Source: an uncultured Clostridia bacterium (GTDB lineage: Bacteria; Bacillota; Clostridia; Christensenellales; UBA1242). From it: a stretch of DNA of 48,448 bases. Of this stretch, positions 1-48,448 are shown in pieces. The translations under genes and the position numbers were made by a program. Under the pieces are notes generated by a model. It was not told where the DNA came from. It saw only the letters and a program-made list of their open reading frames with translations, and searched no databases. Location of the stretch: the NCBI GenBank assembly GCA_944381825.1, contig CALWMK010000006.1:1-48448 (forward strand), given 5' to 3'. Each line of letters opens with the position of its first letter. Position 1 is the first letter of the stretch.

Positions 1-106
1 TCACTGTTTGAATTAACATCAGTTTTGCTTGCAAATGACTCCGTCGCTTGCAGACAAAACTTCCGATAATATAAATTATTAAAAATCTAATGTCAAAGGT
101 TATGTA

Positions 107-120
107 AAAAAGCGCTTTTA
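107..120. promoter_or_regulatory. cre-like palindrome ahead of first gene
   Basis: A 12-bp perfect palindrome (AAAAGCGCTTTT, 108-119) lies 25 bases upstream of the first start codon. It resembles the catabolite-responsive element bound by CcpA in Firmicutes, but it lacks the usual flanking TG/CA. It could also be chance symmetry in AT-rich DNA. No CcpA gene is visible here, so the assignment is tentative. Confidence 0.2.
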
Positions 121-144
121 AAATAAAAAATACAAGAGGATAAG

Positions 145-390
145 ATGAAAAAATATTATAAAAAAAGTCCTTTTAAACATTTAAAAAGTTTTGGTTCGAT
201 ATTTGTTAGTTTGTTTTCTGATATTGAAGTGGTTAAAGGATTTAAGGAAAATGGTGGATTAAAGGGAATTTTAATGGCTTTTCAAGGAAAAACAGCGAGT
301 GAAATAAAACAGCAAGAAATATATGATAAAATAAAGCTTGAAGAGACAGTAAGAGCCAAAATAAGAAAAGATTTAGAAAATGAAAAATAA
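145..390 (+). CDS. small basic protein, unknown function
   Basis: This gene encodes 81 residues. An AGAGGA Shine-Dalgarno sequence lies 6 bases before the ATG. The N-terminus is very basic (MKKYYKKSPFKH), followed by a short hydrophobic stretch around residues 16-24 and a charged, probably helical C-terminus rich in Lys and Glu. I do not recognise the family. It is followed by a strong convergent terminator. The good ribosome site and clean frame make it a likely real gene, but no function can be inferred. Confidence 0.6.
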   Translation: MKKYYKKSPFKHLKSFGSIFVSLFSDIEVVKGFKENGGLKGILMAFQGKTASEIKQQEIYDKIKLEETVRAKIRKDLENEK

Positions 391-440
391 ATTCAATTAA
401 TATAAAACTTTTAAGAATAAAATTTGACACTTTGTCTTTA

Positions 441-478
441 ATTTCAAAAAATCCAGCAGTTGCTGGATTTTTTGAAAT
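441..478. terminator. bidirectional terminator, 18-bp perfect stem
   Basis: Bases 441-458 and 461-478 are perfect reverse complements around a 2-base spacer. The GC core (ATCCAGCA/TGCTGGAT) is flanked by A-run and T-run arms, so it can end transcription in both directions. It sits between a plus-strand gene ending at 390 and a minus-strand gene ending at 524. Confidence 0.85.
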
Positions 479-523
479 ATAAAATTTGTTTTATCAGATG
501 ATTACTTAGTTTTTTATTTTTAA

Positions 524-934
524 TTATTTTCCATTCATCATTATCATAAAAATAATGTTAAGTATGATTGTCAAAATGGAGAATATCGAAAATAATAATT
601 TTAAAACTCTTTGCTTTTTTCCTATACAAAAAGAAATTATGTTTAAAATACTAGAAATTGCTCCAGATATAAGACTTGGCAGTCCAAAATAAATAAAAAA
701 TACAACCATTCCAAGGGCACTGCCTAATTTTTCGCTTTCAGTGGCTAAATAATGTTGAATTACAGAACTACCAAAAAGACACATTAAGATGAAAGAAACT
801 ACAAAGAAAATACTACCAATAATGAATAAAACATTACTCGTTTTATTTTTTTTAGAAAAGTTAATTTGTTCAATCTCAATGTTTGGCAAAGCTTCATTTT
901 CAGAAGTTGTTTGAATTTTGTTGTTATCTTTCAT
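524..934 (-). CDS. three-helix membrane protein, unknown function
   Basis: This gene encodes 136 residues. An AAAGGAT ribosome site precedes the ATG by 7 bases. The first 35 residues are hydrophilic and probably cytoplasmic. Three hydrophobic segments follow, at about 36-58, 72-104 and 112-132, and the second may be two short helices. No conserved motif is visible. The family is not recognised; it resembles the small helical membrane proteins that are common and fast-evolving in Clostridia. Confidence 0.65.
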   Translation of the reverse strand: MKDNNKIQTTSENEALPNIEIEQINFSKKNKTSNVLFIIGSIFFVVSFILMCLFGSSVIQHYLATESEKLGSALGMVVFFIYFGLPSLISGAISSILNIISFCIGKKQRVLKLLFSIFSILTIILNIIFMIMMNGK

Positions 935-1045
935 AATAAAATCCTTTTATAAACTCAAATAAATTGAAAAAATTTAGTAAATAATATTCTTTTAAATTAG
1001 CAGTTATAAGAATTTGCGTTCTTAAAAGTGATACTTAGTTGTTTT

Positions 1046-1133
1046 TGGCGGAAAGGACAGGATTTGAACCTGCGGTGGCTTTCACCACACACGCTTTCCA
1101 AGCGTGCACATTAGACCGCTCTGACACCTTTCC
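1046..1133 (-). tRNA. tRNA-Ser(GGA)
   Basis: On the minus strand the acceptor GGAAAGG pairs with CCTTTCC, followed by discriminator G and an encoded CCA. The anticodon loop in CGCTTGGAAAGCG reads GGA (Ser, UCC/UCU). A long variable arm (GTGTGGTGAAAGCCACCGC) makes it a class II tRNA, as expected for serine. It is a single gene, away from the tRNA cluster at the right end. Confidence 0.97.
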
Positions 1134-1240
1134 AAATACTTTTTGTAGAATAACATATTTTTTTTTAATTTTCAAGTGTTTTAAGCATTTAGTATTATAA
1201 TATAAATTTAAAAAAAATAGATGTTTGTTAAGTTTAAAGT

Positions 1241-1268
1241 TTGAAAAAATTAAAAAATTTGTTATACT
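1241..1268 (+). promoter_or_regulatory. promoter for leaderless 50-residue ORF
   Basis: A TTGAAA -35 (1241-1246) is followed after 16 bases by TATACT (1263-1268) with an extended -10 TG. The expected start of transcription coincides with the ATG at 1275. Confidence 0.65.
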
Positions 1269-1274
1269 AAATTT

Positions 1275-1427
1275 ATGGACAAACTAAAAATATTGAAAAT
1301 TGCTGAAAATCAAGATTGCGAGGCGTTATATTCTGAGGATTTTGATGAACCAACTATAAATGAAAACTATGAAAATTTTTATAATGATTTAAAACAACCC
1401 TCGAAATATATCAAAGAAGATTGGTGA
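1275..1427 (+). CDS. 50-residue acidic microprotein
   Basis: An open frame of 50 codons begins at ATG 1275 and ends at TGA 1425-1427. The N-terminus is basic (MDKLKILKIAEN); the rest is strongly acidic and rich in Asn and Tyr, ending in EDW. There is no Shine-Dalgarno sequence, but a good sigma-A promoter places the transcript start at the ATG, so translation would be leaderless. I do not recognise it. The main support is the exact promoter spacing; coding status is uncertain. It ends 38 bases before the DUF362 gene and might share its transcript. Confidence 0.45.
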   Translation: MDKLKILKIAENQDCEALYSEDFDEPTINENYENFYNDLKQPSKYIKEDW

Positions 1428-1465
1428 AAGTGTGTTTAATTAAATTTATTGGTTAAAGGTTTAAA

Positions 1466-2326
1466 ATGTCAAAAGTATTTTTTTCAAGAAAGCTTACTAG
1501 CGAAAATCTATGCGAAATGTTTAAGGTTTTAAAATTTGAGTTAAAGGGAAATGTTGCAGTTAAAGTTCATTCTGGAGAAAAGGGAAACCAAAATTATTTA
1601 AAGCCAGAATTTATGAAACCTCTTATTAATTTTGTAAAAGGAACTGTTGTAGAATGCAACACAGCTTATGATGGCGAAAGAAACACCTCTATAAAACACA
1701 AAAAGCTTATTTCTGAACATGGTTGGACAATTTTTAATGTTGATATTTTAGATGAAGAAAGCCCAGACATGGTTTTAGAAATTCCAAATGGAAAAACAAT
1801 AAAAAAAGATTTTGTTGGCAAAAATTTAAAAAATTATGACTCCATGCTTGTTATATCGCATTTTAAAGGACATCCAATGGGTGGCTATGGTGGAGCTTTA
1901 AAACAGCTTAGTATTGGTGTTGCTTCATCCTATGGCAAGGCATATATTCATGGCGCTGGAAATCCAGAGAAAATGTGGGATACTGAACAAAATCTATTTT
2001 TAGAAGCTATGTCAGATTCAGCTAGTGCAGTCCACAACTATTTTAAAGGCAACATAGCCTATGTTAATGTGATGTGCAACATGAGTGTTGATTGTGATTG
2101 TTGTGCGGTTGCAGAGGACCCATGCATGAAGGATATCGGAATTTTATCTTCTCTTGACCCAGTTGCCTTGGATCAAGCTTGCATAGATTTGGTTAAAAAT
2201 TCAAATGACCCGGGGAAGGAACACTTTTTAGAGAGAATAAATAGCAGAAACGGAATTTATACAATTGAATGTGCAGAGAAATTGGGCATAGGTTTAAGAA
2301 AATATGAACTTATCGTTTTAGATTAA
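1466..2326 (+). CDS. DUF362 domain protein (Fe-S centre type)
   Basis: The 286 residues match the clostridial DUF362 family. The family's signature stretches are visible: VAVKVHSGEKG (about 30-40), SHFKGHPMGGYGGALK (about 131-146), the Cys cluster VDCDCCAVAEDPC (about 207-219) and GILSSLDPVALDQAC right after it. The family is annotated as an uncharacterised Fe-S centre protein; no reaction is established. Many DUF362 proteins carry a C-terminal 2[4Fe-4S] ferredoxin domain, but this one ends at the DUF362 core, so any cluster would use the internal cysteines. An AAAGG site lies upstream of the ATG and a terminator follows, so it is probably monocistronic. Confidence 0.85.
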   Translation: MSKVFFSRKLTSENLCEMFKVLKFELKGNVAVKVHSGEKGNQNYLKPEFMKPLINFVKGTVVECNTAYDGERNTSIKHKKLISEHGWTIFNVDILDEESPDMVLEIPNGKTIKKDFVGKNLKNYDSMLVISHFKGHPMGGYGGALKQLSIGVASSYGKAYIHGAGNPEKMWDTEQNLFLEAMSDSASAVHNYFKGNIAYVNVMCNMSVDCDCCAVAEDPCMKDIGILSSLDPVALDQACIDLVKNSNDPGKEHFLERINSRNGIYTIECAEKLGIGLRKYELIVLD

Positions 2327-2346
2327 AGATTATTAAATTTAAATAT

Positions 2347-2377
2347 AAACAATTTGTGTAACGCAAATTGTTTTTTT
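2347..2377 (+). terminator. rho-independent terminator
   Basis: The stem AAACAATTTG/CAAATTGTTT with a 7-base loop runs into a T-tract. It closes the DUF362 unit and separates it from feoAB. Confidence 0.8.
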
Positions 2378-2524
2378 AATTTTTGTTGAAAGGAATTTTA
2401 TTTTCACAATTATTCTTAAAATACGAATTTACAAAGAATATCAAGAAAAAATCAAATATAAATTATAGGATAATTTAATCATTTAAACGATCATAAATGT
2501 CAGCGAAAAAGAATACATTTTATT

Positions 2525-2758
2525 ATGCTTTACTTATCAAATTGTTTAACTGGAGATAAGGTAATTGTGGCTGGCTTTAAAAGTGAGATGCCACAAAATA
2601 TAAAAAAAAGATTATGCCAACTTGGCATTTTTTCTGGCACAGAAATTATTTTTGTTCAAAAATCTATCCTTAAAAAGGTGATTTTAATTGAGGTAAATTT
2701 TTATATGCTTTCCATAAGATTTGATATTGCTTCCATGATAGAGGTGAAACATGCATAA
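2525..2758 (+). CDS. feoA: FeoA, ferrous iron transport accessory protein
   Basis: This 77-residue protein has the SH3-like FeoA fold pattern: a start of the type LxxCLTGDKVIVAGF, then IKKRLCQLGIFSGTEI in the middle, and a C-terminal strand after which the frame runs into feoB. FeoA proteins bind the cytosolic side of FeoB and support Fe(II) uptake. The gene overlaps feoB by 8 bases, which indicates translational coupling. No good Shine-Dalgarno sequence precedes the ATG, and I could not identify a convincing Fur box in the AT-rich 150 bases upstream. Confidence 0.88.
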   Translation: MLYLSNCLTGDKVIVAGFKSEMPQNIKKRLCQLGIFSGTEIIFVQKSILKKVILIEVNFYMLSIRFDIASMIEVKHA

Positions 2759-4835
2759 ATTTTTACTTGTTGGCAATGCAAATACCGGCAAAACCACACT
2801 TTTTAATTCTTTATCTAAAAGTAATGAACATACAGGTAATTGGCACGGGGTGACAAATCAAGAAAAGGTAGCAAAATTCAAGTTCGAAAAACAAATTTAC
2901 GAAGTTGTGGATCTTCCAGGCATTTATTCCATGACACCTCATAGTTTTGAAGAGAAGGTGGCAACCGATTATATTTATGCAAATTTAGATTGTCCAGTGA
3001 TAAATATTTGTGACTTAAATAATATCCAGCGAAATTTATTTTTAACCTTGGAATTGATTGAACTAGGTATGAAAGTTTTTTTAGTTATCAATCAAATGGA
3101 TAAAAAGCCGTTTAATAATGTTGATGTTGATTTATTAAAAAACGAACTGGGTTGTCCTGTTTTTTTATTGGATGCAAGTAATAAAAAACAAGTTGCTAAT
3201 CTTAAAGCAGAACTTTCAAAAATAAATGAATTCGAATTTAAATTACCTTATAATTATATAGGAGATGTCGATTATAATTTACATATTAAAAAGCAAAATG
3301 TTAAAATTAATAAAAAATACTTGATTATTAAATTATATGAAAATGACAAATACTTGATGGAAAACTATTTGGCAGAAAATGTTAAAATTCCTGATTTATC
3401 TGAAACATTCGCAAAAAAAAGATATGAATTTATTGCAACACTTAAAAGTATAAAACATGTTGATAAAAAGGTATATGGGTATAGCGGTCTTGATAAAATT
3501 TTATTAAATAAATATTTAGCTCTTCCTATTTTTATTTCAATTTTACTATGCATATTTTATTTGACGTTTTTTTCTTTAGGTGCATTTATAAGTAATTTTT
3601 TGCAATATTTGATTCAAGATTTGTTTGGCAGCTGGTTTATCCATTTTATTTCTTCATTTGTAAAAACACAATGGATAGTAGATCTTTTTGATGTTGCACT
3701 TATTGGAGGAATTGGAAGCATCTTATCTTTTTTGCCTCAAGTTACACTACTATTTTTTTTCTTGGCAATTTTAGAAGATAGTGGATATCTTTCTAGAGTT
3801 GCGTTTCTATTCGAAGACATTTTTTCAAAGGTAGGATTGTCTGGAAAGGGTGTTTATACTCTATTAATGGGGTTTGGCTGTAGCGCAAGTGCAATTTTAA
3901 CTTCACGCAATATGGAAGACAAAAATGCAAAAATAAAAACTGCACTTATGACCCCATTTATGAGTTGTAGCGCAAAGCTTCCAATCTATGCAGTTTTAGG
4001 CGGCGCTTTTTTTGGGGCTGGAAATGTTGTTGTGGTTTTAGGGCTTTATTTACTTGGAGTTGTTTTAGGCTTAACATTATGTTATATTTTGGAAAAGACT
4101 AGTTTTAAAAGCAAACAACAATCTTTTATTTTAGAATTTGCTCATTTGCGCTTTGCCAAGCCTAATCGAATTTTCGCCATAATATTTGATAATTTAAAGC
4201 AGTTTTTAATTAGAATAGGAAGTCTTTTAATTTGTGTCAATGTTATTATTTGGCTATTATCTTCTTTTAGTTTTAGATTTGGATATGTTCAGTTCACTGG
4301 TGAAAAAAGTATGCTCCAAGTTTTAGGAGAATTACTTTGCTTTATTTTCAAACCTTTGGGCTTTGGAAACTGGGGTGCAACTTCTGCGCTTATTGCTGGT
4401 CTTGTTGCAAAAGAAGTGGTTGTTTCTTCAATTGCAATATTTAATGGTGTGAGTGGCGGAGAAAATCAAATTTCAAAAAGCTTAAGTTCTCCAAGTTCGG
4501 TGGTATTTTTTACTCCAGCATCTGCTCTAGCATATATGGCATTTTGTTTGCTTTACACTCCTTGCATTGCAACTTTAGGAGTTTTAAAAAATGAAATTGG
4601 AACAAAACTCATGTTATTTTCAGTAATTTTACAATTTTCAATCGCCTATTTAATTGCTTTTTTGGTATTCAAAATAAGTTCATTCATAGAATTGCTTGGA
4701 ATTTTCCAAACAGTATTAATTGTTTGCGCAGTTTTATTCATTGTATTTTGTATTATATTTGTTTTGTCAAAAAAAAGATGTTTAAATTGTAATTACTGCA
4801 AAAAAAAATGTAAAAAAATTAAAAAAGACATTTAA
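2751..4835 (+). CDS. feoB: FeoB, ferrous iron permease with G domain
   Basis: This 694-residue inner-membrane Fe(II) transporter has an N-terminal GTPase domain: G1 GNANTGKT (8-15), G3 DLPG (54-57) and G4 NQMD (114-117). The switch-I region WHGVTNQEK is typical of FeoB. A helical spacer follows, then the Gate/core membrane region with the characteristic GFGCSASAIL (about 375) and MTPFMSCSAKLP motifs. Membrane segments continue to about residue 670. The last 20 residues form a Lys/Cys-rich tail (CLNCNYCKKKC), seen in some clostridial FeoBs and possibly an Fe-S or metal site standing in for FeoC. It is translationally coupled to feoA. Confidence 0.95.
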   Translation: MHKFLLVGNANTGKTTLFNSLSKSNEHTGNWHGVTNQEKVAKFKFEKQIYEVVDLPGIYSMTPHSFEEKVATDYIYANLDCPVINICDLNNIQRNLFLTLELIELGMKVFLVINQMDKKPFNNVDVDLLKNELGCPVFLLDASNKKQVANLKAELSKINEFEFKLPYNYIGDVDYNLHIKKQNVKINKKYLIIKLYENDKYLMENYLAENVKIPDLSETFAKKRYEFIATLKSIKHVDKKVYGYSGLDKILLNKYLALPIFISILLCIFYLTFFSLGAFISNFLQYLIQDLFGSWFIHFISSFVKTQWIVDLFDVALIGGIGSILSFLPQVTLLFFFLAILEDSGYLSRVAFLFEDIFSKVGLSGKGVYTLLMGFGCSASAILTSRNMEDKNAKIKTALMTPFMSCSAKLPIYAVLGGAFFGAGNVVVVLGLYLLGVVLGLTLCYILEKTSFKSKQQSFILEFAHLRFAKPNRIFAIIFDNLKQFLIRIGSLLICVNVIIWLLSSFSFRFGYVQFTGEKSMLQVLGELLCFIFKPLGFGNWGATSALIAGLVAKEVVVSSIAIFNGVSGGENQISKSLSSPSSVVFFTPASALAYMAFCLLYTPCIATLGVLKNEIGTKLMLFSVILQFSIAYLIAFLVFKISSFIELLGIFQTVLIVCAVLFIVFCIIFVLSKKRCLNCNYCKKKCKKIKKDI

Positions 4836-4903
4836 AAAAAACAATTAAAAACATGTAAAAAAACTAATCTTTTTATATAGGCATGAATAACAAGTTTCAA
4901 AAT

Positions 4904-4930
4904 TTGACAGATGATTTATATTTTGATAAC
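4904..4930 (+). promoter_or_regulatory. candidate promoter
   Basis: A perfect TTGACA (4904-4909) is followed after 15 bases by GATAAC (4925-4930), 8 bases before the ATG at 4939. The spacer is short, so the -10 choice is uncertain. If right, the next gene is leaderless, which fits its lack of a Shine-Dalgarno sequence. Confidence 0.4.
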
Positions 4931-4938
4931 CTTATAAC

Positions 4939-5304
4939 ATGAATTTTGAAATTTTTGATGATGATTTCGAAGAAAATAAATTGGCTTTTAAAAAAGAAAT
5001 TTCCTCTTTTTCGAAAAATTTAGTTAAAAATAATTTAGAAAAAGAATTTGAATTGTTTGTTGATGAAAATTTGAATTGTACAAGAAATTATTACATCATT
5101 TTATTTGCGCTAAAAACTACTCAAAATATTTTAAATGGCGAATCATTTGAATTGGCTCCATTTAATGCTTTCAGTTTTTTGCCTGATGTTACTTTTTTTC
5201 AAACAATGTGCATGGTTTGTAAAAAATTCTTAAAAAAAGGTGAGGAGTTGGCAAAATATTATAATATTGAAATTGAAAAGCCAAATCATAAGCAAAAAGT
5301 GTAA
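4939..5304 (+). CDS. unknown 121-residue soluble protein
   Basis: The N-terminal 50 residues are acidic and helical (FDDDFEENK, then repeated Lys/Glu). A more hydrophobic centre follows at about 51-100 (NYYIILFALKTTQNIL, FLPDVTFFQTMCMVCKKFL), ending in a basic tail. No signal peptide or clear membrane helix is present. The CxxC within MCMVCKK (about 91-96) is isolated. I do not recognise the family. It has no ribosome-binding site, and it lies tail to tail with the minus-strand XRE regulators. Confidence 0.55.
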   Translation: MNFEIFDDDFEENKLAFKKEISSFSKNLVKNNLEKEFELFVDENLNCTRNYYIILFALKTTQNILNGESFELAPFNAFSFLPDVTFFQTMCMVCKKFLKKGEELAKYYNIEIEKPNHKQKV

Positions 5305-5334
5305 CACAAAAAAAGGTTGATGGCTAAAAGCTAA

Positions 5335-5532
5335 TTAATTTTCTAAAAGCTCATCAACTGAAATTTTATAAAATTTACAAATTTTTATTATTGTTGCCAA
5401 ATTGGGTTCGATTTTGTCTGCTTCCCAATCAGATATAGTTCGGTTAGAAAAGTTGAGATTTTTTGCAAGTTCAACTTGAGATAAATTTTTTTCCAATCTT
5501 AACTCTTTTAACTTTTTCCCTAAACCCTTCAT
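5335..5532 (-). CDS. XRE-family HTH regulator, first of three
   Basis: This is a Cro/CI-type helix-turn-helix of about 65 residues: LGKKLKELRLEKNLSQVELA, NFSNRTISDWEADKIEPN, then a helix ending VDELLEN. A longer frame opens at 5577, but a perfect TATAAT (5578-5583, minus strand) directly abuts that ATG, so transcription should start inside it. The ATG at 5532 gives the length of the two neighbouring regulators and starts at the domain boundary. It is less similar to the other two than they are to each other. A 15-bp palindrome lies upstream (5607-5621) and may be its own operator. Confidence 0.8.
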   Translation of the reverse strand: MKGLGKKLKELRLEKNLSQVELAKNLNFSNRTISDWEADKIEPNLATIIKICKFYKISVDELLEN

Positions 5533-5577
5533 ATCTTCAAATAAAACGCAATCATTTGCAATCCTTATATTTACCAT

Positions 5578-5621
5578 ATTATATTTTGTTAAAAAATTCT
5601 TTAACTTCCGTAAAATACGGA
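5578..5621 (-). promoter_or_regulatory. promoter and palindromic operator of first XRE gene
   Basis: On the minus strand TATAAT occupies 5583-5578. Upstream, 5607-5621 is a perfect 15-bp palindrome (TCCGTA-AAA-TACGGA) with the 6+3+6 layout typical of small XRE repressors. It is unlike the AGTCTT operators next door, suggesting separate specificity. Confidence 0.5.
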
Positions 5622-5659
5622 TTTTGTGGTAATCAAAAAAATAAGTGAAAGAAGATTTA

Positions 5660-5866
5660 TTAATTTTCTATTCCTAGGATATAGTCGCTTGAAACTTTGT
5701 AAATTTTGACAAGTATAATAATTATATCCAAAGAAGGATAAGTAATTCCTCGTTCCCATTTACTTACACATGATTGTTTTACATTGCATAACTTGGCTAG
5801 GTTATCTTGACTTAAGTCATGCTCTAAACGTAACTCCTTTAATCTTTTGCTTATAATATTTCCCAC
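5660..5866 (-). CDS. XRE-family HTH regulator, paralogue A
   Basis: The 68 residues form a single Cro/CI helix-turn-helix: KRLKELRLEHDLSQ, NLAKLCNVKQSCVSKWERGI and PSLDIIIILVKIYKVSSDYILG. It is closely related to the protein at 5951-6154; the stretch LAKLCNV.QSC.SKWERGIT.PS is almost the same, so they are a tandem duplication. It starts at GTG 5866 with no Shine-Dalgarno sequence. A TAAAAT -10 lies 6 bases upstream, embedded in the 23-bp operator, which suggests leaderless and autoregulated expression. The recognition helix (QSCVSKW versus QSCISKW) is nearly the same in both paralogues, so they likely bind the same sites. Confidence 0.88.
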   Translation of the reverse strand: MGNIISKRLKELRLEHDLSQDNLAKLCNVKQSCVSKWERGITYPSLDIIIILVKIYKVSSDYILGIEN

Positions 5867-5872
5867 ATATAT

Positions 5873-5896
5873 ATTTTAGTCTTAAAAAGACTAAAA
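5873..5896. promoter_or_regulatory. operator O1 over paralogue A promoter
   Basis: Bases 5874-5896 form a perfect palindrome with 10-bp arms (TTTTAGTCTT/AAGACTAAAA) and 3 central bases. It covers the predicted TAAAAT -10 (5878-5873, minus) of the gene starting at 5866. It shares the core AGTCTT-N3-AAGACT with O2 and O3. Confidence 0.8.
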
Positions 5897-5899
5897 TGC

Positions 5900-5928
5900 T
5901 TGACTTAGTCTTAAAAAGACTATATAAT
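5900..5928 (+). promoter_or_regulatory. promoter with operator O2 as its whole spacer
   Basis: TTGACT (5900-5905) and a perfect TATAAT (5923-5928) are separated by 17 bases, and those 17 bases are themselves a perfect palindrome (TAGTCTT-AAA-AAGACTA, 5906-5922). A repressor bound there would sit squarely between -35 and -10. It points rightwards, antisense to the regulator gene at 5951-6154 and towards the gene at 6274. Confidence 0.85.
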
Positions 5929-5950
5929 TGAAAAAAAATATAAGATAAAG

Positions 5951-6154
5951 TTAAATCTCATCCTTGCCAAGGAGATAATCACAAGAAACATCAAAAATTT
6001 TAGCAAGACAAACTATCATATCTGTGGATGGTGAGGTAATTCCTCGTTCCCATTTACTTATGCAAGATTGCTGAACATTGCATAGTTTTGCAAGCTCATT
6101 TTGATTTAAATTATTTTCTTTTCTTAATTCTTTAATGATTTGATTTATTCTCAT
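5951..6154 (-). CDS. XRE-family HTH regulator, paralogue B
   Basis: The 67 residues are a single Cro/CI helix-turn-helix (IIKELRKENNLNQNELAKL, CNVQQSCISKWERGI, then a helix ending CDYLLGKDEI), paralogous to the gene at 5660-5866. No ribosome site precedes the ATG; a TAATAT -10 on the minus strand ends 6 bases before it, so the transcript probably starts at the ATG. Operator O3 touches that -10 and fills the spacer. It is likely a DNA-binding repressor of its own promoter and of the plus-strand promoter at 5900-5928. A convergent transcript from that promoter would run through this gene antisense. Confidence 0.88.
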   Translation of the reverse strand: MRINQIIKELRKENNLNQNELAKLCNVQQSCISKWERGITSPSTDMIVCLAKIFDVSCDYLLGKDEI

Positions 6155-6160
6155 ATTTTA

Positions 6161-6190
6161 ATATTAGTCTTTTTAAGACTTATTTCATAA
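6161..6190 (-). promoter_or_regulatory. promoter of paralogue B with operator O3
   Basis: On the minus strand TTATGA (6190-6185) and TAATAT (6166-6161) are 18 bases apart. O3 (AGTCTT-TTT-AAGACT, 6166-6180) fills most of the spacer and touches the -10. The ATG at 6154 is 6 bases from the -10. Confidence 0.6.
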
Positions 6191-6191
6191 A

Positions 6192-6210
6192 ATAGTCTTA
6201 TACAGACTAT
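6192..6210. promoter_or_regulatory. operator O4, imperfect copy
   Basis: ATAGTCT (6192-6198) and AGACTAT (6204-6210) are inverted around 5 bases. The core matches O1-O3 at all but the inner positions. A TATTAT (6208-6213) overlaps its right arm and could be the -10 of the plus-strand gene at 6274, with a weak TTCATA -35. Confidence 0.6.
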
Positions 6211-6273
6211 TATCATTATTTTTTTATATTTTATACATTAAATTTAAATATTTTCTTAATTGAGGTGAATATT

Positions 6274-6561
6274 ATGATTGATGTTTCTAACTTAAGAATT
6301 TATGAGCTTAGAGATTATGCAAGACTAGTTGGTGTTAAAGCGCCAACAACTAAAGTTAGGGCGCAATTAATTGAAGAAATAAATCTAATTTCTTGTGGTG
6401 AATTAAAACCATGTGAAAATCTTTCATCAAAAGGAAGAAAACCTTCTAATTCTTTTATTATAGAAGAAAAAACTAAAGATTTTTTAAATAGAGAACTAAA
6501 TGATTTAAAAAAAGAGGTGTGCGAAAAAATTGATGCCTTATATAATAAAATAAATCAATAA
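6274..6561 (+). CDS. Rho N-terminal/SAP-like small protein
   Basis: This 95-residue protein has an N-terminal helix-extension-helix resembling the Rho_N/SAP fold: LRIYELRDYARLVGV, then KAPTTKVRAQLIEEI (about residues 6-35). A basic GRKP linker follows at about 53-56, then a charged C-terminal helix that could be a coiled coil (about 60-95). Such domains bind nucleic acid, so a DNA- or RNA-associated role is plausible but unproven. The frame opens at GTG 6265, but the ATG at 6274 is 6 bases after GAGGTG, a good ribosome site, so I use 6274. It lies downstream of operators O2 and O4 and may be the regulated output of the XRE cluster. Confidence 0.7.
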   Translation: MIDVSNLRIYELRDYARLVGVKAPTTKVRAQLIEEINLISCGELKPCENLSSKGRKPSNSFIIEEKTKDFLNRELNDLKKEVCEKIDALYNKINQ

Positions 6562-6602
6562 ATAGATTGTTGTTTAAAAACCTTTTAATTTATAATAAAT
6601 TT

Positions 6603-6611
6603 TGATATAAT
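6603..6611 (+). promoter_or_regulatory. extended -10 promoter of rsmE
   Basis: TGA-TATAAT (6603-6611) is an extended -10 with no clear -35. The ATG of rsmE is 7 bases further on and lacks a ribosome site, so a leaderless transcript is likely. Confidence 0.6.
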
Positions 6612-6618
6612 CTTCTCT

Positions 6619-7332
6619 ATGAGGCGATTTTTTGTTAAAAAAGAAAATATTTTTGATGATTATATTGTTGTTTGCGACAAGGATTTTTTTCATTTAGCCA
6701 ATGTTTTAAGATTGAAATTTGGAGATGAAATTGTTTGCTTTTGTGGCGATGGATATGACTATGTTTGTAAAATAATTGAAATGAAAAAAAATTTTGCAAA
6801 ATGTGAACTTTTAAAAAAGGTTTTAAGTGACAAAACTCCAAGTGCAAAGGTCACTTTATTTCAAGGTGTTACAAAGGGTGAAAAATTAGAATTGATTATT
6901 CAAAAAGTGACTGAACTTGGCATTAGTGAAGTGTTTTTTTTTAAAAGCGAATTTACTTCTAGAAAAATGTTAGAATGTAAAATTGATAAATTAAAAATAA
7001 ATAGCATTGAGGCTTCAAAACAATGCGGAAGAAGTGATACCATGCAAATTAATGGAATTTTATCATTCCAAAACCTTGTTGAGAAACTCAAAAATTTTGA
7101 TTGCGTGATTTTTGCATATGAAAAACAAAGTTCAGTTGATTTTCCAAACATTTATGGAAAAGTTGCAATTGTTATTGGCAGTGAAGGTGGCTTTTCTGAA
7201 AATGAGGCAGAAAAGTTATCTTCTTTAAACAATGTTTATTGCATTTCTATGGGTAAGAGGATATTGCGAAGTGAAACTGCGAGCATTGTTTTGTCGGGTA
7301 TTGTCATGGAAAAAATGGGGGAATGGAAATGA
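6619..7332 (+). CDS. rsmE: RsmE, 16S rRNA m3U1498 methyltransferase
   Basis: This 237-residue SPOUT-class methyltransferase transfers methyl from SAM to N3 of U1498 in 16S rRNA. An N-terminal PUA-like part (MRRFFVKKEN...HLANVLRLKFGDEI) precedes the SPOUT domain. Diagnostic motifs are KVTELGISEVFFFKSEFT in the middle, IGSEGGFSENEAE (about 187-199) and MGKRILRSETASIV (about 213-226), which form the trefoil-knot SAM site. It has no Shine-Dalgarno sequence; the start follows an extended -10 by 7 bases. It overlaps mtaB by 4 bases (ATGA), the usual Firmicute pairing of two RNA-modification genes. Confidence 0.95.
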   Translation: MRRFFVKKENIFDDYIVVCDKDFFHLANVLRLKFGDEIVCFCGDGYDYVCKIIEMKKNFAKCELLKKVLSDKTPSAKVTLFQGVTKGEKLELIIQKVTELGISEVFFFKSEFTSRKMLECKIDKLKINSIEASKQCGRSDTMQINGILSFQNLVEKLKNFDCVIFAYEKQSSVDFPNIYGKVAIVIGSEGGFSENEAEKLSSLNNVYCISMGKRILRSETASIVLSGIVMEKMGEWK

Positions 7333-8534
7333 TTGTTGTTTTTACTTTGGGTTGTAAAGTGAACAAATATGAGAGTGAATTTATAATTGAAAAACTTAAT
7401 AAAATGGGATACGAAACAAGTGAAAATTTACAGTGGGCAGACTATTATATTATCAATTCTTGCGCAGTGACAAATGAAGCAGAGCGAAAATCAAGACAAG
7501 CAATTTCAAGAGTTTTAAAGTTTAATCCCAATGCCAAAATTTTTGTTTTGGGCTGTGCATCTGAAAATAATAGAAATCAATTTCAAAGTAAAAATGTGGT
7601 AAAAATTTATGGATGTGCAGATAAATTTGATGTTCTTAAATATTTTAAACCACAAAATGATATATGTGAAAAAACAAATAAAACAAATAGGGTTAGGAAA
7701 TTCATTAAGATTCAAGATGGTTGCAATAATTTTTGTTCGTATTGTTTGATTCCATACTTAAGAGGAAGAAGCATAAGTAAAAGCTTTAATGAAATTATTG
7801 AAGAAGTTTCTGCCTTAACTCAAGAAAAAGAAATTGTTTTAACGGGCATAGATATTTCGGATTTTAAAATCAATGGTCAACCTTCACTCGCAGAACTTGT
7901 TGAAAACTTAGATTTTTTTAAAGGAAGAATTAGGCTCGGCTCTTTGGAAGTTGGTATAATTGACGAAACATTTTTAAAAAAACTAAAAAAATGTGTTAAT
8001 TTTTGTCCACATTTTCATTTGTCGTTGCAAAGTGGAAGTGATACCGTTTTAAAACGTATGAATAGACACTACACAACTAAACAATTTGAAGAGGCTGTAA
8101 ATTTAATTAGAAAAATTTTCCCCAATGCTTCAATAACAACAGATATTATTGTTGGTTTCCCAATGGAAAGTGAAAAAGAATTCGAACAAACCTACAATTT
8201 TGCAAAAAAGATAGCTTTTTCTGATATACATATTTTTCCTTATTCTAAAAGAAAAGGCACTAATGCTTTGAAATTTAATAATTTCGTTAATGGTGAAATC
8301 ATAAAACAAAGGGTTAAAAAATTAAATGATTTAAAAATTTATTTGCAAAGACAATTTTATCTTGAGAATATAGGCAAATCGCATACTCTTTTGATTGAAG
8401 AAATAGTTGACAAGATAGGATATGGTTACACAGAAAACTATATTTATGCTAAAATAGAAAATGAATGTTATTTGGGACAATTTGTTGAAGGTGAACTTCA
8501 TGAAGGGAATGTTTTTGTTGAAAATAAAAATTAA
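7329..8534 (+). CDS. mtaB: MtaB, tRNA t6A37 methylthiotransferase
   Basis: This radical-SAM methylthiotransferase converts t6A37 to ms2t6A37 in ANN-decoding tRNAs. The N-terminal UPF0004 domain carries three cluster cysteines (C9 in GCKVNKYES, C45 in NSCAVT, C76 in LGCAS). The radical-SAM CxxxCxxC is C132, C136, C139 (CNNFCSYC). A TRAM-like RNA-binding domain ends the protein (about 340-401). GCKVN rather than GCQMN separates it from MiaB. I prefer ATG 7329 over 7323 because GGGGG (7317-7321) is then 7 bases away and the gene joins rsmE by an ATGA overlap. Confidence 0.93.
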   Translation: MIVVFTLGCKVNKYESEFIIEKLNKMGYETSENLQWADYYIINSCAVTNEAERKSRQAISRVLKFNPNAKIFVLGCASENNRNQFQSKNVVKIYGCADKFDVLKYFKPQNDICEKTNKTNRVRKFIKIQDGCNNFCSYCLIPYLRGRSISKSFNEIIEEVSALTQEKEIVLTGIDISDFKINGQPSLAELVENLDFFKGRIRLGSLEVGIIDETFLKKLKKCVNFCPHFHLSLQSGSDTVLKRMNRHYTTKQFEEAVNLIRKIFPNASITTDIIVGFPMESEKEFEQTYNFAKKIAFSDIHIFPYSKRKGTNALKFNNFVNGEIIKQRVKKLNDLKIYLQRQFYLENIGKSHTLLIEEIVDKIGYGYTENYIYAKIENECYLGQFVEGELHEGNVFVENKN

Positions 8535-8614
8535 AACTAAAAGATTTAAATTAATTTTGAATTGTGCTACAATAATTCTAAATTACTTTAGAGTAAACAA
8601 AAGGATAAGTTACA

Positions 8615-9106
8615 ATGAGAATTTTAGGCATAGACCCTGGATATGGTATAGTTGGATTTGGAATTATCGACAATAATTTGGGTGAGATTAATGTGGTTGA
8701 CTATGGGGTTATTGAAACTGACAAGAGTTTAAGTTTGCCCGAACGACTTAATATTATTGAAAAAGCATTGATTGAAATTTTTGAAACTTATTCCCCTCAA
8801 GTTGTTGCTGTTGAAGAATTGTTTTATTTTAAAAATCAAAAGACAATAATTCAGGTAGCAGAGGCAAGAGGAGTTATAATACAAACATGTTACAGCCGAT
8901 GTAAAAACATTTTTGAATATACCCCTTTACAAATTAAACAAGCTTTAACGGGTGTTGGTCGTGCGGAAAAAGCACAGGTACAATTTATGACAAAAACAAT
9001 TTTAAACTTGTCATCAATTCCAAAACCAGATGATGCGGCTGATGCACTTGCTGTTGCCATTTGTCATAGTCAAATAAATTCTGCATTGAATGAAAATAGA
9101 ATTTAA
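8615..9106 (+). CDS. ruvC: RuvC, Holliday junction resolvase
   Basis: The 163-residue RNase H-fold endonuclease cleaves Holliday junctions symmetrically after RuvAB branch migration. Catalytic acids are visible: D7 (GIDPG), E67/E68 (VEELF), and D139, D140 and D143 in the DDAADALAVA helix. Length and ends are normal for the family. An AAGGATAAG ribosome site precedes the ATG. It heads ruvC-ruvA-ruvB-queA with 11-base and 2-base gaps and then an overlap. A candidate TACAAT -10 lies upstream, around 8570. Confidence 0.96.
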   Translation: MRILGIDPGYGIVGFGIIDNNLGEINVVDYGVIETDKSLSLPERLNIIEKALIEIFETYSPQVVAVEELFYFKNQKTIIQVAEARGVIIQTCYSRCKNIFEYTPLQIKQALTGVGRAEKAQVQFMTKTILNLSSIPKPDDAADALAVAICHSQINSALNENRI

Positions 9107-9117
9107 AAGGAAATAAC

Positions 9118-9702
9118 ATGATTGCTTTTATAGAAGGAAAATTAGTTAACAAGCAAGAGGGCTCAATTTTGCTAGAGTGTGGAGGAATGGGCTTTGAAAT
9201 TTTTGTGTCAAATAACACTCTTTGTGGTTTGCCTCTTCAAAATGAAAATTGCAAGATTTTCACCTATCTTCATGTTAAAGAGGATGAGATGTCATTGTAT
9301 GGTTTTTTGGACATGGAAGAAAAATCTTTGTTTATGAAACTTCTTGAAGTGTCAGGAATAGGTCCAAAAGGTGCTTTGTCTATGCTTTCAGGAATGAAAC
9401 TTACCGATTTAATGGTTGCAATCGCAAATCAAGATATTGTGTCTTTAAGTAAAATAAAGGGGTTGGGCAAAAAAACAGCTGAAAGAGTTTGTTTGGAACT
9501 TAAAGACAAAATTGGTTTTGTTTCATCTTCAATGTCTAATGAAATTATTGTTAATAATAGTGTTATTCAAGATGCCATTGAAGCACTTTTAAGTTTGGGT
9601 ATGGCTAGACAAGATGCCAATGCCTATGCTTCAAAATGTTACGAAGAGGGTGACACCGTTGAAGACTTGGTGACAAAAGTTTTTATTAATATGGGGAGAT
9701 AA
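9118..9702 (+). CDS. ruvA: RuvA, Holliday junction branch migration subunit
   Basis: This 194-residue DNA-binding subunit tetramerises on the junction and loads RuvB. It has an N-terminal OB domain ([20 protein letters not shown]). Two helix-hairpin-helix motifs follow, one around [15 protein letters not shown] (about 78-92) and one around [15 protein letters not shown] (about 113-127). The C-terminal three-helix RuvB-contacting domain is at about 146-194 ([12 protein letters not shown]...). An AAAGGAAA ribosome site is present. It sits between ruvC and ruvB as in most Firmicutes. Confidence 0.96.
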
Positions 9703-9704
9703 AA

Positions 9705-10745
9705 ATGGACAACAGATTTATAACTAGCACAAAAAGTCCGCAAGACGCTGAAATTGAAACCTCACTAAGACCAATTTCTATGAATGATTATGTTGGACAA
9801 AGTAAAGTAAAGAAAAATTTGGAAATTTATATAAAGGCTTCAAAAGCAAGAGGAGATGCTCTTGACCATGTTTTGCTTTATGGTCCTCCTGGACTTGGAA
9901 AAACAACACTTTCGCATATAATTGCAAGTGAGCTTGGTTCGCAAATCAAAATAACATCTGGTCCTGCTATTGAACACGCAGCGGATTTGGCGGCAATTTT
10001 AACTAACTTAAATAAAAATGACGTTTTGTTTATTGATGAAATTCATAGGCTTAACAAATCAGTTGAGGAAATTTTGTATCCTGCAATGGAAGATTTCGCT
10101 CTTGATTTTATTGTGGGCAAGGGACCATCTGCTAGAAATATGCGTTTAAAAATTAAACCATTTACTCTTATTGGAGCAACCACAAGAGCTGGAATGTTAA
10201 CAGGACCTTTAAGAGATAGATTCGGTGTTATTTGTAGATTGGAACTATATTCAACCGAGGATTTAAAAAACATTATTATTCGCTCGGCAAAAATTTTAAA
10301 TATACAAATTGAGGATGAGGCTGCAACTGAAATTGCAAAACGCAGTAGAGGAACTCCTAGAATCGCAAATCGATTTTTAAAAAGAATAAGAGATTATGCT
10401 CAAGTTATGGGAAAAGGTGTGATAACGCTTGAAATGGCAAACAAAGCTCTTTCCATGCTTGAAGTAGACGAATTGGGACTAGACCATATCGATAGAAGAA
10501 TCTTATCAAGTTTAATTGATAAATTTGGTGGTGGACCAGTTGGACTTGACACACTTTCTGCCACTACTGGCGAAGAGGCTGTTACTATTGAAGATGTTTA
10601 TGAACCTTATCTTTTACAACTTGGTTTTATTGCGCGAACGCCAAGAGGTAGAGTTGCAATGCCTATAGCTTATAAACATCTTGGAAAATTTTTAGATGAT
10701 GAAAAAGCACAAATATTAAAAAATTATGAGGTGCAAAATGATTGA
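9705..10745 (+). CDS. ruvB: RuvB, branch migration AAA+ ATPase
   Basis: The 346-residue AAA+ motor drives Holliday junction branch migration as a hexamer with RuvA. Walker A is GPPGLGKTT (60-68), Walker B is LFIDEIH with D111 and E112, sensor I is in IGATTRAG, and the arginine finger lies in GPLRDRFG. The C-terminal winged helix ([18 protein letters not shown]) contacts DNA. It starts 2 bases after ruvA and overlaps queA by 8 bases. It shows strong conservation with no unusual residues. Confidence 0.97.
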
Positions 10746-11772
10746 TTACGATAATCTTTCTACTTATGATTATGAACTGCCTCAAAATCTTATTGCACAA
10801 TCTCCTTTAGAAAAAAGAGATAATTCTAAGCTTTTGGTTTATGATAGAAAATCAAAACAAATTTTAGATAAGCATTTTTATGATATAACTGAATTTTTGA
10901 AAAGTGGAGATGTTTTGGTAATAAACACCTCAAAAGTTTTGCCAGCAAGACTATATGGTATCAAACGAAAAACTAACGCTAAAATAGAGATTTTGCTTCA
11001 TAAAAGAATTGATGAAAATTGTTGGGAAATAATTTTAAAACCCTTTAAAAGAGTTTCGGTTGGAACATTAATAGATTTTTCTAATGAGCTTTCTGGAACC
11101 ATAATTGAAAAAAAAGAGGAAGGAGTTTGCAAAATAAAATTTGAGTTCAAGGGTATATTTGAAGAAATAATTTCAAAAATAGGCGAGATGCCTTTGCCAC
11201 ACTACATTCATAACAAATTGAAAGATGCACAAAGATATCAAACAGTTTATAGTAAACAACTTGGCTCCAGTGCCGCTCCAACGGCTGGTTTGCATTTTAC
11301 AGAGGAACTTTTAAAACAAATTAAACAAAAGGGTGTTACGATTGTTGAGGTAATATTGCATGTTGGGTTGGGAACATTCAGACCAGTTAAAGATGATAAT
11401 ATTAAAAATCACAAAATGCATTCCGAGTATTTTGTATTAAACGAGGAAAATGCAAAAATTATTAATCAGGCGAAACAAGAAGGAAGACGGATTTTTGCAG
11501 TTGGAACAACCTCAGTTAGAGTATTGGAATCTTGTGCGGATGAAAATAATAGAGTTGTTGCAAAAAGTGGAGAAACATCAATTTTTATTCATCCGCCTTA
11601 CAAATTTAAAATTGTTGATTGTTTAATAACAAATTTTCATCTTCCTAAAAGCACTTTAATTATGCTTGTGTCTGCATTTTCTTCTTTGGATGAAACACTG
11701 AAAGTTTATAGACATGCAATTAAAAATGATTATCGTTTTTTTAGTTTTGGAGATGCAAATTTGATTTTATAA
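10738..11772 (+). CDS. queA: QueA, SAM:tRNA ribosyltransferase-isomerase
   Basis: This 344-residue enzyme transfers and isomerises the ribosyl group of SAM onto preQ1-tRNA to give epoxyqueuosine in the queuosine pathway. Signatures include [21 protein letters not shown] at the N-terminus (first 20 or so residues after the start), [12 protein letters not shown] in the middle and [10 protein letters not shown]. The C-terminus has the usual [10 protein letters not shown] and MLVSAFSS. I take ATG 10738, preceded by GAGGTG, instead of the upstream alternative. It overlaps ruvB and is followed after an AT-rich gap by tgt, the preceding enzyme of the same pathway. Confidence 0.96.
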
Positions 11773-13071
<1,299 letters not shown>

Positions 13072-13120
13072 GAAACCAACAAATAAACTTGCTTTTCGAT
13101 TATTTTTTTAATTAAAAGAT

Positions 13121-13149
13121 TTGTTAAAAAACAAAAGTTGTGGTATATT
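13121..13149 (+). promoter_or_regulatory. promoter of the yajC unit
   Basis: TTGTTA (13121-13126), a 17-base spacer and TATATT (13144-13149) with an extended TGG. Transcription would begin just before the 29-codon frame at 13168. Confidence 0.7.
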
Positions 13150-13167
13150 AACTTATAGGATGAACAA

Positions 13168-13257
13168 ATGATACTTTTAGCTACATTTTCTCAAATAGTA
13201 TTTCCAATATGCATTTTGTTAATTTTGGTGCTAATTGGTGTCTATGTTTTAAATTAG
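13168..13257 (+). CDS. 29-residue single-pass membrane peptide
   Basis: This small frame has a good AGGATGA ribosome site and ends in a TAG that overlaps the TAGGAGGG ribosome site of yajC. The peptide begins MILLATFSQIVFPI and continues as one hydrophobic helix of about 25 residues ending GVYVLN, with no charged residues. It lies directly downstream of a well-formed promoter, so it is the first gene of the yajC transcript. It may be a small Sec-translocon-associated subunit, or its translation may open the yajC ribosome site. No family is recognised. Confidence 0.6.
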   Translation: MILLATFSQIVFPICILLILVLIGVYVLN

Positions 13258-13266
13258 GAGGGTTTT

Positions 13267-13737
13267 ATGAATCAAATTTTGGCAGATATTCAGCCAACTC
13301 AATGGATTTTGCTTGCAATCATTGTGGTTTTAATTATTCTTTATCCTATCTTTGTTTATGTTAGAAACAAAAAAGATAGAGAAAAATTTCAAGCACTTAA
13401 CGACAGTTTAAAAGTAGGAGATAAGGTCGTAACGGGTGCTGGAGTGTATGGAACTATCGTTTCTATTGATGTTAAGAACGAGGGAAAAATCGTAACAATT
13501 GAAACCGGTGACGAAAACCATAAAGGTTATTTGAGTGTAGATGTTTTGGCAATATATAATGTTATTAATGATGCCCCAATTCAAGAAACAACAACTGAGA
13601 GTCAACAAGTAGAGCATATTGAAGAAACTCATACCGTTGAAAATTCTGACACCGTTGAAAATTCTGAAGATGTGAAAGCAGAAAATCAGGATGCAAATGC
13701 CAAAGAAACAAAACAAACAAAATCAAAAAAGAAATAA
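13267..13737 (+). CDS. yajC: YajC, Sec translocon accessory protein
   Basis: This 156-residue protein has one N-terminal membrane helix (about 13-33) followed by the conserved cytosolic domain (LKVGDKVVTGAGVYGTIVSI, about 53-72). YajC associates with SecDF-YidC. The tail after residue 100 is an unusual extension: acidic, Thr/Glu/Gln-rich, with an internal repeat (HTVENSD / DTVENSE), ending in a Lys-rich run. The family is usually about 90-115 residues. TAGGAGGG precedes the ATG. It follows the 29-residue peptide and precedes TIGR04086 and secDF. Confidence 0.93.
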   Translation: MNQILADIQPTQWILLAIIVVLIILYPIFVYVRNKKDREKFQALNDSLKVGDKVVTGAGVYGTIVSIDVKNEGKIVTIETGDENHKGYLSVDVLAIYNVINDAPIQETTTESQQVEHIEETHTVENSDTVENSEDVKAENQDANAKETKQTKSKKK

Positions 13738-13871
13738 AAATATTTTTTTAATTATTTTGTTTAAAATCTGAAATAGACTTACTTATTATACTTTTAAAAA
13801 AATTTTGTTCTTTTTTGTCTAAAGGTTGTAAAACGAGTAGTAGGTGAATATGTTATTCCTAGGAGGATAAC

Positions 13872-14279
13872 ATGAAAAATTCAGCTGTTATTGATAAAAA
13901 ATCGTCACTTTTTTTTGTAATTTTAAAGGGGACTTTAATTGCTCTTTCAATCTCACTTTTTGGTATATTAATTTTTGCTTTTGCTCTAAGGTTTATTTCT
14001 ATGTCTGATTCTTTAATTTCACCTATTAATCAAGTGATAAAAGGTCTTAGTATTTTGATTGGTACTTTTATTGCAATGAAAAAAATCAATCAAATGGGTT
14101 TGGTTACTGGACTTTTAATCGGATTATTTTATACTGTTCTTGCATTTTTGGTGTTTTCAATTTTAAATGGGAGTTTTTCGTTTTCCATAACACTCTTAAA
14201 TGATTTGCTCTTTGGAGGAATTATAGGTGCCATTTGCGGAATTATTGCTGTTAATTTCAGAAAAAAAACATCAAATTAA
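13872..14279 (+). CDS. TIGR04086 family membrane protein
   Basis: This 135-residue protein has four predicted helices (about 17-43, 55-72, 79-100 and 107-128). The pattern LKGTLIALSISLFGI, then LSILIGTFIAMKKI, then GLVTGLLIGLFYT, then GGIIGAICGIIAVNF matches the TIGR04086 family, which in Clostridia is encoded beside yajC and secDF. Its function is unknown; genomic context suggests the Sec machinery or membrane. AGGAGG lies before the ATG, and a hairpin terminator separates it from secD. Confidence 0.8.
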   Translation: MKNSAVIDKKSSLFFVILKGTLIALSISLFGILIFAFALRFISMSDSLISPINQVIKGLSILIGTFIAMKKINQMGLVTGLLIGLFYTVLAFLVFSILNGSFSFSITLLNDLLFGGIIGAICGIIAVNFRKKTSN

Positions 14280-14302
14280 ATTTTAACATAGCTTTTGATT
14301 TT

Positions 14303-14325
14303 GCCCACAATTAAGTGGGTTTTTT
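14303..14325 (+). terminator. rho-independent terminator
   Basis: The stem CCCAC/GTGGG with an AATTAA loop, followed by six T. It ends the yajC-TIGR04086 transcript. Confidence 0.8.
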
Positions 14326-14448
14326 CTTGTTTTGAATGACAAGTTTGTGGAGTGAAAATTTGGGCAATAATATATAAAATTTTATGGTTTTTGCTGGTTG
14401 ATTTTTGTCTTGTTTTATTAGAAAATAATAAACTTGATTTAAAATTAG

Positions 14449-14478
14449 TTGACTATTTAGTTTTTGTGCTGTTATACT
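14449..14478 (+). promoter_or_regulatory. promoter of secDF
   Basis: TTGACT (14449-14454), an 18-base spacer, and TATACT (14473-14478) with an extended TGT. The leader to secD is about 30 bases. Confidence 0.75.
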
Positions 14479-14515
14479 ACCATAGTAATATTAAATATTT
14501 AAGGGGCGACTTTAG

Positions 14516-15811
14516 ATGAGTAAAAGAACAAGCAGAAGAAGATTTATTACCCTTGCTATTGTTGTAATTATTGGAATTTTGCTTTCAGTTATGAAATTTG
14601 AAATACCTTTTACAGATTATACCTATAATGGTTTTATTAACTCAATTCCTTTAGGGCTTGATTTAAAAGGTGGAGTGTCTGCAGTGTATGAAGCTTCTTT
14701 ACCAGAAGAAGACAATGCAGGTGATTTAAATTCTGCTATAACTGCAACTGTTTCAAGATTGCAATCTCTTTTAGAAGCAAAAGGATATAAAGAACCATCG
14801 GTTAGAAGACAATCCAATAATAAAATAAGGGTTGAAGTTGCAGAAAATGTTGAAAGTGAGGAGTTTTTTGAGCTTATTGGACAACCTGCCAATTTAAAAT
14901 TTACTAAAGAAAACAATCCAGATGCTGAGGCAATATTAACTGGTAAACACATCCAAAATGCAACTGTAGGATATCAAAATGACGCATATGGTGTTGTGTT
15001 AACTTTTACAGAAGAGGGTACAAGATTATTTGCCGATTTAACTGAAGAAATTTCAGGAAATAATGGAACTATTTATATTTATATAGATGGGGAACAAATT
15101 TCTGGTATGCAAGCAAACGGAGCGATTACTAGTGGTTCAACCTTTATTTCTGGTGATAATATGAATGATCCAGATTCTGCCAATGAATTTGCTATGAAAA
15201 TTTTAAGCGGAGCATTTAATACCCAACTTAAACTTGTTGAAAACAATAATGTAAGCGCTTTATTCGGAAAAAACTCGCTTCTTCTATGTTCTCTTGCTGT
15301 TTGTGTTGTTGTTTTAATTTTAATGGCAGTTCTTTACATCTTATATGGTGAAATGGGTCTTATAGCCAACTTTTCTTCTTTGATGTGGGCAATAATGTAT
15401 TTATTTTTCTTGCAATCAGTGCCTCTTGTACAACTCACAATTTCTGGTTTTGCTGGTTTGATTTTGGCTGCTGTTGTCTTGTTTTCTGCTCATGTGTTTA
15501 TGTTTGAAAATATTAAAAGTGAATATGCTCTTGGCAAAAAAATACCGATGTCATTTAAATCTGGTGGCAAAAAATCATTACCAATTATTGCTGATACACA
15601 TGTGGTTGTTATAATTGCTTCTGTAGTTTTGTACTTGGCTGGAAGTGCTGGGGCTAAAAGCTTTTCAATTGTCCTTGTAATTGGCATTTTACTTTCTTTG
15701 TTCTTTACAATGGTGGTTACAAGATGGTTACTAAAAAATTATTTACCTCTCAACAGTACAAATGCCAAAAAGCTTAGACTTAAAAGGGAGGCTAATATAA
15801 ATGAGTTGTAA
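14516..15811 (+). CDS. secD: SecD, protein export membrane subunit
   Basis: The 431-residue SecD half of the SecDF export motor has a first helix at 10-26, GLDLKGGVSAVYE (47-59) opening the extracytoplasmic P1 domain, and five C-terminal helices from about 253. The membrane segment GFAGLILAAVVLFSAHVFMF aligns with the family stretch GIAGIVLTIGMAVDANVLIF. The proton-relay Asp of that motif is replaced by Ser324, and the following Asn by His326. In characterised SecDs this Asp is needed for proton-driven export, so coupling may differ here. It overlaps secF by 11 bases. Confidence 0.92.
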   Translation: MSKRTSRRRFITLAIVVIIGILLSVMKFEIPFTDYTYNGFINSIPLGLDLKGGVSAVYEASLPEEDNAGDLNSAITATVSRLQSLLEAKGYKEPSVRRQSNNKIRVEVAENVESEEFFELIGQPANLKFTKENNPDAEAILTGKHIQNATVGYQNDAYGVVLTFTEEGTRLFADLTEEISGNNGTIYIYIDGEQISGMQANGAITSGSTFISGDNMNDPDSANEFAMKILSGAFNTQLKLVENNNVSALFGKNSLLLCSLAVCVVVLILMAVLYILYGEMGLIANFSSLMWAIMYLFFLQSVPLVQLTISGFAGLILAAVVLFSAHVFMFENIKSEYALGKKIPMSFKSGGKKSLPIIADTHVVVIIASVVLYLAGSAGAKSFSIVLVIGILLSLFFTMVVTRWLLKNYLPLNSTNAKKLRLKREANINEL

Positions 15812-16805
15812 TTTTAAGAAAAAATTAGAAAACAACAAGTTTGATTTCGTTGGTAATTTCAAATATACGATAATTGCTCCAATTGCTATTTTGCTTGTGG
15901 CGATTATTATGCTTTGTTGCATTGGATTTAACAAAGGTATCGAATTTACTGGCGGAACAATGGTAAATGTTTATGTGGGTGAAGAACTTGAAAAAACAGA
16001 GGTTTTTGAAAAATCAAAACAAAAAATCGATCAGGTTTTAAGTCAAAATGGATTAAAAGCAAGTGTTTATCAAATTAATACCACCGATGTTGGAGTATGC
16101 TTAAGTGTTCGTTACCAAGATAAAGAAGGCATTACCGAAGCGGAAATGGAAGAACTCAACACAAAGGTGACAAATGAACTCTTCACAGCATTTGGCTATA
16201 ATAAAGAAAATGTAGAAGAAAAAAATTATGTATTAGGAAGTCAGAGAATTGATGCTAGTGTTGGTAGTGAACTTTTGGTAAATTCTTTAACGGTAATTTT
16301 AATAGCTTCTATTTTAATCGCGCTTTATATGCTATTTAGATTTGGAATAACTTCCAGCCTTTCAGCATTTTTGTGTGTTGAGCACGACATTTTGATTGCA
16401 TTATCTTCTATAATTATTTTTAGACTGGAACTTTCTTCTAATATTGTTTCTGTTTTATTGGCTATTTTAGCTTTTTCATTTTTTAATATCATCCAACTTT
16501 TTGCGGCTATCAAACAAAATGTAAAAGAGGAACACATAAACAATAAGATTGTTGCCAACATTTCTATAAAACAATGCACCTATAAAATTTTGTTGGTTAC
16601 TATTTTTGCTTTGCTTGGTTTTTTAATTTTATCATTGTTTGGAATTAATTTTGCACTTACTCTGTCTTTGCCAATTTTGGTTGGAATTTTAGCTAATTTC
16701 TATTCAACACTATTTTTGGCCCCTGCTTTATGGGCATTTGCTTATATCCCTAAAAAGCGTAAAGTAAAAGAAGTTTATAAAAACAAAGAAAATGGGGTTG
16801 TTTAA
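15801..16805 (+). CDS. secF: SecF, protein export membrane subunit
   Basis: The 334-residue SecF partner of SecD has a first helix around 22-43, GIEFTGGTMVNV (46-57) leading into P4, and helices from about 160. HDILIALS (195-202) matches the family HDxLITLG. In the next helix the family signature SINDTVVVFDRIREN is degenerate here (SFFNIIQLFAAIKQN, 226-240), with the relay Asp replaced by Asn229. GGAGG at 15787-15791 supports the ATG. It is translationally coupled to secD and followed by a terminator. Confidence 0.9.
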   Translation: MSCNFKKKLENNKFDFVGNFKYTIIAPIAILLVAIIMLCCIGFNKGIEFTGGTMVNVYVGEELEKTEVFEKSKQKIDQVLSQNGLKASVYQINTTDVGVCLSVRYQDKEGITEAEMEELNTKVTNELFTAFGYNKENVEEKNYVLGSQRIDASVGSELLVNSLTVILIASILIALYMLFRFGITSSLSAFLCVEHDILIALSSIIIFRLELSSNIVSVLLAILAFSFFNIIQLFAAIKQNVKEEHINNKIVANISIKQCTYKILLVTIFALLGFLILSLFGINFALTLSLPILVGILANFYSTLFLAPALWAFAYIPKKRKVKEVYKNKENGVV

Positions 16806-16807
16806 TT

Positions 16808-16845
16808 AAAAAGAACTTTAAGAAATTAAAGTTCTTTTTATTTTT
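16808..16845 (+). terminator. rho-independent terminator with GAAA loop
   Basis: A perfect 14-bp stem (16808-16821 with 16826-16839) closed by a GAAA tetraloop and followed by a T-rich tail ends the secDF transcript. Confidence 0.85.
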
Positions 16846-16928
16846 TATTCCTTTCGTTTTAATCTAACAATTTTTTTTATTTAATCATAAAAAATAATGC
16901 GATAAAGTTTGAAATTTATTTATAAAAG

Positions 16929-16957
16929 TTGATTTAAATTGTTAATTATTGTATGAT
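16929..16957 (+). promoter_or_regulatory. promoter of the frr-uppS-cdsA unit
   Basis: TTGATT (16929-16934), a 17-base spacer, TATGAT (16952-16957). The start of frr is about 65 bases further on. Confidence 0.65.
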
Positions 16958-17025
16958 TATAAGGAAATGCTTTGTTAAAATAATATATTGTCTAAGCAAT
17001 AAAAATTAAATTTTAAGGAGAAGGT

Positions 17026-17598
17026 ATGCAAGACGAACAAATGGTCAAAGATATAATGGAAGGCTTTAAAGAGGACATAAAAAAGGCAGAGACTTTTTTA
17101 AAAAATGAATATTCTATTATTAGGGCGGGAAGAGCAAATCCACACATTTTGGATAAAGTTATGGTAGATTATTATGGAGTGATGACTCCACTAATTCAAA
17201 TGGCAAATATTAACATTCCAGAAGCTAGAATGCTCACAATTAGCCTTTGGGACTTAAATGCAATGGGCGCTGTTAGAAAGGCAATTCAAAACGCTGATTT
17301 GGGGTTGACTCCTTCCGATGATGGAAGAGTTATCAGGCTTGTGTTTCCAGTTTTAACCGAAGAAAGAAGAAAAGAAATTGTAAAGCAGGTAAAAAAACTT
17401 TGTGAAGATGCAAAAATCTCTGTAAGAAATGCTAGGCGGGATTGTTTGGAAATGTATAAACAAATGAAAAAAGACAATGAAATTTCTGAAGATGAATTAA
17501 AAACCTTAGAAACTCAAGTGCAAAAAATTTTAGATGGAGCCAATGCAAATTTGGAAGAAATTTGTTCTAATAAAGAAAAGGAAGTTATGGAAATTTGA
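17026..17598 (+). CDS. frr: Frr, ribosome recycling factor
   Basis: The 190-residue factor splits the post-termination ribosome with EF-G. Domain I helices and the signature RAGRANPHILDKVMVDYYG (about 34-52) are clear, as are PEARMLTISLWD and LGLTPSDDGRVIRLVFP, followed by LTEERRKEIVKQVKKL. A good AAGGAGAAGG ribosome site precedes the ATG. The usual upstream gene pyrH is absent, and frr starts its own transcription unit after a terminator. It overlaps the next small gene by 4 bases (TTGA). Confidence 0.97.
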   Translation: MQDEQMVKDIMEGFKEDIKKAETFLKNEYSIIRAGRANPHILDKVMVDYYGVMTPLIQMANINIPEARMLTISLWDLNAMGAVRKAIQNADLGLTPSDDGRVIRLVFPVLTEERRKEIVKQVKKLCEDAKISVRNARRDCLEMYKQMKKDNEISEDELKTLETQVQKILDGANANLEEICSNKEKEVMEI

Positions 17599-17789
17599 GT
17601 TATAGGGAATTAATAGGAATGCCTCTTTCAAAAGTTTCCGAAATACTTAAAAATTATAAAGTATTAAAAAATAACTTTAATGTAATTGGCGAAGAACTTG
17701 TTACAAATGTAAAAGAGGAAGGCAATTTTCTTGTCCTTACTACTGGTGAATTTATTTTAAATATAAAAGGAAATAGAGATGGAAAATGA
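17595..17789 (+). CDS. 64-residue protein between frr and uppS, unknown
   Basis: The frame starts at TTG 17595 in a TTGA overlap with frr and overlaps uppS by 11 bases, so it is locked into the operon. The protein begins MSYRELIGMPLSKVSEIL and has a central beta-rich part (GEELVTNVKEEGNFLVL) ending GEFILNIKG. An internal ATG at 17619 is an alternative start. It has no membrane segment or Cys. I do not recognise the family. The dual overlap argues for a real translated gene. Confidence 0.65.
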   Translation: MSYRELIGMPLSKVSEILKNYKVLKNNFNVIGEELVTNVKEEGNFLVLTTGEFILNIKGNRDGK

Positions 17790-18480
17790 TAAATTGCCAA
17801 AACATGTTGCTTTTATTATTGACGGGAATGGAAGATGGGCCCAAAAAAGAGGATTTCCTCGTAGTTATGGGCATAAAAAGGGAACACAAACTTTAAAAAA
17901 AATAGTTTTATATGCTAAAAAACTCGGAATTAAAGTGATTTCTATTTTTGCTTTTTCTACTGAAAATTGGAAAAGGCCAAAAGATGAAGTGGAATATTTG
18001 TTCAAATTGTTTAAAGAGGCAGCTCAAGATATTTTAAACAAAAATAAATTTGATGGCATTTGTTATAGACATATGGGAGATAAAAATGGACTTCCAAAAG
18101 ATTTTTGCGAACTAGTTGTGGAACTTGAAGAAAAAACTAAAAATAATTCTGATTTCATTGTTAATGTGGGCATAAATTATGGTGGTAGAGATGAACTTTT
18201 AAGAGCTGTAAATAAAATTTTAAGAAGTGGAAAACAGCAGGTTTCTCAGGAGGAGTTCTCTGGTTTTTTGGATACTCATGGTCTTTGTGACCCAGAACTT
18301 ATAATTAGAACAAGTGGTGAACAAAGAATTAGCAATTTTATGTTGTATCAAATGGCATATTCCGAGTTTTATTTTCCAAAAGTTCATTGGCCAGATTTTA
18401 ATGAAAAACAATTTGATAAAGCGTTGGAAAATTTCACTCAAAGACATAGAAAGTTTGGTGGTTTAACGGAGGATAAATAA
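17779..18480 (+). CDS. uppS: UppS, undecaprenyl diphosphate synthase
   Basis: This 233-residue cis-prenyltransferase makes the C55 lipid carrier used for peptidoglycan. The catalytic D15 lies in HVAFIIDGNGRWA. Other motifs are GHKKGTQTL, SIFAFSTENWKRP (about 54-66) and the C-terminal DPELIIRTSGEQRISNF. The C-terminal part QMAYSEFYF..HWPDF is normal. It overlaps its upstream neighbour and joins cdsA by a TAATG. Its substrates FPP/IPP need an isoprenoid pathway, but the dxr and ispG genes often found in this operon are absent here. Confidence 0.96.
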   Translation: MENDKLPKHVAFIIDGNGRWAQKRGFPRSYGHKKGTQTLKKIVLYAKKLGIKVISIFAFSTENWKRPKDEVEYLFKLFKEAAQDILNKNKFDGICYRHMGDKNGLPKDFCELVVELEEKTKNNSDFIVNVGINYGGRDELLRAVNKILRSGKQQVSQEEFSGFLDTHGLCDPELIIRTSGEQRISNFMLYQMAYSEFYFPKVHWPDFNEKQFDKALENFTQRHRKFGGLTEDK

Positions 18481-19421
18481 TGAAACAAAGGGTTTTGACC
18501 GGTGTTGTTTTACTTTTAATTTTAATAGCAGTTTTTTTTGCAAGAGAATTTTCTAGTTATGTTTTTGACATTTTTATTTTAACAATTTGTTTTTTTGCAA
18601 GTTACGAATCTAGTAGATTATTTAGGAAAATGGGATTATACAATTCATGGATTATTGCTATGATATATCCTATATTGTCTTACATTTGCATTTTGGTTTC
18701 TTTGTTAAACAAACTTCCATTTTATTATGCAATAATTTTACAAGTTGCATTGATTCTTCTTATAATTGCAATAAGTTATTTCATTTTTTTAATTTTTAAA
18801 AAACAAAGTCAAAATGAACTTAAAACAAGAAGTTTAAAAATCTCTTTATCTCATTATGCTTTTAATAAGTCTGTTCACACATGTTTTGCAATGCTATATC
18901 CATCTGTTTTACTTTTGTTGTTGACTCTTTTGAATCATATTTCATTAATGTATCCTAGTTTGAATATAGAAAATTTGGACAAGCTATCTTTTTTTGCTCT
19001 TTTAATAGCATTTTTAATTCCAATTTTAACAGATACTTTTGGCATGATTGTTGGTAGCCTTTTTAAAGGTAAAAAACTTTGTGAAAAAATTAGCCCTAAT
19101 AAAACCATTTCAGGTGCAATTGGTGGAATAGTTTTATCAGTTTTGGTGATGGCTTGCGTTTTTGTTATTTTTGATTCGACCGCAGTTTTTGGAGAACTTT
19201 TTAGTAATATTAATTTACAAATTTGGCATATATTAGTTTTAACAGTTTTTGCTTCTGTTGCATGCGAATGTGGAGATGTTTTTGAATCTTGGTTGAAAAG
19301 AAGGGCGGGAGTAAAAGACAGTGGTGAAATTTTTCCAGCACATGGTGGAATTTTAGATAGATTTGATTCTCATGCTTTCAATGCTGTTATTATTTTACTT
19401 TTCTTTTTGGTTTTGTTATAA
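18480..19421 (+). CDS. cdsA: CdsA, phosphatidate cytidylyltransferase
   Basis: The 313-residue membrane enzyme makes CDP-diacylglycerol from phosphatidate and CTP. Eight or so hydrophobic segments cover most of the length. The C-terminal signature CGDVFESWLKRRAGVKDSGE (the first part of the active-site motif, about 265-284) continues to PAHGGILDRFDS. SPNKTISGAIGG (about 208-219) is the second conserved block. At 313 residues it is longer than the usual 260-280, with extra residues around 100-140. It starts at the A of the uppS stop codon. Confidence 0.95.
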   Translation: MKQRVLTGVVLLLILIAVFFAREFSSYVFDIFILTICFFASYESSRLFRKMGLYNSWIIAMIYPILSYICILVSLLNKLPFYYAIILQVALILLIIAISYFIFLIFKKQSQNELKTRSLKISLSHYAFNKSVHTCFAMLYPSVLLLLLTLLNHISLMYPSLNIENLDKLSFFALLIAFLIPILTDTFGMIVGSLFKGKKLCEKISPNKTISGAIGGIVLSVLVMACVFVIFDSTAVFGELFSNINLQIWHILVLTVFASVACECGDVFESWLKRRAGVKDSGEIFPAHGGILDRFDSHAFNAVIILLFFLVLL

Positions 19422-19453
19422 TTCTTTCTTGAAATAAATTAAAGGGAAATAAA

Positions 19454-20542
19454 ATGTTTGGTTTAAATTGTTTATCATCTGTATTTAGCACGATTTTGTA
19501 TATTGCGCTTGCAATAATTGTTCTTCTTCTTATGGTTTTAATCCATGAAACAGGACATTATGTTGCTGGAAGAATTTTAAAATTTAAAATTAATGAGTTT
19601 TCCATAGGTTTTGGAAAAGCTATTTTTTCTAAAACAAATAAGCGAGGTGAAAAAATTTCTCTTAGACTTTTCCCTCTTGGTGGATATTGTGCTTTTGAAG
19701 GTGAAAATGACGATGAAAAAAGCGAATTAAAAAAAGATTCTTTCAATGCTCAAAAACCATGGAAAAGAATAATAGTTTATTTGGCTGGTGTAACTTTTAA
19801 TTTAATTTCTGCTGTGGTTTTTTCTTTTATTTTGCTAGTGAGTTTTGGTTATGACATACCTGAAGTTTCAGCAATAGATAACAGATATTTGAATTCCTCT
19901 GCTTTTCAGGTTGGTGATGCAATTTATGAGGTGGATGGAACTAAAATAGATTTTATCAAAGAAAATACACTTTCTAATCTTCTTGCAAAATATAATGAAG
20001 GTGAAAAATTTGATTTGACAGTGAAAAGAAATGGGGAGTTTGTTACAATTCAAGTTTCATTGCAACAAGCCTTTGATGAAAGCAACAAACTTTTATTTGA
20101 TGAAGATGGCAAACCCATTTTGCGACTTGGAATTTCAACAACATCGCATCCTTTAAGTTTTGGTGAAGCCTTAGCCAGATGCGTGCCATTTACTGCTGGC
20201 TTAGTTTGGATGGTCTTGAAAAGTTTTTGGTTACTTATTACTTTTCAATTGCCGCTAAATCAAATAGGAGGACCTATTACTACCGTTTCTGTGATTGCAT
20301 CCCAAGCTTCCCAAGGATTGTCAACTTTGTTGTTTTTACTACCATTAATTGCTGCCAATTTGGGAGTATTTAACCTGTTGCCTTTCCCGGCTTTAGATGG
20401 ATCTCATGTAATTTTCACAACTATTGAATGGATAAGAAAAAAACCAATTAACAGAACTGTGGAGGGGTATATTCATTTTGCGGGCTTGGTAATTCTTTTT
20501 GCCTTTGTGATTTTAGTGGATATATTGCATTTTGTGAGTTGA
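19454..20542 (+). CDS. rseP: RseP/RasP-type site-2 metalloprotease
   Basis: This 362-residue intramembrane zinc protease cleaves anti-sigma factors and signal-peptide remnants. The zinc motif HETGH is at 31-35 in the first helix. FSIGFGKAIFS, FPLGGYCAFEGE and a single PDZ domain (about 135-225) follow. The second metal motif is NLLPFPALDG near 312. AAAGGGAAA precedes the ATG. Its location after cdsA matches Firmicute order, except that dxr (before) and ispG (after) are missing. It overlaps the following frame by a few bases or abuts it, depending on the start. Confidence 0.95.
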   Translation: MFGLNCLSSVFSTILYIALAIIVLLLMVLIHETGHYVAGRILKFKINEFSIGFGKAIFSKTNKRGEKISLRLFPLGGYCAFEGENDDEKSELKKDSFNAQKPWKRIIVYLAGVTFNLISAVVFSFILLVSFGYDIPEVSAIDNRYLNSSAFQVGDAIYEVDGTKIDFIKENTLSNLLAKYNEGEKFDLTVKRNGEFVTIQVSLQQAFDESNKLLFDEDGKPILRLGISTTSHPLSFGEALARCVPFTAGLVWMVLKSFWLLITFQLPLNQIGGPITTVSVIASQASQGLSTLLFLLPLIAANLGVFNLLPFPALDGSHVIFTTIEWIRKKPINRTVEGYIHFAGLVILFAFVILVDILHFVS

Positions 20543-20544
20543 AA

Positions 20545-22095
20545 ATGGAAAATTTAACAAAAGAAATAAATAAACATTTTAAAGATAAATATGAGTTTTT
20601 AAGACTTTGGTCTTGTGTTTATGATGTGCAAGAAAAAGTTTGTAAACTCATATTTCTTTTTCCTGAAACTATTTATGAAATAACCGATGAAATGAGAGGA
20701 GAAATTGAAATTTTTTTAAAACATTTGCTTTCTTTAAATGGGAAGTTAATTATTACATATAAAAAAAGTTTTTTACACGAGGATTTGATTCAAAAATCAG
20801 TTATGACATTTTTAGAAAAAAATTATATTTCAATTTCTTCAGAGATTTTGCAAAAAAATGTTGAGGTTTTAAAACAGCCTAATAATGTTTCAGTTACACT
20901 TTCGTTGCAAAAAGAATTAAAAAAATATTTTTTAGAAAATAAAATTTTTAATGATTTAAAAGATTATTTAGAAAGAATTTATTATTCCAGCTTCAGCATT
21001 CAAATAAACGAACTGGAATCGGTTGAAACTGAAATTTTATCTAAAAGAAAAAATTTTTTAAAAGAAGAAAAAAAAGACAAAATCTTGCGTTATAAAGTCA
21101 AAGAAAATGTTGTTCTTATTGGCAAAGATATATCACCTATGCCTGAACTTATTTCCAATCAAAAAGATGAAAAAATCGGTTTGATTTTGGCTGGCAAAAT
21201 TAAAAATATTTCAAAAAAAACATTTAAATCTAAAAGAAATAAAAATAAGGATATTGACAATTACTATTATACCTTCGAAATTAACGATACAACTGGAATA
21301 ATAAATGCAATACATTTTTCTTCAAAAACTAATGAACGTAAACTTGACAAACTTCAAGAGGATGCAACCTATTTATTTTTAGGTGATTTAAGAAAAAACA
21401 ATTATAATAAACTTACATATTATATTAAAAATATAAGTTATTGTCTTTTCGATGAAAGCGAAATAATAAAGAGTAAAAGGGCAAATGAAGAAATTATCGA
21501 ACTTAAAGATTCATATCAATTCGTTTCACCTAAAACTTATGTTAGCACAGTTCAAGAATCACTTTTTGATTCTGTTAATGATTATAACGATTTTATTTTG
21601 CAAAATAATTTCGTGGTATTTGATGTTGAAACAACAGGATTAGAGCCTGAAACTTGTGAAATTATTGAAATTGGCGCTATTAAAATTGAAAAAGGAAAAC
21701 TTACAGATACATTTCAAACACTAGTGAAACCTAAAAAAGAAATTCCTTCGTTAATTACAGACATAACAGGAATTGACAACAATATGGTTGCAGATGCACC
21801 TAGCATAAAAAAAGTAATTGCAGATTTTGTTTTATTTTCTAAAAATTGTGTACTTTCTGGTTATAATGTTTCATTTGATATGCGCTTTTTACAAAATGCA
21901 GGAAAAGAAATTAATTATCACTTTGAAAATCAAGTTGAAGATACAATGGTGTTTGCGAGAAACAAACTTTTTTTAGGCAATTATACGCTAAAAAATGTTG
22001 CTAAACATCTTAATGTTTCATTAAAAGAAGCTCATAGAGCGCTCAATGATGCAATTGCAACAGCAAAAGTACTTCTTGCTTTAAACAAAAAATAA
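20545..22095 (+). CDS. PolC-derived NTD-OB-exonuclease without polymerase
   Basis: This 516-residue protein sits where polC normally lies, between rseP and rimP. Residues 1-200 resemble the PolC N-terminal domain. About 210-300 is an OB fold like PolC's (LAGKIKNISKKTF, TFEINDTTGIINAIHF). About 355-516 is a DnaQ-type 3'-5' exonuclease with Exo I D360/E362 (FDVETTGLE), Exo II D445 (GYNVSFDMRFL) and Exo III H497/D502 (HRALNDA). The PHP, palm, finger and tau-binding parts (about 900 residues in full PolC) are absent, and the frame ends right at the exonuclease boundary. It may serve as a separate proofreading subunit or repair nuclease. A TTG at 20539 is an alternative start. Confidence 0.85.
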   Translation: MENLTKEINKHFKDKYEFLRLWSCVYDVQEKVCKLIFLFPETIYEITDEMRGEIEIFLKHLLSLNGKLIITYKKSFLHEDLIQKSVMTFLEKNYISISSEILQKNVEVLKQPNNVSVTLSLQKELKKYFLENKIFNDLKDYLERIYYSSFSIQINELESVETEILSKRKNFLKEEKKDKILRYKVKENVVLIGKDISPMPELISNQKDEKIGLILAGKIKNISKKTFKSKRNKNKDIDNYYYTFEINDTTGIINAIHFSSKTNERKLDKLQEDATYLFLGDLRKNNYNKLTYYIKNISYCLFDESEIIKSKRANEEIIELKDSYQFVSPKTYVSTVQESLFDSVNDYNDFILQNNFVVFDVETTGLEPETCEIIEIGAIKIEKGKLTDTFQTLVKPKKEIPSLITDITGIDNNMVADAPSIKKVIADFVLFSKNCVLSGYNVSFDMRFLQNAGKEINYHFENQVEDTMVFARNKLFLGNYTLKNVAKHLNVSLKEAHRALNDAIATAKVLLALNKK

Positions 22096-22200
22096 ATTTA
22101 AAATTATAAGTTTTTGAAAAAAGCTTTCCTATCAAAAAAGATTTATTGATGTTTAAAATTGAATTAATTAAAATAAATTTTTTAAAAAATAAAAAAATAG

Positions 22201-22229
22201 TTGATAAATCAGAAATTTAATGATATAAT
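22201..22229 (+). promoter_or_regulatory. promoter of the rimP-nusA-infB operon
   Basis: TTGATA (22201-22206), a 17-base spacer and a perfect TATAAT (22224-22229) with an extended TGA. The predicted transcript starts near 22236. Confidence 0.8.
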
Positions 22230-22243
22230 AGCAATGCTAGATA

Positions 22244-22267
22244 AAGAGTGGGCGGTTGCCCACTCTT
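22244..22267 (+). promoter_or_regulatory. leader hairpin upstream of rimP
   Basis: AAGAGTGGGC (22244-22253) pairs perfectly with GCCCACTCTT (22258-22267) around GGTT. It is the most GC-rich element in the area. No T-tract follows, so it is not a standard terminator. It begins within about 10 bases of the predicted 5' end of the operon mRNA and ends 11 bases before AAAGGAGGG. It could stabilise the 5' end or mediate control of this operon. Confidence 0.75.
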
Positions 22268-22287
22268 ACTATTAAAAAGGAGGGTTT

Positions 22288-22752
22288 ATGGCTGGTGTTG
22301 TTGAAAAAATGTGTCAAGAAGCATTAACTTCCAAAATCGAAGCTATGGGATATGAAGTTGTTGAAATTGAGTATTCAAAAAAAGTTGATGGTATGAATTT
22401 GACTTTTGTTATTGATTGTAATAACCATTTAATAACATTAGATGATTGTGAAAAAGTTCATCGATTTTTAGACGAAGAACTTGACAAATTAAATCCAACA
22501 AATGATGCTCCTTATATTTTAAATGTTGAATCGGTTGGTTTGGATAGACCAATAAAAACTGAAAAAGATTTTCTTAGAAACAAAAATAAAGAAGTTGAAA
22601 TTAGGCTATATGCTCCTTTTAATAATAAGAAAATTTATCAAGGCAATTTGTTAGAATTTGATGATGACAAGGTTGTTATTGAAAGTTTAGGACAAAAAAT
22701 TGTTTTTGATAAAAATGCTGTAAGCCTAATAACTCCAATAATTAAATTTTAA
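22288..22752 (+). CDS. rimP: RimP, 30S ribosome maturation factor
   Basis: The 154-residue assembly factor for the 30S subunit has an N-terminal domain with GYEVVEIEYSKKVDGMNLTF (about 19-38) and CEKVHRFLDEELD, and the conserved YILNVESVGLDRPIKTEKDF (about 79-98). A C-terminal SH3-like barrel follows (VEIRLYAPFNNKKIYQGNL). AAAGGAGGG lies ahead of the ATG. It is the first gene of the long rimP-nusA-infB operon, behind its own promoter and a leader hairpin. Confidence 0.95.
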   Translation: MAGVVEKMCQEALTSKIEAMGYEVVEIEYSKKVDGMNLTFVIDCNNHLITLDDCEKVHRFLDEELDKLNPTNDAPYILNVESVGLDRPIKTEKDFLRNKNKEVEIRLYAPFNNKKIYQGNLLEFDDDKVVIESLGQKIVFDKNAVSLITPIIKF

Positions 22753-22765
22753 AAGGAAATAAAAA

Positions 22766-23938
22766 ATGATTAACAAAGATTTTTTTCAAGCATTAGATGA
22801 ACTTGAACAACAAAAAAAAATAAACAAAGAACAATTTGTTGAAACTCTTGAATCTGCACTTACATCTGCCTATAAAAAAATGTATGGTGAAGCTAAATCT
22901 GCAATGGTTAAACTAAATCCAGAAAAATGTACTATTAAAATTTATAGTTATAAAACAGTTGTTGAAGAAGTTGAAGATTATGACAAAGAAATTTCTTTGG
23001 AAGAAGCTCAAAAAATTAAAAAGTCATATAAGGTTGGCGACACGATTTTCCAAGAAGAATCTACTAAAGAATTTGGAAGAATAGCTGCTCAAACAGCAAA
23101 ACAGGTTGTTATGCAGCGCTTAAAAGAAATGGAAAGACAAATTGCAATTTCTACTCTTTCAGAAAAGGAAGATGAACTTTTAACCACAATAATTAAAAGA
23201 ATTGACAACGGAACAGTTTTTGTTAGCATTGCTGGTTCGCACACAGAAGGTGTTATGCTTGAATCAGACCAAATTCCTGGTGAAAAATTTAATGTTGGTG
23301 ATAGAGTAAAAGTTTATGTTAAAAAAATTCAAGATTCTTTTAAAGGACCGCAAATTCAAGTGACAAGGAGTAATTTGGGTTTTGTTAGAAAACTTTTTGA
23401 ACTTGAAGTTCCAGAAATTCAAACAGGAGAAGTTGTAATAAAAAATATTGCAAGAGATCCTGGTAATAGAACTAAAATATCAATTTATTCTAGCAAACCC
23501 AATATAGATGCTTTGGGTGCTTGTGTTGGAAATAGAGGAATGAGAGTTAATACAATTTCAAGTGAAATGAATGGCGAGAAAATTGACTTGATATTGTATT
23601 CTGAAGACCCAATGGAATATATCGCGAGAGCACTTAGCCCTGCAAAAGTTCTCAGTGTTGAAATAAATGAAAGTTTAAAAGTTTCACGAGTGGTTGTGCC
23701 AGATGACAAACTTTCTTTGGCTATTGGTAAAAATGGACAAAATGTGCGTTTGGCGGCTAGACTTACAGGCTGGAAAATTGATGTGCGTTCGGAAAGTCAA
23801 GTTGAAGGCTCTGCTGGAGAGGTTAAAGAAATAGATTTTGAATTAACTGAACTGGAAGAAGAAAATTCGCAAGAAGATTTAACTCCAGTTGAAGAAATTG
23901 ATTTTTCTCAGTTTACTTCGCTTGATGAGGAGCTATAG
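22766..23938 (+). CDS. nusA: NusA, transcription elongation/termination factor
   Basis: This 390-residue factor binds RNA polymerase and modulates pausing, termination and antitermination. The N-terminal RNAP-binding domain covers 1-125, the S1 domain about 133-198 (IIKRIDNGTVFVSIAGSHTEG), and KH1 and KH2 about 200-345 with ACVGNRGMRVNTI and SLAIGKNGQNVRLAARLTGW. An acidic tail rich in Glu (about 350-390) is typical of Firmicute NusA lacking the gamma-proteobacterial AR domains. The ylxR start codon follows its stop immediately. Confidence 0.97.
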   Translation: MINKDFFQALDELEQQKKINKEQFVETLESALTSAYKKMYGEAKSAMVKLNPEKCTIKIYSYKTVVEEVEDYDKEISLEEAQKIKKSYKVGDTIFQEESTKEFGRIAAQTAKQVVMQRLKEMERQIAISTLSEKEDELLTTIIKRIDNGTVFVSIAGSHTEGVMLESDQIPGEKFNVGDRVKVYVKKIQDSFKGPQIQVTRSNLGFVRKLFELEVPEIQTGEVVIKNIARDPGNRTKISIYSSKPNIDALGACVGNRGMRVNTISSEMNGEKIDLILYSEDPMEYIARALSPAKVLSVEINESLKVSRVVVPDDKLSLAIGKNGQNVRLAARLTGWKIDVRSESQVEGSAGEVKEIDFELTELEEENSQEDLTPVEEIDFSQFTSLDEEL

Positions 23939-24199
23939 ATGTTTCCAGTTAGAACATGCTGCGTTTGTAAATCAAAAAATGAAAAAAATAAGCTTTTAAA
24001 AATTGTCAAAAATAAAAATGGCAAAATTGAGCTTGATTTAATGCAAAACAAAGATGGAAGAGGCTTGTATGTTTGCAATAAAGATGAATGCAAAAATAAA
24101 TTTTTAGAAAAAAAACATCTTTCAAAAGTATTGCGAATGAAAATAGAACCTGACCTATATGAGGAGTTAAAAATTGAATTTGACGCAATCAAAAAATAA
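23939..24199 (+). CDS. ylxR: YlxR (DUF448) RNA-binding protein
   Basis: The 86-residue protein matches the YlxR fold: PVRTCCVCKSKNEKNKLLKIV at the N-terminus (about 3-22), then GRGLYVCNKDECK (about 41-53) and basic C-terminal helices. YlxR is a small nucleic-acid-associated protein always encoded between nusA and infB; in some bacteria it is reported to affect transcription or RNase P. It starts right after the nusA stop with GAGGAG inside nusA, and overlaps the L7Ae-like gene by 26 bases. Confidence 0.92.
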   Translation: MFPVRTCCVCKSKNEKNKLLKIVKNKNGKIELDLMQNKDGRGLYVCNKDECKNKFLEKKHLSKVLRMKIEPDLYEELKIEFDAIKK

Positions 24200-24479
24200 A
24201 ATAAAAGGTTATATTAACATTGCAAATAAAGCTGGTTATTTAGTAATTGGAGCTGATAAACTTAAAAATTACAATAAAAAATTATATTTATTGATGGCAG
24301 ACAAAACAGCAGGAAAAAATCTTTTTAAAATAGCAAGAGCAAAGCAAGACATTCCTTTTGTTGTTTTAAATAACTTATGTGAGTATGTTGGCATTGAAAA
24401 TTGTAAAATTATAGGCATAAAAAACTTTGGATTAAGTCAAGAAATTTTAAAAATTGTTAAGGAGCAAAATATTGAATAA
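24174..24479 (+). CDS. YlxQ, L7Ae-family ribosomal-type protein
   Basis: This 101-residue protein of the L7Ae/L30e/Gadd45 fold has IKGYINIANKAGYLVIGADK (about 9-28), the middle LYLLMADKTAGKNL and the C-terminal IGIKNFGLSQEILKIV. The family binds kink-turn RNA. The start is TTG 24174, with GAGGAG 6 bases upstream, nested in the end of ylxR. It overlaps infB by 8 bases, so ylxR, ylxQ and infB are translationally chained. Confidence 0.88.
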   Translation: MNLTQSKNKIKGYINIANKAGYLVIGADKLKNYNKKLYLLMADKTAGKNLFKIARAKQDIPFVVLNNLCEYVGIENCKIIGIKNFGLSQEILKIVKEQNIE

Positions 24480-27015
24480 TAATCAACAACAAGGTTTGAA
24501 CAATCTAAAATCAATTTATCAAATTCAAATGGGTGGTAACATTCAAAAAATTTTAAGAGAAATCCGTTCTTTTAAAACTTTAGCGGATGATTTTTCTCAT
24601 GAAATTGCTGATAAGAAAAAAGATGAATTACAAAAACAATTAAATCAAGTGGTTGTTGAAAAGTCAGAGGTTTCTATAAGTAATGCTAAAAGTAATGCTA
24701 AGAATTTTGTTCAAGAACCAAAGATGGAAGAGTCAAAAAAAGATATGGTTGAACAAGAAAAAATTTCAGATAAAAAAACTCATTCTAGTCAAACAAAGGT
24801 TGTAAAACAAGACCAAATGTATAGCAATAAAACTTTTGACAATAACAAAAGAGATAGGCAGTTTGATAATAAACGATCCTTTGATGCAAATAGGAAACCA
24901 TTTGATCCGAATAAAAAACCTTTTGATAAAAATAAAAATTTTGTAAAAGAGTTTAAAAAACCTGGTGCGAATCAACAAAGAAATTCTAGTTTTATCGCTA
25001 GTAAAGGAAATAGTGTTAAAGTTTTTGCTCCTGTTCTTGAAAGCAGTTCCGTTTTAGCTCAACCAGAAAGGAATTATGGAAATAAAAATAAATCTCAAAG
25101 AAATTTGGATGAGAAAAACAAACAGCATACTAAGCAAAAGGGTGTTTCTAAGCGTAATATATTAATTGAAGATGTTGATGGCTTCGAAGAAACAACAATG
25201 GGTTCAAGAAAGCTAATTAAAACTAAAAAGAAGGAAGAAACTTTTGTTGCGCCAAAAATTGAAAATGCTGTAATTACAACTGAGAATGTTTCTGTCAAAC
25301 ATCTTTCAGAGAAAACTGGAAGACCAGTTAGTGAAATAATCAAAAAGCTCATGATGCTTGGGATTATGGCAACAATCAATTCTAATATTGATTTTACAAC
25401 AGCAGAATTAATTTGCGAAGAACTAGGTGTTAAATTAGAACAAAAGTTAGATAAAACCGCGGAAGATGAACTTTTAGGAAATTATATTGCTGAGAAAGAT
25501 GAAGAAGAACACCTTGTCAAACGTCCGCCTGTTGTAACTGTTATGGGACATGTTGACCATGGTAAAACATCTCTATTAGACATAATTAGAAAAACAAATG
25601 TTGTTGGTGGAGAAGCAGGTGGTATCACACAAAAAATAGGTGCATATACAATCAATTCTAATGGAAATAAAATTACATTTATCGACACTCCTGGTCATGC
25701 TGCATTTACAGCAATGAGGGCAAGAGGAGCAAAAATAACTGATGTTGCCATTTTAGTTGTTGCTGCTGACGATGGAATTATGCCACAAACAATTGAAGCA
25801 ATTAATCATATTAAGGCAGCAAATGTTCCTATGATTGTTGCCATTAACAAAATGGATAAGCCAGAAGCAAATCCAGAAAGAATTAAACAACAGCTTTCTG
25901 AAAATGGTGTTTTGCCAGAAGAATGGGGCGGTGACACAATCTTAGTTCCAGTATCTGCAAAAACGGGTGTTGGAATTGATAACCTTTTAAACATGATTTT
26001 GCTTGTATCCGACATGCAAGAACTAAAAGCAAATCCAAATAGATTGGCTTTGGCTGTGGTACTTGAAGCCGAACTCGATAAAAATCGTGGACCAGTGGCA
26101 ACCGTTCTCATTCAAAATGGAACATTGAAGGTTGGCGACAATATTATCTCCGGTGTCACATTTGGTAAAGTTAGGGCTATGTATGATGAAAATGGAAACA
26201 ATGTTAAAGAGGCATCTCCTTCTACTCCAGTTAGTGTTCTTGGATTTAATGAAGTCCCTCAATCTGGTGATCAAGTTTATGTCGTAAATGAAAAGCTTTC
26301 TAAGCAAGTAATCGAAGAAAGAAAATGGAAAATAAAACAAGAAAGAGCAAATCTTACTTCTGGAGTTTCACTTGATGATTTTATGGATAGGGTAAACGAA
26401 GGCAAACTTAAAAACTTGAATATTATAATTAAAGCAGACGTGCAAGGTTCTGTTGAAGCATTAAAACAATCGTTAACCGCAATTGAAAATGAAGAGGTTA
26501 GAGTTGTTTGTGTTCATAGTGGAGCAGGAGCTGTAACAGAATCTGATTTGGTTTTGGCTCAAGCTTCCAATTCTATTATCATAAGCTTTAATCTAAAAGT
26601 GCCAAATAAAATATCTCAAATGTCTGAAAATTTAGGTGTTGAGATAAAAGAGTATAAAGTTATTTATGATGTTGTTGATGAAATTACAAGAGCCATCAAG
26701 GGTATGATGACGGTTAAATACGAAAAACAAACCATAGGTCATGCAGAAATTAGAGTTGTATTCAAACTTTCCTCTCAAGGTACTATTGCAGGAAGTTATG
26801 TAACTGATGGAAAGGTTATGAGGAATTGTGGTGTCAAGGTTATGAGGGGAGATGAGGAGTTAATAGACACTACTGTTGAAGCCCTTAAAATACAAAAAGA
26901 TGACAAGTCAGAAGTTAATCGTGGCTATGAATGTGGTATAAAATTAAAAGATTTTTCTGCTATTAAAGAGGGTGATATCTTAGAATTTTATCAAAATGTA
27001 GAAATTGCAAGATAG
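24472..27015 (+). CDS. infB: InfB, translation initiation factor IF-2
   Basis: This 847-residue GTPase places initiator tRNA on the 30S subunit. The long N-terminal part (about 1-260) is low-complexity, rich in Lys, Asn and Gln, with repeats such as KPFDPNKKPFDKNK. The IF2_N domain follows (LSEKTGRPVSEIIKKLMMLG). The GTPase domain has GHVDHGKTSL (about 358-367), DTPGHAAFTAMRARGA and NKMDKPE, and beta-barrel domains end the protein. The frame opens at 24454, but TTG 24472 lies 7 bases after GGAG and overlaps ylxQ by 8 bases, so I use it. Confidence 0.96.
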   Translation: MNNNQQQGLNNLKSIYQIQMGGNIQKILREIRSFKTLADDFSHEIADKKKDELQKQLNQVVVEKSEVSISNAKSNAKNFVQEPKMEESKKDMVEQEKISDKKTHSSQTKVVKQDQMYSNKTFDNNKRDRQFDNKRSFDANRKPFDPNKKPFDKNKNFVKEFKKPGANQQRNSSFIASKGNSVKVFAPVLESSSVLAQPERNYGNKNKSQRNLDEKNKQHTKQKGVSKRNILIEDVDGFEETTMGSRKLIKTKKKEETFVAPKIENAVITTENVSVKHLSEKTGRPVSEIIKKLMMLGIMATINSNIDFTTAELICEELGVKLEQKLDKTAEDELLGNYIAEKDEEEHLVKRPPVVTVMGHVDHGKTSLLDIIRKTNVVGGEAGGITQKIGAYTINSNGNKITFIDTPGHAAFTAMRARGAKITDVAILVVAADDGIMPQTIEAINHIKAANVPMIVAINKMDKPEANPERIKQQLSENGVLPEEWGGDTILVPVSAKTGVGIDNLLNMILLVSDMQELKANPNRLALAVVLEAELDKNRGPVATVLIQNGTLKVGDNIISGVTFGKVRAMYDENGNNVKEASPSTPVSVLGFNEVPQSGDQVYVVNEKLSKQVIEERKWKIKQERANLTSGVSLDDFMDRVNEGKLKNLNIIIKADVQGSVEALKQSLTAIENEEVRVVCVHSGAGAVTESDLVLAQASNSIIISFNLKVPNKISQMSENLGVEIKEYKVIYDVVDEITRAIKGMMTVKYEKQTIGHAEIRVVFKLSSQGTIAGSYVTDGKVMRNCGVKVMRGDEELIDTTVEALKIQKDDKSEVNRGYECGIKLKDFSAIKEGDILEFYQNVEIAR

Positions 27016-27024
27016 GAGATAACT

Positions 27025-27390
27025 ATGTCAAATAGAATGGAAAGAGCTAATGCTCAAATTCAAAAGGCTTTGTCTGAGATAATTTCTTATGAACTTAATA
27101 ATCCTAAGCTTTCGTCAATGCTTACAATTTCTTCTGTTGATACTTCTATTGATTTTGCTGTTTGCAAAGTTAAGGTGAGTGTTCTTTCAAAGGAAAAGCA
27201 AGACATGCAGGCTCAATTAAAAGTTTTAAAACAGGCTGAAGGTTTTATTAAAAAATTACTTTTAGAAAGAGTTAAAATGCCAAAAGCTCCAAAACTTGTG
27301 TTTTTGTTGGATGAAGGCTATTTGCATAGCGAAAGAATCAATGAAATTTTAGACAAATTAGAAATTCCAAAACTGGATGAAGAAGAATAG
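27025..27390 (+). CDS. rbfA: RbfA, 30S ribosome-binding factor
   Basis: The 121-residue KH-like assembly factor binds the 30S platform for 16S 5'-end maturation. It shows RMERANAQIQKALSEIISYEL (about 4-23), then SSVDTSIDFAVCKVKVSVL and, near the C-terminus, PKLVFLLDEGYLHSERINEIL, all family landmarks. GGAG lies 7 bases before the ATG. It is 9 bases downstream of infB and its stop abuts the nrnA start. Confidence 0.95.
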   Translation: MSNRMERANAQIQKALSEIISYELNNPKLSSMLTISSVDTSIDFAVCKVKVSVLSKEKQDMQAQLKVLKQAEGFIKKLLLERVKMPKAPKLVFLLDEGYLHSERINEILDKLEIPKLDEEE

Positions 27391-28341
27391 ATGAAAAATT
27401 TATTAAAATTTTTAAAAAACTCAAAAAATATAGCAATTTTTACTCATGTTAATCCAGACCCAGATGCTTTGGGTTCGGCAGTTGCATTTTATCATGCAAT
27501 GAAAAGTTTGGGTAAAAATTGCTCTATTTTTTTACACGAACTGCCTAATGAAAAGTTTTCGTTTTTAAATTTTGATTGTTTTAAAATACAAGATGATTTG
27601 AAAGAATATGATTTGGGTGTTGCATTGGATTCATCAGATTATAAAAGAGTTGCAAAAATTGAAATTTTTAAAAAATGCGTTAAAAAAATTGCAATCGATC
27701 ACCACTTTATACATGATAATTTTTCAGATTATGATTATGTTATTCCGTCTGCGTCTTCTTGTTGTGAAGTCCTTTTTACTATTTTTAATGAATTAAAAAT
27801 TGTTATTAACAAAGATATCGCAACAGCATTATATTTAGGTCTAGCTGGTGATACAGGCTGTTTTATGTATGATAATACCTCTGCCAATGTTCATTTTTGT
27901 GCTGGCAAACTTATTGAAAATGGCGCAAACTTTTCTTTAATTAACAATAAAATTTTTTCTGAAAAAAAATTTAATGAGCTTTTACTTTTAAAAGATTTTA
28001 TTTCAAATATTAAAATATATGATAATATAGGATTAGGAACGGTTTTATTAAAAGATAAAATCAAGTCAAATTGTGTTGATTATGATACAACTGAATTTGT
28101 TAATTTTGTAAAATCTATAGAAGGTGTTAATATTGCAATTTTAATAAAACAAGTGACAAGAGGCGAATATAAAGTTTCTTTGCGGTCTTCAAAAGGTTAT
28201 GATGTTTCCAAACTCGCCCAAACATTTGGAGGTGGCGGGCACAAACAAGCCTCTGCATTTTTGATTAAAATGAATTTAAAAAAATTAAAAGAAAGTCTTG
28301 TTTCAGAAGCAAAAAAAATTAGGTGCGAAGATGAAAGTTGA
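27391..28341 (+). CDS. nrnA: NrnA-type DHH/DHHA1 oligoribonuclease/phosphatase
   Basis: The 316-residue DHH phosphoesterase has an N-terminal domain with THVNPDPDALGSAVAFYHAM (about 18-37), LDSSDYKR, and the DHH motif IDHHFIHDNFSDYDYV (about 97-112). The C-terminal DHHA1 domain ends in FGGGGHKQASAF (about 281-292). NrnA degrades nano-RNA and dephosphorylates pAp. The position after rbfA and before truB is the usual one in Firmicutes. It starts directly after the rbfA stop codon and overlaps truB by 11 bases. Confidence 0.92.
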   Translation: MKNLLKFLKNSKNIAIFTHVNPDPDALGSAVAFYHAMKSLGKNCSIFLHELPNEKFSFLNFDCFKIQDDLKEYDLGVALDSSDYKRVAKIEIFKKCVKKIAIDHHFIHDNFSDYDYVIPSASSCCEVLFTIFNELKIVINKDIATALYLGLAGDTGCFMYDNTSANVHFCAGKLIENGANFSLINNKIFSEKKFNELLLLKDFISNIKIYDNIGLGTVLLKDKIKSNCVDYDTTEFVNFVKSIEGVNIAILIKQVTRGEYKVSLRSSKGYDVSKLAQTFGGGGHKQASAFLIKMNLKKLKESLVSEAKKIRCEDES

Positions 28342-28996
28342 TGGAATTATCATTTTAAATAAACCCACTGGCATGAATTCAATGAGTGCTGTTAAAAAAG
28401 TACAGCATCTATTAAATGCGGACAAGGCTGGACATCTTGGAACTTTGGACCCTTTAGGAACTGGAGTGTTGCCAATTGCACTTGGTAAGGCTACAAAGTT
28501 ATTTGAAGAGCATTTAAATGATAGAAAAATTTATAGGGCTATTTTTAAATTTGGTATTTTAACTGATACTTTAGACAGCGAAGGAAAGATTTTAAAGCAA
28601 GATGATGTTGACATTAAGTTAGAAGAAATTGAAAAAATTATAAACAAATTAATTGGCAAGCAAAATCAAATGCCTCCAAAGTATAGTGCAAAAAAAATTA
28701 AAGGCAAGAAAGCTTATGAATTAGCAAGAGCTGATGTTGAGTTTGAATTAAAACCAAAATTAGTTGAAATTTTTAGATTCGAAGTAGTTGAAAAATTGAA
28801 AAAAAATACATTTTTATTTGAAATTGAATGTTCTTCTGGTACTTATATTAGGAGTTGTTGTAGAGATCTTGCCGAAAAATTAAACACTTGTGCCACCATG
28901 GTTGCTATAATTAGAATTCAAAGTGGCAAGTATAAAATAGAAGATTCTATAGTTTTAGATGAAGTTACAATAGACAAATTATTGAAAGTTGATTAA
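28331..28996 (+). CDS. truB: TruB, tRNA pseudouridine-55 synthase
   Basis: This 221-residue enzyme makes pseudouridine 55 in the T-loop of tRNAs. The catalytic Asp is D40 in GHLGTLDPLGTGVLP. Other motifs are ILNKPTGMNS at the N-terminus, MPPKYSAKKIKGKKAYELAR and CSSGTYIRSCCRDLAEKL. It ends after the catalytic domain, so the C-terminal PUA domain of larger TruBs is missing, as in many short Firmicute versions. ATG 28331 is preceded by AGGTG inside nrnA. The ribF gene that normally follows truB is not here. Confidence 0.95.
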   Translation: MKVDGIIILNKPTGMNSMSAVKKVQHLLNADKAGHLGTLDPLGTGVLPIALGKATKLFEEHLNDRKIYRAIFKFGILTDTLDSEGKILKQDDVDIKLEEIEKIINKLIGKQNQMPPKYSAKKIKGKKAYELARADVEFELKPKLVEIFRFEVVEKLKKNTFLFEIECSSGTYIRSCCRDLAEKLNTCATMVAIIRIQSGKYKIEDSIVLDEVTIDKLLKVD

Positions 28997-29006
28997 GAGG
29001 AAAAAT

Positions 29007-29870
29007 ATGGAAAATAAAATTAGATTTGGACCGGCTGGCAATGAAGAATTATTTTATTTAGAAGGCAATAAAAGCTCTAAGCAAGCACCTGCATGGCTTA
29101 GATCAAAGGGTTTGTCGGCATATGAATATAGCTTTGGTAGGGGTTTTACTTTAAAGACAGAAACTGCCAATGAAATTGGCTTAGAAGCAGAAAAAAATGA
29201 TATTTTAGTCAGTGTTCATGCGCCTTATTACATCAATCTTGCAAATGAAAGTGATGAAATGGCAGAAAAATCTTTTAACTATATTATTAAAAGCTTGGAA
29301 TTTCTTAAACTACTAAAGGGTCAAAAAGCGGTTGTTCATTTAGCTTCGCAAGGCAAACTTAATAGGTTACAAGCGCTTGAACTTACAAAAAAAAGACTTT
29401 TTACATGTTTGGAAAAAATCTATGATATATATGATATGACCAATTTGTATATTTGTCCTGAAACCATGGGTAAATATTTGCAAATTGGTAGTTATAATGA
29501 AATTATAGATTTATGCACAATAGATAGATGTTTGATTCCAACTTTTGATTTTGGACATATTAATTGTATTTTGCAAGGAAAATTAAAAACAAGCGATGAT
29601 TATAGAAAAATTTTAGATTTAGCTTTTGAAAAATTAGGAGATTTTAAAACTAAAAATTGCCACATTCATTTTTCAAAAATTCAATTTGGTGAGAAGGGAG
29701 AACTTAGACATTTAAATTTTGACGATTTAGAATATGGCCCAGAATTTTTACCTCTTGCGAGTGTTTTAAAAGAGTATAAAATGACTCCAACAATCATTTG
29801 TGAATCTGCTTCTAAAATGGCAAAAGATGCTATTATGATGAAAGAAATTTATTCCACATTAAATATTTAG
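29007..29870 (+). CDS. endonuclease IV-like TIM-barrel protein
   Basis: This 287-residue protein belongs to the AP-endonuclease-IV/xylose-isomerase-like TIM barrel superfamily, in the clostridial branch beginning IRFGPAGNEELFYLEG. Metal-ligand positions like those in Nfo are visible: His in SVHAPYY, His in VVHLAS, Glu in CPETMGK, Asp and His in TFDFGHINC, His in CHIHFSK, then GELRHL and a final Glu in IICESAS. A metal-dependent DNA-repair nuclease or a sugar isomerase are both possible. The start is ATG 29007, 5 bases after AAGAGGA, not the earlier in-frame ATG at 28989. Confidence 0.82.
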   Translation: MENKIRFGPAGNEELFYLEGNKSSKQAPAWLRSKGLSAYEYSFGRGFTLKTETANEIGLEAEKNDILVSVHAPYYINLANESDEMAEKSFNYIIKSLEFLKLLKGQKAVVHLASQGKLNRLQALELTKKRLFTCLEKIYDIYDMTNLYICPETMGKYLQIGSYNEIIDLCTIDRCLIPTFDFGHINCILQGKLKTSDDYRKILDLAFEKLGDFKTKNCHIHFSKIQFGEKGELRHLNFDDLEYGPEFLPLASVLKEYKMTPTIICESASKMAKDAIMMKEIYSTLNI

Positions 29871-29900
29871 TAGACAATATTATTTTTTATGTGATAGAAT
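29871..29900 (+). promoter_or_regulatory. promoter of efp
   Basis: TAGACA (29871-29876), an 18-base spacer and TAGAAT (29895-29900) with an extended TGA. Confidence 0.6.
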
Positions 29901-29930
29901 AATTTAAATTAAAAAAAGGAAAAAGAAATT

Positions 29931-30494
29931 ATGGTAACAGCAGGTGATTTTAGAAAAGGTGTAACCTTTGAAATGGAGGGGAACATCTATCTTGTAGTTG
30001 ATTTTTTACATGTTAAACCTGGAAAAGGTTCTCCTTTCGTTAGAGCTAAAATTAAAAATATAGTAACTGGTCAAGTTATTGAAAGAACTTTTAATCCATC
30101 CGATAAATTTCAAGTTGCAGTTATAGAAAGAAAGGAAATGCAATATTTATATAATGAAGGTGGCTTGTATTATTTTATGGATATGGAAACTTATGACCAA
30201 ATTCCACTTAACAAAAGTCAGGTAGAAGAAGCTTTAAACTTCATAATGGAAAACATGATGGTTAATATTCAATTTTATAAAGGCAATGCTTTTTCAGTTT
30301 TGCCTCCAAATTTTGTTGAACTTGAGGTTGTTGAGTGTGAACCAGGAATTCAAGGAGATACCTCTAAGGCGGGCAACAAACCAGCCAAACTTGAAACGGG
30401 GTTAACAATTCAAGTTCCTCTTTTTGTTAACATTGGTGATAGAATTCGTGTTGACACTCGTGAAGGCGGGTCTTATATGGAAAGAGTTAAATAA
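29931..30494 (+). CDS. efp: EF-P, translation elongation factor P
   Basis: The 187-residue factor relieves ribosome stalling at polyproline. Three beta-barrel domains are present: KOW-like 1-62, OB 66-128 and C-terminal 130-187. The domain I loop [15 protein letters not shown] (about 27-41) holds the conserved tip lysine (about K32) that is modified in many bacteria; no modification enzyme is visible in this window. [20 protein letters not shown] is the typical domain junction. It has its own promoter and a weak AAAGGAAAAAG ribosome site. Confidence 0.96.
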
Positions 30495-30519
30495 GGCTAA
30501 TAGGATTTAAGGTTTTGCG

Positions 30520-31188
30520 ATGATTTATTATCTTTTTGATAATTCGTTTTCTAGTGTAATAGAATTTTTGGCATTTTTTTTGGCATATGTTATTGCTGTT
30601 TTGTTTGCTATTACTGTGCATGAATATTCTCATGCCCTTGTAGCTTATAAATCTGGCGACATAACTCCAAAAGCCATGGGTAGATTGACTTTGAACCCCT
30701 TTAGACATATGTCTGGGATAGGGGCTCTTTGTTTTTTGCTAATTGGCTTTGGCTGGGCAAAACCAGTTGAGGTGAATCCACTCAATTTTCGTAATTATCG
30801 AAAGTCAATGGCATTAGTTTCCATTTCTGGTGTGTTAACCAATCTAATTTGTGCATTCATCTTTAGCGGAATCTTCTTTTTTTACTCAATGTTTGTAGAT
30901 ATTGAACTCAACATGCTTTTGGTGTTTATTTACTACTTATTATTGTTTTTAACATCAATCAATCTTGCTTTGGCAATATTTAATATTTTGCCTATTTATC
31001 CTCTTGATGGTTTTAACTTTATTCAAACCTTTTTAAAGTATGATAATCCATTTGTGAAATTTATGCACCAATATGGAAATTTGATATTGTTAATTGTAAT
31101 TATAACTCCAATATTTGATTACATTTACTCCTTTCTTGTAGGCGGAATATCGGTTGTTTTCTCGCTTTTTTGGGCTTTGTTTTTGTAA
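30520..31188 (+). CDS. M50-family site-2-type membrane protease
   Basis: The 222-residue membrane protein has the zinc motif HEYSH (about 35-39) in its second helix, then the family feature MGRLTLNPFRHMSGIG and, later, the second site NILPIYPLDGF (about 155-165). It lacks a PDZ domain, so it belongs to the short M50 group (like B. subtilis YwhC-type proteins), distinct from RseP at 19454. About six membrane helices are likely. Its substrate is unknown. The neighbouring scpAB genes often follow it in Clostridia. Confidence 0.88.
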   Translation: MIYYLFDNSFSSVIEFLAFFLAYVIAVLFAITVHEYSHALVAYKSGDITPKAMGRLTLNPFRHMSGIGALCFLLIGFGWAKPVEVNPLNFRNYRKSMALVSISGVLTNLICAFIFSGIFFFYSMFVDIELNMLLVFIYYLLLFLTSINLALAIFNILPIYPLDGFNFIQTFLKYDNPFVKFMHQYGNLILLIVIITPIFDYIYSFLVGGISVVFSLFWALFL

Positions 31189-31193
31189 TCAAC

Positions 31194-31222
31194 TTGACTT
31201 TAAGTTTGCTTTAAATTATACT
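31194..31222 (+). promoter_or_regulatory. near-consensus promoter of scpAB
   Basis: TTGACT (31194-31199), exactly 17 bases, TATACT (31217-31222). The GTG of scpA is 8 bases from the -10, at the predicted transcription start. Confidence 0.8.
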
Positions 31223-31229
31223 TGTATTC

Positions 31230-31976
31230 GTGGAAGATAATTTAGAGCAAACTTTTTTTGATGAGGATAAATATCAATTTAAGCTGGACAACTATGAGGG
31301 TCCGCTTGATTTGTTATTGGATTTAATCAAAAAGTCTAAAATGGATATTATGGATGTCAAGTTGGCTCTTATAACTGACCAATATCTTTTGTATATGCAA
31401 AGTTTGGATTCTTTGGATATGGAAAAGGCAAGCGAATTTATTACAGTTGCCGCAACGCTAATTGAAATTAAAAGTAAAAGTGTTTTGCCTAAACCTGAAG
31501 AAGAGGCTCCTGAAGAAGTTGATGAAGAAGCCTTGCTTTTGGAAAGATTGCAGGAATATAAAATTTTAAAAGAGGCTAGCGAGGAACTTCAAGAATATGA
31601 AAATTTAAATAAATTTTATAAAAAACCTGACGATACTGTTGGCAAGGTTCACTTTGTTTTGAAAGATATGAACATGGAAGAACTCATTGATGCTTTTGTT
31701 AAAATTATGACAAGAATAGACAAAAAGCAAAAAGAGAACATGGTCAAAAAGATTGAAAAAGACAGATTTACCGTTGCAGAAAAGATTGTTGCAATCAAGG
31801 ACGCGATTTTAATTAAAAAACATTTGAAGTTTAGTGAACTTTTTGAAGAAGATCAAACAAAAAGCGAACTTATCAACATTTTTCTTGCACTTTTAGAACT
31901 TATGAAAATGCAGGTAATTCGTGCAACGCAAAGAAATATTTATGGAGAAATTGAAATTTTCAAGGCGGGTGAGTGA
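31230..31976 (+). CDS. scpA: ScpA, condensin kleisin subunit
   Basis: The 248-residue kleisin bridges the SMC heads with ScpB for chromosome segregation. The N-terminal signature YQFKLDNYEGPLDLLLDLIKK follows a short acidic leader, and the C-terminal winged helix ends with the pattern ELLKMQ..RATQRNIYGEI. The start is GTG 31230 with no Shine-Dalgarno sequence; the near-perfect promoter puts the transcript start on the GTG. It is coupled to scpB, whose ATG comes 2 bases after the scpA stop. Confidence 0.95.
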   Translation: MEDNLEQTFFDEDKYQFKLDNYEGPLDLLLDLIKKSKMDIMDVKLALITDQYLLYMQSLDSLDMEKASEFITVAATLIEIKSKSVLPKPEEEAPEEVDEEALLLERLQEYKILKEASEELQEYENLNKFYKKPDDTVGKVHFVLKDMNMEELIDAFVKIMTRIDKKQKENMVKKIEKDRFTVAEKIVAIKDAILIKKHLKFSELFEEDQTKSELINIFLALLELMKMQVIRATQRNIYGEIEIFKAGE

Positions 31977-31977
31977 A

Positions 31978-32784
31978 ATGGATGAAATAAACAAAGATTG
32001 TTTAAAAGAGATTATAAAGGCAACTCTTTTTGTTTCTGGTGATGGTATTGAAGTTAATGAATTTTCAGATAAGTTTGGTTTTTCTCTTGATGAAATAAAA
32101 CAAGAAATTGCAAAAATAAAAGAGGAATTAAGCGGTGAGTCTGGAGTGCATTTGATTGAATATGGCAACAAAGTTCAACTTGCATCAAATCCTAAGTATG
32201 CCGATTATATCGCCTCTGTATTAAATCCAATTAGGGAAAAGGCTTTGACTAAAGCGGCAATGCAAACACTTGCTATTGTGGCTTATAAACAACCGGTTAC
32301 AAGACTTGATATTGAAAACATAAGGGGAGTTAGCTCTGACTATGCAGTTCAAGTTTTGATTGAACAAAACATGATTGAAGTGGTAGGAAGAAAAGATGTT
32401 GTTGGAAAACCTCTTTTGTTTGGAACCACAGAGGAGTTTTTAAAAAGGTTTGACCTTGAAAGCATTGACAATTTGCCTAATTATGAGGAACTTTTGGAAC
32501 GCATTAAACTTATTAAGGCAAAAGAAGAGGAAAAAAGTGATAGCTTGTATAGAGATTTCACTTTGCCAGAGGAAGAGGAAATTCCAGACTTTTTAAAAGA
32601 TGAAGAAAATTTGCAAACCATAACAGCGGAAAGTCATCTTGAAGTTAACCAGGAGTTGGAAGATGGCAATTTTGAGGATGATAAAATAGATGAACAAGAT
32701 GAACTTGAACTATTTGAAGAACTAAGACAAAATATAGAGGAAGAAACAGAAGAATTAGCGGTAAAAACAATAGAGAAAAAATAA
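31978..32784 (+). CDS. scpB: ScpB, condensin winged-helix subunit
   Basis: The 268-residue ScpB binds ScpA in the SMC complex. Tandem winged helices span about 8-175, with ALTKAAMQTLAIVAYKQPVTR (about 83-103), NIRGVSSDYAVQVLIEQNMI and GRKDVVGKPLLFGTTEEFL. After about residue 185 a long acidic tail follows (Glu/Asp-rich), making it longer than the usual 190-200. An upstream in-frame GTG at 31921 would add 19 residues inside scpA; ATG 31978 with GGTGAG is the better start. Confidence 0.94.
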   Translation: MDEINKDCLKEIIKATLFVSGDGIEVNEFSDKFGFSLDEIKQEIAKIKEELSGESGVHLIEYGNKVQLASNPKYADYIASVLNPIREKALTKAAMQTLAIVAYKQPVTRLDIENIRGVSSDYAVQVLIEQNMIEVVGRKDVVGKPLLFGTTEEFLKRFDLESIDNLPNYEELLERIKLIKAKEEEKSDSLYRDFTLPEEEEIPDFLKDEENLQTITAESHLEVNQELEDGNFEDDKIDEQDELELFEELRQNIEEETEELAVKTIEKK

Positions 32785-32844
32785 CTAATAATGTTTATAT
32801 CTTTGCAACAAATAATGTGTTAAAAAAATTATGGCACAAAAGTG

Positions 32845-32872
32845 TTGACATTCAAGAATTTTATGATAAAGT
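32845..32872 (+). promoter_or_regulatory. candidate promoter of degenerate gene
   Basis: TTGACA (32845-32850), 16 bases, TAAAGT (32867-32872). A hairpin follows at 32881-32911 (AAAGTTG/CAACTTT with a short T-run), possibly an attenuator or terminator before the broken gene. Confidence 0.4.
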
Positions 32873-32933
32873 TTATTATAAAAGTTGGAGAATTGTTTTC
32901 TTCAACTTTTTGTCATAAAGGAGATTAAAAAAA

Positions 32934-33518
32934 ATGAATATATTCGATGATGTGGTCAATATAGATGAAAACGGAAATATTATTTATAAACAATGGATAG
33001 AGTGGAATCATTTCAATACACCAAACAAACCAGAGCTACTTAGAAAGATTATGCGAAAAATAATGGCTTTTTTTAATCATTGTTTAAAATGTACTTCTCT
33101 CGATGGTTGCTTTTTATTAGATAGTAAAAAAACCAGAGTAGCCATTACATCCGAATTGTGATTGCGATAAAAAATTAATTAGTTTTAAAAAGGTTAAATA
33201 TTATTCTATTTCTGAGTTTCCAATTGCTAAGCTTTCAAAATATATTTTTGCTGGAGAAGTTGCTTCAAAAGGCAAGCAAAATATTTTTCAAGCATGGGGA
33301 TATTCTTCAAAAGATATTTTTGTTTTAAAAGATATTTTTGAAATTCAAGCGAAACAAAATTATTTAGATGGAAATTATAAGTTAAAAAAGCTTGACGAAT
33401 TTGGTCAAAGACTTTCAATACCAATAATTTGAATGGAAAAGTTTTTAATTCTGGTTGGATGTTATATCCTGAAGGGAAGATAAGAAATATTACACCATTT
33501 GGAGGATGGATAAAATGA
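32934..33518 (+). pseudogene. broken phage-like/toxin-like gene
   Basis: An intact start with GGAG leads to 75 codons ending at 33161, but homology-like content continues in other frames. After the A-run 33126-33132 the next frame reads KPE, a TAG at 33139-33141, then PLHPNCDC, resembling the Cys/His motif near the end of phage head-morphogenesis proteins. The frame continues to a TGA at 33430. The original frame then resumes with NGKVFNSGWMLYPEGK and ends GGWIK at 33518. The last 110 codons (SKYIFAGEVASKGKQNIFQAWGY..) look like DUF6883, a domain of phage or polymorphic-toxin C-termini. Two frameshifts and one stop mean it is inactive, unless these are assembly errors. Confidence 0.7.
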
Positions 33519-34012
33519 AAATAAATGATATAGTAACTTTAAAAAATTTAGATGCAAAATATAACAAACATAATTTATATAAAAATGTTAATGGTATAGT
33601 TTTAAAAGTTTTGCCTTACAACAAAAGCTTGATTCTATTTTTAAATGATAAAATTATTGGAGATTATGCCGTAGTGGAAGTTGACAATTATGATTTAAAA
33701 ATAGAAAAAGAACTGCCTATGAATTTTATTAGTGAACTTGAAAACTTAAAAAAGCTGAATGAAGAAAAACTATTAAAAAAGCAATCATTTGAAAAATTAT
33801 CTTTTAACGAATGTGATTATGTTGAAATGATTGTTGAAGAAAAAAGGTACGCCAAACAAGGTATTCATAAGGGAGATAGAGGAGTGGTTGCTATAGATTA
33901 TGCGGTAAATAACTCTATTCTTGTTGATTTTTCCGGAATAGACAAAGAAGGAAATTATTATGGAGATTGTATTACAGTTAAGGTTGATGATATTAAACTA
34001 ATAAATAAATGA
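33515..34012 (+). CDS. duplicated SH3-like domain protein, possible immunity protein
   Basis: This 165-residue protein has two copies of a small beta-barrel pattern, at about 1-60 (NDIVTLKNLDAKY..G.V...LILFL..VVEVD) and 93-165 (CDYVEMIVEEKRY..GDRGVV..ILVDF..ITVKVDDI), joined by a helical linker. It resembles DUF4926-type proteins encoded next to toxin-like genes. The ATG sits in an ATGA overlap with the broken upstream gene, with GGAGG at 33501-33505. It is therefore the intact partner of a dead gene, and immunity is an inference from position only. Confidence 0.6.
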   Translation: MKINDIVTLKNLDAKYNKHNLYKNVNGIVLKVLPYNKSLILFLNDKIIGDYAVVEVDNYDLKIEKELPMNFISELENLKKLNEEKLLKKQSFEKLSFNECDYVEMIVEEKRYAKQGIHKGDRGVVAIDYAVNNSILVDFSGIDKEGNYYGDCITVKVDDIKLINK

Positions 34013-34091
34013 CATTAATAAAGCACAAGCGGATACACTTTTTAAACTTGCGAAAACATTAGGATGTGATATTGAGGATTTGATGGAATAG
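34011..34091 (+). pseudogene. C-terminal remnant of XRE-like HTH gene
   Basis: Read from 34011 in frame, 26 codons spell AQADTLFKLAKTLGCDIEDL followed by ME and a stop. This is the usual C-terminal end of a small XRE-family helix-turn-helix protein. No start or recognition helix precedes it, so it is a truncated fossil. It is followed by a terminator at 34094. Confidence 0.6.
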
Positions 34092-34093
34092 TT

Positions 34094-34120
34094 AAAAAAA
34101 CAGCAATTGCTGTTTTTTTT
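34094..34120. terminator. palindromic terminator
   Basis: CAGCAATTGCTG flanked by A7 and T8 arms forms a symmetrical hairpin active in either direction. It closes the degenerate phage-like block. Confidence 0.8.
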
Positions 34121-34218
34121 AAATTGAAAATAAATATTATTGAAAGAGATTTATTTTTTAAGCTTACATAGTAAGAGTATTTTTATCATCTTGATTAAAT
34201 TGGTCACCAATTATTCTG

Positions 34219-34665
34219 TGGCTACTGGCGTTAAATGACCAAATTTATATGTTTGCAAAACAAAATCATAAAATGTTTCGATGTGCTGATAAGGTAGATG
34301 TGATAATAACTGATCCATCTTTACTATGCTCACTTTTATATAGTAAAAACTGTTTTTATAATCAAGAGTTGAGTAGTTTGGTTTTAAAAGTTTTTAATAG
34401 CTATAAAAATATGACATACTTGATTGAAAGAGTGAAGCCATACAATCCAGTTGGAAGATATTAGACACAACAACAAGCGGACGACCTTAAGTCGCCAATA
34501 CTTGAAATTTTGAATAAATATAATGTAAAATTTAAAATCAAGCAAGGAAGTTTAAATTGCTATGATGAAATTGTTGATGAAGTTTTACGAGCTTTAAATT
34601 ATTTAAAAAGCAAAGATAGAACTGTAACAAAAAATATTCAAAATGGCAATGAACTTGGCCAATAG
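34219..34665 (+). pseudogene. remnant of phage-type nucleotide kinase gene
   Basis: A 71-codon frame (34249-34464) reads CADKVDVIITDPSLLCSLLY and then ERVKPYNPVGRY before a TAG at 34462-34464. The same frame continues behind the stop with TQQQADDLKSPILEILNKYN to 34665. This is the pattern of small phage-encoded P-loop kinases (VDVIITDSPLL.., RVKPYNPxGRxQT). The stop replaces what looks like the conserved Gln, consistent with a CAG to TAG change. The N-terminal P-loop half is missing. The gene is dead. Confidence 0.6.
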
Positions 34666-34697
34666 ACACATTGAAATATTTATTCATATATATTGAT

Positions 34698-35753
34698 ATG
34701 AATAAAAAATATATAATTTCAAAAAATCTTTTTCATAATTTGAACTATATTAAAACAAAGACTAGTTCAAAAATTTGTGCTGTGGTCAAGGGTGATGCCT
34801 ATGGTCATGGAATGAGGGTGATAGCCAATCTTTTAAAAGATAGGGTGGATTTTTTTGCGGTCGCAAATTTAAGTGAAGCTGTTAACTTTAGGAGTTTTGA
34901 CAGCTCATCTAATCTACTAATTTTAGGACATTGTGACAATTATGAAATTGCAATTAAAAAAAATATTAGTGTTACAATTTCTAGTTTTGAGGAACTAAAA
35001 AATTGTGAGGATGTGGCAATAAACTTGGATCAAGTATGTCACATTCATTTGAAAATTGACTCTGGAATGAATAGAATTGGTATATGGAAAAAAAGGGAGT
35101 TTAAAAAATGCATAAAACTTCTCAAGACGTCTAATTATTTATTTTTTGAAGGTGTCTTCACACATTTTTGTTCGCTTAGAAGTGATGAGGACTATTTTAA
35201 AAAACAAAAACTTTTTTTTGATAAAATGCTTAGTTTGATTCCAAAAAGGTTTTCACCAATTATCCATGTTGGTGGCTCAAAAATTTTGGACTTCAACTTA
35301 AATTATCCCATGATGAGGGTGGGAATTTTTCTTTATGGTTACAATCATAGCAATTTAAAAAAAGTTATGTTTATAAATAGTGAGGTAATAAATGTTAAGC
35401 AAATTAAAAAGGGCGAACAAGTGGGATATAACTCTGCCTTTATAGCAGATAAACCAATGGATATTGCCACGCTTTCAATAGGATATTTTGATGGACTTAA
35501 TTATGATTTCAAGGGTAGGGTTATAAACAATAGTGTACCTTTTGATGAAAACATGAACAATCTTAAAAATACCCACTTTTTAAGTGTTTGCATGGATATG
35601 AGTATGATAGAAAATTATGGACAACATTTTAAATTGGGTGAAGAAGTTACAATTTTTAATGATGCTGAGATTTGGCAGGAAGCGGTAGGAGTAAATACCC
35701 ATGCAATATTAATTGAATTTTCAAAAATGCGAGGGAAGACAGTTGTCTTGTAA
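34698..35753 (+). CDS. alr: Alr, alanine racemase
   Basis: The 351-residue fold-type III PLP enzyme interconverts L- and D-alanine for peptidoglycan. The PLP lysine is about K31 in AVVKGDAYGHGM. DSGMNRIG (about 119-126) and VGGSK follow. The catalytic-Tyr region is VGYNSAF, then SIGYFDGLN, and near the end VCMDMSMIENY. A TTG at 34671 extends the frame by 9 residues, but ATG 34698 gives the usual N-terminus (MNKKYIISKNLFHNLNYI). No Shine-Dalgarno sequence precedes either start. It has no operon partner and follows degraded phage-like genes directly. Confidence 0.9.
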   Translation: MNKKYIISKNLFHNLNYIKTKTSSKICAVVKGDAYGHGMRVIANLLKDRVDFFAVANLSEAVNFRSFDSSSNLLILGHCDNYEIAIKKNISVTISSFEELKNCEDVAINLDQVCHIHLKIDSGMNRIGIWKKREFKKCIKLLKTSNYLFFEGVFTHFCSLRSDEDYFKKQKLFFDKMLSLIPKRFSPIIHVGGSKILDFNLNYPMMRVGIFLYGYNHSNLKKVMFINSEVINVKQIKKGEQVGYNSAFIADKPMDIATLSIGYFDGLNYDFKGRVINNSVPFDENMNNLKNTHFLSVCMDMSMIENYGQHFKLGEEVTIFNDAEIWQEAVGVNTHAILIEFSKMRGKTVVL

Positions 35754-36136
35754 TTCCAATAGAATGTATATTAATTCATAGTATTGCATAATTATTCACT
35801 TGAATTAAAAATAATAAATTTTAAATAATACAACTTTTATTAACATTCCCATATAGCAAAACTAGTTTTGCTTTATATTTCAAAACCCTATATATCCTAG
35901 CTAAAATTTTTTCATCTGTGTCAAACACGTTGATGTCTACCGACACTTATACTCTGTTTTTAAGGAACACTATTTTAGGCTGTTTAAAATATTCTAAAAT
36001 GATGATTATAAATTAAAGTATATTTGCTCTAATAAGTGATATACAAGAAAGTATGTAAGAAAATATACAAGATAATTGACTTTTAAGGAGTTTGTGTTAA
36101 CAAACATGTTTTATGAGTGAAACGAATAAAGCATCA
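35754..36136. other. 383-base intergenic region, no gene seen
   Basis: This stretch lies between alr and the end of the cysteine desulfurase gene. It holds a 16-bp perfect palindrome (GCAAAACTAGTTTTGC, 35856-35871) and several weaker inverted repeats. No frame of useful length, tRNA or recognisable RNA is visible. The region is very AT-rich and may be the remains of lost genes. Confidence 0.6.
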
Positions 36137-37285
36137 TCACATAGATTGGCTGTTTTCTTTTGCTATTTTTTTTATAGCTTTAATTATGGAAATTATTTCG
36201 CTAAAAGTATTGAAATAAGAAAGTGAAATTCTAACAACACCGGTTTGCAAAGTGCCCATGTATTTATGTTTTAATGGTGCACAATGTAAGCCACTACGGG
36301 TATAGATTGCAAACCTATCATTTAATATTTGGCTAACTGTTTCGGATTCCATGCCTTCAATATTAAATGCCAATACACCATGTGAATTGTTTGGATGGGT
36401 GTAGACAATAACATTTGGTATTTTCCTTAATTCAAAATTTAGATAGGTTGTCAAATCTTCAAGTTTGTTACAAATGGCATTATAGTTTTCATTTACAAAG
36501 TCAATCCCAGCACCAAGACCTAAAATATTAGGGGTGGCAACAGTTCCACTTTCAAAACATTCTGGTGGATTTAGAGGTTGGTCGGTGCTAAAAGAGTCGG
36601 TTCCTGTCCCTCCAAACTTTATAGGATTAAGTTTAACTCTTTGACTGAATGCTAAAACTCCAATTCCTTGTGGAGCATAAAGGCCTTTGTGTGGAGCAAG
36701 GGCAAGAAGGTCTATATTTGATTTTCGCATAGACAATCTTGTATGACCACAACTCTGTGCGCCATCAACTAAAAATAAAATACATTTTGATGCGCAAAGT
36801 TCGCCGATTTCATCAATTTCAGCAATCATTCCATCAACATTAGAAATGTGATTTATACAAATTAAATAAGTATTATTTTTAATATGTTTTTCTATGTCAG
36901 CTTTTGTTAATTTTTCATTATTTTCTGGATTAGCAATACTAAGTTCAATTATGCCTTGTTTTTGAAGATGATATAGTGGTCTTAAAACCGAGTTATGGTC
37001 ATTACTTGTGGCTATAACATGTCCGCCTTTTTGTGCAGTTCCTAAAATTGCAAGGTTTAAAGCCTCTGTACATCCTGATGTAAAAATAACATTACTAACT
37101 TTTGGTGCTTCTATAAGGTTTTTAACTTTTTCTCTTACATTTGAAATTGCAATTGCTGTGTCAATTGCAAGGTTATGTCCAGCTCTGCCCGGGTTGGCGC
37201 TAAATTTAGTTAATCCATCATTTACAGCTTTTATAACATTTTTAGGTTTTATGTGCGTTGTCGCACTATTGTCTGCATATATCAT
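36137..37285 (-). CDS. class V aminotransferase-type cysteine desulfurase
   Basis: The 382-residue PLP enzyme is of the cysteine desulfurase type (TIGR01977-like group). MIYADNSATTHIKP opens the protein. SGCTEALNLAI (about 69-79) and NDHNSVLRPLYHL (about 94-106) are cofactor regions; the PLP lysine is in LAPHKGLYAPQGIG. The active-site Cys is in RSGLHCAPL, near the C-terminus. It would release sulfur (or selenium) from cysteine. AGAGGA precedes the ATG. It is divergent from the DUF3343 gene, with which this subgroup is often neighbour, suggesting sulfur or selenium delivery rather than Fe-S assembly. Confidence 0.88.
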   Translation of the reverse strand: MIYADNSATTHIKPKNVIKAVNDGLTKFSANPGRAGHNLAIDTAIAISNVREKVKNLIEAPKVSNVIFTSGCTEALNLAILGTAQKGGHVIATSNDHNSVLRPLYHLQKQGIIELSIANPENNEKLTKADIEKHIKNNTYLICINHISNVDGMIAEIDEIGELCASKCILFLVDGAQSCGHTRLSMRKSNIDLLALAPHKGLYAPQGIGVLAFSQRVKLNPIKFGGTGTDSFSTDQPLNPPECFESGTVATPNILGLGAGIDFVNENYNAICNKLEDLTTYLNFELRKIPNVIVYTHPNNSHGVLAFNIEGMESETVSQILNDRFAIYTRSGLHCAPLKHKYMGTLQTGVVRISLSYFNTFSEIISIIKAIKKIAKENSQSM

Positions 37286-37312
37286 TTTTTCCTCTTTAAC
37301 TTTTTTACTTAT

Positions 37313-37330
37313 ATTTCAATATAGTGAAAT
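37313..37330. promoter_or_regulatory. inverted repeat in divergent promoter region
   Basis: ATTTCA-N6-TGAAAT sits in the 85-base gap between two divergent genes. It overlaps -10-like sequences on both strands (TATAGT forward, TATATT reverse), so it could be a shared operator for a dimeric regulator. Confidence 0.4.
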
Positions 37331-37370
37331 GGAGCATATTTTGTGAATCGCCATGCAAAGGAGGAAAGAT

Positions 37371-37589
37371 ATGCAATATTATATAGCTGTTTTTAGAGCA
37401 AGAAGCGAAACAATTACTTTTGCAGGTTTGTTACGCTCTTATTGTCCTGCTCAAGTAATAAACACTCCAAGAACTATTAATGTTTCTTGTGGAATTTCTG
37501 TGAAATTTAGTGCTAGCAACATACAATTTGCTAAGGAAATATTGTCGAGAAGAAGATTTGACACTTTTGTAGGTTTGTTCCAAATTTAG
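37371..37589 (+). CDS. DUF3343, putative Se/S carrier-like protein
   Basis: This 72-residue protein begins MQYYIAVFRARSETITFAGLL and carries the conserved block INTPRTINVSCGISVKFS (about 37-54) with its single invariant Cys. This is the DUF3343 family, proposed as a small thiol carrier near cysteine desulfurases and selenium genes. GGAGG lies 6 bases before ATG 37371; an earlier ATG at 37353 lacks a site. Divergent pairing with the cysteine desulfurase supports a sulfur/selenium relay, but no substrate is known. Confidence 0.85.
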   Translation: MQYYIAVFRARSETITFAGLLRSYCPAQVINTPRTINVSCGISVKFSASNIQFAKEILSRRRFDTFVGLFQI

Positions 37590-37617
37590 ACAAAAAAGAT
37601 AAAAAATATAAAAATAC

Positions 37618-37646
37618 TAGACAAAATTGGCTACATGTTGTATTCT
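37618..37646 (+). promoter_or_regulatory. promoter of nrdR
   Basis: TAGACA (37618-37623), 17 bases, TATTCT (37641-37646), followed by AGAGG and the nrdR ATG. TAGACA is the same -35 variant as at efp. Confidence 0.5.
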
Positions 37647-37666
37647 TAAAAAAAAGAGGTAACGAT

Positions 37667-38110
37667 ATGAAATGTCCATTTTGTTCTTATGAAAACAGCA
37701 AAGTTTTAGATTCTAGAGCTGTAAATTCTAATATTAGAAGAAGGAGAGAATGTCTTGCTTGTAGAAAACGATTTACCACATATGAAACTGTTGAAACAAC
37801 ACCTATTTTAGTTGTCAAAAATGATGGAAGCAGACAACCTTTTGACCCTACAAAAATAAAAAAAGGAATTATTAAAGCTTGTGAGAAGCGTCCAGTTTCT
37901 TTAAGCCAAATAGATGGCATTGTTTCAGAAATCGAAAAAGAAATTCAAAACAATTTGTCGGGTGAAGTTCGTTCTGCTGTTATTGGTGAACTTGTAATGG
38001 AAAAATTAAAAGAAATAGATGAAATTTCTTACATTCGTTTTGCATCCGTATATAGACAATTTAAAGATGCAAGTTCTTTTGTTAATTTTGTTAATAGTTT
38101 TAAAGCTTAA
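37667..38110 (+). CDS. nrdR: NrdR, ribonucleotide reductase repressor
   Basis: The 147-residue repressor senses ATP/dATP and binds NrdR boxes ahead of ribonucleotide reductase genes. The zinc ribbon uses C3, C6, C31 and C34 (MKCPFC.., CLACRKRF), with the typical VLDSRAVNSNIRRRREC between. The ATP-cone follows (about 46-136), containing VVKNDGSRQPFDPTKIKKGI and IRFASVYRQF. AGAGGT lies 7 bases upstream of the ATG. No reductase gene is in the window. A terminator follows at 38189. Confidence 0.96.
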   Translation: MKCPFCSYENSKVLDSRAVNSNIRRRRECLACRKRFTTYETVETTPILVVKNDGSRQPFDPTKIKKGIIKACEKRPVSLSQIDGIVSEIEKEIQNNLSGEVRSAVIGELVMEKLKEIDEISYIRFASVYRQFKDASSFVNFVNSFKA

Positions 38111-38188
38111 AAATTTTATTTGAATGATTTTGTTAATAGAACTTTAGAATTTGCTAACAATCGAAAGGTTAAATTTTTGATATTTTAA

Positions 38189-38217
38189 TATCCAACCCGA
38201 AAGGTTGGGTATTTTTA
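38189..38217 (+). terminator. rho-independent terminator
   Basis: CCAACC-CGAAA-GGTTGG extended by flanking wobble pairs and followed by a T-rich run. It ends nrdR. Confidence 0.75.
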
Positions 38218-38306
38218 TTTAATTTTAATTACAGGCAATAAAAAAAGCTTTTTATAGACTTTGAATTTTAATTGTCAAACAAATTAGTTGGATTATTAAA
38301 AGCTGA

Positions 38307-38336
38307 TTAACAAATATTTTCTTTAATGAGTATTAT
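38307..38336 (+). promoter_or_regulatory. promoter of hydrolase-murF unit
   Basis: TTAACA (38307-38312), 18 bases, TATTAT (38331-38336). The ATG at 38344 is 7 bases further and has no ribosome site. Confidence 0.5.
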
Positions 38337-38343
38337 TAAATAA

Positions 38344-39063
38344 ATGTACTTTACATATGAAGGAATAAAAATTTACTATAAAAAAAATGGCAGAGGTAAA
38401 AAATCTCTTGTTTTTTTACATGGTTGGGGCGCTGAACATAGTTGTTTTTTACCATATAAAGACTGTTTTGAAAATAATTACAATTGTCTTTTAATAGATT
38501 TTCCGCCATTTGGGAAAAGTCAAGAGCCAAAAACAGTTTGGGGAGTGGAAGAATATGCAAAAATGCTAAAAGCGATTGTTGATATTTTGAAATTAAAAGA
38601 AATAATAATTATTGCCCATTCTTTTGGTTGTAGAGTTGCAATTAAATTTTCTAGTTGCTATACTAAGTTAGTAAAGGCTTTAATATTAATAGGTGCAGCT
38701 GGATGCAAACCAAGAAGAGGATTAAATTATCATTTTAAGGTATTAAAATACAAGCTTTCAAAAAACAAAAATTCCTTGGCTGGTTCAGCTGATTATGTTG
38801 CTCTCAGTCCACATATGCGTAAATGTTTTATCAAGATTGTGAATACCTTTCAAGAACCAGAAATGAAAGCACTTGCTTTGCCGACCTTATTGATTTTTGG
38901 TGAAAAAGACCGTGATACACCCTTATATATGGCAAAACGCATGAAAAAATTTATTAAAAATTCAAAGCTTGTAGTAATTAAAAATGCTTCGCACTTTTGT
39001 TTTATTGAAAAGTTTGATTTGGTTTTTGACAACATTTGCAGTTTTTTAAAGGAATGTGAATAA
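38344..39063 (+). CDS. alpha/beta hydrolase
   Basis: The 239-residue serine hydrolase of the alpha/beta fold has an oxyanion loop HGWGAEHSCF (about 26-35). The nucleophile elbow is AHSFGCR with Ser at about 95, the acid is Asp in FGEKDRDTP (about 197), and the His is in NASHFCF (about 223). It has no signal peptide and a compact cap (about 120-170). Its substrate is unknown. It joins the MurF-like gene by a TAATG overlap, so a role near peptidoglycan or lipid II metabolism is plausible. It has no Shine-Dalgarno sequence, and the promoter suggests leaderless initiation. Confidence 0.88.
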   Translation: MYFTYEGIKIYYKKNGRGKKSLVFLHGWGAEHSCFLPYKDCFENNYNCLLIDFPPFGKSQEPKTVWGVEEYAKMLKAIVDILKLKEIIIIAHSFGCRVAIKFSSCYTKLVKALILIGAAGCKPRRGLNYHFKVLKYKLSKNKNSLAGSADYVALSPHMRKCFIKIVNTFQEPEMKALALPTLLIFGEKDRDTPLYMAKRMKKFIKNSKLVVIKNASHFCFIEKFDLVFDNICSFLKECE

Positions 39064-40697
39064 TGGAATTTTTTGAAACTTCAAATATACATTTATATAT
39101 TGCGATATTTCTTTCAATCATCAATGGAGGACTGCTCTGTTTTTTGAGTAGTAAATTTTTGCAAGTTTATCAACAAGCTGGCTACCATATAAAAGGTTAC
39201 AATGCATGGATGAGAGGTACTAGATATAAATATCTTTCTAGACTTTTTATTTTGTCACTTCTTAGTATTTCATGTGCTTTAGTTACAAATGCGCTGTTTG
39301 ATGTATATCATTCAGAAGCAATTTATTCTTATTTGGGCTTAATATTTTACTTTTATTTTTCCTTTTCATTCATAATGAACCTTATTAAGGAGCCAAATAA
39401 AACACCACTTGTTAAAACAAAAAGAATTGGAAGAACAATAGCTATTATGTTTATTTTATATGCGGCTTTAACATTTTGCTTAATTGCGCTTTCAACTGAG
39501 TTTTTTAAACTGTTAAGATTTGGGGTTATCACTATTACACCTATTCTTGTTCCTTTTGTGGTTATTTTAGCTTTTTGGATATTGACTCCATTTGAATTAT
39601 TAGTTAACCATTATTATATTTCTAAAGCAAAAAGAAAGTTGAAAAAACTTCCTAATTTGATTAGAATAGGAATTACTGGAAGTTATGCAAAAACTACTAA
39701 TAAGTTTATCTTACAACAAATGCTTTCACAAAAATATAAAACTATTGCCAGTCCTCATAGTTTTAATACTCCTCTTGGTTTAACTCGTGTTATTTTGCAA
39801 CAAATTGATGAAGACGATGAAATTTTCATTGCTGAAATGGGCGCAAAGAGAAGGGGAGAAATCGATGAACTTTGCAAGTTGGTTGGTCCTAATCATGGGT
39901 TAATTACAGGAATTGGAAATCAACATTTAGAAACTTTTAAAACAATTGAAGCGATTAGTCAAACCAAATTTGAACTTGCAAAAAGCATATCAAATGGATA
40001 TGTTGTTTTTAATGGCGACAGTAAACCGAATTTAGAACTTTATGAAAAATATGAAAATCCAAATAAATTAATTTCATATGGCAACGATGAAAGAGGCTTT
40101 GCATATTGTACCGATATTGAAGCTAATAAAAATGGGCTTAAGTTCAAGTTGGTCATAGACGGAAAGTCTGTTAATTGTCAAACAAAACTATTAGGAAAAT
40201 TTAATTTACAAAATATTGCACTGTGTTCTTCTTTGGCTTATAAACTAGGAGTGAGTTTAAAGCAAATTAAAAAAGCTATAAAAGATTTAAAGCCTGTGGC
40301 TCATAGAATGGAACTAATTAATGGTGAAAATTGTTTGATAATTGATGATAGTTTTAATGCAAGTGTCGAAGGATGTGATGCTGCGCTTGAAACGCTTTCG
40401 CTTTTTACAGATATGAAGAAAGTTGTTATAACACCAGGAATTGTTGAAATGGGGAAATACGAAACCGAAGTCAACAAAAATTTGGGTGTTAAAATAGCAA
40501 AAGTTTGCGATTATGCAATTATTGTGAACGAAGTCAATGCTCAGGCTTTGAAGTCTGGTTTAGAAGAAGGGGGATTTAAAGAGGAAAACTTGTTCATAGT
40601 TGACAATCTTGAAGACGCAAAAAAAAGTTTTGCTTCTTTACAGTTAGAAAACTGTGTTGTTCTCTTTGAAAATGATTTGCCAGATTTATTTGTTTGA
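39063..40697 (+). CDS. membrane-anchored MurF-like Mur ligase
   Basis: This 544-residue protein has an N-terminal membrane domain with four to five helices (about 10-30, 61-78, 87-107, 125-147, 155-180) followed by a Mur ligase. MurF-like motifs include IAEMGAKRRGEIDEL, ITGIGNQHLETF and LIIDDSFNAS. MurF adds D-Ala-D-Ala to UDP-MurNAc-tripeptide; membrane-linked relatives occur in Clostridia and Actinobacteria. The P-loop reads GITGSYAKTT (about 207-216), with Ala where Mur ligases usually have Gly before the Lys. It may be the main MurF or a specialised paralogue. It is coupled to the upstream hydrolase. Confidence 0.85.
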   Translation: MEFFETSNIHLYIAIFLSIINGGLLCFLSSKFLQVYQQAGYHIKGYNAWMRGTRYKYLSRLFILSLLSISCALVTNALFDVYHSEAIYSYLGLIFYFYFSFSFIMNLIKEPNKTPLVKTKRIGRTIAIMFILYAALTFCLIALSTEFFKLLRFGVITITPILVPFVVILAFWILTPFELLVNHYYISKAKRKLKKLPNLIRIGITGSYAKTTNKFILQQMLSQKYKTIASPHSFNTPLGLTRVILQQIDEDDEIFIAEMGAKRRGEIDELCKLVGPNHGLITGIGNQHLETFKTIEAISQTKFELAKSISNGYVVFNGDSKPNLELYEKYENPNKLISYGNDERGFAYCTDIEANKNGLKFKLVIDGKSVNCQTKLLGKFNLQNIALCSSLAYKLGVSLKQIKKAIKDLKPVAHRMELINGENCLIIDDSFNASVEGCDAALETLSLFTDMKKVVITPGIVEMGKYETEVNKNLGVKIAKVCDYAIIVNEVNAQALKSGLEEGGFKEENLFIVDNLEDAKKSFASLQLENCVVLFENDLPDLFV

Positions 40698-40792
40698 TGT
40701 AAAACACCTAAACCATATTATATGCTCCAACATAATTTTAACATATTAAAACAGATGGGTTAAAAAGAGGTAAAAAGGTTAAAAATTTTATT

Positions 40793-42175
40793 ATGATTTA
40801 CCTTCTTTTACTTTTTTTGTTGTTTGTTATAAAAATAGCCTTTTTTGACAAAAAAAATTTAATATTAAAAACAAAAAATCATTATGTTTTAAATATATTT
40901 TGCCAGAGAATTTTTTTTTCTAAGAAAAACATATTATTTTATTCCGAATCAAAAGAATATTTAAAAAATTATGGTTTTAAAAAAGCAAAAATTTTAGATG
41001 ATATCTTATTAAAAGCAAGGATTAATTACATTAATTTAGAAGTTTTAGAATTTGATAAACCAACTTATTTTGTTGGAAAACATGAAATGAATTATTTAAA
41101 AGAAGTCATTTATGCAAAACAAATTGAAAATCTTATTCTTTATACAGATTTAAAGATAAATAATGATGAAATAATATGTTGTAAAACTAAAGATGAAATT
41201 AATAAACTGAATCTTTTAAATTTAAATAAAACAATAGAAAACATTGAATTATTTGAATGTGATTGTGAATTGTATTTTAATCAAAAATTAACAAAATCAA
41301 CAGAATATGGCAGCTGTTATTTTTTAGAAAAATTTGAAAATAAAAACATTTTAATACTAAAATATAATTTTATATTAAATTATAAAGTTATATTTATAAA
41401 AATATTTAATAAAAATGAACATAATAATGACATTTCAATAAATTATTTTTATAATTTAGAACACCAAAAATATAATTATTTTATCTTTAAAGTTGAAAAT
41501 AACTTTATAAGTTATAAAAATTCAATTAACAGGATAGTTAGCTATTTAAACTATAATGTGAAATTTGATTCTTGTTTTTTTAGTAAAATAAAAAGTTTAA
41601 AATTATCTAACAAACCATGCTTAAACCTTTGTTACAATTTTAGCTTATTACCTAAAGAAAATAAAAATATAGTATTATGCAATGCAGATTGTGTCTGTGA
41701 TTTGACAAATGTCAAAATAGAATTTTTATATGCAAATGCAATAAAAAAGAAAACAGAGTTTTTTGCATTTAATTTTATTTTTGTCGATAATGAACTTCAA
41801 ACATTATTTGAAAAAGCCTTTATTCAAGCCCAAGAGGATTATTTATTTGGTGTGAGTGCAAAAAGTTTAAAATTTAAATTTAAGGAACTTATTTCATCTT
41901 ATAAAAATAATTTTATTACAGCTTTAGACTTTTATTATAATCTGGTTCAAAACACAATTTCTAACAATAAAAATGGTTATGAAATAAATAGCGATTTTAT
42001 TCCATGTGATTTTTCAATTTTATTTTCATTTTGCAAAAAAACAAAGCAAATTCAAATAAAAAAATATTGCAAATCAACAGCAATTATTATTAACGGTATT
42101 AGGTTTTTTTCTTCAAAACACATCAGCTTTGAAAGTCTTGCTTTACATGACTATTTTTTATTAGAAACTAGTTAA
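40793..42175 (+). CDS. 460-residue orphan protein with N-terminal anchor
   Basis: One hydrophobic helix (about 2-17) is followed by a long soluble part that is extremely rich in Asn, Lys, Ile, Phe and Tyr. No repeated motif, catalytic signature or known domain is evident to me. Cys residues are frequent (more than 15), for instance CDCELYF and CNADCVCDL. Composition is more AT-driven than in its neighbours, suggesting fast evolution. It lies 95 bases after murF and before rarA. A cell-surface or membrane-attached role is possible, but no function can be assigned. No Shine-Dalgarno sequence precedes the ATG. Confidence 0.6.
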   Translation: MIYLLLLFLLFVIKIAFFDKKNLILKTKNHYVLNIFCQRIFFSKKNILFYSESKEYLKNYGFKKAKILDDILLKARINYINLEVLEFDKPTYFVGKHEMNYLKEVIYAKQIENLILYTDLKINNDEIICCKTKDEINKLNLLNLNKTIENIELFECDCELYFNQKLTKSTEYGSCYFLEKFENKNILILKYNFILNYKVIFIKIFNKNEHNNDISINYFYNLEHQKYNYFIFKVENNFISYKNSINRIVSYLNYNVKFDSCFFSKIKSLKLSNKPCLNLCYNFSLLPKENKNIVLCNADCVCDLTNVKIEFLYANAIKKKTEFFAFNFIFVDNELQTLFEKAFIQAQEDYLFGVSAKSLKFKFKELISSYKNNFITALDFYYNLVQNTISNNKNGYEINSDFIPCDFSILFSFCKKTKQIQIKKYCKSTAIIINGIRFFSSKHISFESLALHDYFLLETS

Positions 42176-42286
42176 AGTTAAAAAGTTTTATAAGGCTTTA
42201 TTGATGATAAACTTGAAAGTTAAAAACTTTAAACAAAATTGTTTAAGAATTAAAATATAAAAGTAGTTCAGTTGTCAATTAATAGT

Positions 42287-42315
42287 TTGATTATAGAAAT
42301 AAAATATGCTATAGT
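42287..42315 (+). promoter_or_regulatory. promoter of rarA
   Basis: TTGATT (42287-42292), 17 bases, TATAGT (42310-42315) with an extended TGC. It lies inside the longest open frame, which supports the later TTG start at 42365. Confidence 0.7.
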
Positions 42316-42364
42316 GAAAAAACAAGGTTTGCTGAATAGTAATTTAAATAGGAGAGTAGTAATA

Positions 42365-43600
42365 TTGGAAAGTTTATTTGAAAACTTACATAATGATAAA
42401 AAGCCACTCGCAGAAAGAATAAGGCCAAAATCGCTAGATGATTTTGAAGGGCAAAAACATATACTTGGACCAGGAAAGTTGCTTCGCAGACTTATTGAAG
42501 CGAAGCGAGTCCCTAGTGTTATTTTTTATGGACCACCCGGAACTGGGAAAACAACTCTCGCCAGAATAATTGCAGACACAAGCAATTCAAACTTTGTAAA
42601 ACTCAATGCTGTATCAAGTGGAGTTGCTGAGGTAAAAGTTGTTTTGGAACACTCAAAAAGTGATTTTGAGTTGTATGGCAAAAAAACCTATTTGCTTCTA
42701 GATGAATGCCATAGATGGAGCAAGGCGCAAAGCGATTCGCTACTGGCAGCACTAGAAAATGGACATGTGATATTTGTGGGTTGCACAACCGAAAATCCTA
42801 GTTACAGCATGACAAGAGCAATAGTTTCAAGGTGTTCTGTTTTCGAGTTTAAAAGACTTGGAGTTGCTGACATAAAAAATGTTTTAAACCGAGCAATAAC
42901 CGAAGATGAAAGGCTAAAAAAATTTAAGATTAAAATAGATGATGATGCAATGACCTATTTTGCCACATCTTGTGGAGGAGATGTCCGAAGTGCCTTAAAT
43001 GGTCTAGAAATTGGGATTTCAACGACCAGTGCAAACAAGAATGGAGAAATAGTCATAGACAAAGAAATAGCGGCAGAATGCTTGCAAAAAAAGGCATTAA
43101 GCTTAAACGAAGATGTCTATTATCACTTACTAAGTGCTTTTTGTAAAAGCCTTCGTGGAAGTGATTCAACAGCGGCACTTTATTATGCAAACCGTTTGAT
43201 TGAAGCTGGGATTGAACCGCAAGTTTTAGCTCGCCGCACTATTTGTCATGCGGCGGAAGATTGCGGCCTATCTGCACCAAATGCACTATTACAAGCTTGC
43301 GCAAGTTTATATGTTCTCGACCATGTAGGTATGCCAGAAGGAAATTTAGCATTAACTCAGGCAATAATCTATGTATGTGAATCACCAAAAGATAATAGAG
43401 TTGTCGTTGCTATGAATATGGCACAAGATGATGCCAAAAATCATCCAGACGACAACATACCAGAATATTTAAAAAACCATACGGAAGCAAGCAAAAATTA
43501 TAAATATCCACATGACTATGGTGGTTATGTTGAACAACAATATTTGCCTTCTTCACTAAAGGATAGAAAATATTTTATACCCAAAAAAGGTAAAAAATAA
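42365..43600 (+). CDS. rarA: RarA/MgsA, replication-associated AAA+ ATPase
   Basis: The 411-residue AAA+ protein is related to clamp loaders and acts at stalled forks. It has PLAERIRPKSLDDFEGQ (about 13-29), Walker A FYGPPGTGKTTLARII (about 58-73), Walker B LLLDECHRW, sensor I GCTTENPS, and the C-terminal tetramerisation part YYHLLSAFCKSLRGSD. The frame is open from 42272, but a good promoter lies at 42287-42315, and TTG 42365 has GGAG 10 bases upstream and gives the family N-terminus (ESLFEN...KPLAER). Confidence 0.93.
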   Translation: MESLFENLHNDKKPLAERIRPKSLDDFEGQKHILGPGKLLRRLIEAKRVPSVIFYGPPGTGKTTLARIIADTSNSNFVKLNAVSSGVAEVKVVLEHSKSDFELYGKKTYLLLDECHRWSKAQSDSLLAALENGHVIFVGCTTENPSYSMTRAIVSRCSVFEFKRLGVADIKNVLNRAITEDERLKKFKIKIDDDAMTYFATSCGGDVRSALNGLEIGISTTSANKNGEIVIDKEIAAECLQKKALSLNEDVYYHLLSAFCKSLRGSDSTAALYYANRLIEAGIEPQVLARRTICHAAEDCGLSAPNALLQACASLYVLDHVGMPEGNLALTQAIIYVCESPKDNRVVVAMNMAQDDAKNHPDDNIPEYLKNHTEASKNYKYPHDYGGYVEQQYLPSSLKDRKYFIPKKGKK

Positions 43601-43762
43601 TAATATCTATAATAAATTCAAATTGGTTTGGGTGACGAAAACTTTGATTTCAATTACACAAAAATATTTGATTTATTAAAAGTTTTATGTTAGTTTATTA
43701 GCTTTTGGTAGCAAACATTATAATTTTTATTACTTTAAAGAAACACAAATAAAGGAGAAAAA

Positions 43763-44229
43763 ATGATAAAAATTCAAACTGATATTGATGAAAATCGCAA
43801 AAATCATTGTCTAAAACAGCACAGATAATAAATATAATTTTAATTGTTGTTGGCATAATAGGACTTTTGCTATATGTTGTTCTAAGCACTATTTTTGAAA
43901 ATTCTTATTTAGATATTCTTTTAGTTTTTGCAATTCCTTTTGGTATTGGTATAGTTTATTATATATTAATTAATAAAAACATTAAAAAGATGGCTGAAAA
44001 TAAATTTATTAATGCGTATACTTTTGAAAACGATTTTTTAAACATTGCTACAATAAAAAATGGTGAGATAGTTGGAACACAAAAACTTTATTATAAAGAC
44101 ATTGTAAAAATTAAAGAAAATAGTGAATATATTTTTATTTATCCAAACAAGTTTAATGCTTTCATTATTAAAAAATTCAATGTAAATGAAGAAGATTTAA
44201 AAGCTGTTAGAATTTTATTAAATTTGTAG
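43763..44229 (+). pseudogene. frameshifted YcxB-like membrane protein
   Basis: A start at 43763 with AAAGGAG reads MIKIQTDIDENRKN and then closes after 21 codons. A second frame open from 43807 carries the rest: two membrane helices (IINIILIVVGIIGLLLYVV and ILLVFAIPFGIGIVYYIL) and a YcxB-like cytosolic domain (KLYYKDIVKIKENSEYIFIY..). Adding one A to the A5 run at 43798-43802 would join them. I see no standard slippery heptamer. It is either a recent loss, phase variation in the homopolymer, or a sequencing error. Confidence 0.6.
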
Positions 44230-44278
44230 GCCAAGGCTAGAAAAATTATAAATATCTAAGCATTTTAATAATTAAAAT

Positions 44279-44305
44279 CAAAAAAGGATATAGTTCCTTT
44301 TTTTT
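44279..44305 (+). terminator. rho-independent terminator
   Basis: AAAAAGGA-TATAGT-TCCTTTTT followed by more T. The stem is weak in GC but the T-run is long. Confidence 0.6.
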
Positions 44306-44539
44306 ATAACTAAAATTATATTTATGCATATTTAAATTTTTTTAGAACTAAAAAATATAGAAGTATGAAAACCGCTATTAAAATAGAAAAAATTAAAACT
44401 TTAATGTTGATTTTGTTTATTATTTAAATTAGTCACAGCAAAAGATGAATTTTTATAAAAATAAGAATAAAGCTATTTAAACTCTCATAAATTATTTTAA
44501 CGGATGCTGTATGCATGCGCAAAATAATTTGGAGGATGT
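44306..44539. other. spoIVA upstream region
   Basis: This is AT-rich sequence without a convincing gene; a 20-codon frame at 44365 has no ribosome site. I looked for a sigma-E-type promoter ahead of spoIVA and did not find a clear match. GGAGGA at 44531-44536 is the spoIVA ribosome site. Confidence 0.5.
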
Positions 44540-46018
44540 ATGGAAAATTATGAAATATACAATGATATAGCTACAAGAACAAATGGCGATATTTACATAG
44601 GCGTGGTTGGACCTGTCAGATGTGGCAAATCAACTTTCATTACTAAGTTTATGGAAAACTTGGTAATTCCTAATATTGATAACAAACATTCTAGACAACG
44701 CGCAATTGACGAATTGCCACAATCTGGTGAAGGTAAAACAATTATGACAACTCAGCCTAAATTTGTGCCTAATGAGGCGGTAAAAATAACTTTAAACAGC
44801 AACATTGAAATGAAAGTAAGGATGGTTGATTGTGTTGGTTATATGGTCGATGGAGCAATGGGTTTTGAAGAAAATAAAAAGCCAAGATTAGTCAAAACTC
44901 CATGGAGTGAAGAAGACATGCCTTTTGAAGAGGCGGCGGAACTTGGAACAAAAAAAGTTATTGTTGACCATTCCACAATTGGGATTGTGATGACAACAGA
45001 TGGTTCAATTTGTGAACTGCCAAGAGAAAGCTATCTTGAAGCAGAGGAACGAGTTGTTTCCGAAATGCTTAGAGAAAATAAACCATTTGTAATTGTGGTA
45101 AACTCAAGAAATCCAAAAGATGAAGAATGCAAAAAACTTGCAAAATCTTTAGAGAGAAAGTATGAAGTTCCAGTTATTGCAATCAATGCCAAAGAACTTG
45201 AGTCGCAAGATGTTGACAAAATTTTTGAAAAAATTTTGCTTGAATTTCCTATTAAATCATTAAAAATAAAAATGCCAGATTGGCTTAGAGCTCTTGCTTT
45301 TAATGATGAAATTATCTCTTCTATTATTGAAGAAATAAAAAAATTTGGAGAAAATATTAGCAAAATTGGTCAAATAGACAAAACCAATGTTGCATTTTTA
45401 GAAAGTGAAGATTTTGAACCAGTAACTGTGGGATCAATTAAAATGGGTGATGGAACAGTTTATTTTGATGTCACTCCTAAACCTCACTTATTTTATAAAG
45501 TACTTTCAAAACAATGTGGAACAGATATAACTGATGATTTACATTTAGTAAGTTATATTAAAACTCTTTCTTATGCAAAAAAACAATATGACAAACTTGA
45601 AAGCGCCTTAAAACAGGTTGAAGAAACAGGCTATGGAATTGTAACTCCTTCAACGGAAGAGCTTAAACTAGAAGATCCTCAAATCGTGAAACAAGGTTCT
45701 AGATTTGGCATGAAATTAAAGGCTTCAGCTCCAAGTTTGCATATAATGAAAGTTGATATTGAAACCGAGATAAGTCCTTTAGTAGGAACTCAACAACAAA
45801 GTGAGGAATTGGCTCAACATCTTATGAGTGAATTTGAAAATAATCCAACATCTATTTGGGAAACAAACATTTTTGGAAAATCGCTAAACTCATTAGTTAC
45901 AGAAGGTATTAACTCAAAAATTGTCACAATGCCAGCAGAAGCTCAAAGAAAAATGAGAAGAACTCTTGGAAAAATTATTAATGAAGGAAAGGGCGGAATT
46001 ATCTGTATCTTATTATAA
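44540..46018 (+). CDS. spoIVA: SpoIVA, spore coat morphogenetic ATPase
   Basis: This 492-residue ATPase polymerises on the forespore surface as the base of the spore coat, recruited by SpoVM. The Walker A GPVRCGKSTFITKFM (about 24-38) follows the family's YEIYNDIATRTNGDIYIGVV N-terminus. DCVGYMVDGAMGF (about 98-110) and VVNSRNPKDEECKKLAKSL are TRAFAC-like features of SpoIVA. The C-terminus is the conserved KMRRTLGKIINEGKGGIICI. Length matches the family. Its presence implies a spore former or a recent descendant. GGAGGA precedes the ATG. Confidence 0.96.
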   Translation: MENYEIYNDIATRTNGDIYIGVVGPVRCGKSTFITKFMENLVIPNIDNKHSRQRAIDELPQSGEGKTIMTTQPKFVPNEAVKITLNSNIEMKVRMVDCVGYMVDGAMGFEENKKPRLVKTPWSEEDMPFEEAAELGTKKVIVDHSTIGIVMTTDGSICELPRESYLEAEERVVSEMLRENKPFVIVVNSRNPKDEECKKLAKSLERKYEVPVIAINAKELESQDVDKIFEKILLEFPIKSLKIKMPDWLRALAFNDEIISSIIEEIKKFGENISKIGQIDKTNVAFLESEDFEPVTVGSIKMGDGTVYFDVTPKPHLFYKVLSKQCGTDITDDLHLVSYIKTLSYAKKQYDKLESALKQVEETGYGIVTPSTEELKLEDPQIVKQGSRFGMKLKASAPSLHIMKVDIETEISPLVGTQQQSEELAQHLMSEFENNPTSIWETNIFGKSLNSLVTEGINSKIVTMPAEAQRKMRRTLGKIINEGKGGIICILL

Positions 46019-46025
46019 TTTATAT

Positions 46026-46078
46026 AAAAAGATGTTAAAATTATTGATGTTATAACTTTAACATCTTTTTCTCTTTTT
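46026..46078 (+). terminator. rho-independent terminator
   Basis: A perfect 14-bp stem (AAAAAGATGTTAAA at 46026-46039 with 46057-46070) and a T-rich tail end spoIVA. Confidence 0.8.
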
Positions 46079-46164
46079 TCAAAATTAAGTTTTTCAATCA
46101 ATGCTATGATTTATTAATTATTATTGCTAATTCTTGAATGCTAATTAAATTTATTTCATATCAC

Positions 46165-46193
46165 TTGTTTTATTTTATTAAAAGTTTTATAAT
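46165..46193 (+). promoter_or_regulatory. promoter of cysS
   Basis: TTGTTT (46165-46170), 17 bases, perfect TATAAT (46188-46193). The leader is too short for a T-box riboswitch. Confidence 0.75.
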
Positions 46194-46213
46194 ATTTCAA
46201 TTAAGAGGAGAAT

Positions 46214-47590
46214 ATGCTTAAATTTTTTAATAGACTTTCTAAAAAAAAGGAAGAATTTATACCATATAATAAAGATATTGTTACTATGTATAGTTGTGGA
46301 CCAACTGTATATAGCTATCAACATATTGGCAATTTAAGGGCCTATGTTTTTATGGATTTGATTAGAAGGATTTTAAAACATCATAATTATAAAATTAATG
46401 GTGCAATGAACATCACTGATGTTGGACATCTCACTAGTGACGAGGATGAAGGCGAAGATAAAATGTTACTAGCAAGCAAAAAAGAACATAAGTCGCCTTA
46501 TGAAATTGCGAAGTTTTATGCTAATTTATTTTTTGAAGATATTAAAAAACTTAATATAGAACTTCCAGAACATGTTTTGAAGGCAACTGATCATATTCAA
46601 GATATGATAGATTATGTTAAAAAACTTTTAGAACATGGATATGCATATGAAACAAGTAGGGGAATTTACTTTGATGTTCAAAAATTCAAAGATTATGGAA
46701 GGCTTAGTGGTATTGAACTAAAAGATAGAAAGGCAGGAGCTAGAATTGAAGTTGACAATGAGAAAAAACATCCTGCTGATTTCGCTCTTTGGATAAAGGC
46801 TCCCAAAGAGCACATCATGCAATGGGAGAGTCCATGGGGAATGGGTTATCCAGGATGGCATATTGAATGTTCAGTTATGGGACAAAAATATTTAGGAGAG
46901 CATATTGACATTCACACTGGCGGAATTGACCATGTCACGGTTCACCATGAAAATGAAATTGCTCAAAACGATTCCCTTTGTGGACATCAAGTTGTAAAAT
47001 TTTGGATGGAGCTTGAATTCTTGCAAATTGATGGTGGGAAAATGAGTAAGAGCTTGGGGAATATATATACTTTGTCTGATCTAGAAAAGAGAGGATTTTC
47101 GGCAATGGACTATAGATATTTTTTGTTGACCGCTCATTATTTAAAAATGCAAAATTTTACATTTGAGGCTTTGGAAGGTGCTAAAAGCGCTCTTGCCAAT
47201 TTATATAAGCTTGCCAAAAAACATAAAATGGCTGAAAAAAAAGATGAAAATCTTTCAAATTATATAAAAAGATTTTATGATGCTTTTGATGATGATTTGA
47301 ATTCTCCGCTTGCACTTGGTGTTGTTTGGGAGCTAATAAAAAAGGAACCTAATTATGCGATTTATGAGTGTTTACTTGAGTTTGATAATTTATTAGGATT
47401 AAACATTGAAGAAAAATCGAATGAAGATGTTGTTCAAATACCACATGAGGTTTTGCGTTTGGCACAAGACAGATGGAATGCAAAACAAAATAAGAACTAT
47501 GCTTTAGCAGATGAGTTGAGAAAACAAATAACATCATTAGGCTATGTTGTTAAAGATAGTAAAAATGATTTTATAATAGAAAAAATTTAG
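46214..47590 (+). CDS. cysS: CysS, cysteinyl-tRNA synthetase
   Basis: The 458-residue class I synthetase charges tRNA-Cys. The zinc Cys C28 is in TMYSCGPTVY, and the HIGH-like motif is HIGN just after it. GWHIECSVMG and the HTGGIDHVTVHHENEIAQ zinc region follow, and KMSKSLGN lies near 277. The C-terminal anticodon-binding part (about 340-458) is complete. AGAGGAG lies 5 bases upstream of the ATG. It has its own promoter and terminator. Confidence 0.97.
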   Translation: MLKFFNRLSKKKEEFIPYNKDIVTMYSCGPTVYSYQHIGNLRAYVFMDLIRRILKHHNYKINGAMNITDVGHLTSDEDEGEDKMLLASKKEHKSPYEIAKFYANLFFEDIKKLNIELPEHVLKATDHIQDMIDYVKKLLEHGYAYETSRGIYFDVQKFKDYGRLSGIELKDRKAGARIEVDNEKKHPADFALWIKAPKEHIMQWESPWGMGYPGWHIECSVMGQKYLGEHIDIHTGGIDHVTVHHENEIAQNDSLCGHQVVKFWMELEFLQIDGGKMSKSLGNIYTLSDLEKRGFSAMDYRYFLLTAHYLKMQNFTFEALEGAKSALANLYKLAKKHKMAEKKDENLSNYIKRFYDAFDDDLNSPLALGVVWELIKKEPNYAIYECLLEFDNLLGLNIEEKSNEDVVQIPHEVLRLAQDRWNAKQNKNYALADELRKQITSLGYVVKDSKNDFIIEKI

Positions 47591-47595
47591 ATTTT

Positions 47596-47637
47596 AATTT
47601 TGCATCTTAATTTTAATTTGATGCAAAATTATTTTTT
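47596..47637 (+). terminator. rho-independent terminator
   Basis: An 11-bp perfect stem (AATTTTGCATC/GATGCAAAATT) with a 13-base loop, then ATTTTTT. It ends cysS. Confidence 0.75.
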
Positions 47638-47756
47638 ATAGAAAAATAAAAATAAATTAAACTGTTTAAAATCCTTTTATGGAATATTTAGATTTGAATT
47701 AAAGAAAAAAAATAGTTTAAATTTAATAAAAAATTATATAATAATACAAAAAACTC

Positions 47757-47785
47757 TTGACTTTTAAATTTGGTTTTGTTACTAT
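47757..47785 (+). promoter_or_regulatory. promoter of tRNA operon
   Basis: TTGACT (47757-47762), 17 bases, TACTAT (47780-47785) with an extended TGT, about 20 bases before the first tRNA. Confidence 0.7.
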
Positions 47786-47806
47786 AACTAAGCATGTTTT
47801 GATAAT

Positions 47807-47880
47807 GCGGGTGTAGTTCAGTGGTAGAACTCCAGCCTTCCAAGCTGGTCGCGAGGGTCCGATTCCCTTCACCCGCTCCA
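47807..47880 (+). tRNA. tRNA-Gly(TCC)
   Basis: The acceptor GCGGGTG pairs with CACCCGC; discriminator T and encoded CCA follow. The anticodon loop CTTCCAA in CCAGC/GCTGG reads TCC. It is the first gene of the five-tRNA operon. Confidence 0.97.
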
Positions 47881-47886
47881 AATTTT

Positions 47887-47963
<77 letters not shown>

Positions 47964-47990
47964 CCATTTGCTTATGGTTGTTGTTGGTGG

Positions 47991-48065
47991 TGGGGTGTCG
48001 CCAAGCGGTAAGGCATGGGACTCTGACTCCCACATTCCTAGGTTCGAATCCTAGCACCCCAGCCA
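47991..48065 (+). tRNA. tRNA-Gln(CTG)
   Basis: The acceptor TGGGGTG pairs with CACCCCA, then G and CCA. The anticodon loop CTCTGAC in TGGGA/TCCCA reads CTG. It is a close relative of the next tRNA, so a duplication gave both glutamine isoacceptors. Confidence 0.96.
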
Positions 48066-48078
48066 GATTGATAACTAA

Positions 48079-48153
48079 TGGGGTGTAGCCAAGCGGTAAG
48101 GCACGAGACTTTGACTCTCGCATGCGTAGGTTCAAATCCTGCCACCCCAGCCA
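48079..48153 (+). tRNA. tRNA-Gln(TTG)
   Basis: The same acceptor as the preceding gene (TGGGGTG/CACCCCA), with an encoded CCA. The anticodon loop CTTTGAC reads TTG. The spacer to the CTG gene is 13 bases. Confidence 0.96.
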
Positions 48154-48162
48154 AATAAACAT

Positions 48163-48238
48163 GGTTCACTAGCTCAGCTGGTAGAGCACTTGACTTTTAA
48201 TCAAGGGGTCCCGGGTTCGAATCCCGGGTGAGCCACCA
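48163..48238 (+). tRNA. tRNA-Lys(TTT)
   Basis: The acceptor GGTTCAC pairs with GTGAGCC (one G-U pair), with an encoded CCA. The anticodon loop CTTTTAA reads TTT. Its 3' part from 48199 is repeated exactly at 48408-48448. Confidence 0.97.
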
Positions 48239-48241
48239 AAG

Positions 48242-48266
48242 TCTAGCAGAAAAGCTAGATTTTTTT
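48242..48266 (+). terminator. terminator of tRNA operon
   Basis: TCTAGC-AGAAAA-GCTAGA followed by seven T directly after tRNA-Lys. Confidence 0.85.
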
Positions 48267-48279
48267 ATTAATATAAAAA

Positions 48280-48308
48280 CTTGATTAAAAGTCAAAGAAG
48301 GGGACCCC
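48280..48308. repeat. tRNA-Lys anticodon-arm copy with flipped loops
   Basis: CTTGA-TTAAAAG-TCAA-(AGAA)-GGGG-A-CCC resembles tRNA-Lys CTTGA-CTTTTAA-TCAA-GGGG-T-CCC. The stems match in direct orientation, while the loop and the single central base are reverse-complemented. Hence 48280-48295 is an exact 16-base inverted match to 48190-48205. Confidence 0.6.
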
Positions 48309-48407
48309 AAAAATTAGTAATAATTTTAGGGGAGAAGAGAGCTTAAAATTGAAAGTCGGAAGCCTTTTAATAAAAAAGGCGGAGACGAGAAATTTTAAAG
48401 CGAACGC

Positions 48408-48448
48408 AATCAAGGGGTCCCGGGTTCGAATCCCGGGTGAGCCACCAA
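48408..48448 (+). repeat. 41-bp direct repeat of tRNA-Lys 3' part
   Basis: Bases 48408-48448 are the same as 48199-48239, covering the anticodon-stem 3' strand, T-arm, acceptor and CCA of tRNA-Lys. A 5' half is not present, so it is not a functional tRNA. This is what a tRNA-integrating element's second att site looks like. An assembly break at a repeat is an alternative, because the window ends exactly here. Confidence 0.75.

Follow-up and report, generated by a model that had tools for sequence, protein, structure and literature searches.

A stand-alone NTD-OB-exonuclease protein derived from PolC, kept in Clostridia without the PolC polymerase and a candidate proofreader for DnaE1

The window considered here, the whole stretch of 48,448 nucleotides that was analysed from an uncultured Clostridia bacterium, carries an open reading frame of 516 amino acids plus stop (20545..22095, + strand, as are all other parts of this locus) which encodes a polC-derived stand-alone protein made of an N-terminal domain (NTD), an OB fold and an exonuclease. 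As an earlier note on this DNA had stated, the gene sits between rseP (19454..20542) and rimP (22288..22752), two neighbours assigned by conserved synteny. Its start codon is the ATG at 20545, which the rseP stop abuts or overlaps, an alternative TTG at 20539 being the one that overlaps this stop. On the 3' side the locus is delimited by a promoter-like site and a leader hairpin of the rimP-nusA-infB operon (22201..22267), which occupy the 192-nt gap between the gene and rimP; no polymerase remnant lies in this gap ahead of rimP, again as the earlier note had claimed. The promoter-like site (22201-22229) is strong (11/12), and the hairpin GAGUGGGC/GCCCACUC (22244-22267) has a fold z-score of -3.8 and no Rfam match. 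Across relatives rseP upstream and rimP-nusA downstream are conserved neighbours of the gene. In one genome (G023, L033) it is inverted with respect to rseP and rimP, and co-transcription with rseP is therefore not essential. Elsewhere in the window, which comes from a genome of ~1 Mb, are a complete sporulation gene, spoIVA (44540-46018; Pfam E 2.5e-116), and a cluster of five tRNA genes (47807-48235).

The protein displays the following order of domains: NI, the first KH-like subdomain of a PolC-type NTD (aa 1-93; 20545..20823), recognized from AlphaFold2 models and a profile match to the PolC NTD; NII, the second KH-like subdomain (aa 94-160; 20824..21024), whose fold matches type II KH domains; the OB fold (aa 185-302; 21097..21450), recognized from Pfam OB matches and the model; a linker (aa 303-352; 21451..21600) at the place of the N-terminal half of the PHP domain in full PolC; and a DnaQ/DEDDh 3'-5' exonuclease domain (aa 353-516; 21601..22092). 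The linker includes a clamp-binding-like QxxLF motif, QESLF (aa 337-341; 21553..21567), 23 residues ahead of the first catalytic aspartate. The catalytic residues D360, E362, D445, H497 and D502, described as intact by the earlier note, are all five present. Pfam detects RNase_T at residues 357-510 (E 2.4e-33), preceded by a weak OB match, and OB matches in 32 of 41 stand-alone members; the closest solved sequence is the T. maritima PolC exonuclease (E 2.5e-31). The Pfam models of PolC NI and NII match none of the stand-alone proteins singly; they barely match the full PolCs of the order either, and the identity of the NTD was hence settled by profile comparison, in which the NTD-OB region is collinear with that of full PolCs from the same order (hhalign probability 99.3, E 8.6e-21).

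An AlphaFold2 model built from 41 relatives (mean pLDDT 90.5, pTM 0.52: the domains are reliable, their mutual arrangement is not) has two KH-like domains, an OB fold, the linker and the exonuclease, at whose helix the chain terminates. The best Foldseek match of the whole model is the E. faecium PolC (9qpc, E 1.2e-17); the matches listed beyond it are exonucleases, and the NTD was therefore folded alone. In this form NII aligns to the KH domains of ribosomal protein S3, Era and EngA with Z of about 8-9. Type II KH domains come first in the NTD-alone search when ranked by Z, and periplasmic ring and BON-type proteins when ranked by Foldseek E-value; tau domain V was not among the matches listed for it. 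A type II KH resemblance has already been proposed for the PolC NTD (PMC3919608), and a kinship of its subdomains with tau domain V has been described (PMC12926913). That the KH-like NTD substitutes for a missing tau domain V, the dnaX frame of this genome being just 386 aa, was considered and rejected, since a tau-like segment lies in the -1 frame; judging by the sequence, tau is probably made by frameshifting in the source genome. At a set of dnaX loci (L224 at G000:C1:54000-57000, L227-L232, L238 and L239) the frame stops at 364-410 aa right after an A-tract, downstream of which a tau-like C-terminal segment continues in the -1 frame; dnaX is one long frame in the sisters G008, G025 and G001. 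The A-tract looks like a site of programmed frameshifting or slippage that would yield gamma and tau.

Features of both the PolC and the DnaQ families are combined in this protein. The NTD with two KH-like subdomains followed by an OB fold, and the DEDDh exonuclease, are those of PolC; absent are the PHP domain around the exonuclease and the Pol3 palm, thumb, fingers and HhH (TIGR01405 137.7 bits, cut-off 1043), and the clamp motif is internal, ahead of the exonuclease, instead of at the extreme C-terminus. The DEDDh fold and residues are also those of DnaQ: the score on TIGR00573 (108.6 bits) exceeds the cut-off of 71.5, and the exonuclease matches the fold of epsilon with Z 22.7. It falls outside the dnaQ_proteo equivalog (TIGR01406 80.9 bits against 222.7) and is without the C-terminal tail that binds the DnaE PHP domain. 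In full PolC the exonuclease interrupts the PHP domain, strands of which (LHxHTxMSxxDG ... ITDHGV) precede it; these strands are absent from the stand-alone proteins. The missing piece is larger than the C-terminal part of PolC: the N-terminal half of the PHP domain is gone too, and a linker of ~50 aa with QESLF is found instead. The earlier note was right that the NTD, OB fold and exonuclease are all that remain; it overlooked that the PHP part ahead of the exonuclease has gone as well, and that a QxxLF motif stands in its place.

Full PolCs of the order mostly end in the clamp motif, QxSLF. The linker of the stand-alone proteins bears QxxLF, usually 23 residues ahead of the first catalytic Asp: it is found in 58 of the 62 whose exonuclease looks active, where shuffled linkers would give 2.3, and in 32 of a second set of 35, which shares a few genomes with the first and includes an unrelated exonuclease (L201); none of 39 full PolCs has it at the same place. 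Q337 is conserved in 97% and F341 in 88%, neighbouring linker positions mostly in 15-45%, and across the species of one genus the motif is fixed (21/21) inside a fast-evolving linker. None of the five proteins with a lost or dead exonuclease (L067, L068, L069, L077 and L078, from three lineages) has it, a coupling of motif and exonuclease with a Fisher p of 1.3e-5 without phylogenetic correction. In bacteria QxxLF is the general consensus for binding to the clamp, and peptides of this type bind the DnaN of B. subtilis (PMC12309361). The hallmark of clamp-binding proteins that was looked for, a conserved QxxLF-type motif in an accessible linker, is present, and we infer from the sequence that the motif is clamp-binding-like.

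A search of 59 relatives recovered matches in all of them. Nearly all of the family's 35 genera, and about a dozen further families within the order, have a match that takes up a whole frame of ~505-560 aa. When sampled across the family, 284 of 297 genomes, 188 of the 190 good genomes and 42 of 42 genera have a match; the protein occupies the same locus in those 188 and in at least a dozen sister families. One genus of this sample (g220) gave weak scores, similar to those of the exonuclease-less L067, L068 and L069. Phage sequences gave exonuclease-level matches only, none spanning 80% of the query. Among the 92 stand-alone proteins in which the exonuclease region is complete, 91 have all five catalytic residues, and the mean frequency of the top residue is 0.59 in the exonuclease against 0.30-0.41 in the NTD and OB. 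The closest pair among 21 species of one genus has a dN/dS of 0.053 overall and 0.037 in the exonuclease at a dS of 0.92; other close pairs of this genus give 0.04-0.10, usually lower in the exonuclease than in the NTD, with dS near saturation for most pairs, such that the ratio is quantitatively reliable for the closest pair only. As the locus is one normally expected to hold polC, a pseudogene or an assembly error of a normal polC might be suspected. However, the same architecture and locus recur in dozens of genera from separate assemblies, purifying selection is strong and the polymerase is nowhere else; this possibility is already refuted and has practically no probability left. The identical architecture and locus across those assemblies likewise exclude a read-level error, which the earlier note had named as a danger, and clade-wide conservation with strong purifying selection upholds its view that the gene has not decayed. 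The stand-alone protein is neither artefact nor decay.

The source genome has a single Pol3-alpha match (PF07733), a DnaE of 1191 aa. TIGR01405 retrieves only the stand-alone exonuclease and this DnaE, and a PolC polymerase or PHP piece was found neither in the source genome nor in 45 of 46 further genomes from its group. The stand-alone protein is the only RNase_T/DnaQ-type exonuclease of the source genome. Of the 47 genomes in this group, 45 show just one Pol3-alpha match, which is DnaE, one has a single gene split over two contig ends (G020) and one has no match (G012); 16 further genomes with the stand-alone protein have a single DnaE in 15 cases and no match in one. A full polC elsewhere is excluded by these searches for the source genome and the group. 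Among the 59 genomes, the stand-alone protein and full PolC never occur together: those with full PolC have PolC and DnaE, and those with the stand-alone protein have DnaE only. One genome with PolC only (G045) probably lacks dnaE in its assembly. In a tree of DnaE (57 rows) a single branch divides the two states (SH-aLRT 100), and the sister families outside the stand-alone branch keep full PolC. In a class-wide sample PolC exceeds the model cut-off in 219 of 245 genomes and in none of nine sampled members of two families with the stand-alone protein; PolC is therefore the ancestral state, lost in a single lineage. The earlier note had proposed a domain-level fission, and a true fission would have the PolC polymerase core encoded elsewhere and joining the stand-alone protein in trans. 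The PF07733 and TIGR01405 searches, which give DnaE as the sole C-family polymerase of the source genome, and the counts from the 47-genome group leave that version refuted and of negligible probability, unless the gene were hidden in an assembly gap of every genome. The event is a loss of the polymerase with the proofreading half retained, not a fission. With this, one of the roles offered by the earlier note, service to a PolC core encoded elsewhere, falls away. The other, a proofreading subunit for a DnaE-type replicase, is the best reading, given the clade-wide conservation, the strong purifying selection and DnaE as the only C-family polymerase. The DnaE PHP signature HHDHEHCDH is kept in every complete sequence of both groups; by this sequence criterion the DnaEs are DnaE1-like with a potentially active PHP site.

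Some lineages are without an active exonuclease. Three genera that form one clade (G003, G006 and G014, with L069, L067 and L068) keep the NTD-OB in frames of 217-343 aa, and the exonuclease domain is absent; neither G006 nor G014 has any RNase_T-type exonuclease, the G014 genome being 83% complete. The dnaX frames of these three genomes are also short (314-332 aa). The proteins of G053 (L077) and G050 (L078) are full-length with ruined exonuclease active sites. Retention of the NTD-OB without an exonuclease, or with a degenerate one, indicates that it has a role of its own. Carried to its extreme, this would make the NTD-OB an essential replisome adaptor that binds the clamp loader, SSB or DnaE, and the exonuclease a dispensable passenger, to which the described kinship of the PolC NTD subdomains with tau domain V (PMC12926913) would also be congenial. 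We consider this quite improbable, as the exonuclease is the best conserved part in nearly all members, with its catalytic residues intact.

Taken together, the best explanation, and a probable one, is in our view an exonuclease that is tethered to the clamp and proofreads in trans for DnaE1; the nuclease activity, clamp binding, partner contacts and proofreading role of the protein are all inferred. The following scenario can be proposed. The ancestor of a clade of small-genome Clostridia lost the PolC polymerase, fingers, HhH, both PHP halves and the C-terminal clamp motif, leaving DnaE1 as its only C-family replicase. The stand-alone protein would most likely ride on the sliding clamp, the contact having moved from the lost PolC C-terminus to the QxxLF of the linker, and the KH-like/OB part might contact DnaE1, the clamp loader or single-stranded DNA. 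Contact of the NTD with the clamp loader or DnaE is plausible in view of the kinship described between its subdomains and tau domain V (PMC12926913). The exonuclease would then take off mismatched 3' ends left by DnaE1, as a PolC-derived analogue of E. coli epsilon beside an intact DnaE1 PHP site. Errors of B. subtilis DnaE are corrected in trans by the exonuclease of PolC, within a complex of template, DnaE and PolC, and a PolC whose polymerase is dead but whose exonuclease is active makes synthesis by DnaE better (PMC5627055); by analogy, the stand-alone clade looks like this arrangement fixed in evolution. As the DnaE PHP site is intact, the stand-alone protein would be a second, not an obligatory, proofreader, and the organism may have two, where most DnaE1-only bacteria have one in a 2026 survey (PMC12926913). 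Against a trans proofreader stand this intact PHP site, the lineages that lost or ruined the exonuclease while keeping the NTD-OB, the shortness of the QxxLF motif and the lack of an epsilon-like tail for the PHP domain, which leaves the DnaE contact unexplained. The same intact PHP site would also suit a clamp-bound nuclease of DNA repair or of the lagging strand, acting in mismatch-repair excision or Okazaki end trimming and not on the replicase: many proteins that bind the clamp act in repair, and the sole RNase_T-type exonuclease of a genome may cover several duties. Nevertheless, the ancestor of the gene was a replicase with a proofreading exonuclease, the NTD and OB typical of that replicase alone are kept, and the protein is found where the polymerase function was lost; we therefore deem a repair or lagging-strand role rather unlikely. 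Returning to the trans proofreader, a broader and more tentative version, possible though not our expectation, takes the N-terminal half of PolC as a replisome module that became a clamp-tethered trans proofreader for DnaE1 and persists in some descendants as an exonuclease-free NTD-OB adaptor. If true, the N-terminal domains of PolC would have an ancestral, polymerase-independent role, in contacting the clamp loader or DnaE, that is hidden within the full enzyme.

PolC counts as the main replicase of Firmicutes and, in Gram-positives, as a target for drugs. An entire family of Clostridia and also sister families run without it, yet keep its proofreading half, on the above reading for a DnaE1 replicase; this would represent a third packaging of DnaQ-type proofreading, besides the integral domain and epsilon. 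These lineages offer a natural experiment in what the PolC NTD, OB and exonuclease do without their polymerase, and make trans proofreading of DnaE by a PolC exonuclease directly testable. PolC inhibitors, ibezapolstat among them, are predicted to have no target in these bacteria. The 2026 survey of DNA polymerases in bacteria covered complete genomes and searched by polymerase domain (PMC12926913), and would probably not see the stand-alone protein.

Several known systems share features with this protein. It has the locus, NTD (NI and NII), OB and DEDDh exonuclease in common with the PolCs of B. subtilis, E. faecium and T. maritima; unlike these it is without PHP, palm, thumb, fingers, HhH and C-terminal clamp motif, and carries instead a QxxLF ahead of the exonuclease. 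E. coli DnaQ (Pol III epsilon) is likewise a separate DEDDh exonuclease polypeptide beside a DnaE1 replicase. Epsilon of E. coli also touches the clamp. In contrast to epsilon, the stand-alone protein is PolC-derived, with N-terminal KH-like and OB domains and without the C-terminal PHP-binding tail. The exonuclease-less PolC variants of Clostridia and Negativicutes (Timinskas and colleagues, PMC3919608) are likewise cases of PolC domain loss in Clostridia, and reciprocal to the present one: there the polymerase is kept and the exonuclease lost, here the polymerase is lost and the exonuclease kept. Pelotomaculum thermopropionicum and Ca. Desulforudis are Firmicutes with DnaE and without PolC (PMC3274465); the available part of that report presents these losses as isolated and does not mention a retained NTD-OB-exonuclease protein. 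The mycobacterial and Treponema DnaE1 systems with PHP and DnaQ similarly have two candidate proofreaders beside one DnaE1, and their DnaQ, unlike the stand-alone protein, is not described as a PolC remnant (PMC12926913). Already known, then, are exonuclease-less PolC, PolC loss in single Firmicutes and separate DnaQ subunits; literature searches confined to open-access papers turned up no PolC reduced to NTD-OB-exonuclease throughout a large clade, which is no proof of priority. The stand-alone protein should be filed neither as a PolC polymerase, whose defining domains it lacks, nor as an ortholog of epsilon, even though epsilon is what it resembles most in its presumed way of working.
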